This document shows positions 1 through 50,320 of a stretch of 50,320 nt of DNA, in pieces. Origin of the DNA: Alphaproteobacteria bacterium (GTDB lineage Bacteria > Pseudomonadota > Alphaproteobacteria > Micropepsales > Micropepsaceae); contig PLJH01000070.1 in assembly GCA_003139615.1 (NCBI GenBank), forward strand, positions 1 through 50,320, given 5' to 3'. A program made the translations under genes and the position numbers. Under the pieces are notes generated by a model. It saw only the letters and a program-made list of their open reading frames with translations, did not search any database and was not told the DNA's origin. The number at the start of each line of letters is the position of its first letter. The first letter of the stretch is position 1.

Positions 1-40
1 ATTTCGCGTTTTATGGACGCCTACAACGAGGCAACTTCAT

Positions 41-1807
41 ATGGCGCAAGCGGCTGTCGCACCCGGATTGGATTCACTCGCCGGCATGGATGCCCATGCC
101 GACACGCTGACCAAACTCGAGAATCTATCCGAAGAAATCGACGCTGCGCTGTCGCGCCGCAAGTCGAACGGCTTTCTTCGCCGCGCGATCAGGAACTGGC
201 GCCGCGGAGACATCGCGCGTGCAGGCCAACTCGCGCTCGAAGCGACCCAGGCGGATGGCAGCAACGGACAGGCCTATCACGTGCTGGCCATGGCGCTTGA
301 GCGCATGGGGCATCTGCACAAGGCGCTCGTCACCTATGAGCGGGCCTTCGAGATCGACCCCAACGATCCCGACCTCCTGCTCAATCTCGGGCTGACGGCG
401 TGGAACCTGAAAATGATCGAAGGCGCGCAAAGGATGTTCCAGCTATTCATCGCTGCGCGCCCCGATTCGCCACTGGGTTACAACAATCTGGGCACGATCC
501 AGGCCGACCAGGGCCGGCAAACCGTTGCCATCGAAACGCTCCGTGCCGCGCTTTACCGGATGCCGACCGAGGCGATCCTTTGGAATTCGCTCGCGACAGT
601 GCTTGCCGAAGACGGCCGCGCGGATGAGAGCGTCGTCTTCTACCAGGAAGCAATCCGGCTCGATCCCGCCTTTGCGCGGCCCTGGCACAATCTCGGCTTT
701 GCCTATGCCCATCTAGGCCTCCTCGATGAATCGCTCGATGCCTATGATCATGCGCTGGCGCTTGCGAGGGATCCGACCGAGATCCTTGAGGCCACACATT
801 CGCGTGGCGTGTGTCTGATCGGCATGGGCCGGCTCGAGGACGGTTTCAAGGATTACGAAACGCGCAATTCGCCGCGTTTCCGGTCCTATGTGCACCACGT
901 GATCAAGGCGCCGGTGTGGAACGGCGAGCCGCTTGCCGGTAAGCGCATTCTCGTTGTCGGCGAACAGGGTCTGGGCGACGAATTCATGTTCGCGAACATC
1001 CTTCCCGACATTGCGCGCGCAGTCGGGCCGGATGGAAAACTGCAGATTTGCGTCGATCCGCGGCTTGTTCCGCTGTTCCAGAGATCTTTTCCGGAAGCGC
1101 AGGTCGGAGCCTATGACGATCGCAAGCTCATCAGCCCGGATGGCAACAAGGAACTTCGTTTCATCCCCTGGGCAGTCGAAAACGGCGAGCCCGACTATTA
1201 CGCCCTGATGGGATCCGCCACGCCGCAATTTCGAAAAACAGTCGGAGATTTTCCGCATGAGGCGTTCCTCGCTCCCGATGCCGAACGCGTCGCCGGATTT
1301 CGGGCGCAGCTCGAAGCCATCGGGCCGGGACCGTATGTCGGCGTCTGCTGGCGTTCGATGATGCTGGGCGCCAAGCGACGCAGATATTACAGCTCGCTGG
1401 ACAGCTGGGGATCGATACTGAAAACGCCCGGCGTCACCTTCATCAACGTGCAATATGGCGATTGTGCGGAAGAGCTTGCGCGGGCGCGCGAAATGCACGG
1501 CGTCGACATTCACGTCATCGACGGTCTCGACCTTAAGATGGACATCGACGGAGCAGCGGCATTGTCCGCTGCGCTCGATCTGGTGATTTCGGCGCCGACT
1601 GCGGCGGCGGCCACGGCCGCAAGCGTGGGCGCGCCCGTCTGGTTTCTCACTGCGGGGCGGACATGGCCGCAACTCGGCACCGACGAATATCCCTGGTACA
1701 AATCCACACGCGTGTTGAGCCCGGTCAAATTCGGAGACTGGAAAGAATTGATGCCGCGCGCCGGCGACGAACTCAAAGCCTTCGCGGCCGAACACGGGAA
1801 ATCCTGA
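41..1807 (+). CDS. TPR protein with C-terminal glycosyltransferase-like domain
   Basis: 588 residues. Residues about 45-270 are tetratricopeptide repeats with the usual small/aromatic spacing. The C-terminal half carries GEQGLGDEFMF (307-317) and GVCWRS (434-439), motifs seen in TPR proteins whose C-terminal domain resembles GT9/GT41 glycosyltransferases; related proteins are often linked to flagellin or surface glycosylation. The ATG at 41 follows CGAGG at good spacing. No signal peptide is visible, so a cytoplasmic location is likely. It converges on the transglutaminase gene with 3 bp between stops. The TPR part is clear; enzymatic activity and acceptor are inference. Confidence 0.85.
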   Translation: MAQAAVAPGLDSLAGMDAHADTLTKLENLSEEIDAALSRRKSNGFLRRAIRNWRRGDIARAGQLALEATQADGSNGQAYHVLAMALERMGHLHKALVTYERAFEIDPNDPDLLLNLGLTAWNLKMIEGAQRMFQLFIAARPDSPLGYNNLGTIQADQGRQTVAIETLRAALYRMPTEAILWNSLATVLAEDGRADESVVFYQEAIRLDPAFARPWHNLGFAYAHLGLLDESLDAYDHALALARDPTEILEATHSRGVCLIGMGRLEDGFKDYETRNSPRFRSYVHHVIKAPVWNGEPLAGKRILVVGEQGLGDEFMFANILPDIARAVGPDGKLQICVDPRLVPLFQRSFPEAQVGAYDDRKLISPDGNKELRFIPWAVENGEPDYYALMGSATPQFRKTVGDFPHEAFLAPDAERVAGFRAQLEAIGPGPYVGVCWRSMMLGAKRRRYYSSLDSWGSILKTPGVTFINVQYGDCAEELARAREMHGVDIHVIDGLDLKMDIDGAAALSAALDLVISAPTAAAATAASVGAPVWFLTAGRTWPQLGTDEYPWYKSTRVLSPVKFGDWKELMPRAGDELKAFAAEHGKS

Positions 1808-1810
1808 ATT

Positions 1811-2776
1811 CTATTGTTGTTGCTGTTGCTGACGAAAAATTTGTTCGACGGCAGCTTCGGAGGGCGCGCGCGGCCTGAGCGGTCGCGTTACGCGCAGAAA
1901 TTCTTCGTGCCGCACAGGCGCCTGCGTGGGCTCGACGGAAACCGCAATCGCGAGTTCCGATTCGGCAGTGCCCTTGAACGTGCCGCGTGCCGGCGGCACG
2001 TCGGCATAATCGCGTCCAACGGCGACGCGAATATGGCGGTCGCCCGCCAAAATGTCGTTCGTCGGATCGAGCCCGACCCAGCCCAGGCTCGGAAGATAGG
2101 CTTCGATCCAGGCATGGGTGGCATCCTCGCCGGAGCGGTCCTGATTCTTGCGCCGGTGATGCAGATATCCCGAAACATAGCGCGCCGGAATCCCCCAGCT
2201 TCGTGCGATCGCAATCGAAATATGTGCGAAATCCTGGCAAACACCGCGCTTTTCCGCAATCGCGAGATCGATCGGCGAATCGACTTCTGTCACTCCGACT
2301 TCATAGTCGAAGGAATCATGGACGGTTTTGCTCAGGCGCTTGAGCGCGGTCAGCGGATCGCCCCCGGGTTTTTCGAGATCGTGTGCCTTCATAAACGCCG
2401 TCAGTGCAGGCGAAGATTGGGCGAATTTCGAGGGCTCGAGAAGATCGAAATGATCTGCCGACAGATTATAAGCGTTAAACCGCTCCCATTCGAGCTGATC
2501 GGCCGACTCCGGCGGCGGCCGCATATTCGACAATTCGACAACCGCCTGCGCTTCGATACGAAGCTCTTCATGAGCGCGCAGCACGTTGAAATGATAAACC
2601 GCGTTGCCCAGGTGATCCGTATACGCATAAAGCTGGGCGCGGGGATTTGTCGATATCTGGAAACTTCTGAGCGCCTGGGAACCTTCCGAGCGCGGCTGCA
2701 TGCGTAGCTCCATGATGCTTTCCCGAACCGGCGCGGAATAGCGGAAGCGCGTCACATGGCGGATCGAGTAAAACAT
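1811..2776 (-). CDS. Transglutaminase-like cysteine peptidase-fold protein (COG1305 type)
   Basis: 321 residues from the ATG at 2776, where the family N-terminus MFYSIRHVTRFRYS begins; a longer frame to 2821 would overlap the upstream alpha-E gene. The N-terminal beta domain (about 1-100) is followed by a transglutaminase core with the triad C180 (RGVCQDF), H221 (DATHAW) and D237 (GLDPTND). The protein ends in six glutamines encoded by mixed CAG/CAA codons. It is the last gene of ATP-grasp / alpha-E / transglutaminase, a trio predicted from comparative genomics to make or modify peptides. In this setting it may act as a peptidase or amide-bond enzyme; the substrate is unknown. Confidence 0.9.
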   Translation of the reverse strand: MFYSIRHVTRFRYSAPVRESIMELRMQPRSEGSQALRSFQISTNPRAQLYAYTDHLGNAVYHFNVLRAHEELRIEAQAVVELSNMRPPPESADQLEWERFNAYNLSADHFDLLEPSKFAQSSPALTAFMKAHDLEKPGGDPLTALKRLSKTVHDSFDYEVGVTEVDSPIDLAIAEKRGVCQDFAHISIAIARSWGIPARYVSGYLHHRRKNQDRSGEDATHAWIEAYLPSLGWVGLDPTNDILAGDRHIRVAVGRDYADVPPARGTFKGTAESELAIAVSVEPTQAPVRHEEFLRVTRPLRPRAPSEAAVEQIFRQQQQQQ

Positions 2777-2792
2777 CAAAATACCTTCCGCG

Positions 2793-3749
2793 TTACAGCA
2801 CGGTTTCCGCGCCATAGGCAATATAGGCGGTATAAACGGCTTCGTGGATTTGTTCGCATTGATGCGTGATCTCCACGAGAAATGCGTCGATCGAGCCGCC
2901 GATCAGTTCGTCGATCTGCCCGAAATCGACCGCTGCCTTGAGACGCCCGGCCAATCTTTCGCAGGCCGCTCGTCTGCTGGGCGGCGCGCCCGGCGCCACA
3001 CGCGCGAGCGCATCGCGAACCCGATCGACGGCGAATTTGACCGAATGGGGGAATTCCGGATCGAACAGCAGAAACTCAGCGATGCGTTCCGGCCGGATTG
3101 CTGCGGTGTATTCTTTGCAATAGGGCTCGAAGGCGGTGCAGAACTTCAAAAGCACCAGCCAGTCGAGATATTTTGGCGGTGGCGGCGGCTCGGCATAACC
3201 GGGCGCGTCGACGCCGAAGTGAATATCGAGCAGGCGGCTCACAAGTTGCGCGCGCTCGATATAGCGGCCGAGTTCCAGAAAGTGCCAACCCTCGCCGTGG
3301 CGCAAGGTGCTGAACGTCACGCCTTCCAGTGTTTGCAACTCTTCCAGCGATTCGCGAAACACGCGAGCCGGTTGATGAACCCAGGTCGATTCAATCGTCA
3401 CCGGCTGCAGCCGCAAATAGAGCCGATTGAGATGCTCCCACACCTCCGTGGACAGCTGCTCGCGCACCTGACGGGCATTGTCGCGCGCCATCCGCAGCGA
3501 CGAGAGCAGCGAAGACGGGTTGGCCCGGTCAAAAGCGAGCCTTTGCGTGATCGCAAAAATGTCGTCGTCGTCTGCCGCAACGCCATCCGTCGCCAACGCG
3601 ACCGCCACGCGCGCCCAGGAAGCACGCGCGTCCTCGGTCGACTGCTCGATCATGGATTCGAGTTTCACCGCGATCAGGCGGCTCGTGTGTTCCGCCCGCT
3701 CGAGGTAGCGCGCCATCCAATAAAGGCTGTCAGCGACCCGGCTCAGCAT
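2793..3749 (-). CDS. Alpha-E domain protein
   Basis: 318 residues, almost entirely alpha-helical, starting [20 protein letters not shown], the standard opening of alpha-E (COG2307) proteins. The start sits directly at the end of the ATP-grasp gene (stop and start share base 3749) and the stop lies 16 bp before the transglutaminase start, so the three are surely co-transcribed. The biochemical role of alpha-E proteins is unknown; in the predicted peptide-synthesis modules they always travel with a circularly permuted ATP-grasp enzyme and a transglutaminase. Length and both ends are normal for the family. Confidence 0.92.
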   Translation of the reverse strand: MLSRVADSLYWMARYLERAEHTSRLIAVKLESMIEQSTEDARASWARVAVALATDGVAADDDDIFAITQRLAFDRANPSSLLSSLRMARDNARQVREQLSTEVWEHLNRLYLRLQPVTIESTWVHQPARVFRESLEELQTLEGVTFSTLRHGEGWHFLELGRYIERAQLVSRLLDIHFGVDAPGYAEPPPPPKYLDWLVLLKFCTAFEPYCKEYTAAIRPERIAEFLLFDPEFPHSVKFAVDRVRDALARVAPGAPPSRRAACERLAGRLKAAVDFGQIDELIGGSIDAFLVEITHQCEQIHEAVYTAYIAYGAETVL

Positions 3750-5269
3750 CAGGCGCTCAACACCCAGGTGTCTTTCGAGCCGCCGCCCTGGCTCGAATTG
3801 ACGACCAGACTGCCGCGGCGCAGCGCCACGCGTGTCAGTCCACCCGGCACGATCGTTGTTTTCTCGCCATGAAGGATGAACGGCCGCAAATCCACATGAC
3901 GCGCTTCGACGCCGCCATCGACAAAGGTTGGCGCGGTCGAAAGCTGAATTGTGGGCTGGGCGATATAATTCTCGGGATCGGCTTTCAATTTCAGCGCGAA
4001 CGCCTCGCGTTCGGCCACACTCGCATGCGGTCCGACGAGCATGCCGTAACCTCCCGACTCGCCAACCGCCTTGACGACCAGCTTATCGAGGTTCGCGAGC
4101 ACGTAGCCCAGCTGTTTCGGTTCGCGACAAAGATAGGTTTCGACATTGTCGAGAATGGGCTCTTCCGAAAGATAGTAGCGGATCAGGTGCGGCACATACG
4201 CGTAAACCGCCTTGTCGTCGGCAACGCCGGTGCCGAGTGCGTTGGCGATGACGACGTTGCCTGCCCGATAGGCGTTGAAGATGCCGGGGACACCGAGCGA
4301 GGAATCTTCGCGGAAGATCAGCGGATCGATAAAATCGTCGTCGACCCGGCGATAGATGACGTCGATACGCTTGAGGCCGGACGTCGTGCGCGCAAACACG
4401 ACATTGTCGTTGATCAAAAGGTCGCGACCTTCGACCAATTCCACGCCCATCTGGCGGGCGAGGAACGCATGTTCGAAGTAGGCCGAATTGAAAACACCCG
4501 GCGTCAGCACGGCGATCGAAACATCTTCCTGGAACGGCGCCAACGACTTCAGCGTGGCGAGAAGTTCTTGCGGATAGTGGTCAATCGCGCGAACGCCCGC
4601 CGCGCGAAACACGCCTGGAAAGGCGCGGCGCACAACTTCCCGGTTCGCCAGCATGTAGGAAACGCCGGACGGCACGCGGAGATTGTCTTCAAGCACGACG
4701 AAGGCGCCGTCCTCGCGCCGCACCAGATCTGTGCCGCAGACATTGACGTAAGCGCCGTGCGGCACGGGAAGTCCCCGCATCTCGCGCCGGTAATGTTTCG
4801 AGCCGTAAATCATCGGACGCGGCACCACGCCGTCCTTGAGCACGCGTCCGTCGGTGTAGATATCGCGGAGGAACATATTGAGAGCGCGAATGCGCTGCTT
4901 GAGGCCGCGATCAACCCGCTCCCACTCGGCGGCTGTCACCAGACGCGGCAGAAGGTCAGTGGGGATGATCCGCTCGGTCGCCTGCTTGTCGCTGTAGACG
5001 GTGAAGGTGATGCCTTGCTGGAGGAACGATTGCTCGCAGGCTTGCTGCCTTCGGATCAGTTCTTCCGGCGGAAGGGTCGCGAGCCGGCCATGAAGGGCGG
5101 CGCAATGGTCGCGTACGTCGCCGTCTGAGGAAAACATTTCGTCGAAGGCTGCACCCAATGCGTAATTCGCATAGGGCGCATCCCGGCCGAGCCGCACCGG
5201 CGGCACGGGAAGCAGCACCCCATCGGGCGACCCCATGTCTTCGGCATGTACGAGCGTTTCATGCTGCAT
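3749..5269 (-). CDS. Circularly permuted ATP-grasp type 2 protein (COG2308)
   Basis: 506 residues covering the fused DUF404/DUF407 ATP-grasp fold. Recognisable family segments include the N-terminal region with [20 protein letters not shown], the central [16 protein letters not shown], and the nucleotide-binding stretch [15 protein letters not shown] near residue 390. Enzymes of this fold form amide bonds using ATP, so this is the likely ligase of the three-gene module. The ATG at 5269 is the first in frame after the terminator at 5328-5363, which separates this operon from the heme operon. The product ligated is not known. Confidence 0.92.
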
Positions 5270-5327
5270 GAGCGAAATCAGAGGGGGACTGGGGGGGGCT
5301 CGTCAAGCCGTGATCGGCAATTCAGGC

Positions 5328-5363
5328 AAAAAGAACGGCGCATGCGGGGGGCGCATGCGCCGT
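5328..5363 (-). terminator. Rho-independent terminator of the hemC-to-hydrolase operon
   Basis: Read on the minus strand, an 11-12 bp perfect GC-rich stem (ACGGCGCATGC with GCATGCGCCGT, 5335-5346 against 5352-5363) with a short C-rich loop is followed at once by TTCTTTTT (5335-5328). It lies 165 bp past the stop of the hydrolase gene and before the ATP-grasp start. This is the only textbook intrinsic terminator I found in the window. Confidence 0.8.
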
Positions 5364-5529
5364 CCAGCTCGAGGCCATGCGCGAAAGCCGGGGGGTATTC
5401 GGCAAGTGACCTCAGAGTAATCGAAAAGGAAGCCCCAATCTTGATTGCACCAGATTTGACCGGCACGCGCAAGTTGTAAGTCTCCCAGATAAACAAGGAC
5501 TTAATACTCGAAGCGACCCACCACCCTTT

Positions 5530-6480
5530 TTAGGGATGGATCGCGCCGACAAGAAATACCTTTGCATCTGCGGCGGTCTCGTCGGGGTCGTCCTCTTGCA
5601 GAACATGGCCCTCACCCGGGAAGACAATGAGCTTGGAGCCCGGAATCGCCGCATTGAACGCATGGGCGGCCTCCACCGGAACCAGATGATCCTCCGCGCC
5701 CCACAGGATCAGGGTTGGCGCCTTGATCTGCCCGATGTGATCTTTGACGTAAGTGCCGAACGGCTCATTGAAGCGCGCGAGCGTCGCCTCGGGCGTTCCC
5801 TCCATGCGATTCAATTCCCAATATTGTTCGACCATCGCATCAGTGATGACGGACTTGTGCACGATCGAGTCGTTCAACCCTTCTTTGAACATCGCGCGGG
5901 GCGTGAGGTGCACCAGGAGCTTGTTGAGCACCGGAATGCGCCCGATGCGAAAACCAATGGGAACGTGATCTCCCTGCTTGCTCGGCATGCCGCCAGCGTC
6001 AACAAGAATTAGCGCCGTGACGCGGTCGGGATATTCTTCGGCAAAGCGCGCAGCGATGCCGCCGCCCATGGAATTGCCGGCGATGGCGAATTTCCCGAGA
6101 CCGATTTTGTCGGCCGCTTCCTTGGCGAATTCCACCATGCCGCCCTGCGAATAGTCGTTCGACGGCACCGCGCCGGTCAGGCCATGGCCCGGCATATCGA
6201 TGGCAACGACGCGGAAGGAATCGTCGAGGCGTTTCGTCCACGGCTCCCAGGTGAACAACGACGCATTCGAGCCATGAATGAGCACAAGCACCGGCGCGTT
6301 CTTTGGTCCTCGATCGCGATAGTGCACACGCGCGCCGTCTGCGAGCGTTAAGAACTCCGAAGGAGGCACTCCGTATTTCGCTTCAAGCGCGGCACGTGGG
6401 ATTTCGGGCACGCTGAAATAAAAGTATGCGCCGACAAGCGCGGCGACGACGATTGCAAGTCCGATCAGAAACGCTCTCAT
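5530..6480 (-). CDS. Membrane-anchored alpha/beta hydrolase
   Basis: 316 residues from the ATG at 6480, which overlaps the HemY stop (ATGA). An N-terminal hydrophobic helix (residues 3-24) should act as anchor or uncleaved signal. The hydrolase core shows the oxyanion-loop motif LIHGSNAS (about 68-75), the nucleophile elbow GNSMGG with S137, a likely acid in LILWGAEDHLVP and a C-terminal histidine in FPGEGHVLQED. The family covers esterases, haloperoxidase-like and C-C hydrolases, so the substrate cannot be told. It is the last gene of the heme operon and is followed by the terminator at 5328-5363. Confidence 0.88.
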   Translation of the reverse strand: MRAFLIGLAIVVAALVGAYFYFSVPEIPRAALEAKYGVPPSEFLTLADGARVHYRDRGPKNAPVLVLIHGSNASLFTWEPWTKRLDDSFRVVAIDMPGHGLTGAVPSNDYSQGGMVEFAKEAADKIGLGKFAIAGNSMGGGIAARFAEEYPDRVTALILVDAGGMPSKQGDHVPIGFRIGRIPVLNKLLVHLTPRAMFKEGLNDSIVHKSVITDAMVEQYWELNRMEGTPEATLARFNEPFGTYVKDHIGQIKAPTLILWGAEDHLVPVEAAHAFNAAIPGSKLIVFPGEGHVLQEDDPDETAADAKVFLVGAIHP

Positions 6481-8027
6481 GAATTTCCCCCTCCTGGCGC
6501 GACCGGCTCGGGATCGAAATCGTAGCCGCCCGGTCCCGGATCGTCCGGCTGTCGCGACAGGATCACGAAACCGCGGTCGCCGTCTCCCATTCCGTCGCCG
6601 TCCTTGCGCCATGGCGTTCGGGACGGCACTCTTTCTGTAGTTTCTCCCATCTCACCAGGCGCTTGCAAGAAGCTGGGCGGCGTCGAATCCATTCCCAGAC
6701 GCTCGTCATGTGCGGCGCCCGGCATCATTTCCAGCGTATCCGCCGCAGGAGCAGACCAGGCCAGCGTATCGAATGCGCCGCAATTCCCACAGACCGCGTG
6801 CCAATCCGGTGTGTTCCAACCGCAATTGCTGCAGCGCCAATCAGCGTCGCGCGGCGCGCGCACGGCGCGAGACAGCCAGGAATGCGCCGCGGCCGCGTCA
6901 TGCCGTTCGCCCTGCTCGATTTCCGCCATCAACGCGCAGACGCGTGTGGTGGCAAACGCCTGCGCGAGAGGAGCCAGCACACGGCGCGCCTCGGCCCACT
7001 GCGCAAGATTGATCGCCTGCTCTGCCTCGACCATACGGCTCTCGAAATGGTCGCGATTGAGTTGCGCGAGGCCATTGAGACGGCGCGCCCGCGTCTCCAC
7101 GTCCTCATCCGGCTTGATCTCTGCATAGGCGCTCGCAAGATCGGGATGCGGCGTCTGCGCCCACGCCGCTTCGATAATGTCCTGCGCACGCCAGGCGCGT
7201 CCCGCTTGCGACAGCTTGCGCGCTGCGAGCGTGGCGGCGGGTGCAAGTCCGGGCGAGAGATTGAGTGCCTCGAGAGCTGCGGCGAGCGCGCGTTCGCCCT
7301 CGCCGCGGCCTTCATGATCGAGCGCCTCGGCGGTCAACAGAACCGCGCGCCTGCGTCGTGCGAGGCCAGGATCGAGCAGCTTCGCCCGCGCCGCACTTTC
7401 GAGAACCGCTTTCGCGTCCGACCATTGCCGGCGCGCCGATTTGAGATCGAAGAGCGCGTTGGCAGCCCATGCCGCGCGTGGTTTCAAGGCATGCGCCCGC
7501 GCCGCAAGCTCCATGGCCTGCTCGGAATCCTCGCGCCGCGTCGCCTGCATGAAGAGGCCGCGCAAGCCGAGGAATTCCGTCTCGGGATGCTCAAGCATTG
7601 CATGGTAAGCATCGGTCTGGCCACGCTCGTCGCCGTCGAGTTGGGCGGCCTGGGCCGTCAGCAAAAGCGCCAAAGGCGGCGCGCCCAGCATCGATCCGGC
7701 TTTCCGTGCATGGCGGCGCGCCTCCACGCCGTCGCCCGCCGCAGCTGCAACAAGTCCGCGCGACAGGATTTCGTTGCCGCGCCGCAAGCGCCGCGAGGTC
7801 ACCCACCGACCAAGTGCCCACGGGCTTCCGATCGCAAGTGCTGCGACACGCGTGGCAAACGCACTGAAGGCCGCAAACAGGATCGCGAAGCCGATTGCGA
7901 CGCTGGCGCTTGTGCGCAATTCGTAGCCGTCGACGGTGAAGATGAGATCGCCTTGACGATCCACGATCCAGACAATTGCCACAGCGATCAACGCCGCACA
8001 AAAAAGGATCGTCAGAAGACGGATCAT
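6477..8027 (-). CDS. hemY: HemY-like TPR membrane protein with C-terminal zinc ribbon
   Basis: 516 residues. Two membrane helices (about 3-22 and 42-62) are followed by a helical TPR-like region, the layout of the HemY N-terminal family (not the protoporphyrinogen oxidase also called HemY). Near residues 398-418 a CxxC...CxxC pair (CSNC, CGNC) forms a rubredoxin-like zinc ribbon absent from the enterobacterial protein. The tail is Pro/Gly/Asp-rich and disordered. The start overlaps the upstream mitofilin-like gene by four bases (ATGA) and the stop overlaps the hydrolase. A scaffold role in heme synthesis or membrane organisation is inferred from context only. Confidence 0.88.
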   Translation of the reverse strand: MIRLLTILFCAALIAVAIVWIVDRQGDLIFTVDGYELRTSASVAIGFAILFAAFSAFATRVAALAIGSPWALGRWVTSRRLRRGNEILSRGLVAAAAGDGVEARRHARKAGSMLGAPPLALLLTAQAAQLDGDERGQTDAYHAMLEHPETEFLGLRGLFMQATRREDSEQAMELAARAHALKPRAAWAANALFDLKSARRQWSDAKAVLESAARAKLLDPGLARRRRAVLLTAEALDHEGRGEGERALAAALEALNLSPGLAPAATLAARKLSQAGRAWRAQDIIEAAWAQTPHPDLASAYAEIKPDEDVETRARRLNGLAQLNRDHFESRMVEAEQAINLAQWAEARRVLAPLAQAFATTRVCALMAEIEQGERHDAAAAHSWLSRAVRAPRDADWRCSNCGWNTPDWHAVCGNCGAFDTLAWSAPAADTLEMMPGAAHDERLGMDSTPPSFLQAPGEMGETTERVPSRTPWRKDGDGMGDGDRGFVILSRQPDDPGPGGYDFDPEPVAPGGGNS

Positions 8028-9343
8028 TTGGTCGGACCGAGACCTTGTGACGCCGGCAGCGATCCTTGCGAGATCGGTGGCGCGGTCAGGCTCGCGACAA
8101 CTTGCGTGGCAAGAAGACGCGCATCGCGATCGACCGCGAGACGGCTTCGTGCCTCATCGAGCCAATCCCCGGCCGCTGCGCGGGCGGATCCTTTGAGTGC
8201 ATTTATTTCGGCAACGGCGTGCGCGAGATCGCCCGCATGCAAATCGACCTCGGCGCGGGCGACGCGCGCTTCCACGTCGTGACCCTGGATTTCTCCCACG
8301 CGGCGAATGGACACGAGATTCGCAACATTGGCCCATAACCGTTCGGACCAACCTTGCGCCTGATCGGTGCGTTGCGCCGCCACAATCGCAGCGGCGTCCT
8401 GGGAGAATTTACCGGCCAGCATCGCGCGCGTCGGAACGCCCTTGTTGGCATAACGCGACAGATCGGCAACCTGGGGCGATGCGGGCACAAGCGCCTTGAG
8501 CGCATCGAGTTCGGACCCGAAGGATTCCGCGCTGCCGCTTGCGCGAACAAGATCTGCAAGCGCGAGAACTGCCGCCGCGCGTTTCATGACGCCAGCCGCA
8601 TCCTGGTCCTCGAGCCTGCCGATGCGCGATTCGAGCGCCGCTTCGCCGCTTTTCAACGCAAATGCATCAAGCCGGGCTGCAAGATCCGGCGGCGGCGCAT
8701 TCTTTTCGAGCGCCGCCGTGCGCGCGGCCAGTTTTCCGAGCGCATCGTTCATCTGTTGTAACCGCGCATTCAATTCGTTGTGCAGCTGTGCGAGCGATTG
8801 ATCGGGCGGGCGCACGGCCTGCACGACGCCCGGCCGCGATCCCGGAGACGATTGCTCCAGCCGACCGATGCGATCGGATAACACAGCAACGTCGGCCGTC
8901 GCTTTTTCAAGACTGTTCTTGAGCGCCACGAGATCGATATCGTCGGCTTGTCCCGTCGCTTTCTCGATTGCGCCGAGGCGCGCTTCGTCGGCATCGAGCC
9001 TGTTCCGGAATGCGCCCAGATCGCGCCGTTCATCCTGGAATGCAGCGGCTGCAGCCTTCGGCGCGTGGCCGGTCGCTATCTGATCGACGCGCGCTTCAAG
9101 CGCCGCAAGCCTGTCGCTGCTTACAGATGTCTCATTTGTGTTTTGCCACGGCCAGTAAACCGCGATCAAACCACCCGAGGCGGCTGCGATGAACAACAGG
9201 AAGAAAATGCCCAGGGCACCGTCGGGCAAATCGAACAAGGCTCGCCGCGGGGACGGAGCCACACTGCTTGCCGCACCGTCGGTTTCCTGCTGCGGCAAGG
9301 CACTGAAGGGTCGGTCGCGCGATGCGGAATCGGGATCCGTCAT
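8024..9343 (-). CDS. Mitofilin-like (alphaproteobacterial Mic60, COG4223) protein
   Basis: 439 residues from the ATG at 9343, chosen because GGGAG lies just upstream and the extra N-terminus of the longer open frame is low-complexity. A disordered cytoplasmic N-terminus precedes one membrane helix (about 43-64), then a long Ala/Leu/Asp-rich coiled coil (about 75-250) and a helical C-terminal domain (about 260-425) containing SIRRVGEIQGHDVEARV. Helix, coiled coil, mitofilin domain is the layout of alphaproteobacterial Mic60, the bacterial relative of the mitochondrial crista-junction protein, and its usual place is this heme operon. It overlaps hemY by four bases. A role in envelope contact sites or membrane shaping is inferred. 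Confidence 0.85.
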   Translation of the reverse strand: MTDPDSASRDRPFSALPQQETDGAASSVAPSPRRALFDLPDGALGIFFLLFIAAASGGLIAVYWPWQNTNETSVSSDRLAALEARVDQIATGHAPKAAAAAFQDERRDLGAFRNRLDADEARLGAIEKATGQADDIDLVALKNSLEKATADVAVLSDRIGRLEQSSPGSRPGVVQAVRPPDQSLAQLHNELNARLQQMNDALGKLAARTAALEKNAPPPDLAARLDAFALKSGEAALESRIGRLEDQDAAGVMKRAAAVLALADLVRASGSAESFGSELDALKALVPASPQVADLSRYANKGVPTRAMLAGKFSQDAAAIVAAQRTDQAQGWSERLWANVANLVSIRRVGEIQGHDVEARVARAEVDLHAGDLAHAVAEINALKGSARAAAGDWLDEARSRLAVDRDARLLATQVVASLTAPPISQGSLPASQGLGPTK

Positions 9344-9432
9344 AGATATCTCCCGGTGCCGCCATCCCAGGGCGGGCAGATTCAGGTGCGGCAAAGCTAT
9401 AGGCGCGGATGCCCGGCCCAACAAGGCGGCGG

Positions 9433-10134
9433 CTACCCCAGAAGGGCGAGAAGAGCCTCTTGATCCGGCCTTTTCGCCACACGAACGGCTCGGAAAGGTA
9501 AACCAGAGAGATTGTCTGCCGCAACGGCACTTATGCACAGAGCCTCGAGGGCCGCACATCTGTCAGCCACGTCCGCCTTAACCACGCAGTCCGAAAAAAT
9601 CCGAGCGCTGCGGGGCGAGAACAGAAGCACGGCATCGAGATTGCCTGCCGTCAATGCGATCAAGACATTGGTCGACAGCTCATTCACTCCAATAGCGTCG
9701 TAGAGCACTTCGGTTCGGACCTCGAACCCTGCCGCACGCAGCGATTCTGCAAGCGCGCCTTTCCTCTCGGCGCCTGCCGCGTGAAGCAATGCGCCGGCGT
9801 TCGGTTTGGCCCAATTGACAGTCGCAGCCGCAAGCGCGCGTGCATCGCCGTCCGCGCTTTTCACTGTTGCGAAGCCCGAGTTGCGCGCGGCGCGTGCCGT
9901 CTGTGCGCCGACCGCAAACAGCGGAACGTCCCGCCTGGAAGTGCGCCGCGCAAGAGCATGCACGCCGTTCGAACTCGTGGCGAGAATTGCCTGCACACCT
10001 CCGAACGGAACTTCCGGGCCATCGACAAACCGAATTTCGATCAGCGGCGCGATGAGCACGGCGTGACCGCGCGCCCGCAACTTTGCGGCCGTCTCTTCGG
10101 CATCGTCTCTCGGCCGTGTCACGAGAACGCGCAT
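9433..10134 (-). CDS. hemD: Uroporphyrinogen-III synthase
   Basis: 233 residues, the normal length. It begins MRVLVTRPRDDAEETAAKL, the usual HemD opening, and has the two-lobed pattern with LFSPRSARIF near residue 165 and the C-terminal AKRPDQEALLALLG. It cyclises hydroxymethylbilane to uroporphyrinogen III, inverting ring D. It starts three bases after the hemC stop and is followed by 89 bp before the mitofilin-like gene. HemD proteins diverge strongly in sequence, so the call rests on N-terminus, length and adjacency to hemC. Confidence 0.93.
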   Translation of the reverse strand: MRVLVTRPRDDAEETAAKLRARGHAVLIAPLIEIRFVDGPEVPFGGVQAILATSSNGVHALARRTSRRDVPLFAVGAQTARAARNSGFATVKSADGDARALAAATVNWAKPNAGALLHAAGAERKGALAESLRAAGFEVRTEVLYDAIGVNELSTNVLIALTAGNLDAVLLFSPRSARIFSDCVVKADVADRCAALEALCISAVAADNLSGLPFRAVRVAKRPDQEALLALLG

Positions 10135-10137
10135 GAT

Positions 10138-11073
10138 TTATTGTGCGAGCCAACGCGCAGCGCGCGGCCTCAGTTCGAGTCCCAATTCGCGTCCGGCATC
10201 TTCGGCTTCACGCACCGCATTCGAAGTGAGCGTTCTATCGAATTCTGCCGTAACGAAGTCGCTTCCATCGGGCGCAAGCACTTCACCCCGAAATGAAATC
10301 CGACCGTTGGTATAAGTCGCAAGCCCTGCGATCGGCGTACGGCAGGAACCATCGAGCGCCGACTGGAAGGCCCGTTCGCACGCGAGCGCGATCATCGTCG
10401 CATTGTCGTTCAGCGGCGCCACAACAGATAAAGCCCGCGCATCGCTTTTGCGGATTTCGATTCCGACCGCGCCTTGAGCCAATGCAGGCAACCAGTCGTC
10501 CGGCGACAGCAGCGACGTGGCACGCGCTTCGAGCCCCAATCGTTTCAGGCCTGCATAGGCAAGCAGAATGGCATCGAAAATGCCCGTGTCGAGTTTCTCA
10601 AGCCGCGTGTCGACATTGCCGCGCAACAGAACAACCTCCACATCCGGGCGGGCACGCATCACCTGTGCCTGTCGACGCACCGAACTGGTTCCGACCCGCG
10701 CACCTTTGGCCAGTTCCGCCAACGATCCTGCTTTATGCGAGAGAAACGCGTCGCGCGGATCCTCTCGCGGCAGTAACGCGGCAATGCCAAGACCGTCCGG
10801 GAAATAGGTGGGCACATCCTTCATCGAATGAACCGCCAGATCGATGCGGCCATCGAGCAGCGCATCCTCAAGTTCTTTCGTGAAGAGGCCCTTGCCGCCG
10901 GCGTCTGCAAGAGAGCGGTCCTGGATGCGGTCGCCTGAGGTTTTGAGCGGGATCGCTTCGCAGTCCGCGCCCGCGCGCGACAGAAGCGCCTGCACTATGT
11001 CCGTCTGGACACGGGCGAGTTTGGAGCCACGCGTACCGATTCGCAGCTTTCCGGAAGAATGACTTTGCGACAT
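10138..11073 (-). CDS. hemC: Hydroxymethylbilane synthase (porphobilinogen deaminase)
   Basis: 311 residues. RIGTRGSKLA opens the protein, VHSMKDVP lies near residue 82, RRQAQ near 133, and the dipyrromethane-cofactor cysteine is C244 in LDGSCRTPIAG. It condenses four porphobilinogens into the linear tetrapyrrole. It heads the minus-strand operon hemC-hemD-mitofilin-hemY-hydrolase and diverges from tsaD with 38 bp between start codons, a pairing common in alphaproteobacteria; the promoters must share that short gap. Confidence 0.97.
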   Translation of the reverse strand: MSQSHSSGKLRIGTRGSKLARVQTDIVQALLSRAGADCEAIPLKTSGDRIQDRSLADAGGKGLFTKELEDALLDGRIDLAVHSMKDVPTYFPDGLGIAALLPREDPRDAFLSHKAGSLAELAKGARVGTSSVRRQAQVMRARPDVEVVLLRGNVDTRLEKLDTGIFDAILLAYAGLKRLGLEARATSLLSPDDWLPALAQGAVGIEIRKSDARALSVVAPLNDNATMIALACERAFQSALDGSCRTPIAGLATYTNGRISFRGEVLAPDGSDFVTAEFDRTLTSNAVREAEDAGRELGLELRPRAARWLAQ

Positions 11074-11111
11074 GAGGCGGTTCGGTCTAGAGGCAGTGCG
11101 AAACTAGCACG

Positions 11112-12197
11112 ATGGATTGCGTGCGCGCATTCACGGTCCTTGGGCTTGAGACCAGCTGCGACGAAACGGCGGCGGCGGTCGTGCGCGGGCGCACGCCCGG
11201 TCCCGGAGAGATTCTTTCAAACGTTGTGTTGAGCCAGATCGATGAACACCAGCCTTATGGCGGTGTGGTGCCCGAAATAGCGGCGCGTGCCCATGTCGAG
11301 GCCCTGGATGCCGTTGTTGAGCAAGCGCTCGCAGATGCGGGCATGGGTCTAGCCGATCTTGACGCCGTGGCGGCGACGGCTGGCCCCGGCCTGATCGGTG
11401 GCGTAATGGTAGGGCTGACGACCGCGAAAGCGCTCGCGCTCGCGGCAGGCAAGCCCCTGATCGCGATCAATCACCTGGAAGCCCATGCGCTGACGGCGCG
11501 ACTCACCGATGGCACAGAATTTCCGTTTTTGTTGCTTTTGATTTCCGGCGGGCATTGCCAACTGCTCGCGGTGGAAGGTGTCGGACGCTTCCGCCTTTAT
11601 GGCGCGACCATCGACGATGCGGTCGGGGAAGCGTTCGACAAAACGGCCAAGCTGCTCGGTCTTCCCTATCCCGGCGGGCCGAATATCGAAGCGCTGGCAC
11701 GCACCGGCAATGCGCGCCGTTTCCCCTTGCCCCGTCCAATGCTCGGCCGCGATGGCGCCGATTTTTCCTTGTCCGGATTGAAAACGGCTGTGCGGCAGAT
11801 CGTGCGCGGCGAGAATTGGGACGAGGCAATGCGCGCCGACCTCGCCGCCTCGTTTCAAGCCGCGGTGCTTGATGTGTTGATCGACCGGAGTGCGTCGGCA
11901 ATGACGCGATTTCGCGCCGAATTTCCGGGCGCCCATACTTTCGTTGTGGCAGGAGGCGTCGCCGCCAATTCTGCAATCCGCAATGCGCTGAGCGAACTCT
12001 GCGCACATGAAGGCTTCGCGATAAAAATACCCCCGCCGAGGCTTTGCACCGACAACGCGGCGATGGTGGCCTGGGCGGGGGTTGAACATGGCCAGCTAGG
12101 TCTTTTTGACGCGCTTACGGTCGCGCCACGAGCCCGCTGGCCGCTTCAGGACGCGGCGGCTGGGGGGAGCCGAATTCCAGCGCGTCCGAAAAGCTGA
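11112..12197 (+). CDS. tsaD: tRNA N6-threonylcarbamoyladenosine transferase
   Basis: 361 residues of the Kae1/TsaD family. GLETSCDET (11-19) begins the ASKHA fold, the metal-binding histidines are H121 and H125 in NHLEAH, and the C-terminal [12 protein letters not shown] and [12 protein letters not shown] motifs are present. It transfers threonylcarbamoyl to A37 of ANN-decoding tRNAs together with TsaB and TsaE, which are not in the window. The ATG at 11112 gives a short extension (MDCVRAF) before the family start, so a slightly later start is possible. The stop faces the stop of the 42-residue gene one base away. Confidence 0.96.
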
Positions 12198-12198
12198 C

Positions 12199-12327
12199 TT
12201 AATTGGTCGCGAACAGGGTGAAGGGCAAAATGCCCGCCACGATGAGCATGGCCGCAGTGAACGCGCCGATCATCAGGTTGTTGAACCGCGACTGCTGGGG
12301 GACCGTGTGGGTGGAAAACTGTGTCAT
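12199..12327 (-). CDS. Predicted 42-residue single-helix membrane protein
   Basis: A short frame, 42 codons plus stop. It starts MTQFSTHTVPQQSRFNN and then has one strongly hydrophobic helix (about 18-41) ending FATN. An ideal ribosome site, AGGAG, lies seven bases before the ATG at 12327. The polar, uncharged-to-basic N-terminus and single helix suggest a small inner-membrane protein, perhaps a subunit or regulator of a larger complex. Upstream (12328-12577) is AT-rich and can hold its promoter. The stop is one base from the tsaD stop. I do not recognise a family; the call rests on the RBS plus membrane-helix pattern. Confidence 0.6.
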   Translation of the reverse strand: MTQFSTHTVPQQSRFNNLMIGAFTAAMLIVAGILPFTLFATN

Positions 12328-12577
12328 GACTGCCTCTCCTAACGTTGGCCTTGGGCGGGGAACCCTTTGGCCGTTCTGAATTTCCCGCCGGCATTTCCGG
12401 CTTCGATGATGACGTTATAGTGAGGCGCAAATCTAAATTCAATGAATGAAATAGTTAGCATTTAGAATTTTATATTCCATGTATATGCCATGGTTATTCT
12501 TAACCCGTTGTTCTAAAACGTATTTCTCGATCAGAACGCCGTGACGTGCACCAAACGCATGGGAGGAATTCGAAAAC
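12328..12577. promoter_or_regulatory. AT-rich divergent intergenic region between the 42-aa gene and xthA
   Basis: This 250-bp gap is visibly AT-richer than its surroundings, most strongly at about 12420-12530, and lies between two divergent starts, so it should carry both promoters. A small perfect inverted repeat, CCATG-N7-CATGG, sits at 12477-12493. I could not place -35/-10 boxes with confidence. The xthA ribosome site GGGAGGA is at its right end. Confidence 0.4.
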
Positions 12578-13372
12578 GTGAAGCTCGCGACCTGGAATAT
12601 CAACTCGGTGAGGCTGCGCATCGGTCTCGTGGCCAAGTTCCTTAAATCCGAGGCGCCGGACGTGCTTTGCCTTCAGGAAACCAAGGTGATCAACGACCTT
12701 TTTCCGTCCGAGGCGTTCAAAAAGCTCGGTTATGTCCATCAAGCGATCAACGGCCAGAAGGGCTATCACGGCGTGGCGATCGTCTCCCGCCTGCCCTTTG
12801 TGAAAACCGGCGCCCAAGGCTTTTGCGGCAAGGACGATTCCCGCCACATGGGCGTGACATTCGAGAACGGGATCGAGCTGCATGATTTCTATGTCCCGGC
12901 GGGCGGCGACATCCCAGACCCCAGGGCAAATGAAAAGTTCGCGCACAAGCTCGCCTTTCTGGGCGAGATGGCAACCATGTTCGGCAAGCGGCGCGGCAAG
13001 AAATCGGCACGCACGATTCTGGTCGGCGACCTGAATGTGGCGCCGCTTGAGCATGACGTTTGGAGTCACAAGCAGCTTCTCGATGTGGTGAGCCACACGC
13101 CGGTCGAAACGAATTTATTGGGCGAGGTGAAATCGGCATTCGACTGGACCGACGTCACACGCGAATTCATCCCCCACGACCAGAAAATCTATTCCTGGTG
13201 GAGCTATCGCGCACAGGATTGGGAAGAATCGAATCGCGGCCGCCGGCTCGATCACATCTGGGTCGGACAGGGTCTCAAGGGCGCAGTTACGTCGCAGGAA
13301 ATCCATCGCAAGGTCCGCGGCTGGCAGCAGCCTTCGGATCATGTGCCGGTGGTGGCGACGATCGCGGATTGA
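12578..13372 (+). CDS. xthA: Exodeoxyribonuclease III / AP endonuclease
   Basis: 264 residues of the EEP nuclease fold, starting at a GTG (MKLATWNINSVRLR) preceded by GGAGG. Active-site positions are visible: N7, E34 in LQETK, the GDLNVAP motif and the C-terminal SDHVPVVA with the catalytic histidine. The enzyme cuts at abasic sites and removes 3' blocks in base-excision repair. It appears to be transcribed alone. Its stop is four bases from the stop of the convergent CHAD gene. Confidence 0.96.
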   Translation: MKLATWNINSVRLRIGLVAKFLKSEAPDVLCLQETKVINDLFPSEAFKKLGYVHQAINGQKGYHGVAIVSRLPFVKTGAQGFCGKDDSRHMGVTFENGIELHDFYVPAGGDIPDPRANEKFAHKLAFLGEMATMFGKRRGKKSARTILVGDLNVAPLEHDVWSHKQLLDVVSHTPVETNLLGEVKSAFDWTDVTREFIPHDQKIYSWWSYRAQDWEESNRGRRLDHIWVGQGLKGAVTSQEIHRKVRGWQQPSDHVPVVATIAD

Positions 13373-13376
13373 TCGA

Positions 13377-14477
13377 TCAATTGTCCGCGTGCCAGAAGGG
13401 ATCGGTCTTTGCGAACTTCTTCCAGCGTTTGACGGCATTGCCCCAGCTGCGCGCCGCACGATCGAGATGCCAACCATAAACGATGCCGGCTGCAAAGGAG
13501 AGATCGGCCTGGGTTGCGAACAGCCCCGCATCGCCCTTGTCGACAAGACTTTCGAGCGTGTTGCGTGCAACCGCGACATCGTTCAATCCGCCCAGAATAT
13601 CCTGCATCCGGCTCAGGCGAACGAGAAACGGCTCGACGTCTTTCCTTGCATAGAGCGGCGCGAAAAATTCGGCTGTGTATCGGAGCTTTTTCAATTTGAT
13701 ACGAAGGCGATGCCGCGCGGCATCGGACAGGCCTTCCAGATGACGCGCGCGTTTCCGCGCCTGGCGCAGGCGCATGGCCAGCATACGATCGGCCAGGGTC
13801 GTCGCAGGCGTCGCAAACGCGACGATCAGGTTCGAAGCGTGTGATCCACCCGGGGTCGCTTCATACCAGGAGCGACGGTCGAGTGCTTCGCCGAGGTCCG
13901 ACATGAAATTCGCGAATGCCGGCCCGGTGATTTGCGACACTGCCTCATCCCAGGCGCGACGGCGCGCGCCTTGCGCCCGCGAACGCAAAACCGAGAATGC
14001 TTCGAGGGCGCCATTGGCGGTGGCCGCGGGCTCGAGCAATTGTTCGACGAACACGTCGAGATCGCGTGCGGGTGCGAGCCGGTTTGCGAGCGTTTTGGCG
14101 CGCAAGCGCAATGTTTCAAACGTGGGAGTCCGGAACTCGCTGCCGAAGGACGAGAATGCAACGCGCAGGCGACGAAAACCCACGCGCAGCTGATGCATGC
14201 CCTCAACATCGCGCGCTTCGACGACGGCCGGCACGTTCGCCGAGATATGCCATTTGCATTGCAGGAGCGTGAGCCGGAACGCATCTTCCGCCACGCAGCC
14301 CTTGGGCAGGAACGCAGGCCGTGCCTTGGAGGGCCGGATTCGTTTGCCGGGTGCCGTGCTCGCCTCGGCATCAATGATCGCAGGCAAACCGCCGCGGCGT
14401 AGAAACGCTGCCCTGTATCCGCGATGGAGCGCCTCCTCGGCGTCATCGAGCAGCTCGAGTTCATATTGCTGAGTCAT
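13377..14477 (-). CDS. CHAD domain protein with a residual CYTH tail
   Basis: 366 residues from the ATG at 14477. Residues about 75-360 form a CHAD domain: conserved-histidine helices such as GMHQLRVGFRRLRVAFS and HRLRIKLKKLRYTAEFF, rich in His, Arg and Lys for polyphosphate binding. The first 55 residues are odd: YELELLDD and a later SKARPAF resemble the end of a CYTH (triphosphate-tunnel) domain (ELELK...SKxxRG), but the CYTH catalytic part is missing and hisF occupies the space upstream. Likely a CHAD-only polyphosphate-binding protein derived from a CYTH-CHAD fusion. The upstream hisF stop is 94 bp away, so co-transcription is possible. Confidence 0.88.
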   Translation of the reverse strand: MTQQYELELLDDAEEALHRGYRAAFLRRGGLPAIIDAEASTAPGKRIRPSKARPAFLPKGCVAEDAFRLTLLQCKWHISANVPAVVEARDVEGMHQLRVGFRRLRVAFSSFGSEFRTPTFETLRLRAKTLANRLAPARDLDVFVEQLLEPAATANGALEAFSVLRSRAQGARRRAWDEAVSQITGPAFANFMSDLGEALDRRSWYEATPGGSHASNLIVAFATPATTLADRMLAMRLRQARKRARHLEGLSDAARHRLRIKLKKLRYTAEFFAPLYARKDVEPFLVRLSRMQDILGGLNDVAVARNTLESLVDKGDAGLFATQADLSFAAGIVYGWHLDRAARSWGNAVKRWKKFAKTDPFWHADN

Positions 14478-14571
14478 GGCGGGCGCCCGGGTAATATCCG
14501 GGCGGCGTTCCTTGGTTAAGGCACCCCTAGGGGGCGCATCATCCATGAATCCGCCCGGGCCGCAATCAGGG

Positions 14572-15333
14572 CTACGCCAGGCGCACCGGGAGGCCGGATT
14601 CTCTAAGCTTTTCCTTGGCTTGCGTGATGGTGGCTTCGCCATAGTGAAAGATCGAGGCCGCCAGGACGGCGCTGGCATGACCTTCCCGGACGCCGGCCAC
14701 CAGATCGTCCAGCCCGCCGACCCCGCCGCTCGCAATAACCGGGACCGTGACGGCATCCGCGATCGCGCGGGTCAGCGGCAGATCATAGCCCACACGCGTG
14801 CCGTCGCGGTCCATTGAGGTCAGCAGGATTTCGCCGGCGCCGAACGCCACCAGCGTCCTGGCATGCGCGATCGCATCGAGCCCCGTCGCCTTACGGCCCC
14901 CATGCGTGAATACCTCGAATGTCCCGGGCGCAACCTGCTTCGCATCGATGGCGGCGACGATGCACTGGCTGCCGAATTTCTCCGCCGCCTCGCGCACGAA
15001 CTCCGGCCGGCGCACCGTTTCGGTGTTGATCGAGACCTTGTCGGCGCCCGCGAGCAGGAGCGCGCGAATATCGTCCAGCGTGCGCACCCCTCCGCCGACC
15101 GTCAGCGGCATGAAACAGACCGACGCCGTGCGGCGCACGACATCGAGCAGGATGCCGCGGTTCTCATGGCTCGCCGCGATATCGAGGAAGCAGAGTTCGT
15201 CGGCGCCTGCCGCGTCGTAGAGCATCGCCTGCTCGACGGGATCGCCCGCGTCTTTCAGGTCGACGAAATTGACGCCCTTGACGACGCGGCCGTCTTTTAC
15301 GTCAAGACAAGGAATGATGCGGATTTTCAGCAT
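14572..15333 (-). CDS. hisF: Imidazole glycerol phosphate synthase cyclase subunit
   Basis: 253 residues, full length, a beta/alpha barrel with the catalytic aspartates D11 ([15 protein letters not shown]) and one near residue 131 (CIVAAIDAK), phosphate-binding [11 protein letters not shown] and [11 protein letters not shown]. With HisH it converts PRFAR to IGP and AICAR in histidine synthesis. The usual partners hisB, hisH and hisA are not beside it; hisE is in the window but 15.5 kb away. It starts 9 bp after the stop of the S9 peptidase gene and may share its transcript. Confidence 0.97.
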
Positions 15334-15342
15334 AACCGTATT

Positions 15343-17538
15343 CTATCTCGGGCTGCCCAGATGCGCCGCGAAGAAATCCATTTGCCTTTCGGTTTCGCGG
15401 GCGCGCAACAGATCGTCGGCGAGCATATGCGTTCCCGGCAGCAGCAGCAGATCGTAGGGCTTACCCGCTCTCAGCAATGCCAGCGTAAGCTTCATTGTGT
15501 GTTCGAAATGGACGTTGTCGTCCGTCACGCCATGCACGATCAGAAGCGGACGATTCAACTGGTCCACATAAGTGAGCACATTGCTCTTGCGGTAGCCGTC
15601 CGCATTCGCGTCCGGCAGGCCCATGTAACGCTCGGTGTAATAGGTATCGTAGTCCTGCCAATCAACGACCGGCGCGCCCGCGATCCCGGCCGCGAAAACA
15701 TCCGGCCTGCGAATCGTGGCCATCGCAGAGAAATAGCCGCCGAAGGACCAGCCGAACACGCCCACGCGCGCCATATCCATCTGCGGCACGCGCACGCCCA
15801 AAGCCTGCAGTGCGTCCACCTGATCCTGCAGCGGAATGTCGATGGCGTTGCCTTTCACCGCACGAAACCACGCGCTGTCGCGCCCGGGCGTGCCGCGATT
15901 GTCGGAGGTCGCAACGATGTAACCGCGATCGGCCATGCATTGGTTGGCGAAATAGTTGCGCGGCGCGGCCCACACCAGCTTCGCGGCGGGGCCGGCATAG
16001 ACCGACAGGATCACGGGATATTTGCGCTTTGGGCCGAAATCGCGCGGACGCAAAACCATCGCGTCGAAACCAAGTTTGCCGACCGTAAAATATTCCGGCG
16101 CAGGCACGAACGGCGGCTTCTCGGCCATGGACGGTAACTCGGCGATTTTCTTGCCGTCGCGCGACAAAAGATCGACACCGTGCGATCCGTCCAGGAGATT
16201 ATAGCTGTGTGCGAGAAGCGCATGTTGCTCGCCGAATTGCCCCGTGTTGAGCCCGCGAGCAACAGCGACCGGAACGGGCGCTCCGCCCTTCAGGCTCACG
16301 CGATAAATCTGCGTGGAGAGCCTGTCCGTGCCGCCCTGCACAACAGCCTCACCGCGCTGCATATCGACATCGAGCAATGCTTCAAACCGAAATCCCGCCG
16401 GCGTGATCGCATTCAACAGCTTTCCGTCCGTCGCATGACGCTCAAGTCGCGTCTGGCCGCCACGTTCGGTCATCCATAAGAATCCGCTGCCGTCGGGCAG
16501 CCAGTAGGGGACTTCTTTCGGCAAGGCAGCGACCAGATCAAGCCACGCCGAATCGCGCTCTTCCCACAACAAACGGGTCGTGCCCGCTTTCGGATCGGCG
16601 GCGAAATATTTCTCATCCGTCTGCTCGCGGTTCTGCACCAGCAGCGACAGCGGCCCACCCTTCATCCATTCGACGCGCGCCAGATAGGGATAGGCTTTGT
16701 TGTCCCAGGATACCCAAACAGTCGGACCGCCTGTCGCGGACATCACGCCGAGGCGGACGATCGCGTTCGCGGTGCCCGCGCGCGGATAGCGAAATTCGAC
16801 CGGTTTTTGCGCCGGCGCCAATGGATCGCCGATGTAGTCGGTTTCGACGGGAGAGAGATCGGCTTCTTCGTAAGCGATGAATTGCGAATCCGGCGACCAC
16901 CAGAAGCCATCGCGACGATCCATTTCTTCCTGGGCCACGAATTCGGCTTCGCCGTGTTGCAAGGTCTCGCCCGCGCCATGCGTGAGTTGTGTGTCGGTAC
17001 CGGCTGCGATGTCGATCACATGCAGATCGTCATCGCGCAATGCGCCGACTTTGGTGCCATCCGGCGACAACTGGGGTGCGATCCAGCCTTCGCCGGGCAA
17101 GGGGGTCACTTTGCCGTCAGTCCGCGCGAACACGAACAGCCGCCCGCCCAGCGACAGGAGAACGCGGCCGCCGTCGCGCGACAGCGAAAACGCCGTGAAG
17201 CCCCGCACACTGACGCGCGCACGTTCGCGCCGCGCCTTCTCTTCGGCACTCAAATGCTCCTGCTGACCGCCCAGCAACACTTCCGGCGTGATCAGTTCGC
17301 GTTCTTTGGCCGTGGCGATGTCGAATTCGAACAAACGCTGGACCGTGTCGCGAGGACCACTGCGCAGATAAAGCGCAGATTTTCCGTCCGGCGTAGGCAC
17401 CGCGCCGACAGGCGTTCCCAGCGTATAACCCCGCGTGGCGGCGACTTCATCGAAACAACGGGTGTCCGCGGCCAACGCTGAAGAAGCCGTGATGGCCATT
17501 GCCGTGACAGCGAACAAAACATTGCGTTGCAAAGACAT
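15343..17538 (-). CDS. Exported S9 family prolyl peptidase (dipeptidyl peptidase IV type)
   Basis: 731 residues with a signal peptide (MSLQRNVLFAVTAMAITASS... cleaved after ALA, about residue 23). The middle is the DPP IV N-terminal beta-propeller, with FWWSPDSQFIAYEEAD typical of the family, and the C-terminal domain is the peptidase S9 hydrolase: nucleophile S598 in GWSFGGYFS, an acid in VTDDNVHFEH and the histidine in LPGTHMLADD. It should clip X-Pro or X-Ala dipeptides from peptides in the periplasm. hisF follows closely on the same strand; an SDR gene lies just upstream. Confidence 0.94.
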   Translation of the reverse strand: MSLQRNVLFAVTAMAITASSALAADTRCFDEVAATRGYTLGTPVGAVPTPDGKSALYLRSGPRDTVQRLFEFDIATAKERELITPEVLLGGQQEHLSAEEKARRERARVSVRGFTAFSLSRDGGRVLLSLGGRLFVFARTDGKVTPLPGEGWIAPQLSPDGTKVGALRDDDLHVIDIAAGTDTQLTHGAGETLQHGEAEFVAQEEMDRRDGFWWSPDSQFIAYEEADLSPVETDYIGDPLAPAQKPVEFRYPRAGTANAIVRLGVMSATGGPTVWVSWDNKAYPYLARVEWMKGGPLSLLVQNREQTDEKYFAADPKAGTTRLLWEERDSAWLDLVAALPKEVPYWLPDGSGFLWMTERGGQTRLERHATDGKLLNAITPAGFRFEALLDVDMQRGEAVVQGGTDRLSTQIYRVSLKGGAPVPVAVARGLNTGQFGEQHALLAHSYNLLDGSHGVDLLSRDGKKIAELPSMAEKPPFVPAPEYFTVGKLGFDAMVLRPRDFGPKRKYPVILSVYAGPAAKLVWAAPRNYFANQCMADRGYIVATSDNRGTPGRDSAWFRAVKGNAIDIPLQDQVDALQALGVRVPQMDMARVGVFGWSFGGYFSAMATIRRPDVFAAGIAGAPVVDWQDYDTYYTERYMGLPDANADGYRKSNVLTYVDQLNRPLLIVHGVTDDNVHFEHTMKLTLALLRAGKPYDLLLLPGTHMLADDLLRARETERQMDFFAAHLGSPR

Positions 17539-17600
17539 GGTCTCGATCCCCCGACGCGCGGGGTCAGCCGCGCTTGCGCCGTTTTAGGCGCGCAACGATT

Positions 17601-18551
17601 CTAGATCTTCCAGTTCGTCCCCTTGACGATGGTCTGATAGAAATCCGGTGTGTAGGCATCTTCCGGCCTCTCGCGCACGAGCGTGTCCATGAACTCTGCG
17701 TCCTGGCCGACGAGGATGCGCCATTTTCCCGCGCGCACGCCATCGAGAATGATCGTCGCGGCCTGCGCCGCGGTGGTGGGCGCGTTGTCCCGGAATGCAT
17801 TGGCCTGGGCCTCAACATAGCCACGCACCTGGTCGTCGGACATTGCGGAGAGATCTGCACCCTGCGCCGCCAGCGCCCTGCGCACGGCCGGCACGTCGAC
17901 CGAAGTCTGACTGCCGCTCAGAATCTTGCGCGAATTCGTGACGATATCCGTACCGATATGACCCGGCATCACGACGGAGCATTTGATATGGGGGGCATTG
18001 AGGGCGAGATCGGTGATGAGAGCTTCCGTAAACCCCTTAACCGCGAATTTCGCGGCGCAGTAAGCGGTGTGCGGGCGGCCCGGACCGATCGAGGCCCAGA
18101 AACCGTTGACGCTGCTGACATTGACGATATGGCCTTCGTTCGCGTTCATCAGGAGAGGCAGGAACGCGCGCACGCCATTATAGACGCCGCCCCAGCAAAC
18201 GTTGAACGTCTTTTCCCACTGTGCGCGATCCCCGTTGACCACACTGCCGCCTCCGCCGATACCCGCATTGTTGATCAGCAAGTGAATATGATCTGTATCG
18301 AGATCGCGCTTCACCGCTGCGGGCCATGAATCGACCTGATCGGCCACCGACACGTCGGCGACGAATGTCGATACACGCGTGCCCTGTGGCGCCTCTTTCA
18401 TGCAACGCGCCTTTGTCTCGGCCATATTCTCCGCGATGACATCACACATGGCGACGTTGCAGCCCTCCGTCACCAGTTGAATCGCGAGTTCGCGGCCCAT
18501 CCCCGTGCCGCCGCCTGTGATGACTGCGGTTTTGCCGGCGAATTCCTTCAT
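17601..18551 (-). CDS. Short-chain dehydrogenase/reductase
   Basis: 316 residues from the ATG at 18551, preceded by GGGAG. It has the classical SDR cofactor motif TGGGTGMG (12-19), NNAG at 94-97, a serine in VNVSSVNG (146/147) and YCAAK with Y164 and K168. The C-terminus is longer than in the minimal family. The acidic D37 after the second strand suggests NAD(H), but cofactor and substrate are uncertain. It lies 44 bp after holA, where many relatives have parB, so it may be read from the end of the leuS-lptE-holA transcript. Confidence 0.9.
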   Translation of the reverse strand: MKEFAGKTAVITGGGTGMGRELAIQLVTEGCNVAMCDVIAENMAETKARCMKEAPQGTRVSTFVADVSVADQVDSWPAAVKRDLDTDHIHLLINNAGIGGGGSVVNGDRAQWEKTFNVCWGGVYNGVRAFLPLLMNANEGHIVNVSSVNGFWASIGPGRPHTAYCAAKFAVKGFTEALITDLALNAPHIKCSVVMPGHIGTDIVTNSRKILSGSQTSVDVPAVRRALAAQGADLSAMSDDQVRGYVEAQANAFRDNAPTTAAQAATIILDGVRAGKWRILVGQDAEFMDTLVRERPEDAYTPDFYQTIVKGTNWKI

Positions 18552-18595
18552 GACAACTCCCTGTTCTGTCGCGTTTTGCGCGCGATTATCGCTCG

Positions 18596-19624
18596 TTAGG
18601 TTCTCGCCCTGACACGCGCTGCAACGTTCAGCAATGCGCGACCGCAAACTGCTTCGGCCGGAATGCCCGTCGTTTTGCACAATGCTTCGGTTTCGAGCAA
18701 CAAATCGAGCGCCTCGCCGAGCGCGGCCTCGTTCCAACGTTGGACCTGCGCCCGGAACGACGACATGCGCTGGAAATGAACGGGGGGACGCATCCGCTTG
18801 ATCGCGGTGTCGATACTTTCGCCGCGCGCGACCTGCGCCTTGGCGAGAGCAATGCGTTGAAAATGCGACATCGTCATGCGCAGGACGGCAATCGGTGAAA
18901 AGTCCTCGACCCAGAGCCGCTCGAGTGCACGATCAAGCTTCGGCATGTCGCCTTCGCCGGCCGCATCGCAGACCTCGTCCACCCGCGCTTCCGCTTCGTC
19001 GCCGATCACGGCGCGAACATCTTCGATCGTCACCCGTTCCTTGCCATGCGCATAAAGAGCAAGCTTCTCGATCTCGCGCCGTGAAACGCCGCGATCGGCG
19101 CCCATGGATGCAGCGGCCAGATCAAGCGCGTCGGGCGAGATTGCAAGACCTTCGGCTTTTAATGCGCTTCGCAGAATTTCACTTAAGCCTGCTTCGCTGT
19201 CGGCATAGCAGGGAATGGCGGCCGCATTGTCCGCATCTTCAAACGCTTCGCGAAGCGCAGAACCTTTTGCCAGATCCCCGCCTTCGACGACCACAAGCGC
19301 ATCGCCGGGCGGCGGTGATGCGAAAAACGCTTCGAAGATCTTCGCGAGACCGTTGTTGGCACTGCGCACGCGCACGACACGCCGCCCGCCCATCATCGAA
19401 AGCGCGGAGGCTTCGTCGGCAAGGCGCGCGGGATCGCCGCTGAGTGCTGCGTCGTCCAGCTCCGACACGCGGAACGGATCCTTGAGATCGGGGACAACAG
19501 TCATCGCAAGCTTCTCGGCGCGTTCGCGCACGAGGCCCTGATCCGGACCATAGATGAGCGCCGCGACAAGTCCGGCAGGCGGACGCGCGACATAGCGATC
19601 CGCATCGGCCGACTTGACGTTCAT
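18596..19624 (-). CDS. holA: DNA polymerase III delta subunit
   Basis: 342 residues. The sequence follows alphaproteobacterial HolA: LIYGPDQGLVRERAEKLA near residue 25, VVRVRSANNG near 85, a GVSRREIEKLALYAHG stretch near 175 and a helical C-terminal collar domain. Delta opens the sliding clamp in the clamp loader. The start overlaps the lptE stop by four bases (ATGA), which fixes the start and shows translational coupling. The order leuS-lptE-holA is conserved across alphaproteobacteria. Confidence 0.94.
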   Translation of the reverse strand: MNVKSADADRYVARPPAGLVAALIYGPDQGLVRERAEKLAMTVVPDLKDPFRVSELDDAALSGDPARLADEASALSMMGGRRVVRVRSANNGLAKIFEAFFASPPPGDALVVVEGGDLAKGSALREAFEDADNAAAIPCYADSEAGLSEILRSALKAEGLAISPDALDLAAASMGADRGVSRREIEKLALYAHGKERVTIEDVRAVIGDEAEARVDEVCDAAGEGDMPKLDRALERLWVEDFSPIAVLRMTMSHFQRIALAKAQVARGESIDTAIKRMRPPVHFQRMSSFRAQVQRWNEAALGEALDLLLETEALCKTTGIPAEAVCGRALLNVAARVRART

Positions 19625-20142
19625 TGGCGAACTGCGCCGTGCGCGAAATACGCTGCCAGCTCCACCTGGATGCGTGAGGCAAGGTCGTGCGCGCCGCTCT
19701 TTTGCGCGTTGCGCTCGGCGACCTCGGTGGCATAAGGCGAAGTCACCACGTCATAAGGCGCAATCGTGCTTTCGCTGCCCGCCTTGATCGTCTTTCCGGT
19801 CTTTCGGTCGGTCAGCGTGTAATCGGCCTGCAGACTGTAATTGTAGCGTGTGATCGATGCATCGTTCTCGATTGCGATGCCCTGGATGATCTGCCGGACC
19901 GTGATCGACAGGCGATACTCTGCCTCCTCCGGCCTGTTTGCCCCGTGAAGCAGGTCGATCAGCGAATTGCGCATCTCATAGCCGGCCACTTCGCCGTCGA
20001 TCGGCTCGACATAAATCGATTGGAATATCTGGTGCCCGCCTCCGCTGGGGCCGGATTCGGCATAAAGAGGATGAAAGCCGCAGCCGCCGAGCACAGCCGA
20101 CATCGCAATCGCGCAAGCGAGATATAGAACGCGCGCGCTCAT
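19621..20142 (-). CDS. lptE: LPS-assembly lipoprotein LptE
   Basis: 173 residues. The signal peptide ends in a lipobox, AVLGGC with C21 as the lipidated residue, followed by GFHPLYAES, a typical LptE start. A small alpha/beta domain follows. LptE plugs the LptD barrel in the outer membrane and helps insert LPS, so this organism should have an LPS-type outer membrane. It overlaps leuS by four bases upstream and holA by four bases downstream. Confidence 0.94.
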
Positions 20143-22688
20143 GCGACGATGTTCACGATGCGCTCCGGCACCACGATCACGCGGCGCGGCGGTTTTCCAT
20201 CCAGAGCGCGGACCACGCCATCGAGAGCCAGTGCGGCTGCCTCGATCGACTTCTGCTCCGCAGCACGCGAGATCGTAATCTCGCCCCGGCGCTTGCCGTT
20301 GACCTGTACCGCGATTGTGACCGTGTCCGAATGCACGAGGGCAGGATCTGCCTTCGGCCAGGGCGTATCGACCACCAGATCGCCGTGGCCCAACACATTC
20401 CAGCAGGTCTCGGCCAAATGCGGCATCATCGGTCCTGTCAGCAACACCAGCGCTTCCAGCGCTTCGCGCCTGACGGCGCCCGGCACATCAGCGTCCGACG
20501 CCGTGATCGCATTTGCAAGTTCATAGATGCGCGCGACGGCGCGGTTGAAGCGCAGCGCATCCAGATCTTCCGTAACGGCGGCGACGGCGCGGTGGGTGGC
20601 ACGGCGAAGCTCCAAGCCTGGGCCCGCGGCTTGGCCGATCGCAGCGCCCGGCGGAGGCAGTTCTCCAGCTTCCGTGGCCAGCCGATACACGCGCTGCGCA
20701 AAACGCCAGCAGCCTTCTGCACCCGTCTCGGTCCAGTCGATATCGCGTTCAGGCGGCGAGTCGGACAGCATGAACCAGCGGATGGTGTCGGCGCCGTAGG
20801 CATCGATGATCGGTTCCGGCGCAATCACGTTCTTCTTCGACTTCGACATCTTTTCCGACGGGCCGATTTCGACCGGCACGTCGGTGCCTTTGAGAAACGC
20901 CTTGCCGCCGCGCTTTTCCACTTCGTCGGGCGTGTACCATGCCCCGCCGTTGTGACCGCGATAGGTTTCGAGACAGACCATGCCTTGCGTGAACAGGCCG
21001 GCGAAGGGTTCGTCTACGCTCGTATATCCGAACTTTTTCAATCCGCGGGTAAAGAACCGCGCGTAAAGCAGATGCAGAATCGCGTGTTCGATGCCGCCGA
21101 TATATTGATCGACGGGCAACCAATAATCCGCAGCTGCTCTGTCGACCGGCTTGTCGGTCGTGGTGTCGCAAAAACGTGCGAAATACCAGGAGGAATCGAC
21201 AAACGTGTCGAGCGTGTCGGTGTCGCGCCGGGCAGGTTTGCCGCAAGACGGGCAAGGCACGTTCTTCCAGGCCGTGTTCCGATCGAGAGGATTTCCGGCC
21301 GTGTTGAACACCAGATCGTCGGGAAGCTTGACCGGCAGATCGCCGTCCTTGACGGGCACCACACCGCAATCGCCGCAATGAACCATCGGAATAGGACAAC
21401 CCCACGGGCGCTGGCGCGAGACCAACCAGTCGCGCAAACGATAATTCACCGTGCGCTCGCCGCGGCCGGCCGCTTCGAGACGCTTCGCCACTTCAGCCTT
21501 CGCCGCGGCCACGTCGAGTCCATCGAGGAACCGCGAATTGGCGAGCACGCCCGGGCCGACATAGGCCTCGTTCCCGACGTCGAAACTTTTCGGGTCGACG
21601 CCTTGCGGCACGACCACCGGAACGACCGACAGATGATATTTGCGCGCGAAGTCGAGGTCGCGCTGATCGTGCGCGGGACAACCGAAAATGGCGCCCGTGC
21701 CGTAACCCATCAGCACAAAATTCGCGACATAGACGGGCAGTTTCCACGTCTGATCGAACGGATGCGCGGCGGTGAGACCCGTGTCGTAACCCATCTTCTC
21801 GGCTGTCTCGATGGCGGCTTCGGCCGTGCCCACGCGACGGCACTCGGCCACGAACGCAGCCAGCTTCGGATCGCGCTTCGCCAATTCCTCCGTGAGCGGA
21901 TGATCGGGCGACAGCGCAACGAAACTTGCGCCGAACAGCGTATCGGGCCGCGTCGAAAACACTTCGACGGTTGCACCGTTCGACAAATCGAACGCAAACC
22001 GCATGCCTTCCGAGCGGCCGATCCAGTTCTTCTGCATCAGGCGCACTTTTTCCGGCCACCGGTCCAGGCGGTCAAGCGCCTCCAGCAAATCGTCACTGTA
22101 AGCAGTGATCTTGAAAAACCATTGCGCGAGCTTGCGCCGTTCGACGGGCGCACCTGAGCGCCAACCGAGACCGTCGATTACCTGCTCATTGGCCAACACC
22201 GTCTGATCGACGGGATCCCAATTCACATCGGCTTCCGAACGATAGACAAGGCCGGCCTCGTAAAACTCAATGAAGAGCTTCTGCTGATGCTTGTAGTACT
22301 CCGGATCGCAGGTCGCGAATTCGCGGCTCCAATCGATCGCGAGCCCCATGGCCTTGAGCTGCTCGCGCATCGTGGCGATATTGGCGTAGGTCCATTCGAG
22401 CGGATTGACGCCTTTATCGCGGGCGGCATTTTCGGCGGGCAGGCCGAACGCATCCCATCCCATCGGATGCAACACGTTGAAGCCCTGCGCGCGACGGAAT
22501 CGCGCTATGACGTCGCCCATCGTGTAATTGCGCACATGCCCGATGTGAATGCGCCCCGAAGGATAGGGAAACATCTCAAGCACATAGCATTTGGGCCGTG
22601 CAGGATCTGTATGCGCGACAAAGCTCTGCCGCGCGGTCCAGACCGCCTGCCAGTGTATTTCCGATTCCTTGGCGTTGTAGCGCGCCAT
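20139..22688 (-). CDS. leuS: Leucyl-tRNA synthetase
   Basis: 849 residues from the ATG at 22688 ([14 protein letters not shown]), with GGAG about ten bases upstream; in-frame ATGs at 22700 and 22706 would add four to six residues. Class I motifs are clear: [15 protein letters not shown] (HIGH) near residue 40 and [10 protein letters not shown] (KMSKS) in the C-terminal half. The CP1 editing domain is present, and a zinc-like CGDCG...CPSCG set occurs around residues 435-480. Full length. It sits between the DUF3576 lipoprotein gene and lptE. Confidence 0.97.
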
Positions 22689-22765
22689 CCTCGTCTCCAT
22701 CCGCATCGCCTGCCGAGTGCTGCAGGCGGCGGTTGCGGATCACAAGGCCTTACAGCGCGTCGAGA

Positions 22766-23224
22766 TTAACTTCCAGCACCTTCGCTCGCGAGCCGAAGCT
22801 CCCGAGCGCGGGTAAGGATCGCGTCCTCAAGCTTGATCGACGTGTCGGGATTGACCTGGGCATCGGCCCAGCCGTCGGCCGAATGGGTCTGGCGGAAGAC
22901 GGCGATCTTGATCCCGTCCGCGCGCAAGCGACGGTCGAGGATGTAGATCGTGACCTTCATGCGCTCATTGGGGTCTTCGGGGGCGGAGTACCAGTCGGTG
23001 ATGATGACACCACCGAACGGATCGGCCGAAGCCAGCGGCATGAACACGAGCGTATCGAGCGACGCATGCCAGAGATAGGAGTTCACGCCGAGCGTGACAT
23101 GGCCGGCTTCGCTCGAGATGGCGGTGGCGCCCGTGTCCATATCCGCGGAATCGCCGGACGACCCGCAGGCGGCGAGAAGTATGCTGCACAAAACGACGGT
23201 CAAAACCCGCATCGGACTTTTCAT
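22766..23224 (-). CDS. DUF3576 lipoprotein
   Basis: 152 residues from the ATG at 23224, giving MKSPMRVLTVVLCSILLAAC, a lipoprotein signal with C20 lipidated. The body contains LGVNSYLWHASLDTL and FGGVIITDWYSAPEDPNER, characteristic of DUF3576, a family found mainly in alphaproteobacteria and typically beside leuS and lptE. Its function is unknown; conserved linkage to lptE suggests outer-membrane assembly. A longer upstream frame exists but the lipobox sets the start. Confidence 0.92.
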   Translation of the reverse strand: MKSPMRVLTVVLCSILLAACGSSGDSADMDTGATAISSEAGHVTLGVNSYLWHASLDTLVFMPLASADPFGGVIITDWYSAPEDPNERMKVTIYILDRRLRADGIKIAVFRQTHSADGWADAQVNPDTSIKLEDAILTRARELRLASEGAGS

Positions 23225-23343
23225 CCTTCTTCGACGCCCCCGCCGATATGAAACCCAGCGGGGCTTATACTTGTCCCCATCTGGCCGCGCAACGGGACCG
23301 GCTGGAAACGCCAATTCGCCCATTTTGCTGATGGTGGAAGAGG

Positions 23344-23964
23344 TTAACGGTTGCCGCCCTGCGCCAAGCCCCCGATGGCTGCGATCCCGACAAAGCCTCC
23401 CTCGCCAAGCCGTGCCGCATTCTGCGCGTTGATTCCACCCAAGGCGTAAACGGGTAGCGGGGACGCCCGCGCGATGGCCAACGCCCGAAGAGGCCCCAGA
23501 CAATCGCCGCCCGGGTGGCTTAAGGTCGCAAAGACGGGTGCAAGGAACACCGCGTCGGCATGGGCCCCAAACGCGCCGGCGCAGCTGCTGAGCGAATGTG
23601 CCGCACAGGTGATCAACCAGTGCGGACGACGCGTACGCCAATGCATCGCCTCCCCAATCCGCACCTCCGGGAAGTGCGCGCCGTCTGCGCCGCAGCGTGC
23701 CGCCAGCTGCGGATCACCAGCAATCGACACGCGAATTCCGCGACCGGTGGCGATTCTCAGGAGCGCGTGTGCGAGTGCGCCCCGACGCGTCGTGTCCCGC
23801 GTTCGCAACACGACCAGACTGCCTCGCGGCAGCAGCCGCGCAACCGAAAGAGGATCTGGAAGCCTCTCATCATCCATCATCAAAACAAGCGCAGGCAGCG
23901 CCTGCGAAGCCTTTGCGCGCGCATTGAGGCGCACCGCTTCCCTTGCTAGTTTGCCAATCACCAA
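23344..23964 (-). CDS. ThiE/TenI-like thiamine phosphate synthase family protein
   Basis: 206 residues, a beta/alpha barrel. LPALVLMMDDERLPDP is the short-type opening, VFATLSHPGG matches the HxxG active-site loop, and PVYALGGINAQNAARL the phosphate-binding end. TenI-type relatives aromatise the thiazole rather than join it to the pyrimidine, so thiE activity is not assured. The only start is TTG at 23964 or GTG at 23961, three to six bases from the divergent ATG of the YggS-family gene, so both promoters must lie inside the opposite coding region. Confidence 0.85.
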   Translation of the reverse strand: MVIGKLAREAVRLNARAKASQALPALVLMMDDERLPDPLSVARLLPRGSLVVLRTRDTTRRGALAHALLRIATGRGIRVSIAGDPQLAARCGADGAHFPEVRIGEAMHWRTRRPHWLITCAAHSLSSCAGAFGAHADAVFLAPVFATLSHPGGDCLGPLRALAIARASPLPVYALGGINAQNAARLGEGGFVGIAAIGGLAQGGNR

Positions 23965-23967
23965 ATC

Positions 23968-24651
23968 ATGCCTTCTTCAGACACATCGCACAGTCCCGCC
24001 GACGCGCTTGCCGCCACTCTCGCGCGCATCGACGCGGCAAGGAAGACGGCGCTTGCGCCCGCTCCCGAGACGCGGTTGATCGCCGTCTCCAAGACCCATG
24101 CTGCCGAGAATATTCGCCCGGTCCTCGAGGCAGGTCACCGTATCTACGGCGAAAACCGCGTGCAGGAGGCGAAGGCGAAATGGCCGCATCTCAAAACGGA
24201 ATTCCCCGGCGTTGAACTCCATCTGATCGGCCCGCTGCAGAGCAACAAGGCGCGCGAAGCGATCGAACTGTTCGATGTCATTCATTCACTCGATCGTCCA
24301 AAGCTCGCGCAAGCGCTGCGGACCGAGATCGACCGCGTGGGCAGGGCTCCGGCTTGCTTCGTTCAGGTCAATACGGGCGAAGAGCCGCAGAAAGCCGGAG
24401 TGGTTCCACAGGATGCGCCGGCGTTCATTGCGCTTTGCCGCGAAGAGCTGAAGCTGCGGGTCGAAGGGCTCATGTGCATTCCGCCCGCGGATGAACCGCC
24501 CGCGCCGCATTTTGCGCTGCTCGCCAAGCTCGCGCGCCCGGAAGGACTGCGCTATCTCAGCATGGGCATGAGCGCGGATTTCGAGATCGCTATCCGATTC
24601 GGCGCGACGCATGTGCGCGTAGGGACCGCAATTTTCGGCGAACGCGAATAG
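23968..24651 (+). CDS. YggS/PLPBP family pyridoxal-phosphate homeostasis protein
   Basis: 227 residues, the usual size for a single-domain PLP-binding barrel. The PLP lysine is K42 in LIAVSKTHA, followed by GENRVQEAKAKWPHL, LIGPLQSNKAR, the VNTGEEPQKAG loop and LSMGMSADFEIAI near the C-terminus. The family buffers PLP and affects amino-acid and keto-acid balance. It is transcribed alone, nearly start-to-start with the ThiE-like gene, and its stop is nine bases from the convergent repeat-protein stop. Confidence 0.95.
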   Translation: MPSSDTSHSPADALAATLARIDAARKTALAPAPETRLIAVSKTHAAENIRPVLEAGHRIYGENRVQEAKAKWPHLKTEFPGVELHLIGPLQSNKAREAIELFDVIHSLDRPKLAQALRTEIDRVGRAPACFVQVNTGEEPQKAGVVPQDAPAFIALCREELKLRVEGLMCIPPADEPPAPHFALLAKLARPEGLRYLSMGMSADFEIAIRFGATHVRVGTAIFGERE

Positions 24652-24660
24652 ACGCTTCGT

Positions 24661-25515
24661 TCAGTGCAGAGTTGTTGCCGTGCTTGCGCCGTCTTTCGGA
24701 GCAGCGAGCGACTTACGATAGGCGTACATTGCGCGCAAACCCATATCCGGAGCGATGCCGTCGCGATTGAGCGAAGCCATCAGAGCGTTGGCGTTTGCGT
24801 CACTCGCCGCAGCCGTTTTCGTTGTGGACGGCACCAATGGCGTGACAGGCGCTCCAGTCGAAGCAACTGAGCCGAGGTCGAGACCGATTCCGCTGCGATT
24901 CAGCGATGCGAGCAACGCATTGGGATTCTTGTCATCGAGAGCGCTGATAGAGGCAGGCGCTGGCGATCCGAGATTGAGACCAATTCCATTGCGATTGAGC
25001 GAGTTCATCAAGCCGATATCCGCGGAACCGCTCGCTGCGTCGGCTTGAGCCGGTAAAGACAAATCCGGCTTGGTGGAAATCGGTATCAGTTGCGCCGGTG
25101 CGGCATCGGCCACGCGCGCGGGCGTGGATGGCATCGCCGGCGCGTCAGCCGCCACCGCGGTCGGCTTGTCCTGTTTGATGCCGAGCACGGCAAGCGCTGT
25201 GTCGCCGAAATCCTTGCCTGTCAGCTTCTCGAACGCGACGTTGGCGACTGAAGACGCCAGGCCGAGCACGCCGCCATAGAGCGTATCGCCCGCGATGCGT
25301 TCCATCGTGCCGATCTTGTCGCCGCTCATCTGCCGATAAATCGTCGAAACGATGGGGATGTGCTGAAGAGGGTTGAGAATCTCCATCACATCGTGGGCAA
25401 AGCTGTCGTCAGTAGGCGCAGCGCCGGACGCAGGCGATTGCCACTCAGGAGGCGGCGCGGTGGCAGGTGCGACCGTCCGAAGAGACGGGAAGATGGCTGC
25501 GTAGGAGGTGCTCAT
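24661..25515 (-). CDS. Conserved hypothetical protein with three SLNRxGI repeats
   Basis: 284 residues, no catalytic motif seen. Residues 40-113 form an alphaproteobacteria-type segment, ILNPLQHIPIVSTIYRQMSG then AGDTLYGGVLG and a short hydrophobic helix, ending near VLGIK. A Pro/Ala-rich linker follows, and then three spaced copies of a 16-residue motif: GLMNSLNRNGIGLNLG (168-183), ALLASLNRSGIGLDLG (200-215) and ALMASLNRDGIAPDMG (244-259). The repeats look like linear binding motifs on a disordered tail. No signal peptide. It stands between ribA and the YggS gene. Function unknown. Confidence 0.8.
   Translation of the reverse strand: MSTSYAAIFPSLRTVAPATAPPPEWQSPASGAAPTDDSFAHDVMEILNPLQHIPIVSTIYRQMSGDKIGTMERIAGDTLYGGVLGLASSVANVAFEKLTGKDFGDTALAVLGIKQDKPTAVAADAPAMPSTPARVADAAPAQLIPISTKPDLSLPAQADAASGSADIGLMNSLNRNGIGLNLGSPAPASISALDDKNPNALLASLNRSGIGLDLGSVASTGAPVTPLVPSTTKTAAASDANANALMASLNRDGIAPDMGLRAMYAYRKSLAAPKDGASTATTLH
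24739..25014 (-). repeat. Three diverged 48-bp coding repeats in the hypothetical protein gene
   Basis: Copies at 24967-25014, 24871-24918 and 24739-24786 encode (G/A)L(M/L)xSLNRxGIxxxxG. They are separated by 48 and 84 bp of Ala/Ser/Thr/Pro-rich coding sequence. The copies differ at several codon positions, so the duplication is old and the motif is held by selection on protein. Confidence 0.75.
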
Positions 25516-25624
25516 GGAGTCTTCAGAAGCAAGGGCCTTGCCAAGCGAAAACCCGCAGAACGCCTGGATTTTGTGCCGCAGATTTGGTCAGGGCGGCAAA
25601 TTCTACCGGTGACCAGATGCAGGA

Positions 25625-26764
25625 TTACAACAGGTGAGCCGCCTTCTCGGCCTTGGTCCTCAGATACGCACGGTTGTGCTCATTGTCCGGAAAGGCATGC
25701 GATACGCGTTCGGCAACGCCGACCCCTGCCGCCTCAAGAGCCGCGACCTTGTCGGGATTGTTCGTCAGCAGTCGAACGGATTTATAGCCAAGAAGACCCA
25801 ACATGCGCGCGGCGACGCCATAGAGGCGCTCATCGGCTTCAAAGCCCAACCTTTCATTGGCCTCGATGGTGTCAAAGCCCTGATCCTGCAGCCTGTAGGC
25901 CCGGAGTTTGTTGATCAGGCCAATGCCGCGGCCTTCCTGGGCGAGATAGAGAAGCACGCCGCCGCCTGCCTTCGAGATCGTCTCGATCGCGCCCCGGAGC
26001 TGGTCTCCGCAATCGCATTTGAGCGAGGCGAGCAAGTCGCCGGTGAAACATTCCGAATGGAGTCTGGTCAGCACAGGGCTCCCCGTCGGCGGCGCACCGA
26101 TCACAATCGCGTAATGCTCCGGACCGCCGTCACCCGCCCGGAACGCCACAAGCTCGGTGCGTTCCGCCCCTTCGAGCGGTACGCGGGCGCGCGTCACGAC
26201 GCGCAAGGTCTGCAGGACGGCATCTTCGTAGCCGAGGATTTCAGAGGAAGAGATCACCGCGCGCGCCTTTGTTCCGGTTTTCACGGGCCGAACAATCGTC
26301 GACGGCAGAAGACCTGCGAGCTTGGCAAGCTTGACGGACGCGGCGAAATTTTCCGGCAATTCCTTTCGCAGCGTGTCGAACGGCCCTTTGAGCGGCGACG
26401 ATAAATCCGCTGTGGGATCGGCAATTGCGCGCAGGTCATCGGCGCGCAGTGGAAGCTCCGGCAGCACCGCGACTACGTCCGGCGTATAGAGCCTGATCTT
26501 GAGCGTGCGTGCGCGTGCGTGCGTGAGAAGCAGCAGGGCAGGAGATCTCTCCGTGGCTTTGAGAGCCGCCAGCAACGCATCGGAAGCGGTCTCGACCGCA
26601 AACGCCAGGATCTGACCTGCACCGACACCAGTGATAGTTACGGAATTTCCACGTCGGAACGCCTCAACGGCGCGCGCCACCCGATCAAGGGCCAAATGCA
26701 GCGGCATCGGGCCGGACAGGGCTCTTTTGGTATTTTCCCGTTTGCGTCCTGGGGGGGAGGGCAT
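25625..26764 (-). CDS. ribA: GTP cyclohydrolase II with degenerate N-terminal domain
   Basis: 379 residues from 26764; an alternative ATG at 26707 gives 360, and no clear ribosome site separates them. The C-terminal half is GTP cyclohydrolase II: zinc ligands in SECFTGDLLASLKCDCGDQL, the EGRGIGLINKLRAY loop and LLTNNPDKVAAL. It opens GTP to the first riboflavin intermediate. Residues about 20-150 occupy the place of the RibB domain in RibBA fusions but lack the acidic DDEDRENE motif, so DHBP synthase activity is not expected. The start region faces the divergent response regulator, 77 bp away. Confidence 0.93.
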   Translation of the reverse strand: MPSPPGRKRENTKRALSGPMPLHLALDRVARAVEAFRRGNSVTITGVGAGQILAFAVETASDALLAALKATERSPALLLLTHARARTLKIRLYTPDVVAVLPELPLRADDLRAIADPTADLSSPLKGPFDTLRKELPENFAASVKLAKLAGLLPSTIVRPVKTGTKARAVISSSEILGYEDAVLQTLRVVTRARVPLEGAERTELVAFRAGDGGPEHYAIVIGAPPTGSPVLTRLHSECFTGDLLASLKCDCGDQLRGAIETISKAGGGVLLYLAQEGRGIGLINKLRAYRLQDQGFDTIEANERLGFEADERLYGVAARMLGLLGYKSVRLLTNNPDKVAALEAAGVGVAERVSHAFPDNEHNRAYLRTKAEKAAHLL

Positions 26765-26841
26765 ACATGCTCACATACACTGCCATCCCGAAACCGGGTA
26801 GAGTTCGCGGCGTTCGGGACGAGAATGCCGGAGGAGTTGCC

Positions 26842-27525
26842 ATGCCGAGTGCCAAGCGGGTTCTCTTGGTCGACGACGACACGACCCTGCGCAGTTCGCT
26901 GGCCGAGCAATTGGCGGCCGAAGGGGACTATCTTCCGGTTGAAGCGGGAACTTGCGCCGAGGCACGGTCGCGGGCCCGGGACGGCCTCTACGAATTCATC
27001 ATCCTCGATGTGGGTTTGCCCGACGGCGACGGCCGGCAGCTTTGCCGGGAGCTGCGCAACGACGGAATCACGTGCCCTATCGTTCTTCTGACGGCCAAGG
27101 ATTCGGATGCCGATATGATCGAAGGCCTCGAATCCGGCGCCAATGACTACATTTCCAAGCCTTTTCGATTCGCGGTTCTGATGGCGCGTCTGCATGCGCA
27201 TTTGAGGAGCCACGAACAGAGCGAAGAGGCCGTCTATCGCATAGGACCCTATACATTCAGGCCGAGCGCGAAGGTGCTGGTGGATTCGCAAGGAAAGAAG
27301 ATCCGGCTGACGGAGAAAGAGACCAACATTCTCAAATTCCTGCATCGGTCCGGCGAAACGGTGGCGCGCGAAACGCTGCTGCACGAGGTCTGGGGTTATA
27401 ACCCCGCCGTCACAACCCACACCCTGGAAACCCATATTTATCGCCTGCGGCAGAAGATCGAATCGAACCCCGGGCAGGCCCAGATTCTCGTCACCGAAAG
27501 CGGCGGCTACCGGCTCGTCGCCTGA
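26842..27525 (+). CDS. Orphan OmpR-family response regulator
   Basis: 227 residues from the ATG at 26842, preceded by GGAGGAG. The receiver domain has the acidic pocket LLVDDD, phosphorylation site D56 (ILDVGLPDGDG), T85 and K106 (YISKPF). The C-terminal domain is an OmpR winged helix with VWGYNPAVTTHTLETHIYRLRQKIE as recognition region. No histidine kinase lies nearby, so its partner is elsewhere. The next gene downstream, 132 bp on, encodes a secreted GIN-domain protein and is a possible target. Divergent from ribA. Confidence 0.95.
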   Translation: MPSAKRVLLVDDDTTLRSSLAEQLAAEGDYLPVEAGTCAEARSRARDGLYEFIILDVGLPDGDGRQLCRELRNDGITCPIVLLTAKDSDADMIEGLESGANDYISKPFRFAVLMARLHAHLRSHEQSEEAVYRIGPYTFRPSAKVLVDSQGKKIRLTEKETNILKFLHRSGETVARETLLHEVWGYNPAVTTHTLETHIYRLRQKIESNPGQAQILVTESGGYRLVA

Positions 27526-27657
27526 AGACGGAGCTCGCGTGTCGCTAGTTTGTTCTCCTTCCCGCAGCGCATGGCCGGTCCGCGATTTCGCCTCTCTATA
27601 CGCACGAGTTGCGGTGGACCTATCTGAGACGTCCAAGAGCGGTCAGGAGCACTAAGC

Positions 27658-28692
27658 ATGAACCGGAACACAAAATCGCTGATGATCGGCGCCGCGGCAG
27701 CGGCCCTTCTGATCGCACCGACGCTTGGCAGCGTGGACGCGGCCTTTGCGGCCCATGTGGAGCCGCCCGCAGCGCCGCCCGCCCCTCCTGCACCCCCCGC
27801 TCCTCCATCACCTGCAGGCGCGTGGAGGTCCGCTGACAACAGCTGGACCCGCTGGCCGGTGCGCAGCTACTCGGCCAACAACGTCAAATTCGAGGACATC
27901 GTGGGTACCGTCATCGTGGACGTTCGCGATGGCGGACAAATGACAGTGGAGGTGTCCGGGGCCAAATCGCGCGTTGCGGGTCTTAGTGTCGCCGTGAAAG
28001 GCAACACGCTCGAGGTCGACGGTTCGGAAAACAAGAACGACACCTCGGTTTGGGACTGGCACGACTGGTTCAATTTCTCGAACCTGGAAGACGACCGGCG
28101 CAGCGACAATCTGTTCGTCAAGGTCACCGTGCCGCGCGGCACGGACGTGAACATCGATGGCCTGGTCGGAAACGCCGACATCGGCGATACCCAAGCCGCG
28201 CTCCGCCTCGACGCCGCCGTGACAAACGCCAAGATCGGCAAAGTGGCGTCGGCAAAAATCGAGCTTGGGGGCGATGGTCGCATCGATATCGCCGCAGTCA
28301 CCGGGGATCTCAACCTCGATGTCGGCGGTTCCGGAAAAGTGAAGACGGGTCCTATCGGCGATGTCCGTGCGGATATTGCGGGTTCCGGAGACGCACAATT
28401 CGGCGCCATCGCAAATGGCCTCAAGCTCAGCATCGCCGGGTCGGGAGATGTCACCGCGGCGAGGGTCAACGGGCCTGTCCGCATTGAAATAGCCGGCTCG
28501 GGCAATGTGAAGATCGGGGACGGCGTAGCCGATCCGCTGCATCTTGAAGTGATGGGCGCCGGCAACTTCACGTTCGGAGGCGTCGCCGTCGATCCGCACA
28601 TCGAGGCCTTCGGATCGGGCAGCGTCCGGCTCAAATCCTATCGCGGCCATCTCGACAATGAGGGCATGGCCGACATCAAAATCGGCGACTGA
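27658..28692 (+). CDS. Secreted GIN-domain (DUF2807) beta-helical protein
   Basis: 344 residues. A signal peptide (about 1-31, ending AFAA) is followed by a Pro/Ala-rich spacer (36-54). Residues about 70-340 show the regular short-strand pattern of the GIN/DUF2807 domain, with repeated Gly-Ser-Gly turns (VGGSGKV, IAGSGDA, IAGSGDV, IAGSGNV) typical of a right-handed beta-helix. It should be periplasmic or surface exposed. Family members are called putative auto-transporter adhesin heads, but no translocator domain is present. It follows the orphan response regulator and precedes lnt. Confidence 0.88.
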   Translation: MNRNTKSLMIGAAAAALLIAPTLGSVDAAFAAHVEPPAAPPAPPAPPAPPSPAGAWRSADNSWTRWPVRSYSANNVKFEDIVGTVIVDVRDGGQMTVEVSGAKSRVAGLSVAVKGNTLEVDGSENKNDTSVWDWHDWFNFSNLEDDRRSDNLFVKVTVPRGTDVNIDGLVGNADIGDTQAALRLDAAVTNAKIGKVASAKIELGGDGRIDIAAVTGDLNLDVGGSGKVKTGPIGDVRADIAGSGDAQFGAIANGLKLSIAGSGDVTAARVNGPVRIEIAGSGNVKIGDGVADPLHLEVMGAGNFTFGGVAVDPHIEAFGSGSVRLKSYRGHLDNEGMADIKIGD

Positions 28693-28742
28693 AAGGTTCG
28701 GCGCTGATATGACTGCGATTCGATATCGGTCCGTTTGGGTAC

Positions 28743-30338
28743 ATGATCGTTACCATTCGCAGCATTTCGTCGCAGATTATAAAGGGCGGAGAATTCGTCC
28801 GTAGCCTGACGGGTTGGCGCAGGCACCTGCTCGCTTTTGTCGTCGGGCTATTCTCGGCGCTGTCCTTTGCGCCTTTCGGATTTTTTCCGTTCCTGCTGAT
28901 CGCCTTTGCGGTGCTGGTTCTTTTGATCGATGGAGCACAGCGGCTCAGGCGGCCCATCTGGGGCGCGGCTATCGTCGGATGGACATTCGGGCTCGGGCAT
29001 TTTCTGGCCGGGCTCTACTGGGTCGGTTATGCCTTCACCGTCGATGCCTCGGCACATGCCTGGCAAATCCCGTTCGTCGCTTTTCTGTTTCCGGGATGGC
29101 TTGCGGTCTATCTCGCGGCGGGATTCGCGGTCGCGTCGGCGCTCTGGCGTCCCGGCGTGGCGCGCATTTTCATTTTCTCCGCAGCCTATGCAGCCGCAGA
29201 GTGGGTGCGCGGGCATTTCCTCACCGGCTTTCCCTGGAACCTGCCGGCCTATGGCTGGAGCGCGTCATTGGGTGTGTTGCAAAGCGCAGCATTGATCGGC
29301 GCTTACGGCCTTACGCTTTTGACAATTCTTCTGGGCGCGTCGCTTGCGCGATTATGCGACAAAGACTCACGCGCCTATCTGATGCCGTCGGCAATGACGG
29401 TTCTGTTTGCGCTGCTCTGGGTCGGTGGGGATGTACGACTTGCAACCGTCCATCCCGGCGACGTACCCGGCGTCAGGTTGCGTCTCGTTCAGCCCAACGT
29501 TCCGCAAAACGAAAAATACCTCCGGCGATATGTCTCGCGAAATTGGGAGCGGCTCATCGATCTGAGCAATGCGCACGCGAACGAACCCATCACGCATTTG
29601 ATCTGGCCGGAAGCTGCTCCCCCATTTCTTCTCACACGCGAACCCGTGGCGCTGGACGACATTTCGGTTCTGACGAACGGCAATCGCGTTCTGATGACAG
29701 GCGCGGAACGCGTGCTCGCCACGCCGGATGGAGATTTTCACTATTTCAACAGTCTCTATATTTTTGCGCATGGCGGGCAGCTGCTGGACGTCTACGACAA
29801 ATTTCACCTCGTGCCGTTTGGCGAGTATCTGCCGTTCAGCGATCTGTTGACCGCCATTGGCATCAACAAGCTCGTCGACAGCCCGGGCGGATTCACACCG
29901 GGCGATGGCCCGCACTCCTACGCCGTTACCGGCGCTCCTCCGGCGGGCCCTTTGATCTGTTACGAAATCCTCTTTCCCGGCGCGGTGGTGGGCGGGACCC
30001 GCCCCGGCTGGTTCGTCAACGTGACGGACGATTCGTGGTTCGGTCCGTCGACCGGTCCGTATCAGCACCTGCTGACCGCCCAAGTCCGGGCAATTGAGGA
30101 GGGAATCCCGGTGGCGCGTGCTGCCAACACCGGCATTTCGGCCGTGATCGACCCGCTTGGACGGGTCACCGCCAGCCTGGGCTTGGGCCAAATGGGCGTT
30201 GTTGACGCGAACCTGCCCAAAGCGTTGGGTGCTACACCCTATGCGCGTGTGGGAAACTTGGCATTCCTTGTGCTTGTGCTGATGTGCGCGATCGGCGGAT
30301 ACCTTGGGTCGTTAACGATGAAAACAGACAGGTCCTGA
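28743..30338 (+). CDS. lnt: Apolipoprotein N-acyltransferase
   Basis: 531 residues. The N-terminal half has about seven membrane helices, beginning LLAFVVGLFSALSFAPFGFF; the C-terminal nitrilase-like domain carries the triad: Glu in LIWPEAAPPF, Lys in DKFHLVPFGEYLPF and Cys in GPLICYEILFPG. It adds the third acyl chain to lipoproteins in the inner membrane, which fits the lipoproteins LptE and DUF3576 in this window. The ATG at 28743 is the likely start; one at 28752 is not available, though a later in-frame start cannot be excluded. The XRE regulator follows after 37 bp. Confidence 0.96.
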   Translation: MIVTIRSISSQIIKGGEFVRSLTGWRRHLLAFVVGLFSALSFAPFGFFPFLLIAFAVLVLLIDGAQRLRRPIWGAAIVGWTFGLGHFLAGLYWVGYAFTVDASAHAWQIPFVAFLFPGWLAVYLAAGFAVASALWRPGVARIFIFSAAYAAAEWVRGHFLTGFPWNLPAYGWSASLGVLQSAALIGAYGLTLLTILLGASLARLCDKDSRAYLMPSAMTVLFALLWVGGDVRLATVHPGDVPGVRLRLVQPNVPQNEKYLRRYVSRNWERLIDLSNAHANEPITHLIWPEAAPPFLLTREPVALDDISVLTNGNRVLMTGAERVLATPDGDFHYFNSLYIFAHGGQLLDVYDKFHLVPFGEYLPFSDLLTAIGINKLVDSPGGFTPGDGPHSYAVTGAPPAGPLICYEILFPGAVVGGTRPGWFVNVTDDSWFGPSTGPYQHLLTAQVRAIEEGIPVARAANTGISAVIDPLGRVTASLGLGQMGVVDANLPKALGATPYARVGNLAFLVLVLMCAIGGYLGSLTMKTDRS

Positions 30339-30375
30339 GAAACACTTCGCAACCGCAAAAATATGGATATGGTCC

Positions 30376-30810
30376 ATGCAACCCCTACGTAAGAAAAAAG
30401 CAGGTCCCTTGCCCAAGAAACAAGCAAATCCGGTCGACGGTCAGGTCGGCAATCGCGTGCGTCTGCGGCGCATGTTGGTCGGGATGAGTCAGGAGCGCCT
30501 CGGCGAGCATCTCGGCCTCACCTTTCAGCAGGTGCAAAAATACGAAAAAGGCGTCAATCGCATTGGCGCCGGCCGCCTCTATCAGGTCGCGCAGATCCTG
30601 GGCGTTCCGATCAATTATTTCTATGAAGGCGTCATCGAGCAGTCGGCCGAATCGATTCGCAACGGCGATTCTTCAACGCCGCCCGTGATGGAATTCCTGT
30701 CGAGCGGCGAAGGTCTTCAGCTGACGCTGGCATTTATGCGCATCAAGGATTCGAAGGTGCGCAAACGCGTGGTCGATCTGGTGAAGAGTCTCGCCGAAGA
30801 ACCGGAATAA
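30376..30810 (+). CDS. XRE-family HTH regulator (PraR-like)
   Basis: 144 residues. After a short basic N-terminus, residues 24-80 form a Cro/C1-type helix-turn-helix: VGNRVRLRRMLVGMSQERLG then LTFQQVQKYEKGVNRIGAGR. This matches the small alphaproteobacterial regulators that follow lnt, such as rhizobial PraR. The C-terminal part is helical and acidic (VVDLVKSLAEEPE). It is probably co-transcribed with lnt (37 bp gap). Its stop abuts the hisE stop with no bases between. Targets unknown. Confidence 0.92.
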   Translation: MQPLRKKKAGPLPKKQANPVDGQVGNRVRLRRMLVGMSQERLGEHLGLTFQQVQKYEKGVNRIGAGRLYQVAQILGVPINYFYEGVIEQSAESIRNGDSSTPPVMEFLSSGEGLQLTLAFMRIKDSKVRKRVVDLVKSLAEEPE

Positions 30811-31149
30811 TCAACGAGACGCTTTTTCCTCGATACCCGATCTGTTCGCGCGCGCTTCGAGAGCCTTGTAAGCGTCTTCGGGTGTCAGCCCGCAAGCTGC
30901 CCACAGAACCAGCAAGTGATAGAGCAGGTCCGCCGATTCTGCGGCGAGGCAGGTTTTGTCCTGGGCCACAGCAGCAAGCGCCGTCTCGACACCTTCTTCG
31001 CCGAGCTTCTTGGCAATTTTCAGCGTGCCCTGAGAAAACAGCTTTGCCGTGTAGGACGTTGCGGGATCGGCGCCTTGCCGCGACTTGATCACTGCAAAGA
31101 GCCGGTCAAGGGGATGGGCTTGATCCATCTTGTTCTCCGGAGCGCTCAT
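30811..31149 (-). CDS. hisE: Phosphoribosyl-ATP pyrophosphatase
   Basis: 112 residues, normal for a stand-alone HisE. The MazG-like metal site appears as KKLGEEGVETALAA and ESADLLYHLLVLW, with acidic residues in the ExxE and ExxD pattern. It hydrolyses phosphoribosyl-ATP to phosphoribosyl-AMP, step two of histidine synthesis. In many alphaproteobacteria hisE follows hisF; here it follows the mcd gene by 42 bp instead. An internal ATG at 31128 could also be the start. Confidence 0.96.
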   Translation of the reverse strand: MSAPENKMDQAHPLDRLFAVIKSRQGADPATSYTAKLFSQGTLKIAKKLGEEGVETALAAVAQDKTCLAAESADLLYHLLVLWAACGLTPEDAYKALEARANRSGIEEKASR

Positions 31150-31191
31150 GTCTCGATAACCCTCCCGCCCCGTCTTGTCACGCCGAACCGT

Positions 31192-32856
31192 TCAGTTGGT
31201 GCCGGGTTCGAGCAACCGACGTGCGATCACTTGAGCCTGAATCTCGGCCGCACCCTCGAAGATGTTGAGGATGCGCGCGTCACACAAGACACGACTGATC
31301 TCGAATTCCAGAGCGAAACCATTGCCGCCGTGTATCTGGAGCGCATTGTCCGCAGATGCCCAGGCGACGCGCGCGGCCAAGAGCTTCGCCATTCCCGCTT
31401 CGAGATCGCACCGCCTTCCATCGTCCTTTTCGCGCGCGGCGTGATAGGCAAGCTGGCGCGCGACAGCGATTTCGACCGTCATCATCGCGAGCTTGTCCCG
31501 CACGCGGGGGAACGCAAAAATCGGCCTGCCGAATTGTTTGCGCTCGAGCGCATATCGCAGGCCCAAATCCAGCGCCGACATCGCCACGCCGACTGCGCGC
31601 GCCGCCGTCTGAATACGCGCGGATTCGAAGGTCTGCATGAGTTGCTTGAAACCCAAGCCTTCTTCCCGGCCCAGAAGGTCGGCCGCGGGCACTTCGAAAC
31701 CATCGAAACCAATCTCGAATTCCTTCATGCCGCGATAGCCGACAACACGGATTTCGCCGCCGCTCATGCCTTTCGCAGGAAACGGATCGCCATCTTTTCC
31801 GCGCGGCTTCTCGGCGAGGAACATCGAGAGCCCGCGATAGTCCTTCGTCTTGGAATCCGTGCGCACCAACAACGTCATCAGATCGGCGCGTGCTGCGTGA
31901 GTGATCCAGGTCTTGTTGCCGTAGATCTTGTAGGTGTCGCCTTCGCGGACAGCCCGGGTCGCAAGCGAACCGAGATCGGAACCCGTATTCGGCTCGGTGA
32001 AGACTGCCGTCGGCAGCTTCTCACCGCTCGCGATCAGCGGCAACCAACGCGCGCGCTGATCCTTTGTGCCACCGGTGAGAATGAGTTCGGCCGCGATTTC
32101 CGAACGCGTCCCGAGCGAACCCACGCCGATATAGCCGCGGCTCAGTTCCTCGGACACGACGCACATCGCGGTTTTCGAAAGGCCTGCTCCGCCATATTCC
32201 TCGGGAATCGTCAGTCCGAAAACGCCCAGCCCGCTCATCTCGGCGATGATCTCAAGCGGAATCAACTCGTCCTTCAGATGCCATTGATGCGCATACGGCG
32301 CGACTTTCTCCTGCGCAAACCGATAAAACTGCTCGCGCACCATCGCCATCGTTTCGTCGAGGCCCGGATCGCCGAAATACATCGCGCCGGCGTGGCGGCT
32401 CATGATCTCCGCGAGGCCCTCGCGCACTTCGCGGCGCGTGCCGAGCGCAATGAGTTCCTTCACCGTAGGCGATAAAAACTCCGCAACGGTCTCGTCATCG
32501 ATGCCCAAATCGGACGGCCGGACGATTTCGTTCTGGCTCATCGCAATGCCGCCGGCCAGTTGCGCGAGGTATTCGCCGAAGGCCGCCTGGACGATCAGGA
32601 TTTCGATTTCACCGAGACGTTTTTCGTGCTCCAGCGCGCGCGCCCAACGCACCATTTGACGTAAAGCTTCGACATAGGTCGCGATCCACGCCAAACCGTG
32701 TACGGCACGTTGTTCGCGGTCGAGCGCGGCGGCATTCGCCTTGCCGACTCCGCCAAGAAGCGAACGAACCTGCGTTTTCGCGTCTGCGAGCAGACCTTCC
32801 GCGGAGACAACGGCCTCGTCGCAATGGGCAAGAAGGTGAGGAATGATCGTTTGCAT
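31192..32856 (-). CDS. mcd: (2S)-methylsuccinyl-CoA dehydrogenase, acyl-CoA dehydrogenase family
   Basis: 554 residues, about 160 longer at the N-terminus than ordinary acyl-CoA dehydrogenases. The helical extension contains HGLAWIATYVEALRQMVRWA and FGEYLAQLAGGIAMSQNE, which match methylsuccinyl-CoA dehydrogenase of the ethylmalonyl-CoA pathway. The core shows FTEPNTGSDLGSL and the catalytic-base region IFEGAAEIQ with E534. It oxidises methylsuccinyl-CoA to mesaconyl-CoA. The assignment is strengthened by ccr and ecm 2-4 kb away. The start at 32856 diverges from the MAPEG gene; hisE follows on the same strand. Confidence 0.9.
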   Translation of the reverse strand: MQTIIPHLLAHCDEAVVSAEGLLADAKTQVRSLLGGVGKANAAALDREQRAVHGLAWIATYVEALRQMVRWARALEHEKRLGEIEILIVQAAFGEYLAQLAGGIAMSQNEIVRPSDLGIDDETVAEFLSPTVKELIALGTRREVREGLAEIMSRHAGAMYFGDPGLDETMAMVREQFYRFAQEKVAPYAHQWHLKDELIPLEIIAEMSGLGVFGLTIPEEYGGAGLSKTAMCVVSEELSRGYIGVGSLGTRSEIAAELILTGGTKDQRARWLPLIASGEKLPTAVFTEPNTGSDLGSLATRAVREGDTYKIYGNKTWITHAARADLMTLLVRTDSKTKDYRGLSMFLAEKPRGKDGDPFPAKGMSGGEIRVVGYRGMKEFEIGFDGFEVPAADLLGREEGLGFKQLMQTFESARIQTAARAVGVAMSALDLGLRYALERKQFGRPIFAFPRVRDKLAMMTVEIAVARQLAYHAAREKDDGRRCDLEAGMAKLLAARVAWASADNALQIHGGNGFALEFEISRVLCDARILNIFEGAAEIQAQVIARRLLEPGTN

Positions 32857-32968
32857 CGGCCGGTCCGAGTGGAGGAAGCACCAACAATAGCGGGCTTGGC
32901 CTCAACTGCAATTGGAGCTGCGGCCGAGGCAGGTGTATCATTGCCGCGGGCGAAACGGAAAACGTTGC

Positions 32969-33487
32969 ATGCTGCGCAAACAGGCTTTTGTGCTCATAGG
33001 AATGACGTTTGCAGTGGTGGAGCTTGTGCTTCTGTGGATGCGGGGGGCGGCGCATCTGCCGCTGCCGGTGCCCGACACAGACGATACCGCCGCGCGTCTG
33101 GCTTTCGCGGCGCGCTGGCTTCTCTTGCCTGGATTCTGCCTGCTTACGGGAATTGGCATGGTCGCGAACCGGCGCTTTTTTATCCCAGATGCCATCGACG
33201 GTTCGCGTACGCCCGAGAATCGCGCGCTGGAAATCAACCTGCGCTACAATCAGAACACCTTGGAGCAGACTGTTCTAGCCGCGATCGCGTGGACGGGCCT
33301 TGCTCTCGCGCTACCGCATGAAAGGCTTGCGCTGATTCCGGCGCTTGCGATCCTCTTTGTCGTCGCGCGCGCTTTGTTTTGGATCGGATATCTGATCGCG
33401 CCGAGCGCACGCGCGCTGGGCTTCGCGCTGACCTTCTATCCGACAGTCGCCGCGTTCATCTGGCTCGCGGAGGGTGCACTCGCTTAG
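32969..33487 (+). CDS. MAPEG-family membrane protein
   Basis: 172 residues from the ATG at 32969 (MLRKQAFVLIGMTFAVVELV). Four membrane helices are predicted (about 5-24, 45-68, 110-128, 130-165), with the MAPEG pattern of an acidic/asparagine stretch, NLRYNQNTLEQTVLAA, in the second half. MAPEG proteins are small integral-membrane enzymes of glutathione and eicosanoid metabolism in eukaryotes; bacterial roles are poorly known. It lies between mcd and ccr in the ethylmalonyl-CoA cluster, and its stop overlaps the ccr stop by four bases. Confidence 0.85.
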   Translation: MLRKQAFVLIGMTFAVVELVLLWMRGAAHLPLPVPDTDDTAARLAFAARWLLLPGFCLLTGIGMVANRRFFIPDAIDGSRTPENRALEINLRYNQNTLEQTVLAAIAWTGLALALPHERLALIPALAILFVVARALFWIGYLIAPSARALGFALTFYPTVAAFIWLAEGALA

Positions 33488-34761
33488 CGAGCACCCGCTT
33501 CAATCACGTCCTCGAACGTTCGAAGGCCCGCGCGCTGCGCATTTACCAGCACGGCCATGTTGCCGGGCAGGTGCTCGTTCTTCCACATCTTCGTGTGGGC
33601 GCGCGGAATATCGTTCCACGGAAACACTTCCGACATGCAGGGGTCGAGACGGCGCTCGACCATCAGCCGGTTGGCCTGACTGGCCTGATTGAGATTCGCG
33701 AAATGCGACCCCTGGATGCGCTTCTGCCGCATCCACACATAGCGCGCGTCGAACGTGATGTTGTAACCCGTGGTGCCGGCGCAGAACACGACCATGCCGC
33801 CGCGTTTCACTACGAGGCAAGAGACCGGGAATGTCTGTTCGCCGGGATGCTCGAACACGAAATCGACGTCGTTGCCCTTGCCGGTGACGTCCCAGATCGC
33901 CTTGCCGAACTTGCGCGCCTCTTTCGTCCACGCGTCGTATTCCGGGCTGCCCACCTGAGGCATCGCGCCCCAGCAGTTGAAATCCTTGCGGTTGATGACG
34001 CCCTTCGCGCCCAGCGACAGCACGAAATCGCGCTTGGATTCGTCCGAAATCACACCGATGGCATTTGCACCGGATACGGCACAAAGTTGCACGGCAAACG
34101 AGCCCAGGCCGCCGCTTGCGCCCCAGATCAGCACATTGTGGCCCGGCCGCAGGATATGCGGGCGATGGCCAAAGAACATGCGGTAGGTGGTGGCAAGCGT
34201 CAGCGTGTAGCAGGCGGATTCTTCCCAGGTCAGATGCCGGGGACGTTCCATCAATTGGCGATCCTGCACGCGCGCAAATTGCGCGAAAGAACCGTCGGGC
34301 GTCTCATAGCCCCAGATGCGTTGCGACGGCGAGAACATCGGATCGCCGCCATTGCATTCTTCGTCGTCGCCGTCGTCCTGATTGCAATGCACGACGACTT
34401 CGTCGCCGACTTTCCAACGCGTGACCTTCGAACCGACGGCCCACACGATGCCGGAGGCATCGGAGCCCGCGACGTGAAACGGATTCTTGTGCCCGTCGAT
34501 CGGAGAGATCGGTGTGCCGAGCGCGGCCCACACGCCGTTGTAGTTGACGCCGGCCGCCATCACGAGAATCAGCACGTCATGCGAATCGAGAGTCCAGGTC
34601 GGAACGACCTCGATCTGCATCGAAGTCTCGGGCGGCCCGTGGCGGTCCTTGCGGATGGCCCACGCATACATGTTCTTCGGCACATGGCCGAGAGGTGGAA
34701 TCTCACCGATCTCGTAGAGGTCCTTGTAGACCTCGAGTGCGACCTTCGCTTCTGCCGGCAT
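33484..34761 (-). CDS. ccr: Crotonyl-CoA carboxylase/reductase
   Basis: 425 residues from the ATG at 34761, preferred over 34806 because GGGGAG lies eight bases before it and known enzymes begin near this point. Family signatures are KDLYEIGEIPPLGHVPKNMY, MAAGVNYNGVWAA, WGYETPDGSFAQFA and RIQGSHFANLNQAS; the Asn, Glu and His in these segments correspond to CO2-binding residues described for this family. The MDR Rossmann motif is WGASGGLGSFAVQL. The enzyme reductively carboxylates crotonyl-CoA to ethylmalonyl-CoA with NADPH. It diverges from ecm. Confidence 0.95.
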   Translation of the reverse strand: MPAEAKVALEVYKDLYEIGEIPPLGHVPKNMYAWAIRKDRHGPPETSMQIEVVPTWTLDSHDVLILVMAAGVNYNGVWAALGTPISPIDGHKNPFHVAGSDASGIVWAVGSKVTRWKVGDEVVVHCNQDDGDDEECNGGDPMFSPSQRIWGYETPDGSFAQFARVQDRQLMERPRHLTWEESACYTLTLATTYRMFFGHRPHILRPGHNVLIWGASGGLGSFAVQLCAVSGANAIGVISDESKRDFVLSLGAKGVINRKDFNCWGAMPQVGSPEYDAWTKEARKFGKAIWDVTGKGNDVDFVFEHPGEQTFPVSCLVVKRGGMVVFCAGTTGYNITFDARYVWMRQKRIQGSHFANLNQASQANRLMVERRLDPCMSEVFPWNDIPRAHTKMWKNEHLPGNMAVLVNAQRAGLRTFEDVIEAGAR

Positions 34762-34850
34762 CCCCTGAACTCCCCAAGAACTCCCAACGACGATCTGCCC
34801 GGTCATGTAACGCCGCCGGGCCGAAAGGGTGCGAATTTAGAACTTCGAAA

Positions 34851-34887
34851 TTGCCGCGGTGCAAGATAGAATTTTGCGTCGCAGCAA
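34851..34887. promoter_or_regulatory. Two TTGC-N6-GCAA palindromes between ccr and ecm
   Basis: TTGCCGCGGTGCAA at 34851-34864 and TTGCGTCGCAGCAA at 34874-34887 share the palindrome TTGC-N6-GCAA, with centres 23 bp apart, about two helical turns, as expected for a pair of operator sites on one face of DNA. They lie 90-126 bp before the chosen ccr start and 122-158 bp before the ecm start. The regulator is unknown; a short-chain acyl-CoA-responsive factor would fit, but that is inference. Confidence 0.5.
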
Positions 34888-34911
34888 TTTGAGCGACCGT
34901 TAATGCGCTAA

Positions 34912-34940
34912 ATTGTGCGCATAGTGAAACAATATTGCAA
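34912..34940. promoter_or_regulatory. ATTGT-N12-ACAAT inverted repeat and adjacent TTGCAA
   Basis: ATTGT (34912-34916) and ACAAT (34929-34933) form an inverted repeat with a 12-bp spacer, followed at once by the palindrome TTGCAA (34935-34940). It is in the AT-rich part of the ccr-ecm gap, about 70-95 bp before the ecm start, and may belong to the ecm promoter. Short repeats like this arise by chance, so confidence is low. Confidence 0.25.
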
Positions 34941-35008
34941 CAGCTTTGGAAAGGTGATGGATATCGATACCTTGGCGAGCTTTGTGCGGTGCATCTAGGA
35001 TGGCCGCG

Positions 35009-36973
35009 ATGAGCACCGACCGCGACAAACCCTGGATTTTTCGAACCTATGCCGGCCATTCGAGCGCGACCGCGTCCAATACGCTCTATCGGGGCAACCT
35101 CGCCAAAGGTCAGACCGGCCTGTCGGTGGCTTTCGATCTGCCGACCCAGACCGGCTACGACGCCGACCATCCGCTGGCGAAGGGCGAAGTCGGCAAGGTG
35201 GGCGTCCCCATCGGTCACCTGGGAGACATGCGCGCACTGTTCGATTCCATTCCGCTCGCGCGCATGAACACTTCGATGACGATCAACGCGCCGGCCGCAT
35301 GGCTGCTGGCGCTTTATGTGGCCGTTGCCGACGAGCAGGGCGCGCACCGCGCCGAGCTTCAGGGCACGACGCAGAACGACATCATCAAGGAATATCTCGC
35401 GCGCGGCACTTACATCTTCCCGCCGGGCCCCGCGCTCCGGCTCACCACCGATACGATCGCGTTCACGACGGCGGAAATGCCGAAATGGAATCCGATCAAT
35501 CTGTGTTCGTATCATTTGCAGGAAGCCGGCGCCGGTGCGGTCGAGGAGGCAGCGTTCGCGCTTGCCGCTGCGATTGCAGTTCTTGACGCAGCGCGTGTAA
35601 GTGGCGCGATCCCCGCGCGTGAATTTTCCAAGGCCGTCGGCCGCATCAGTTTCTTTGTCAATTCGGGCGTCAAGTTCATCACCGAAATCTGTAAGCTGCG
35701 CGCGATGGCGGCACTGTGGGACGAGATCACACGCGACCGTTACGGCGTCGACGACCCGAAGCTTCGCCTCTTTCGCTATGGCGTGCAGGTGAATTCTCTC
35801 GGGCTCACGGAGCAGCAACCGGAGAACAACGTCTACCGTATCCTGTTCGGCATGCTGGGCGTCACGCTGTCGAAGAATGCGCGCGCCCGCGCCGTGCAGC
35901 TTCCTGCCTGGAACGAAGCGCTGGGGCTGCCGCGGCCCTGGGACCAGCAATGGTCGCTGCGCCTGCAGCAGATCGGCGCGCTCGAGACCGACATGCTCGA
36001 ATATGACGACATTTTCGATGGCTCGCATGTTATCGAAGAGAAAACGTCTGCGCTCATCGCGCAGATCCGGGCCGAGATCGCGCGAATCGAGGAGATCGGC
36101 GGCGCAGCATCGCAATCGGCGCTCGAATATATGAAGGAACGCCTCGTGCGTTCGAATGCAGCGCGTATCGAGGCAATCGAGACCGCCGAGGAAGTTCGCG
36201 TTGGCGTCAACGCTTATCCCGAAACAGAATCTTCGCCGCTGACCGCAGGCAACGGCAATTTCGTTGTGGTCGATGCGTCGGCCGAGCGCGATCAGATCGG
36301 ACGGCTTCAGGCGTGGCGGGCTGCGCGCGACGCGAAGAAAGTCGCGGAGACGCTGGCGGCGCTCGAACGTGCTGCAAAAGAGGGTACGAACATCGTTCCG
36401 CCTTCGATCGATTGCGCCAAGGCCGGGGTAACGACCGGGGAGTGGTCGGGCGCGCTGCGGCGCATCTTTGGAGAATATCGCGCGCCGACCGGCGTCGCAT
36501 CGGAAGCGCCGGCGCGCAATGACTCGCGAATCGGCGCATTGCGCGAAGAGGTCGACGCGGCGTCGAAAAGACTGGGCCGGAAGTTCACTTTCCTGGTCGC
36601 GAAGCCCGGGCTCGATGGCCATTCGAACGGTGCCGAGCAGATCGCGATCCGCGCAAGAGATGTCGGGATGGCTGTGATTTATGACGGCATCCGATTTACG
36701 GCCGACGAAATCGTCGCGGCGGCACGCATACAGCAGCCGCATGCGATCGGCCTGTCGATCCTGTCAGGCTCGCATATACCGCTCGCCAACGACGTCGTCG
36801 AAAAACTTGCCGCGAACGGGCTTTCGCATATCAAGGTCGTCGCAGGCGGTATCATCCCGCCTGCAGACGAAGCGCGCCTCAAAGCCGCCGGTGTCGCCGC
36901 CGTGTTCAGCCCCAAGAATTACGATCTCAACGTCGTGATGCGCGAGATCATCAGGGTAGTGGAAAACAACTGA
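35009..36973 (+). CDS. ecm: Ethylmalonyl-CoA mutase (B12-dependent acyl-CoA mutase)
   Basis: 654 residues from the ATG at 35009, preceded by AGGA at eight-base spacing; ATG at 35000 or TTG at 34982 are alternatives. The substrate-binding barrel shows GLSVAFDLPTQTGYDADHP and MNTSMTINAPAAWLLALY, the form seen in ethylmalonyl-CoA mutases rather than methylmalonyl-CoA mutase. The C-terminal cobalamin domain has KPGLDGHSNGAEQIA, with the DxHxxG histidine that ligates cobalt, and GLSILSGSH. It makes methylsuccinyl-CoA, the substrate of mcd. Single polypeptide, full length. Divergent from ccr. Confidence 0.93.
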   Translation: MSTDRDKPWIFRTYAGHSSATASNTLYRGNLAKGQTGLSVAFDLPTQTGYDADHPLAKGEVGKVGVPIGHLGDMRALFDSIPLARMNTSMTINAPAAWLLALYVAVADEQGAHRAELQGTTQNDIIKEYLARGTYIFPPGPALRLTTDTIAFTTAEMPKWNPINLCSYHLQEAGAGAVEEAAFALAAAIAVLDAARVSGAIPAREFSKAVGRISFFVNSGVKFITEICKLRAMAALWDEITRDRYGVDDPKLRLFRYGVQVNSLGLTEQQPENNVYRILFGMLGVTLSKNARARAVQLPAWNEALGLPRPWDQQWSLRLQQIGALETDMLEYDDIFDGSHVIEEKTSALIAQIRAEIARIEEIGGAASQSALEYMKERLVRSNAARIEAIETAEEVRVGVNAYPETESSPLTAGNGNFVVVDASAERDQIGRLQAWRAARDAKKVAETLAALERAAKEGTNIVPPSIDCAKAGVTTGEWSGALRRIFGEYRAPTGVASEAPARNDSRIGALREEVDAASKRLGRKFTFLVAKPGLDGHSNGAEQIAIRARDVGMAVIYDGIRFTADEIVAAARIQQPHAIGLSILSGSHIPLANDVVEKLAANGLSHIKVVAGGIIPPADEARLKAAGVAAVFSPKNYDLNVVMREIIRVVENN

Positions 36974-36979
36974 CGGCCT

Positions 36980-37468
36980 CTATTTCGCTTTCCCAGGCTC
37001 CGGATCGGTCGTGCCCATATCGGCGGCGACTTTCCACGCACCCGAAGCATCCTTCTTCCAGGTCGTCAGATAATGGCCTGTCGCGTGTTCGCGCTTGCCT
37101 TGTGCATCCGGCGCGCCGTCATAGGTCCAGGTGCCGTCGGTGAAGCCCAACGTGCCGTCCGCGGATACCTCGGCTTCGGCCGGAACCCAACGCAGGGTCG
37201 ATTTCGAGTCGTTGTCGTGCGGACGGCCGGCGAAGATTTTCTCATAGGCGGCCTTGCCATAGACCGGTGGCCCCTCGCCGGTTCCGAACAGGCAACCATC
37301 GTCGGCGAGATAGGCGAGAAACGCTGCTGGATTGCCCTTCGCAACAGACATGGCGGAGAACGCCTTGTCTGCCGCAATTAGGTCATCTTTTGGCCCGGCC
37401 AACGCCGCAGTTGCGAGCGCAATCATTACGAAAGCAAAACATAAGCTAAGCGCACGATATCCAAACAC
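36980..37468 (-). CDS. Exported NTF2-like (DUF4440/SnoaL-type) protein
   Basis: 162 residues. A signal peptide (MFGYRALSLCFAFVMIALAT, cleaved after ALA near residue 24) precedes a small alpha+beta cone domain: LIAADKAFSAMSVAKG then AAFLAYLADDGCLFG, VYGKAAYEKIFAG and a strand-rich C-terminus with TGHYLTTWKKDASGAWKV. This is the DUF4440/SnoaL pattern, which ranges from ketosteroid-isomerase-like enzymes to binding proteins. No catalytic residues can be named. The stop is six bases from the ecm stop. Likely periplasmic. Confidence 0.85.
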   Translation of the reverse strand: MFGYRALSLCFAFVMIALATAALAGPKDDLIAADKAFSAMSVAKGNPAAFLAYLADDGCLFGTGEGPPVYGKAAYEKIFAGRPHDNDSKSTLRWVPAEAEVSADGTLGFTDGTWTYDGAPDAQGKREHATGHYLTTWKKDASGAWKVAADMGTTDPEPGKAK

Positions 37469-37613
37469 CGAATTCCCTCCCGAACAATTTCGTTAGCTTG
37501 CCCTATTCCGACCCAATTCCCGCGGTAACGTTTTCTTTACCACGTTTTCGCGTGGCAGCTTTCAGAGTCGGCGGTCTCAAAAGAATCGATCGTCGAGCTC
37601 GGGGGATGAGACG

Positions 37614-38819
37614 ATGAGCAGCCAATCCGATCGGTCCGACGCCACAGACAACGACAACGCTTCGCGAGCGCGAGGCCGATCTGCGAATCGCAAGCCGCCT
37701 CGCAACGGACTGTCGCGCGAGCTTCTGCACGGCCTGACTCCCGATGAATTCAAGGCCGAAGCCCATTCGCTGGCCGCAGCCGAGGCGATGACGCCGCAGG
37801 TTCGCGAGCGGATGAAGGCGCATCTCGTCGAACGCCTGATGACACCGGTGGATCGTCCGAGCTGGGGACCAGACTGGATAAAGCAGAGCGATCGCGATGC
37901 CCCACGGCGCGGCAAGAAGAAATCGCAAGGTCTCATGGGGTTCTTCCGCCCCGAACGTAGCGCGTTCAACGCGTCCGAGAACACCGAGCCGCCGGTGAAG
38001 TCGGCGCTGAGCTCCCAGGATAACGACGAATCTCGCGTCATCGCACGCAATCTCGAAACGAGCCGCCAGGTTGCCCACTATAGCGGACTCTATGTCTTCG
38101 GCATGATGATCGCGATTGCGATTGCGCTGCTGGCGATGTTCGTCGACTACCAGATCATTCGCGGCGACGTCTGGACCCGCGCGCTGTCCAATGAATTCAT
38201 GGTGGTGCCGGTAAGCCTGCAAGCCTCCGTCGTGTTCAAGAGCTTGCAGGTCGTGTTCGCCGTGCTGATCGTGCATTTCATGTTGAAAATCACGGGCGTC
38301 TATGGCCGCAACGCGATGATCACCACGGGTTTTGTGCTAGCTTTGGTAATGATCGGCTGCCTCGGCTATCTTGTCGCCTACAACAACATGGCGGGCGGAA
38401 CGTCTGCGACGCTTGAGCACCACGAAGACGGCAGCGCGCCGGCGCAGGATAATTCCATCAACAAGCTGTTTGCGTCTCTAAATACGCCGAGCGACACGAC
38501 TTCGTCCGATGTTCAGGCTGACGGCACAACGAGCCGCGCCGCGCGTTCGGGGATGGAAAACGCCGATGAGACATCGACTCTGGCGGTTCCGAAAGTGTCG
38601 CAGCGCACGCTTGCCAACGCCGATTCATGGCTGTGGCTGGCCTTCGCCAGCGTGATCTTCTTTATCGTCACAATGGTGGCCGCGCTCTATCTGCAGACCG
38701 GCGAGAACAACGCGCGCAACTTCATGATCTCGCGCGACTACAAGCATCGCAGGCGTATGTTCGCACAGCTGCATCTGCTTGAGCTGGCGGATCGCAAGCA
38801 GAACGGTCAAGCCGCCTGA
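37614..38819 (+). CDS. Four-helix membrane protein of a two-gene module, unknown family
   Basis: 401 residues that I do not recognise. Residues 1-150 are charged and low in hydrophobicity, with HGLTPDEFKAEAHSLAAAEA as a likely helix and a basic patch (PRRGKKK) near 98-103. Membrane helices follow at about 156-180, 198-226, 234-257 and 339-361. A Ser/Thr/Asp-rich loop of about 80 residues lies between helices three and four, and the tail (362-401) is basic. The stop overlaps the next start (TGATG), showing translational coupling to an exported VWA-like protein. Together they suggest a membrane platform plus a partner across the membrane. Confidence 0.85.
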   Translation: MSSQSDRSDATDNDNASRARGRSANRKPPRNGLSRELLHGLTPDEFKAEAHSLAAAEAMTPQVRERMKAHLVERLMTPVDRPSWGPDWIKQSDRDAPRRGKKKSQGLMGFFRPERSAFNASENTEPPVKSALSSQDNDESRVIARNLETSRQVAHYSGLYVFGMMIAIAIALLAMFVDYQIIRGDVWTRALSNEFMVVPVSLQASVVFKSLQVVFAVLIVHFMLKITGVYGRNAMITTGFVLALVMIGCLGYLVAYNNMAGGTSATLEHHEDGSAPAQDNSINKLFASLNTPSDTTSSDVQADGTTSRAARSGMENADETSTLAVPKVSQRTLANADSWLWLAFASVIFFIVTMVAALYLQTGENNARNFMISRDYKHRRRMFAQLHLLELADRKQNGQAA

Positions 38820-39547
38820 TGCAGGTCATGCTCGCAATCGTAACGGCGACCGCCTTGATCGGCGGCGGCGCCATGGCGCTCGACGCCGCGAGCAATGCCA
38901 ATGCACCGCCGGTGATCGAGGCGTCCTATGTGACCGATCAGGCGCAGCTGACGCCCCAACGCGTCGTCATTGGCATCGATCTGTCCAAGAGCAATCCGCT
39001 GATCAACGAACCGGAATTTGCAAGCCGGGTGGGTGCGCGCGTTGCCAATATCGTTCGCGGCCTCGGTTTCGCCTCGGAAGTGCATGTGCGAACCTTCGGT
39101 AACTACGACGCGACCTCGAACAATTTCCACTACGACACCGTCATTTCGGTCCGCAATCGCCCCGAGGACGTCGCCGCTCAGGTGGAAAAACTGGTTGCCG
39201 GAACGCCCGTGTTGATCGAACGCGGCAAATGGGTGGCGCAGAATCGCACGAACATCCTTGCGTTCCTCGACAATGTCTCGCAGAGCATCGGTTGCTCCGG
39301 GATGCCGACGACTGTGATTCTCGCGACGGACGGGATCGAAGATTCGGTCTATGCGCGCCTTGATGATCCGGACGACCATCTGCCCGCCCCCGAGGGCAAG
39401 CCGTTCGCCGGCTGCACCGAGCTGCAAATCCTTGGTGTCGGCGAAGGCGCCAGAAGCCCGATCAAGACGACGCGGCTGCGCGACGAATGGACCCGCTGGG
39501 CCCACGAGGCCGGTTTCGCAAAATTCCAGGGTCTGAACGATTGGTGA
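38819..39547 (+). CDS. Exported von Willebrand factor A-like protein
   Basis: 242 residues. The N-terminus (MQVMLAIVTATALIGGGAMA) is a signal peptide. Residues about 47-235 follow a VWA alpha/beta fold: VVIGIDLSKSNP supplies the metal-site DxSxS (D54, S56, S58), RTNI includes a likely MIDAS threonine, and TTVILATDGIEDS supplies the TDG strand end (T170-G172). C159 and C199 could pair as a disulfide. The start overlaps the stop of the four-helix membrane gene, so the two are made together. VWA domains bind proteins through a metal ion; the ligand is unknown. Confidence 0.82.
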   Translation: MQVMLAIVTATALIGGGAMALDAASNANAPPVIEASYVTDQAQLTPQRVVIGIDLSKSNPLINEPEFASRVGARVANIVRGLGFASEVHVRTFGNYDATSNNFHYDTVISVRNRPEDVAAQVEKLVAGTPVLIERGKWVAQNRTNILAFLDNVSQSIGCSGMPTTVILATDGIEDSVYARLDDPDDHLPAPEGKPFAGCTELQILGVGEGARSPIKTTRLRDEWTRWAHEAGFAKFQGLNDW

Positions 39548-39627
39548 TGTGACGCTGCTGCCGCGCTGTCGGCACAGTCATGATACAAATTCCGTCCAGG
39601 CCGGATTTCGATGCGGAGCGGGATGTC

Positions 39628-40189
39628 ATGTCGAGATTGCTTATTCCGTTCGTCTTTCTCCTTGGGGTAGGCACGACGGCCGCCCACGCTACGGATGCGA
39701 CGAAGTGTTTTCTCTCTGCAGCCGACAAATCGGCGAACGCGCGCCTGAGTTTCGACGAATTCGATCAGAAGGGCGTGACGAACTCGACCTGGCGGCAACT
39801 TGAAGATCGGCTGCCATGCGCTCGCAGTCGAGGCCGCGGAAGACTATCTGGTCGAGGGGCCGGTCCTGACCTTGGCCCACAAGGAAGATGTTTTGTTCCA
39901 CGAAGCACAATCGCTCGCGTTCCTGGGCGATACTGCGCAAGCCGCGCATTTTGTTGCCGCAGCGATACCGCCCGACCGCAGCAACCATGGCGACCTCGAC
40001 TGGACGACGTACTTGATCGGAACATGGGCGTTCCTGGTCCGGGAGAAACCGCTACTCGATGCATCCGCCGGAAAAATGAGTCTCGAACCCGGCGAGGACA
40101 ATGCGATTGATAGCGCAGTGCTGCGGGGATTGGCGAAATGTTTTAATCGCTCCTACCGCATTGCCTACACGGTTTGTCGGCCGAAATGA
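39628..40189 (+). pseudogene. Small exported protein split by a frameshift
   Basis: The first frame starts at the ATG at 39628 with a signal peptide (MSRLLIPFVFLLGVGTTAAH) and continues through ARLSFDEFDQKG to STWRQLED. The second, at +1, continues GCHALAVEAAEDYLVEG and runs to CFNRSYRIAYTVCRPK at 40189. Joined near 39810 as LED-x-GCH, they give one protein of a common but uncharacterised exported family (FDxFD...RALADAGC...LHFHxGQ). The break is one extra base or, better matching the family spacing, two missing. No slippery sequence is visible. Either a true pseudogene or a sequencing error. It follows the VWA gene by 80 bp. Confidence 0.7.
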
Positions 40190-40207
40190 TTTCCGGCCTT
40201 GGATCAT

Positions 40208-41053
40208 TCAATTCCTGAATCGCGCGCAAATTGTTTGGGGTGTTTCGCCACGCGATCTCAATTCGCGCAACGTCGCGGCCTTGTCGCGCTTGGAAAATTT
40301 CCGGCCTTGCGCGTCCAGGATCAGTCGATGATGTGCGTAATGCGGTGCCGGAAAATCGAGCAGCGCCTGTAGAAGTCGCTGCACATGTGCCGCCGCGAAC
40401 AGATCGTTGCCGCGCGTCACGCACGTGACGCCTTGATAGGCGTCGTCGACCACAACCGCGAGATGATACGCTGTTGGTATTTCCTTTCGCGCGAGAACAA
40501 TGTCGCCGAACAGCAACGGATCGGCTGCAATCGTCCCGTGCTCGCCTGTGGGTCCGCGGCCTTCTTCCACAAACGACAGCGGACCAACAGACGCTGCAGC
40601 TTTGACGACATCCAATCTCAGCGCAAAGGGTGCTCCCGAGGCGATGCGCGCGGCGCGAATCTCCACAGCGAGATTGCGGCACGTACCGGGATAATGCGCG
40701 CCTTCCGGTCCATGCGGCGCTTCGCTCGCGCGGACGATTTCGGCGGCAATCTCCGCACGCGTGCAAAAACAGGGATAGAGAAGTCCCAGTGAATCGAGTT
40801 GATTGAGGGCCGTGCGATACGCATCAAATCGCGACGATTGTCGCAACACGGGCTCTTCCCAGTGCAGGCCCAGCCACGCCAGGTCTTCATAGACCGCCAG
40901 TTCGAATTCCGGCTTCGCACGGGCCAAATCGATGTCTTCCATGCGCAGCAGAAAACGGCCGCCCCGTGCCGCATCTCGCGCCGTGACGGCCGCAAAGGCG
41001 TGGCCCAGATGCTGATAACCGGTTGGACTGGGAGCGAAGCGCGTGACAATCAT
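40208..41053 (-). CDS. gluQ: Glutamyl-Q tRNA(Asp) synthetase
   Basis: 281 residues from the ATG at 41053, giving MIVTRFAPSPTGYQHLGHAF with the HIGH-like HLGH (15-18). RFLLRMEDIDLARAKPEF matches the GlnRS/GluRS catalytic core, CFCTRAEI with YPGTCRN supplies the zinc ligands, and KFSKRD replaces KMSKS. There is no anticodon-binding domain, which is the mark of GluQRS: it loads glutamate on queuosine at position 34 of tRNA-Asp. The long open frame upstream is not part of it. Divergent from the esterase gene, with 39 bp between starts. Confidence 0.95.
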   Translation of the reverse strand: MIVTRFAPSPTGYQHLGHAFAAVTARDAARGGRFLLRMEDIDLARAKPEFELAVYEDLAWLGLHWEEPVLRQSSRFDAYRTALNQLDSLGLLYPCFCTRAEIAAEIVRASEAPHGPEGAHYPGTCRNLAVEIRAARIASGAPFALRLDVVKAAASVGPLSFVEEGRGPTGEHGTIAADPLLFGDIVLARKEIPTAYHLAVVVDDAYQGVTCVTRGNDLFAAAHVQRLLQALLDFPAPHYAHHRLILDAQGRKFSKRDKAATLRELRSRGETPQTICARFRN

Positions 41054-41092
41054 TATCGCCGAATCTAGCCCAGTCTTGCGAGAGGATGCAGC

Positions 41093-41779
41093 ATGGCGCG
41101 CGCATTGACCGGACCCCGCCTGCCGCCCTTGCGCGGTCGCGCCACGCATCTGGCCGTTCTGTGTCATGGCTATGGCGCGGATGGCAACGATCTGATCGGC
41201 CTCGCCCCCCATTGGCAGCGGCTCTTGCCGACGGTCGCCTTTGCGGCGCCCAACGCGCCGGAGCCCTGTGCGGGCGCGCCGTCCGGCTATCAATGGTTTC
41301 CGATATCGCGCCTCGACCCTGCCGACATGCAGCGGGGTGTCGAATCCGCGTCCGAGTCGCTCGAAAACTTTCTCGCGGCAGAACTTGCCCGGCTCGAGCT
41401 TCTCCCCGAACGGCTCGCGTTGGTGGGCTTCAGCCAGGGGACAATGATGTCGCTGCATGTCGGACTGACGCGAAAGCCGGCAGCCATCGTGGGCTTTTCG
41501 GGCTTGCTTGCAGGAGGTGAGACCATGACAAAGCTGGGGACCGACGCGCCGCCCGTCCTGCTGGTGCACGGCGATCAGGACCCTATGATTCCTGTCAGCG
41601 CATTATTCGCATCGGCAACTGCGCTCGGTCGCGCAGGCGTTTGTGTCCAATGGCACATCTCGTCGGGCATCGGACACTCGATTGACCAGGACGGTCTAGC
41701 TCTCGGCGGCGAGTTTCTCACGATGGCGTTCCAGGGACGCCTCGCGCGAAGCGGTGAGATCAGTTGCGCTGTCGGGTAA
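41093..41779 (+). CDS. YpfH-like carboxylesterase / phospholipase (alpha/beta hydrolase)
   Basis: 228 residues without signal peptide. LAVLCHGYGADGNDLIGL (20-37) is the family opening. The triad is S114 in VGFSQGTMMS, an Asp in VHGDQDPMIP and a His in GIGHSIDQDG. This is the small cytoplasmic esterase group (COG0400) acting on short acyl esters or lysophospholipids; the natural substrate is unknown. Standing alone, divergent from gluQ. Beyond its stop lies a degenerate stretch of about 530 bp. Confidence 0.93.
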   Translation: MARALTGPRLPPLRGRATHLAVLCHGYGADGNDLIGLAPHWQRLLPTVAFAAPNAPEPCAGAPSGYQWFPISRLDPADMQRGVESASESLENFLAAELARLELLPERLALVGFSQGTMMSLHVGLTRKPAAIVGFSGLLAGGETMTKLGTDAPPVLLVHGDQDPMIPVSALFASATALGRAGVCVQWHISSGIGHSIDQDGLALGGEFLTMAFQGRLARSGEISCAVG

Positions 41780-41794
41780 ATACCGTCGCTCGAC

Positions 41795-42173
41795 TTAGTT
41801 TTGTGGCGCGCGCCTCAGACGTGCCAGGCCCGCTTCGGCAGTCGAAAGAAGGCTGTCGCGGTTATAGGGCTTGTGAAGCCAGCGGCGGGCGCGGCGCGGG
41901 CGACCGTCTCCGTAGAGCACGCCCCCGGCGTTGATCAGGTTCGAATATGGGCTGAGGCCATTGTACCACTCGTCGGCGCTTGGGGTTTCCGGGAAGGCAC
42001 ATACGACATTTCCCCCCCCTTGGCGTCACCGAAAATGCGCTGCCGTAGATTGCGCTGGCCGTGCCAGATTGGGTTGGGCCGTACAGCGTGCCATCCACGT
42101 CGAGGAGGGCATCGCTGGGGCAAGCGCCATCGAGGATGGATCCATGATGGCGGACACCGAAGCGAAGCAGCAC
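41795..42173 (-). pseudogene. Remnant: TIGR03803-type repeat joined to a receiver-domain tail
   Basis: From a GTG at 42173 with AGGAG upstream, the frame reads DALLDVDGTLYGPT and YGSAFSVTP, matching the LYGTT...GTVFSVTP repeats of TIGR03803 proteins. At a run of eight G (8 C on the plus strand, 42012-42019) the frame breaks; with seven G it would continue GNVVCAFPETPSAD, then SNLINAGGVLYG, a second repeat. After that it becomes WLHKPYNRDSLLSTAEAG, which resembles the last strand and helix of a response-regulator receiver domain (KPY), to a stop at 41795. I read this as a decayed gene fusion, though a homopolymer sequencing error could account for the frame break. Confidence 0.5.
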
Positions 42174-42310
42174 ATTGAGATCTCCTGTCGCTGAACAGTC
42201 ACGGCGAATCGGCTAGAATCCGCCAAGGCTGGGCGTATTGGCACGGTGCGGTAGAGCCCCTAAAGTCCGGCCCGCAACGAGGAGGAACAGGCCTTCAAGG
42301 GAGAGCCGTC

Positions 42311-42871
42311 GTGTTGACCGCCGAGCGAGTACCCGACAATTGCCCGGCGCTGGTGCTGAATGCGGACCATCGTCCGCTGAGCTATTACCCACTGTCGCTC
42401 TGGTCCTGGCAGGATGCGATCAAGGCCGTATTCCTTGAACGCGTGAATATCCTGGCCGAATATGAGCGCGTGGTCCGCTCTCCCAGCTTCATGATGAAGC
42501 TGCCCTCGGTCGTATCCCTGAAGACCTATGTCCGGCCGGCGCGCAATCCCGCGTTTACCAGGTTTAACGTTTTCCTGCGCGACAGCTTCGAGTGCCAATA
42601 TTGCGGTTACGACAAGGATCTGACTTTCGATCACGTGATTCCACGCTCGCGCGGCGGCCGCACGACCTGGGACAACGTCGTGACGGCCTGCGCGCCGTGC
42701 AATCTGTTAAAGGGCGGCAGACTTGCCCAGCACTCCGGCATGCACCCAAGGCAGCGGCCGCACCGGCCCACGGTCAATGAACTGCGCAACAACGGTCGCT
42801 CGTTTCCGCCCAATTACCTTCACGAATCCTGGGCGGATTACCTTTATTGGGACAGCGAGCTGGAACCTTGA
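42311..42871 (+). CDS. HNH endonuclease family protein
   Basis: 186 residues from a GTG at 42311 with GGGAG upstream. The N-terminal half, LVLNADHRPLSYYPLSLWSW, is the alphaproteobacterial form of the family. The HNH site is C95-x-x-C98, H108 in FDHVIPRSRGG, N122 in the WDN motif and C127-x-x-C130 with NLLKGG. This chromosomal HNH protein is widespread and single-copy; its role is unclear, with DNA repair or maintenance more likely than restriction as no methylase is near. The 3' end overlaps the convergent GNAT gene by 28 bp. Confidence 0.93.
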   Translation: MLTAERVPDNCPALVLNADHRPLSYYPLSLWSWQDAIKAVFLERVNILAEYERVVRSPSFMMKLPSVVSLKTYVRPARNPAFTRFNVFLRDSFECQYCGYDKDLTFDHVIPRSRGGRTTWDNVVTACAPCNLLKGGRLAQHSGMHPRQRPHRPTVNELRNNGRSFPPNYLHESWADYLYWDSELEP

Positions 42872-43527
42872 AAGACGAGCGCCCGGGGACGTGCACCCCG
42901 CCACATCGCAATAAGTGGTGGCGCGCCGGGCGGCGAGATGTTCTTGCGCCGCACGAATCCGTACCGCTCATACAGGCGCGTGTTCTTCGGATTGGAGTTT
43001 TCCAGATAAGCAGGAACGCCCGTTTCATCGATGCGTGCGAGCGTGGCGTCGAGCAGTGCCGAACCGAGACCAAGCCCCTGTAACCGGGGAGCGACGCCAA
43101 TGAACGAGAGATAATAGTGCCGCTCGTGGGGATGGTTCCTGTCCATCGCCTCCGACATCGCCGAACCGCGCGTCAATCGCGGGATTCCGCAAAGTCGCCA
43201 AAACATCGGGACGAGCCGCATCTGCTCCCAAAAGCCGCCCGGGCTTGCCGGCACATCGGGCGGCAACCATGCCGTCGCAACGCCGCCATCTGCAGACATC
43301 CATACCTCACCGTAGGGAATGGCGCGCATCTGCAACAGCCAGAAGAAGAATCGCTCGAGTCCCGCCGCACGCCTTGGTCCGCGTCTGGCAATCCAATCGA
43401 ACACAGGATCGTTCAGAAACGCCGCCGTGAATAGTCGTGCGAGTTGCGCCGCGTCCGCCGAATTGGCGCGGCGTGGATTCGCGGCTGCCACCAGCCGCCG
43501 ATGGCGATCATCATCGTCCGAAGTCAT
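42844..43527 (-). CDS. GNAT family N-acetyltransferase
   Basis: 227 residues from the ATG at 43527, which overlaps the coq7 stop (ATGA) and so fixes the start. The acetyl-CoA loop is VAPRLQGLGLGSALLDATLA, following HYYLSFIGV, and the C-terminal NSNPKNTRLYERYGFV is the GNAT motif B region. The acceptor is unknown. It is last in the minus-strand run dsbB-coq7-GNAT and overlaps the HNH gene end-on by 28 bp. Confidence 0.9.
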   Translation of the reverse strand: MTSDDDDRHRRLVAAANPRRANSADAAQLARLFTAAFLNDPVFDWIARRGPRRAAGLERFFFWLLQMRAIPYGEVWMSADGGVATAWLPPDVPASPGGFWEQMRLVPMFWRLCGIPRLTRGSAMSEAMDRNHPHERHYYLSFIGVAPRLQGLGLGSALLDATLARIDETGVPAYLENSNPKNTRLYERYGFVRRKNISPPGAPPLIAMWRGARPRALVFQGSSSLSQ

Positions 43528-44084
43528 ATCCGCTCGGAGAGTTTGATCGCGAGGCGACAACCCGCTTTGATGCCTTCGCTGAGAAAGCGATAACCGGGCG
43601 CCTGTTCGGCGCCGTTCGCCAGCGCTTCGTCGCGATGCGCGATTTCCTCGGCGCGGAAACCCTCGACTGTCCGCTTCAACGCCGCATCGTTGCCCAACCG
43701 TTCGACCTGACGCGCATAGTGCTCGTCAATCACGTCTTCCACAGCCGCCGTGCAGGCCATAGCCGCCTTTTCGCCAAGAAGCGCCGTGGCGGCGCCCAGC
43801 GCAAAACCTGCGACCCGCCAGACAGGCTCAAGTGCGGTCGGCCGCACGCGACGTTCAATGACGAGCTTGTCGAAGGTTTCGAGGTGATGCTGTTCCTGCG
43901 CCGCCATCTTGCGAATTGTGGCTGCGGCTTCGCGCGAGCCGGGCCGGGCATCGAGCACGGCCAGCTGGCCTTCATAGATTCTCACCGCACCATATTCGCC
44001 GGCATGATCGACGCGGATCATGGATTCAATATCGGCATCCGCCTTCACACCGGGCGGCGCGGGACGTTTGGCACGATTTGCCAT
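43524..44084 (-). CDS. coq7: Demethoxyubiquinone hydroxylase, COQ7 type
   Basis: 186 residues from the ATG at 44084, overlapping the dsbB stop as TGATG. A di-iron four-helix bundle is evident: E30 in RVDHAGEYGAVRIY, E64xxH67 in AQEQHHLETF, then VEDVIDEHYARQ and AEEIAHRDEA as the second half-site. It hydroxylates demethoxyubiquinone in ubiquinone synthesis, so this organism should use ubiquinone with oxygen. The longer open frame to 44462 is out of register with dsbB and was not used. Confidence 0.95.
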   Translation of the reverse strand: MANRAKRPAPPGVKADADIESMIRVDHAGEYGAVRIYEGQLAVLDARPGSREAAATIRKMAAQEQHHLETFDKLVIERRVRPTALEPVWRVAGFALGAATALLGEKAAMACTAAVEDVIDEHYARQVERLGNDAALKRTVEGFRAEEIAHRDEALANGAEQAPGYRFLSEGIKAGCRLAIKLSERI

Positions 44085-44575
44085 CAGGTCGTCCTTTTCG
44101 ATCGAGCCAGCAGCACGAATGCGCCGAGCGCGACAGCGAGCGAGATCAACGCATTGTATCCTGCCAGCGAGAGACCGAAGAGCCGCCAGGCTGCGGCATC
44201 GCAGCGTACGATAGGCGCGGTCAAATCGAGAGTTCCGTGAAATTGAAAGGCCGGGCCGGTGCAGGACGTCGGTCCCGGCCACCAATGCCATTCGACGCCG
44301 GCATGGTAACCGCCGAGTACGCCGGACGTGGCGATCAGAAGCGCGGTAATTGCAGCCAGCGCTCCGCCCGCTTTGCGTCCGGCAAGACCTGCGCGGATCA
44401 GAAGTGCGCCGCCAATTCCGATAATCGCAGCGGCTATATGCGGGTAACGCTGCCACATGCACATTTCGCAGGGAGGCAAGCGATCGAGATATTGGAACCC
44501 CAGCGCGCCCAGCATGAGCGCGAGCGAAACAATCCCCAGAGACAATGCGAGTTGCACCGAGTCGGTTTTCTTCAT
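44084..44575 (-). CDS. dsbB: DsbB-family disulfide bond formation protein
   Basis: 163 residues, four membrane helices. The first redox pair is C36/C39 (PPCEMCMWQRYPH) and the second C105 and C125 in the second periplasmic loop, with the quinone-facing Trp/Arg/Tyr after the first pair. It passes electrons from DsbA to quinone, which suits its coupling to coq7 (TGATG). A short upstream frame overlaps its start by four bases. Confidence 0.93.
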   Translation of the reverse strand: MKKTDSVQLALSLGIVSLALMLGALGFQYLDRLPPCEMCMWQRYPHIAAAIIGIGGALLIRAGLAGRKAGGALAAITALLIATSGVLGGYHAGVEWHWWPGPTSCTGPAFQFHGTLDLTAPIVRCDAAAWRLFGLSLAGYNALISLAVALGAFVLLARSKRTT

Positions 44576-44832
44576 GGCACCATCGAAATGATCGGCTGCA
44601 TCAATCCCACGGATGCGCCCTGCACGGGTTTGCGCCGACAGTCAAACAAATTATCTGCTTTGCGCGAGCCCGCGAACGCGCTTAAATGCGCATCGCAGAC
44701 GACGCAATCGCCGACGATGCTGTCATCCGCAAATCGGCCCACACAGCAACCGCGCAGATATTCGCGAAATGCGCGCGCCTCAAAAGAGGCGTGCATTGCG
44801 GAAGGCGCAGGGAAATGTGGCCCGGGAACCAT
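44572..44832 (-). CDS. Possible 86-residue cysteine-containing small protein
   Basis: A frame of 86 codons whose stop overlaps the dsbB start (ATGA). It contains FREYLRGCCVGRF, DCVVCDAHL and FDCRRKPVQG, so five cysteines, two as CxxC; no membrane helix. Third-position GC is moderate, lower than in neighbouring genes. The four-base overlap with dsbB and the cysteine pairs favour a real gene, but I know no family, and the region might be just the dsbB leader. If it is not real, 44576-44891 holds no gene. Confidence 0.35.
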   Translation of the reverse strand: MVPGPHFPAPSAMHASFEARAFREYLRGCCVGRFADDSIVGDCVVCDAHLSAFAGSRKADNLFDCRRKPVQGASVGLMQPIISMVP

Positions 44833-44891
44833 GCCGTAGTATTTGTCACGCCATGCGCAGTTGGCAAGGCGCGATCATTGAAGGGAAGTCC

Positions 44892-45650
44892 ATGCGTCTA
44901 TTTGGAGCCGCCCGCACTTCGGCGAAACCGCTCTCCTCGCGTCGCGAATTGTTGCGGATTGAGGGAAGACCGGTTGCCGTTACGATCAGGCTCAATCGCC
45001 GGGCCCGGCGGCTTATCGTCAAGGTTCATCCGGCAACCGGGGAAGTGACGGTTGTGGCGCCCTCACAGCGGGCGTTCAATCATGCGCTGGATTTTGCCCG
45101 CTCGGAATCGACCTGGATTGCGCGGCGTCTTGCGGAAGTCCCCGCTCCCGTCGCATTCGGACTTGGCGCGACAATCCCGTTTCGCGGGGAAGATTATGCG
45201 GTCGAGACCGGCGAAGCCGGGCCCGCCCCCGTGTGGATCGATGATCGTGAAGGCCGCGTCATCCGCGTGAGCGGTCGCGGCGAACATGCGCCGCGACGCT
45301 TGCTCGATTTCCTCAAACGCGAAGCACGCAAAACTCTCGCGACCCGGACGCAAGAGTTGTCCCAGCATATTGGTCTTGCACCCAAGCGTATCACAGTGCG
45401 CGACACGGAAAGCCGTTGGGGGTCATGCTCGGCGGATCGCGCGCTGTCCTTTTCCTGGCGCCTTATTCTCGCGCCCGAATTCGTGCTCGACTATGTCGTG
45501 GCACATGAAGTGGCGCATATGCGGCACATGAATCATGGGTCGCGGTTCTGGAACCTCGTGCGTGAGCTGGTGGACGATGTCGATACACCTCAGGCATGGC
45601 TTTCGACACACGGCCCGCTTTTGCATCGCTACGCACCGCGAGGCGAGTGA
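44892..45650 (+). CDS. YgjP/DUF45-type zinc metallopeptidase
   Basis: 252 residues from the ATG at 44892, with AGGGA upstream. The N-terminal strand domain (about 20-90) precedes the metallopeptidase core: ITVRDTESRWGSCSADRALS, then the zinc helix VVAHEVAHMRHMNHGSRFW (HExxH plus a third His). The family is SprT/WLM-like and its targets are not known in bacteria. The longer open frame upstream was rejected because the first part is shadow of the opposite strand. Its stop is 12 bp from the PBP stop. Confidence 0.92.
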   Translation: MRLFGAARTSAKPLSSRRELLRIEGRPVAVTIRLNRRARRLIVKVHPATGEVTVVAPSQRAFNHALDFARSESTWIARRLAEVPAPVAFGLGATIPFRGEDYAVETGEAGPAPVWIDDREGRVIRVSGRGEHAPRRLLDFLKREARKTLATRTQELSQHIGLAPKRITVRDTESRWGSCSADRALSFSWRLILAPEFVLDYVVAHEVAHMRHMNHGSRFWNLVRELVDDVDTPQAWLSTHGPLLHRYAPRGE

Positions 45651-45662
45651 CGACGGCGTATT

Positions 45663-47645
45663 TCAGGTCCCTTTGAACAAGTCGTCGAGAATGCGCTGGA
45701 TCGCGTCCGGCTGTTTGGGCGGCGCATTCGGATCCGGCGGCGGTGTTGTCGTGCCGCCCGCATCGGCCGCCGGTTCGTCTGCAAGGCCCGCAAGCGGCTT
45801 CACAGGCACATTCTTTTCGGCCGCCTCCATGAACGATTTGAAGATATGGGCCGGCAGACCGCCGCCCGTCGCACGAACCATCGGCGCGTTGTTGTCGTTG
45901 CCGATCCAGACGCCGCACACCAGATCGGCCGTAAAGCCCATGAACCACGCATCGTGGAAATCCTGCGTCGTTCCGGTCTTGCCGGCGGTGGGACGTTCAT
46001 CGAGGCGCGCCGCCTTGCCGGTACCTGTTGCGACGGTTTCGACCATCAGGTGCGTCATCTGGGTATCGTTCTCGGCCGACATCACGCTGCCGACGCCGGA
46101 ACCGGTGCGGGCGTAGAGCACCTGACCGGGTTTCGTGCGTATACGGACGATTCCGTATGCGATGACACCGTTGCCGCCATTGGCAAAGGGCGCATACGCC
46201 GTGGTGAGTTCGAGCGGCGTGACGCTCGATGTGCCCAGCGCAAGCGCGGGCACGGCGTCAAGCTCCGACACGATTCCAAGCCTGTGCGCGGTTCTCGCGA
46301 CTGCGCCGGACCCAACCTCCGAGGTCAGTTGCGCAGCCACCGAATTCGAAGATTTCGCGAAGGCCCGCGTCAGGCTGATCATTCCCTCGAACCGGCCTTC
46401 GTAATCGCTGGGCTGCCAGCCGTGAATGTCTATCGGGCCGTCGTTCATTTCATCGTCGGGTTTTCGGCCGTGCTCGAAGGCGGTCAGATAGACAAACGGC
46501 TTGAAAGCCGAGCCCGGCTGGCGCAACGCGTCCGTCGCACGATTGAACGGGCTGTCGGCATAATTGCGGCCACCGACCATCGCGCGCACCGCGCCGTCCG
46601 GCGTCATCGCGACAAGAGCTGCCTCGCTTGCATGTAAGCCACGTCCCTCGCGGGCAAGCCCGGATTCGATCGCGCGCTCGGCCTTAATTTGCGTGTCGAG
46701 ATCGAAGGTCGTTTCGACGACAATGGGCTCCGTCACGTCGCCGACAAATCCGGGAATGCGCGCAATAACCCAATCCGCAAAATAGCCGGAATCGGGCGTA
46801 CTCGTGTCGCGCACGATGCGCGGACGTGTCGCCTGCGCATCTTTCCGCTGCTGCTCGGTGATGAAGCCGGCATCCTGCATCGCCTGCAGCACTGTGGATG
46901 CGCGCTCGACCGAGGCATCCGGGTCCGCGAGGGGATTGAAGCGCGCCGGCGCTTTCACGCTGCCGGCCAGCATGGCCGCTTCGGGAATCGTGATTTCGTT
47001 TGCCGATTTTCCAAAGAATCGTTCGGCCGCCGCTTCGATGCCGTACACGCCGGCGCCGAAATAGACACGATTGAGATAGAGCGCGAGGATCTGGTCCTTC
47101 GTGTAACGCGACTCCAGATAAAGCGCGAGAAGCGCTTCCTGGCCCTTGCGATCGAAGGTGCGCTTGGGTTCCAGGAAGAGATTCTTGGCCAGCTGCTGGG
47201 TGAGGGTCGAGCCACCCTGCACGACATGACCGGCTGAGATGTTTTCCGCTGCCGCGCGCACCATGCCGATCGGATCCAGCCCAAAATGTTCCCGGAAGCG
47301 GCGATCCTCGATGGCGATGAACGCATTGGGGATATAAGACGGAAGTTGCGAAAGCTGCACCATCGCCCCTTGAGTCAACCCGCGCCGGGCAATCAGCCGG
47401 CCTTTGTCGTCAAGAATGGTGATATCGCGGGAGGGGCCCTTGGTGAGCAGGCCCGTCGTGTCGGGCAGCTCCGAAATCCAGTGAAAGCACAACACTGAAC
47501 CCAGAATGATGCCCCAGATACCCAGCATGGCGACCGCGTAGGGCCAGGTGCGCTTGGGTTTTGGCTTGCGCGCAGTCGGCGTACCCGCGCCGGCGGCTCC
47601 GACGCGCGAGCGTGTCTGCGGCGTGGTTTTGCGTTTTTCGGCCAT
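45663..47645 (-). CDS. Penicillin-binding protein 1A-type bifunctional peptidoglycan synthase
   Basis: 660 residues. A basic, disordered cytoplasmic N-terminus (1-33) and one membrane helix (35-56) lead into the GT51 domain: catalytic E113 in [13 protein letters not shown], then [13 protein letters not shown]. The transpeptidase domain has the SxxK serine in PGSAFKP, SSN in AKSSNS and KTG in [16 protein letters not shown]. It polymerises and cross-links peptidoglycan. The Pro-rich tail is short, and no OB or FN3 domain is obvious, which is compact for PBP1A. Transcribed alone; 125 bp separates it from the divergent glycosyltransferase. Confidence 0.94.
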
Positions 47646-47770
47646 GCGACCAGCCCTGATTCCGGCCCCCCGGATGGCGGTTCTAGGCGCGAAGTCTTAA
47701 CGGCTGTTAAACATCGCGAAGCAGGCCAGCCGCAGGCTATTGTCAGAGAGACCAGTGAGATTCGACCGCT

Positions 47771-49258
47771 ATGAGCAGCGCACCCTTGCGAAAATCGATG
47801 ACGTTCTGGGAGCGCTTCTCGGAGCCCCAGAGCGTCATCTCATTTCTGTTTCTGTACTGTGCGCTGCAGTTTCTTGTCCGTGCGGTGATCACGCCCGACT
47901 TCACGCTGGACGAATCCCAACAGCTGCTGTTCAGCCAATCTCTCCAATGGAGCTACCGTCCGGGCGAAGCGCCGTTGATCAGCTGGCTCGGCTGGGCCTC
48001 TTTCGCAGCAACAGGCGGCAGCCGAACGGCCTTTCTCCTGTTCAAATACGTGGTGATGGCCTTGGGTCTCCTGGCCTATTTCGGCGCCGCGCGCCTCGTC
48101 ATCCGCGACACGCTTTACGCCGCGCTCGCGACATTCGTGCTGCCGGCGACGATTTCGATGGGCTATCTTCCGGTCGTCGACAAACCGCAGATCGTCCTGC
48201 TGGCGACGATGGTCGCGGCGTATATGTGGGCCGATGCGCGCGTGCTGACGCGCGGGACCTGGCTCGACCACCTCATACTCGGCGTCGCCTCAGGCTTCGG
48301 AATTCTGTCGGGATATATTTTTCTCGTAGCACCCGTGGGGCTCGGGATCGGCGCGGTGCTGACGCCTTATTTGCGCGCGCGTCTCAAGCCGTTGCCCTTG
48401 CTGCTGGCCGCCCTCGTTGCGATCGCCATTGTCGCACCTTACGCGATGCAGACCGGCGGTACCGGTATGGCTCACAGTTCGACGGGATCGATTCGCGCCA
48501 TTGGCATTCTCGCTCTCGCAATGGTGACTTTCGTTCTTCCTGCTGCTTTGGCGTTTCCCCTGCTCTATTGGCGCGCCTGCATACCGATGGGAGGCGCTCA
48601 GGTCGATACCGAAGACCGCGCATGGTTGAGAATCTATGGAATCGCGCTGATTGCGGGCGCGCTCATCGTCCTGGTCATGGCTTTCTTCGCGGACGCTGAG
48701 TCTTTCGTGAAGGGCGGTCCATATGCCGCGCTGTTGCTGCTGCCGATCTACTTCTTTCTGCGTGTGAAGATTGCGGGCACGACAGGCCGTGCGAACAAAA
48801 TATTCATCGCATTCGTCGGCGTCTTTGCGCTTGCCGTCATCGGCACGCGCGTTGCGATCTACGAAACGCATGCCGACAATTGCAGGAACTGTCGCGAATA
48901 TTGGCCCATGCCGACTTATGCGGACGGGCTTCGTCAGGCGGGCTTCCAACAAGGCACGATCCTGGGCGCGTCAAACGATCTTGCGGGCAATCTGCGTTAC
49001 CGTTTTCCGCAATCGCGCGTGGTGACGCCTTTCGATCCGCCAAGTGTGTTCGGACCCAATCCCGGCGGCCAATGTCTTGTGGTCTGGGACGGCGAAGGCG
49101 ATACGCCGAAAGCAGCGCTCGGGTATCTGAGCAACGTGCTCCACGCCAAAGTGACAGCTGCGTCGATGCGTGGTGACATCACGGCGAAACTTCTTACGTC
49201 GAAAAAGAGGTTCGCCACGGTGAGTTATATTTTGCTGCCGCCGGGCTCCTGCCACTGA
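47771..49258 (+). CDS. Multi-pass membrane glycosyltransferase (GT39/GT83-like)
   Basis: 495 residues with about nine to eleven membrane helices. The first loop holds DFTLDESQQLLFSQSLQW, the acidic pair of the ArnT/PMT superfamily, and GEAPLISWLGWASFAATGG, where such enzymes bind the polyprenyl-phosphate sugar. A soluble C-terminal domain (about 375-495) follows the last helix. Such proteins glycosylate lipid A, glycolipids or proteins on the periplasmic side. The acceptor is unknown. Its stop is 18 bp from the hslU stop. Confidence 0.88.
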   Translation: MSSAPLRKSMTFWERFSEPQSVISFLFLYCALQFLVRAVITPDFTLDESQQLLFSQSLQWSYRPGEAPLISWLGWASFAATGGSRTAFLLFKYVVMALGLLAYFGAARLVIRDTLYAALATFVLPATISMGYLPVVDKPQIVLLATMVAAYMWADARVLTRGTWLDHLILGVASGFGILSGYIFLVAPVGLGIGAVLTPYLRARLKPLPLLLAALVAIAIVAPYAMQTGGTGMAHSSTGSIRAIGILALAMVTFVLPAALAFPLLYWRACIPMGGAQVDTEDRAWLRIYGIALIAGALIVLVMAFFADAESFVKGGPYAALLLLPIYFFLRVKIAGTTGRANKIFIAFVGVFALAVIGTRVAIYETHADNCRNCREYWPMPTYADGLRQAGFQQGTILGASNDLAGNLRYRFPQSRVVTPFDPPSVFGPNPGGQCLVVWDGEGDTPKAALGYLSNVLHAKVTAASMRGDITAKLLTSKKRFATVSYILLPPGSCH

Positions 49259-49276
49259 ATGCGGCGGACTGGCTAC

Positions 49277-50320
49277 TCATAGAATATATCGCGACAGATC
49301 CTGATCTTTCGCGAGGTCCTCGACCCGGCTGCGGACATATTGGCTGTCGATGGTGACTTTCTCGCCCGTGCGCTCGGTCGCGCTGAAGCTGATATCGTCG
49401 AGCACACGCTCCATCACCGTTTGCAGCCGTCGCGCACCAATATTCTCGACGCTCGCATTGACCTGGGCTGCGATATCCGCGATCGCGCCGATCCCGTCAT
49501 CGGTGAAATCGAGATTCACGCCCTCAGTGTCGAGCAACGCACGATATTGCTTGATCAGGCTTGCTTCAGGTTCGGTCAGGATGCGCTGGAAGTCGTCGCG
49601 ACTGAGCGCCTTGAGCTCCACGCGGATGGGCAGCCGGCCCTGCAATTCCGGCAACAGGTCCGACGGCTTCGCGGCATGGAATGCACCGGACGCGATGAAC
49701 AGAATGTGATCGGTCTTCACGCTGCCATGCTTGGTGGCGACGGTCGTGCCTTCGATCAAGGGCAAGAGATCGCGCTGCACACCTTCGCGGCTCACATCGC
49801 CGCCTCCGCGAAACTCGCTGCGGGCGCAGATCTTGTCGATCTCGTCGATAAACACAATGCCGTTCTGTTCGACGACGTCGATCGCATCGCGCAGGATCTG
49901 GTCGTTGTCGAGGAGCTTGTCGGCTTCGTCGGCGATCAGGGGATCATGCGCAGCGGCGACCGTCAGCCGCCGCGTCTTGGCCTTTTGGCCGAACGCTTTG
50001 CCCAGCATGTCTCCGATATTGACCATACCGATCTGTGCACCCGGCATGCCCGGAATTTCGAACAAAGGCTGCCCGCCGCCCACGTCGCGCATTTCGAGTT
50101 CGATTTCTTTTTCGTTCAGCTCGCCATCGCGCAACCTTTTGCGGAAGGTCTCGCGCGTCGACGGACTCGAATTGGCGCCGACCAGCGCGTCGAGCACGCG
50201 CTCTTCGGCACGGGCCTCGGCCTGCGCTTCGACGTCGCGCCTGCGGCGCTCGCGCACTTGCCCAATACTGACTTCCACGAGATCGCGCACGATCTGCTCG
50301 ACGTCGCGGCCGACATAGCC
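49277..50320 (-). CDS. hslU: ATP-dependent protease ATPase subunit HslU (3' part)
   Basis: The gene runs off the right edge, so about 347 C-terminal residues are seen and roughly the first 85, including Walker A, are missing. The edge reads [16 protein letters not shown], a HslU landmark. Walker B is [12 protein letters not shown], followed by the sensor and arginine-finger regions ([15 protein letters not shown]) and the C-terminal DLSRYIL that docks in HslV. hslV is expected further right. The I-domain between [18 protein letters not shown] and [10 protein letters not shown] is present. Confidence 0.97.

Follow-up and report, generated by a model that had tools for sequence, protein, structure and literature searches.

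Background

The locus described here raises the question of whether two adjacent genes, one for a membrane protein (P1) and one for an exported protein with the features of a von Willebrand A (VWA) domain (P2), make up a single system, and how such a system could work. Both lie in the window, by which we mean the whole stretch of 50,320 nucleotides analysed. A preliminary description, made from the letters of the window, drew attention to the pair; its claims are considered below where the relevant results are given.

The gene pair

The two open reading frames were found at the positions given in the preliminary description, and they share one base as TGATG (Table 1). Each gene is present in a single copy in the genome of the window. 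In comparisons of five homologue pairs per protein, dN/dS was 0.01–0.15 for P1 and 0.04–0.18 for P2; the lowest identity of a homologue to the protein of the window is 21% for P1 and 41% for P2. Since the ratio stays low in all 10 comparisons (0.01–0.18) and homologues reach such low identity, we do not regard the reading frames as a product of chance; the ratios indicate purifying selection on both genes.

Table 1. Features of the P1–P2 locus, in positions of the window
Feature	Position	Strand	Remark
P1 gene	37614..38819	+	401 aa; inner-membrane protein, four predicted helices, N-in/C-in, without recognised family
P1 cytoplasmic N-terminal region, residues 1-156	37614..38081	+	predicted helical pair 43-57, 61-76
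P1 TM1, residues 157-179	38082..38150	+	ends in conserved VDY; D178 identical in 49/49
P1 periplasmic loop 1, residues 180-204	38151..38225	+	motif WTRALANEF; W187 in 49/49
P1 E194 codon	38193..38195	+	proposed ligand of the P2 metal site; role inferred
P1 TM2, residues 205-225	38226..38288	+	K209, Q212, H221 identical in 49/49
P1 TM3, residues 234-257	38313..38384	+	hydrophobicity/charge pattern
P1 periplasmic loop 2, residues 258-336	38385..38621	+	variable except for a short conserved helix motif at 281-289
P1 TM4, residues 337-360	38622..38693	+	hydrophobicity/charge pattern
P1 cytoplasmic C-terminal helix, residues 361-401	38694..38816	+	predicted
P2 gene	38819..39547	+	242 aa; exported VWA protein
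P2 hydrophobic N-terminal export sequence, about residues 1-21	38819..38881	+	extent inferred
P2 DxSxS metal motif (D54, S56, S58)	38978..38992	+	identical in 52/52
P2 T144, second MIDAS loop	39248..39250	+	identical in 52/52
P2 C159, conserved cysteine	39293..39295	+	50/52 in the column; one column on in the other two
P2 D171 of TDG, third MIDAS loop	39329..39331	+	identical in 52/52
P2 C199, conserved cysteine	39413..39415	+	52/52
P2 carboxy-terminal Asp241-Trp242	39539..39544	+	final residues in 52/52, without extension

The statement that P1 belongs to no recognised family holds: against Pfam, NCBIfam, PHROGs and PADLOC neither P1 nor P2 gave anything above chance, and the same holds for PDB sequences. 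Matches of P1 homologues to Tetraspanin (4 of 27, best E 0.0062), PDR_assoc (4 of 27, best E 0.015) and DUF4407 (1 of 27, E 0.087) form an inconsistent set and were treated as chance, as was Dioxygenase_N for P2 (2 of 29 homologues, best E 0.0032, likewise inconsistent). The pair was not found described in the result listings of the literature searched; because these listings lack it and no curated model fits, we hold it to be undescribed. It joins the poorly understood bacterial VWA proteins as a tightly linked membrane–VWA pair without a curated family.

The exported protein P2

The AlphaFold model of P2, made with 21 sequences (pLDDT 76.0, pTM 0.73), consists from residue 48 onward of strands alternating with helices in a VWA-like manner. 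With this model Foldseek gave, at E≤0.001, 59 matches in the PDB. Their TM-scores, taken by query length, are modest (0.32–0.47 among the matches listed, 50 of the 59); the 50 chains listed are presumably all chains with VWA-type domains. In VIA-align the model scored Z 12.3 with an archaeal ArnAB chain (rmsd 3.0 over 155 residues), 11.6 with alpha2delta-1 and 11.3 with an integrin beta chain; these matches differ little and speak for the fold rather than the function. In Pfam and NCBIfam P2 had no match to any sequence model, and the weak matches of its profile to PDB sequences (sporozoite surface protein 2, E 0.02; RGLG1, E 0.34) agree with a VWA fold but are insignificant alone, and unrelated chains score alike. 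The preliminary description had called P2 VWA-like and proposed structure prediction as a check; the structure so obtained is a predicted VWA fold.

We take D54, S56, S58, T144 and D171 to be the MIDAS set of P2. The corresponding elements (DxSxS, the Thr and the Asp of TDG) are named in the excerpt available of PMC5700661. The DxSxS and TDG motifs reported earlier are present, and with T144 the predicted metal site is complete. None of the five residues varies across the 52 homologues compared (complete or near-complete sequences, some closely related to one another). Also invariant in the same 52 are N59, R91, G94, P130, E174, S176, W224 and F233.

P2 has a hydrophobic N-terminal core, and its export is well supported. 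The earlier claim of a signal peptide stands to that extent; a cleaved signal peptide is less well supported. The P2 of the window has no Lys or Arg ahead of the core, and at least one such residue precedes it in 33 of 50 loci, the start calls being approximate. Past residue 40 there are exactly two cysteines in every one of the 52 homologues, which fits an oxidising compartment. C159 and C199 each stand a few residues ahead of a strand, and the two strands are neighbours in the VWA fold; a disulfide between them is plausible for this reason.

The last strand of the P2 model covers residues 235–239 of 242, and no helix follows. In integrin I domains the alpha7 helix comes after the last strand. 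P2 is therefore predicted to end without the C-terminal alpha7 helix of integrin-type I domains, a helix that moves upon activation according to an excerpt of PMC12422189. In its predicted fold and five-residue MIDAS, P2 resembles integrin I and von Willebrand A domains; it differs from them in ending after the last strand, without alpha7, and in its invariant C-terminal Asp-Trp. What is known here is the VWA fold and the MIDAS; a VWA protein without alpha7, with an invariant Asp-Trp end, tied to a family of four-helix membrane proteins, is absent from the curated models searched and from the literature listings.

Bacterial VWA proteins often partner MoxR ATPases (see also PMC5700661 and PMC9976466), and P1–P2 might on these grounds be thought part of a MoxR AAA+/VWA maturation system of the BatA type. 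We disfavour this and consider it hardly credible. BatA/BatB and the MoxR-associated VWA proteins, Borrelia BB0173 included, do present a VWA domain on the periplasmic face of the inner membrane, as P2 is expected to; however, they carry the VWA domain and a transmembrane segment in one chain, with a BatA domain and a nearby MoxR gene, none of which is found in P1–P2. P2 has no BatA match at E≤1, and BatA is absent from the E≤5 matches of 29 homologues. In the genome of the window, to which the neighbourhood check for MoxR applies, AAA_3 (MoxR-type) matches fall on contigs C75, C52, C29 and C121 (those on C29 and C121 below the cut-off) and the BatA match on C52, whereas the pair is on C33.

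BB0173, as an excerpt of PMC5700661 presents it, and the FtsZl1-VWA-OmpA-GTPase systems, as an excerpt of PMC2875224 does, are other bacterial VWA arrangements with a different anatomy. The latter share with the present pair VWA proteins (some exported or membrane-bound), an intact DxSxS and conserved neighbourhoods; inspection of the recurrent neighbours recognised no FtsZ-like, GTPase or kinase gene beside P1–P2.

The membrane protein P1

The four predicted helices, the charged N-terminus and the Ser/Thr/Asp-rich loop ascribed to P1 earlier are all present, the loop counting 79 residues (258–336). Four hydrophobic segments, with the approximate limits given in Table 1, divide the protein, and in the medians of 49 homologues the loops are net negative while the termini and the TM2–TM3 turn are net positive; because of these charges and segments we place the loops outside and the termini inside. 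The AlphaFold model is poor (pLDDT 60.9, pTM 0.43), and the fold search made with it matched no fold.

Conservation is highest in the membrane core and the first loop, not at the cytoplasmic ends. D178, I181, W187, K209, Q212, V213, F215, A216 and H221 are invariant in 49 of 49 homologues, as are G251, F349, V352 and A357; position 194, in the first loop, is E in 47, D in one and Q in one (L073). The cytoplasmic N- and C-terminal regions vary strongly from lineage to lineage. As a separate observation, family f9 has four loci (L142, L150, L152, L153) whose N-terminal region is an open reading frame of its own, of about 90–100 aa, just 5' of P1, which gives a three-gene arrangement.

The invariant polar residues in the helices or at their ends (K209, Q212, H221, D178) would be in keeping with P1 as a small channel or transporter whose stability requires P2, the latter acting in assembly or trafficking and sensing nothing; alpha2delta, according to an excerpt of PMC6231325, promotes the trafficking of its channel. 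We consider this explanation unlikely, as neither the family searches nor the fold search pointed to a transporter or channel, apart from scattered weak matches.

The variable cytoplasmic regions are adaptor-like and could be expected of an envelope landmark or scaffold, in which P2 attaches by its MIDAS to a partner in the periplasm or outer membrane and so holds P1 at particular sites of the inner membrane, where the cytoplasmic ends of P1 recruit proteins. Such a role has been proposed for McaA of magnetotactic Alphaproteobacteria, which has a predicted periplasmic VWA domain, the MIDAS of which is required for localisation and function (PMC9512821, in excerpt); an alphaproteobacterial periplasmic MIDAS that is essential in McaA supports the scaffold too. 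McaA and McaB resemble the present pair in joining an alphaproteobacterial periplasmic VWA domain with MIDAS to a membrane partner. They differ from it in that McaA holds signal peptide, VWA domain, transmembrane segment and cytoplasmic C-terminus in one chain (same excerpt), whereas P2 ends with the VWA domain and has no membrane segment apart from its export sequence, and in that McaB has one predicted transmembrane segment against four in P1. The peak of P1 conservation in the membrane core and first loop would suit an activity in the membrane rather than a scaffold, which we regard as somewhat unlikely.

Most lineages have a conserved loop-2 motif that resembles SxxxALxxLGL; in the clade of the window it reads SIDxLF. 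Two loose patterns between them cover 48 of the 49 loops, whereas in 200 shuffles the matching loops averaged 1.4 and never exceeded 5; the patterns were derived from these same, related loops, so that the control excludes an effect of composition only. It is conceivable, and in our opinion decidedly improbable, that the short helix of this motif supplies in trans the alpha7 missing from P2, the two proteins forming a split VWA domain. If true, a membrane protein would respond directly to metal occupancy, and bacteria would have an integrin-like signalling across the membrane in one step.

Occurrence and linkage

The preliminary description proposed a survey of whether homologues of the two genes occur together, and they do. 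Among 96 genomes of the family of the window (an order-wide search gave no more), 41 have P2 and 39 have P1, and all 39 genomes with P1 also have P2. In 38 of the 39 both matches lie within 1 kb of each other on the same strand of a single contig. The P2 genomes that depart from this are G008, where the pair is split over two contigs, and G039 and G085, which have P2 fragments only.

In a class-wide sample of 385 genomes the P2 profile matches 21, all of them among the 22 that the P1 profile matches; the remaining P1 match is marginal (G271, 52 residues, E 0.008) and was taken as chance. Outside the family of the window this sample holds 19 genomes with P2, in seven families, and all 19 have P1; the pair is adjacent in 18, and in G401 it lies on two contigs. 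In a phylum sample of 398 genomes, which may include any number of Alphaproteobacteria, a clear match was obtained in the genome of the window only, and one match of 41 residues was taken as chance. In the class and phylum searches the best 5–7 candidates per genome were scored, and absence there is not proof. Presence is patchy, even inside the genus of the window. The pair occurs in Rhizomicrobium electricum DSM 21034 (L076), so that its function is directly testable.

In the 50 loci that have both genes, the called P2 start lies from -14 to 136 bases from the P1 stop, which leaves no room for an intervening gene in any of them; the genes share one base (TGATG) in four loci and four bases (ATGA) in three. 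In L151 the pair stands in tandem (P1-P2-P1-P2), and in G386 one contig carries P1-P2-P1 while a second begins with a P2. The comparison of sequences supports the view that the two genes are inherited, duplicated in tandem and relocated as a single unit. Separately, G093 has two very different P2 matches, on C14 and C41 (47% and 63% identity), one of them cut by a contig end; this may be bin contamination.

Proposed mode of action

According to an excerpt of PMC6231325, alpha2delta binds calcium channels at their first outer loop, in which an aspartate (D78 of CaV1.1, D122 of CaV2.2) completes the MIDAS. The present pair is similar in that it has an extracytoplasmic VWA protein with an intact MIDAS, a multi-helix partner and an acidic residue in the first outer loop of that partner. 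Because the complete, periplasmic MIDAS of P2 and the acidic, conserved loop of P1 resemble this case, we tentatively propose a single inner-membrane complex of the two proteins: P2 would attach to a loop of P1 through its metal, and the whole would serve as a sensor or gate of the envelope that depends on this metal; we hold this to be quite possible, though short of probable. The likeness has its bounds: alpha2delta is large, with Cache domains, no sequence relation to it was found, P1 lacks a channel signature, and the interaction of P1 with P2 is a prediction.

In detail, the periplasmic VWA domain of P2 would dock via the metal on the outer loop of P1, most likely at E194; this position is acidic in 48 of 49 homologues, and the docking itself is what we infer. 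Since no C-terminal helix is predicted in P2 to relay changes, as there is in integrin-type domains, whatever changes around the metal would be handed on to P1. The signal would then run through the helices of P1, by way of the invariant D178, K209, Q212 and H221, to its cytoplasmic ends. In favour of this reading we counted the predicted VWA fold, the conserved MIDAS and cysteine pair of P2, the charge-based topology, the linkage of the genes (with the tandem copies and the pair next to pheS-pheT), the acidic residue at 194, the loop-2 motif of P1 and the case of alpha2delta. We counted against it the poor P1 model, which matches no fold, the modest TM-scores of P2, the Q at position 194 in L073, the neighbouring genes, which carry no functional hint, and the patchy presence. 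The earlier suggestion that a P1–P2 complex senses or holds a protein ligand is kept as something that the complex may do. We regard the pair as a minimal system whose metal-dependent VWA domain seems to serve one membrane partner alone.

Gene neighbourhood

Neighbours were compared at 60 loci, some of them truncated at contig ends. The gene gluQRS lies within six genes downstream of the pair in 44 and scpA (methylmalonyl-CoA mutase; PF01642 in the window) within six genes upstream in 29; both are near in 19 and neither in six. Three of these six loci have no recorded genes on one side, and the others are L154, L097 and L098, in the last two of which the whole pair adjoins pheS-pheT. The neighbours are a conserved housekeeping order and give no hint of function.

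As the surrounding order is itself conserved, P1 and P2 might be supposed to act separately, with adjacency as nothing but inherited gene order. This is very improbable in our view: the pair is intact where the neighbours are gone (L097, L098, L154), it is in tandem as a pair in L151, nothing intervenes in 50 of 50 loci, and P1 and P2 co-occur in 39 of 39 and 19 of 19 genomes.

Several other associations were considered and set aside. FlaF/FlbT genes, identified in one example of each, lie some kb upstream in 7 of 41 loci (two of them from one genome) with unrelated genes between, which we do not count as evidence. Flagellin co-occurs with the pair (39/41 vs 36/55), and TadE matches it (38/41 vs 37/55), so that the effect is unspecific; these are raw counts that ignore phylogeny, at E≤0.001 in the 96 family genomes. 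An origin from a mobile element, phage or plasmid was rejected, as the locus is chromosomal with a conserved gene order and has no PHROG or PADLOC match; four query proteins had no match in plasmids, and viral contigs gave no confirmed match for P2, the one protein aligned.

Directly 3' of P2, at 39580-40189 (+), a frame with an apparent export sequence (from about 39628) yields near 39800 to an open reading frame in a different frame, 39800-40189, and the sequence reads as if frameshifted near 39800. The pieces have no Pfam match, and the second has no homologue among the compared loci. In 18 loci of the Rhizomicrobium clade (L061, L064, L067-L079, L096, L099, L100) two additional genes, neither present beside the pair of the window, stand downstream of P2: the first encodes a multi-helix membrane protein of about 185 aa (no Pfam match in the one example checked) and the second a winged-helix regulator of about 100 aa (HTH_34, E 2.3e-22, in one example). 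In family f4 (L139, L140, L155) the pair has genes upstream of it for TPR proteins of some 620 aa that appear to have a membrane segment at the N-terminus, and L139 has three of them consecutively.
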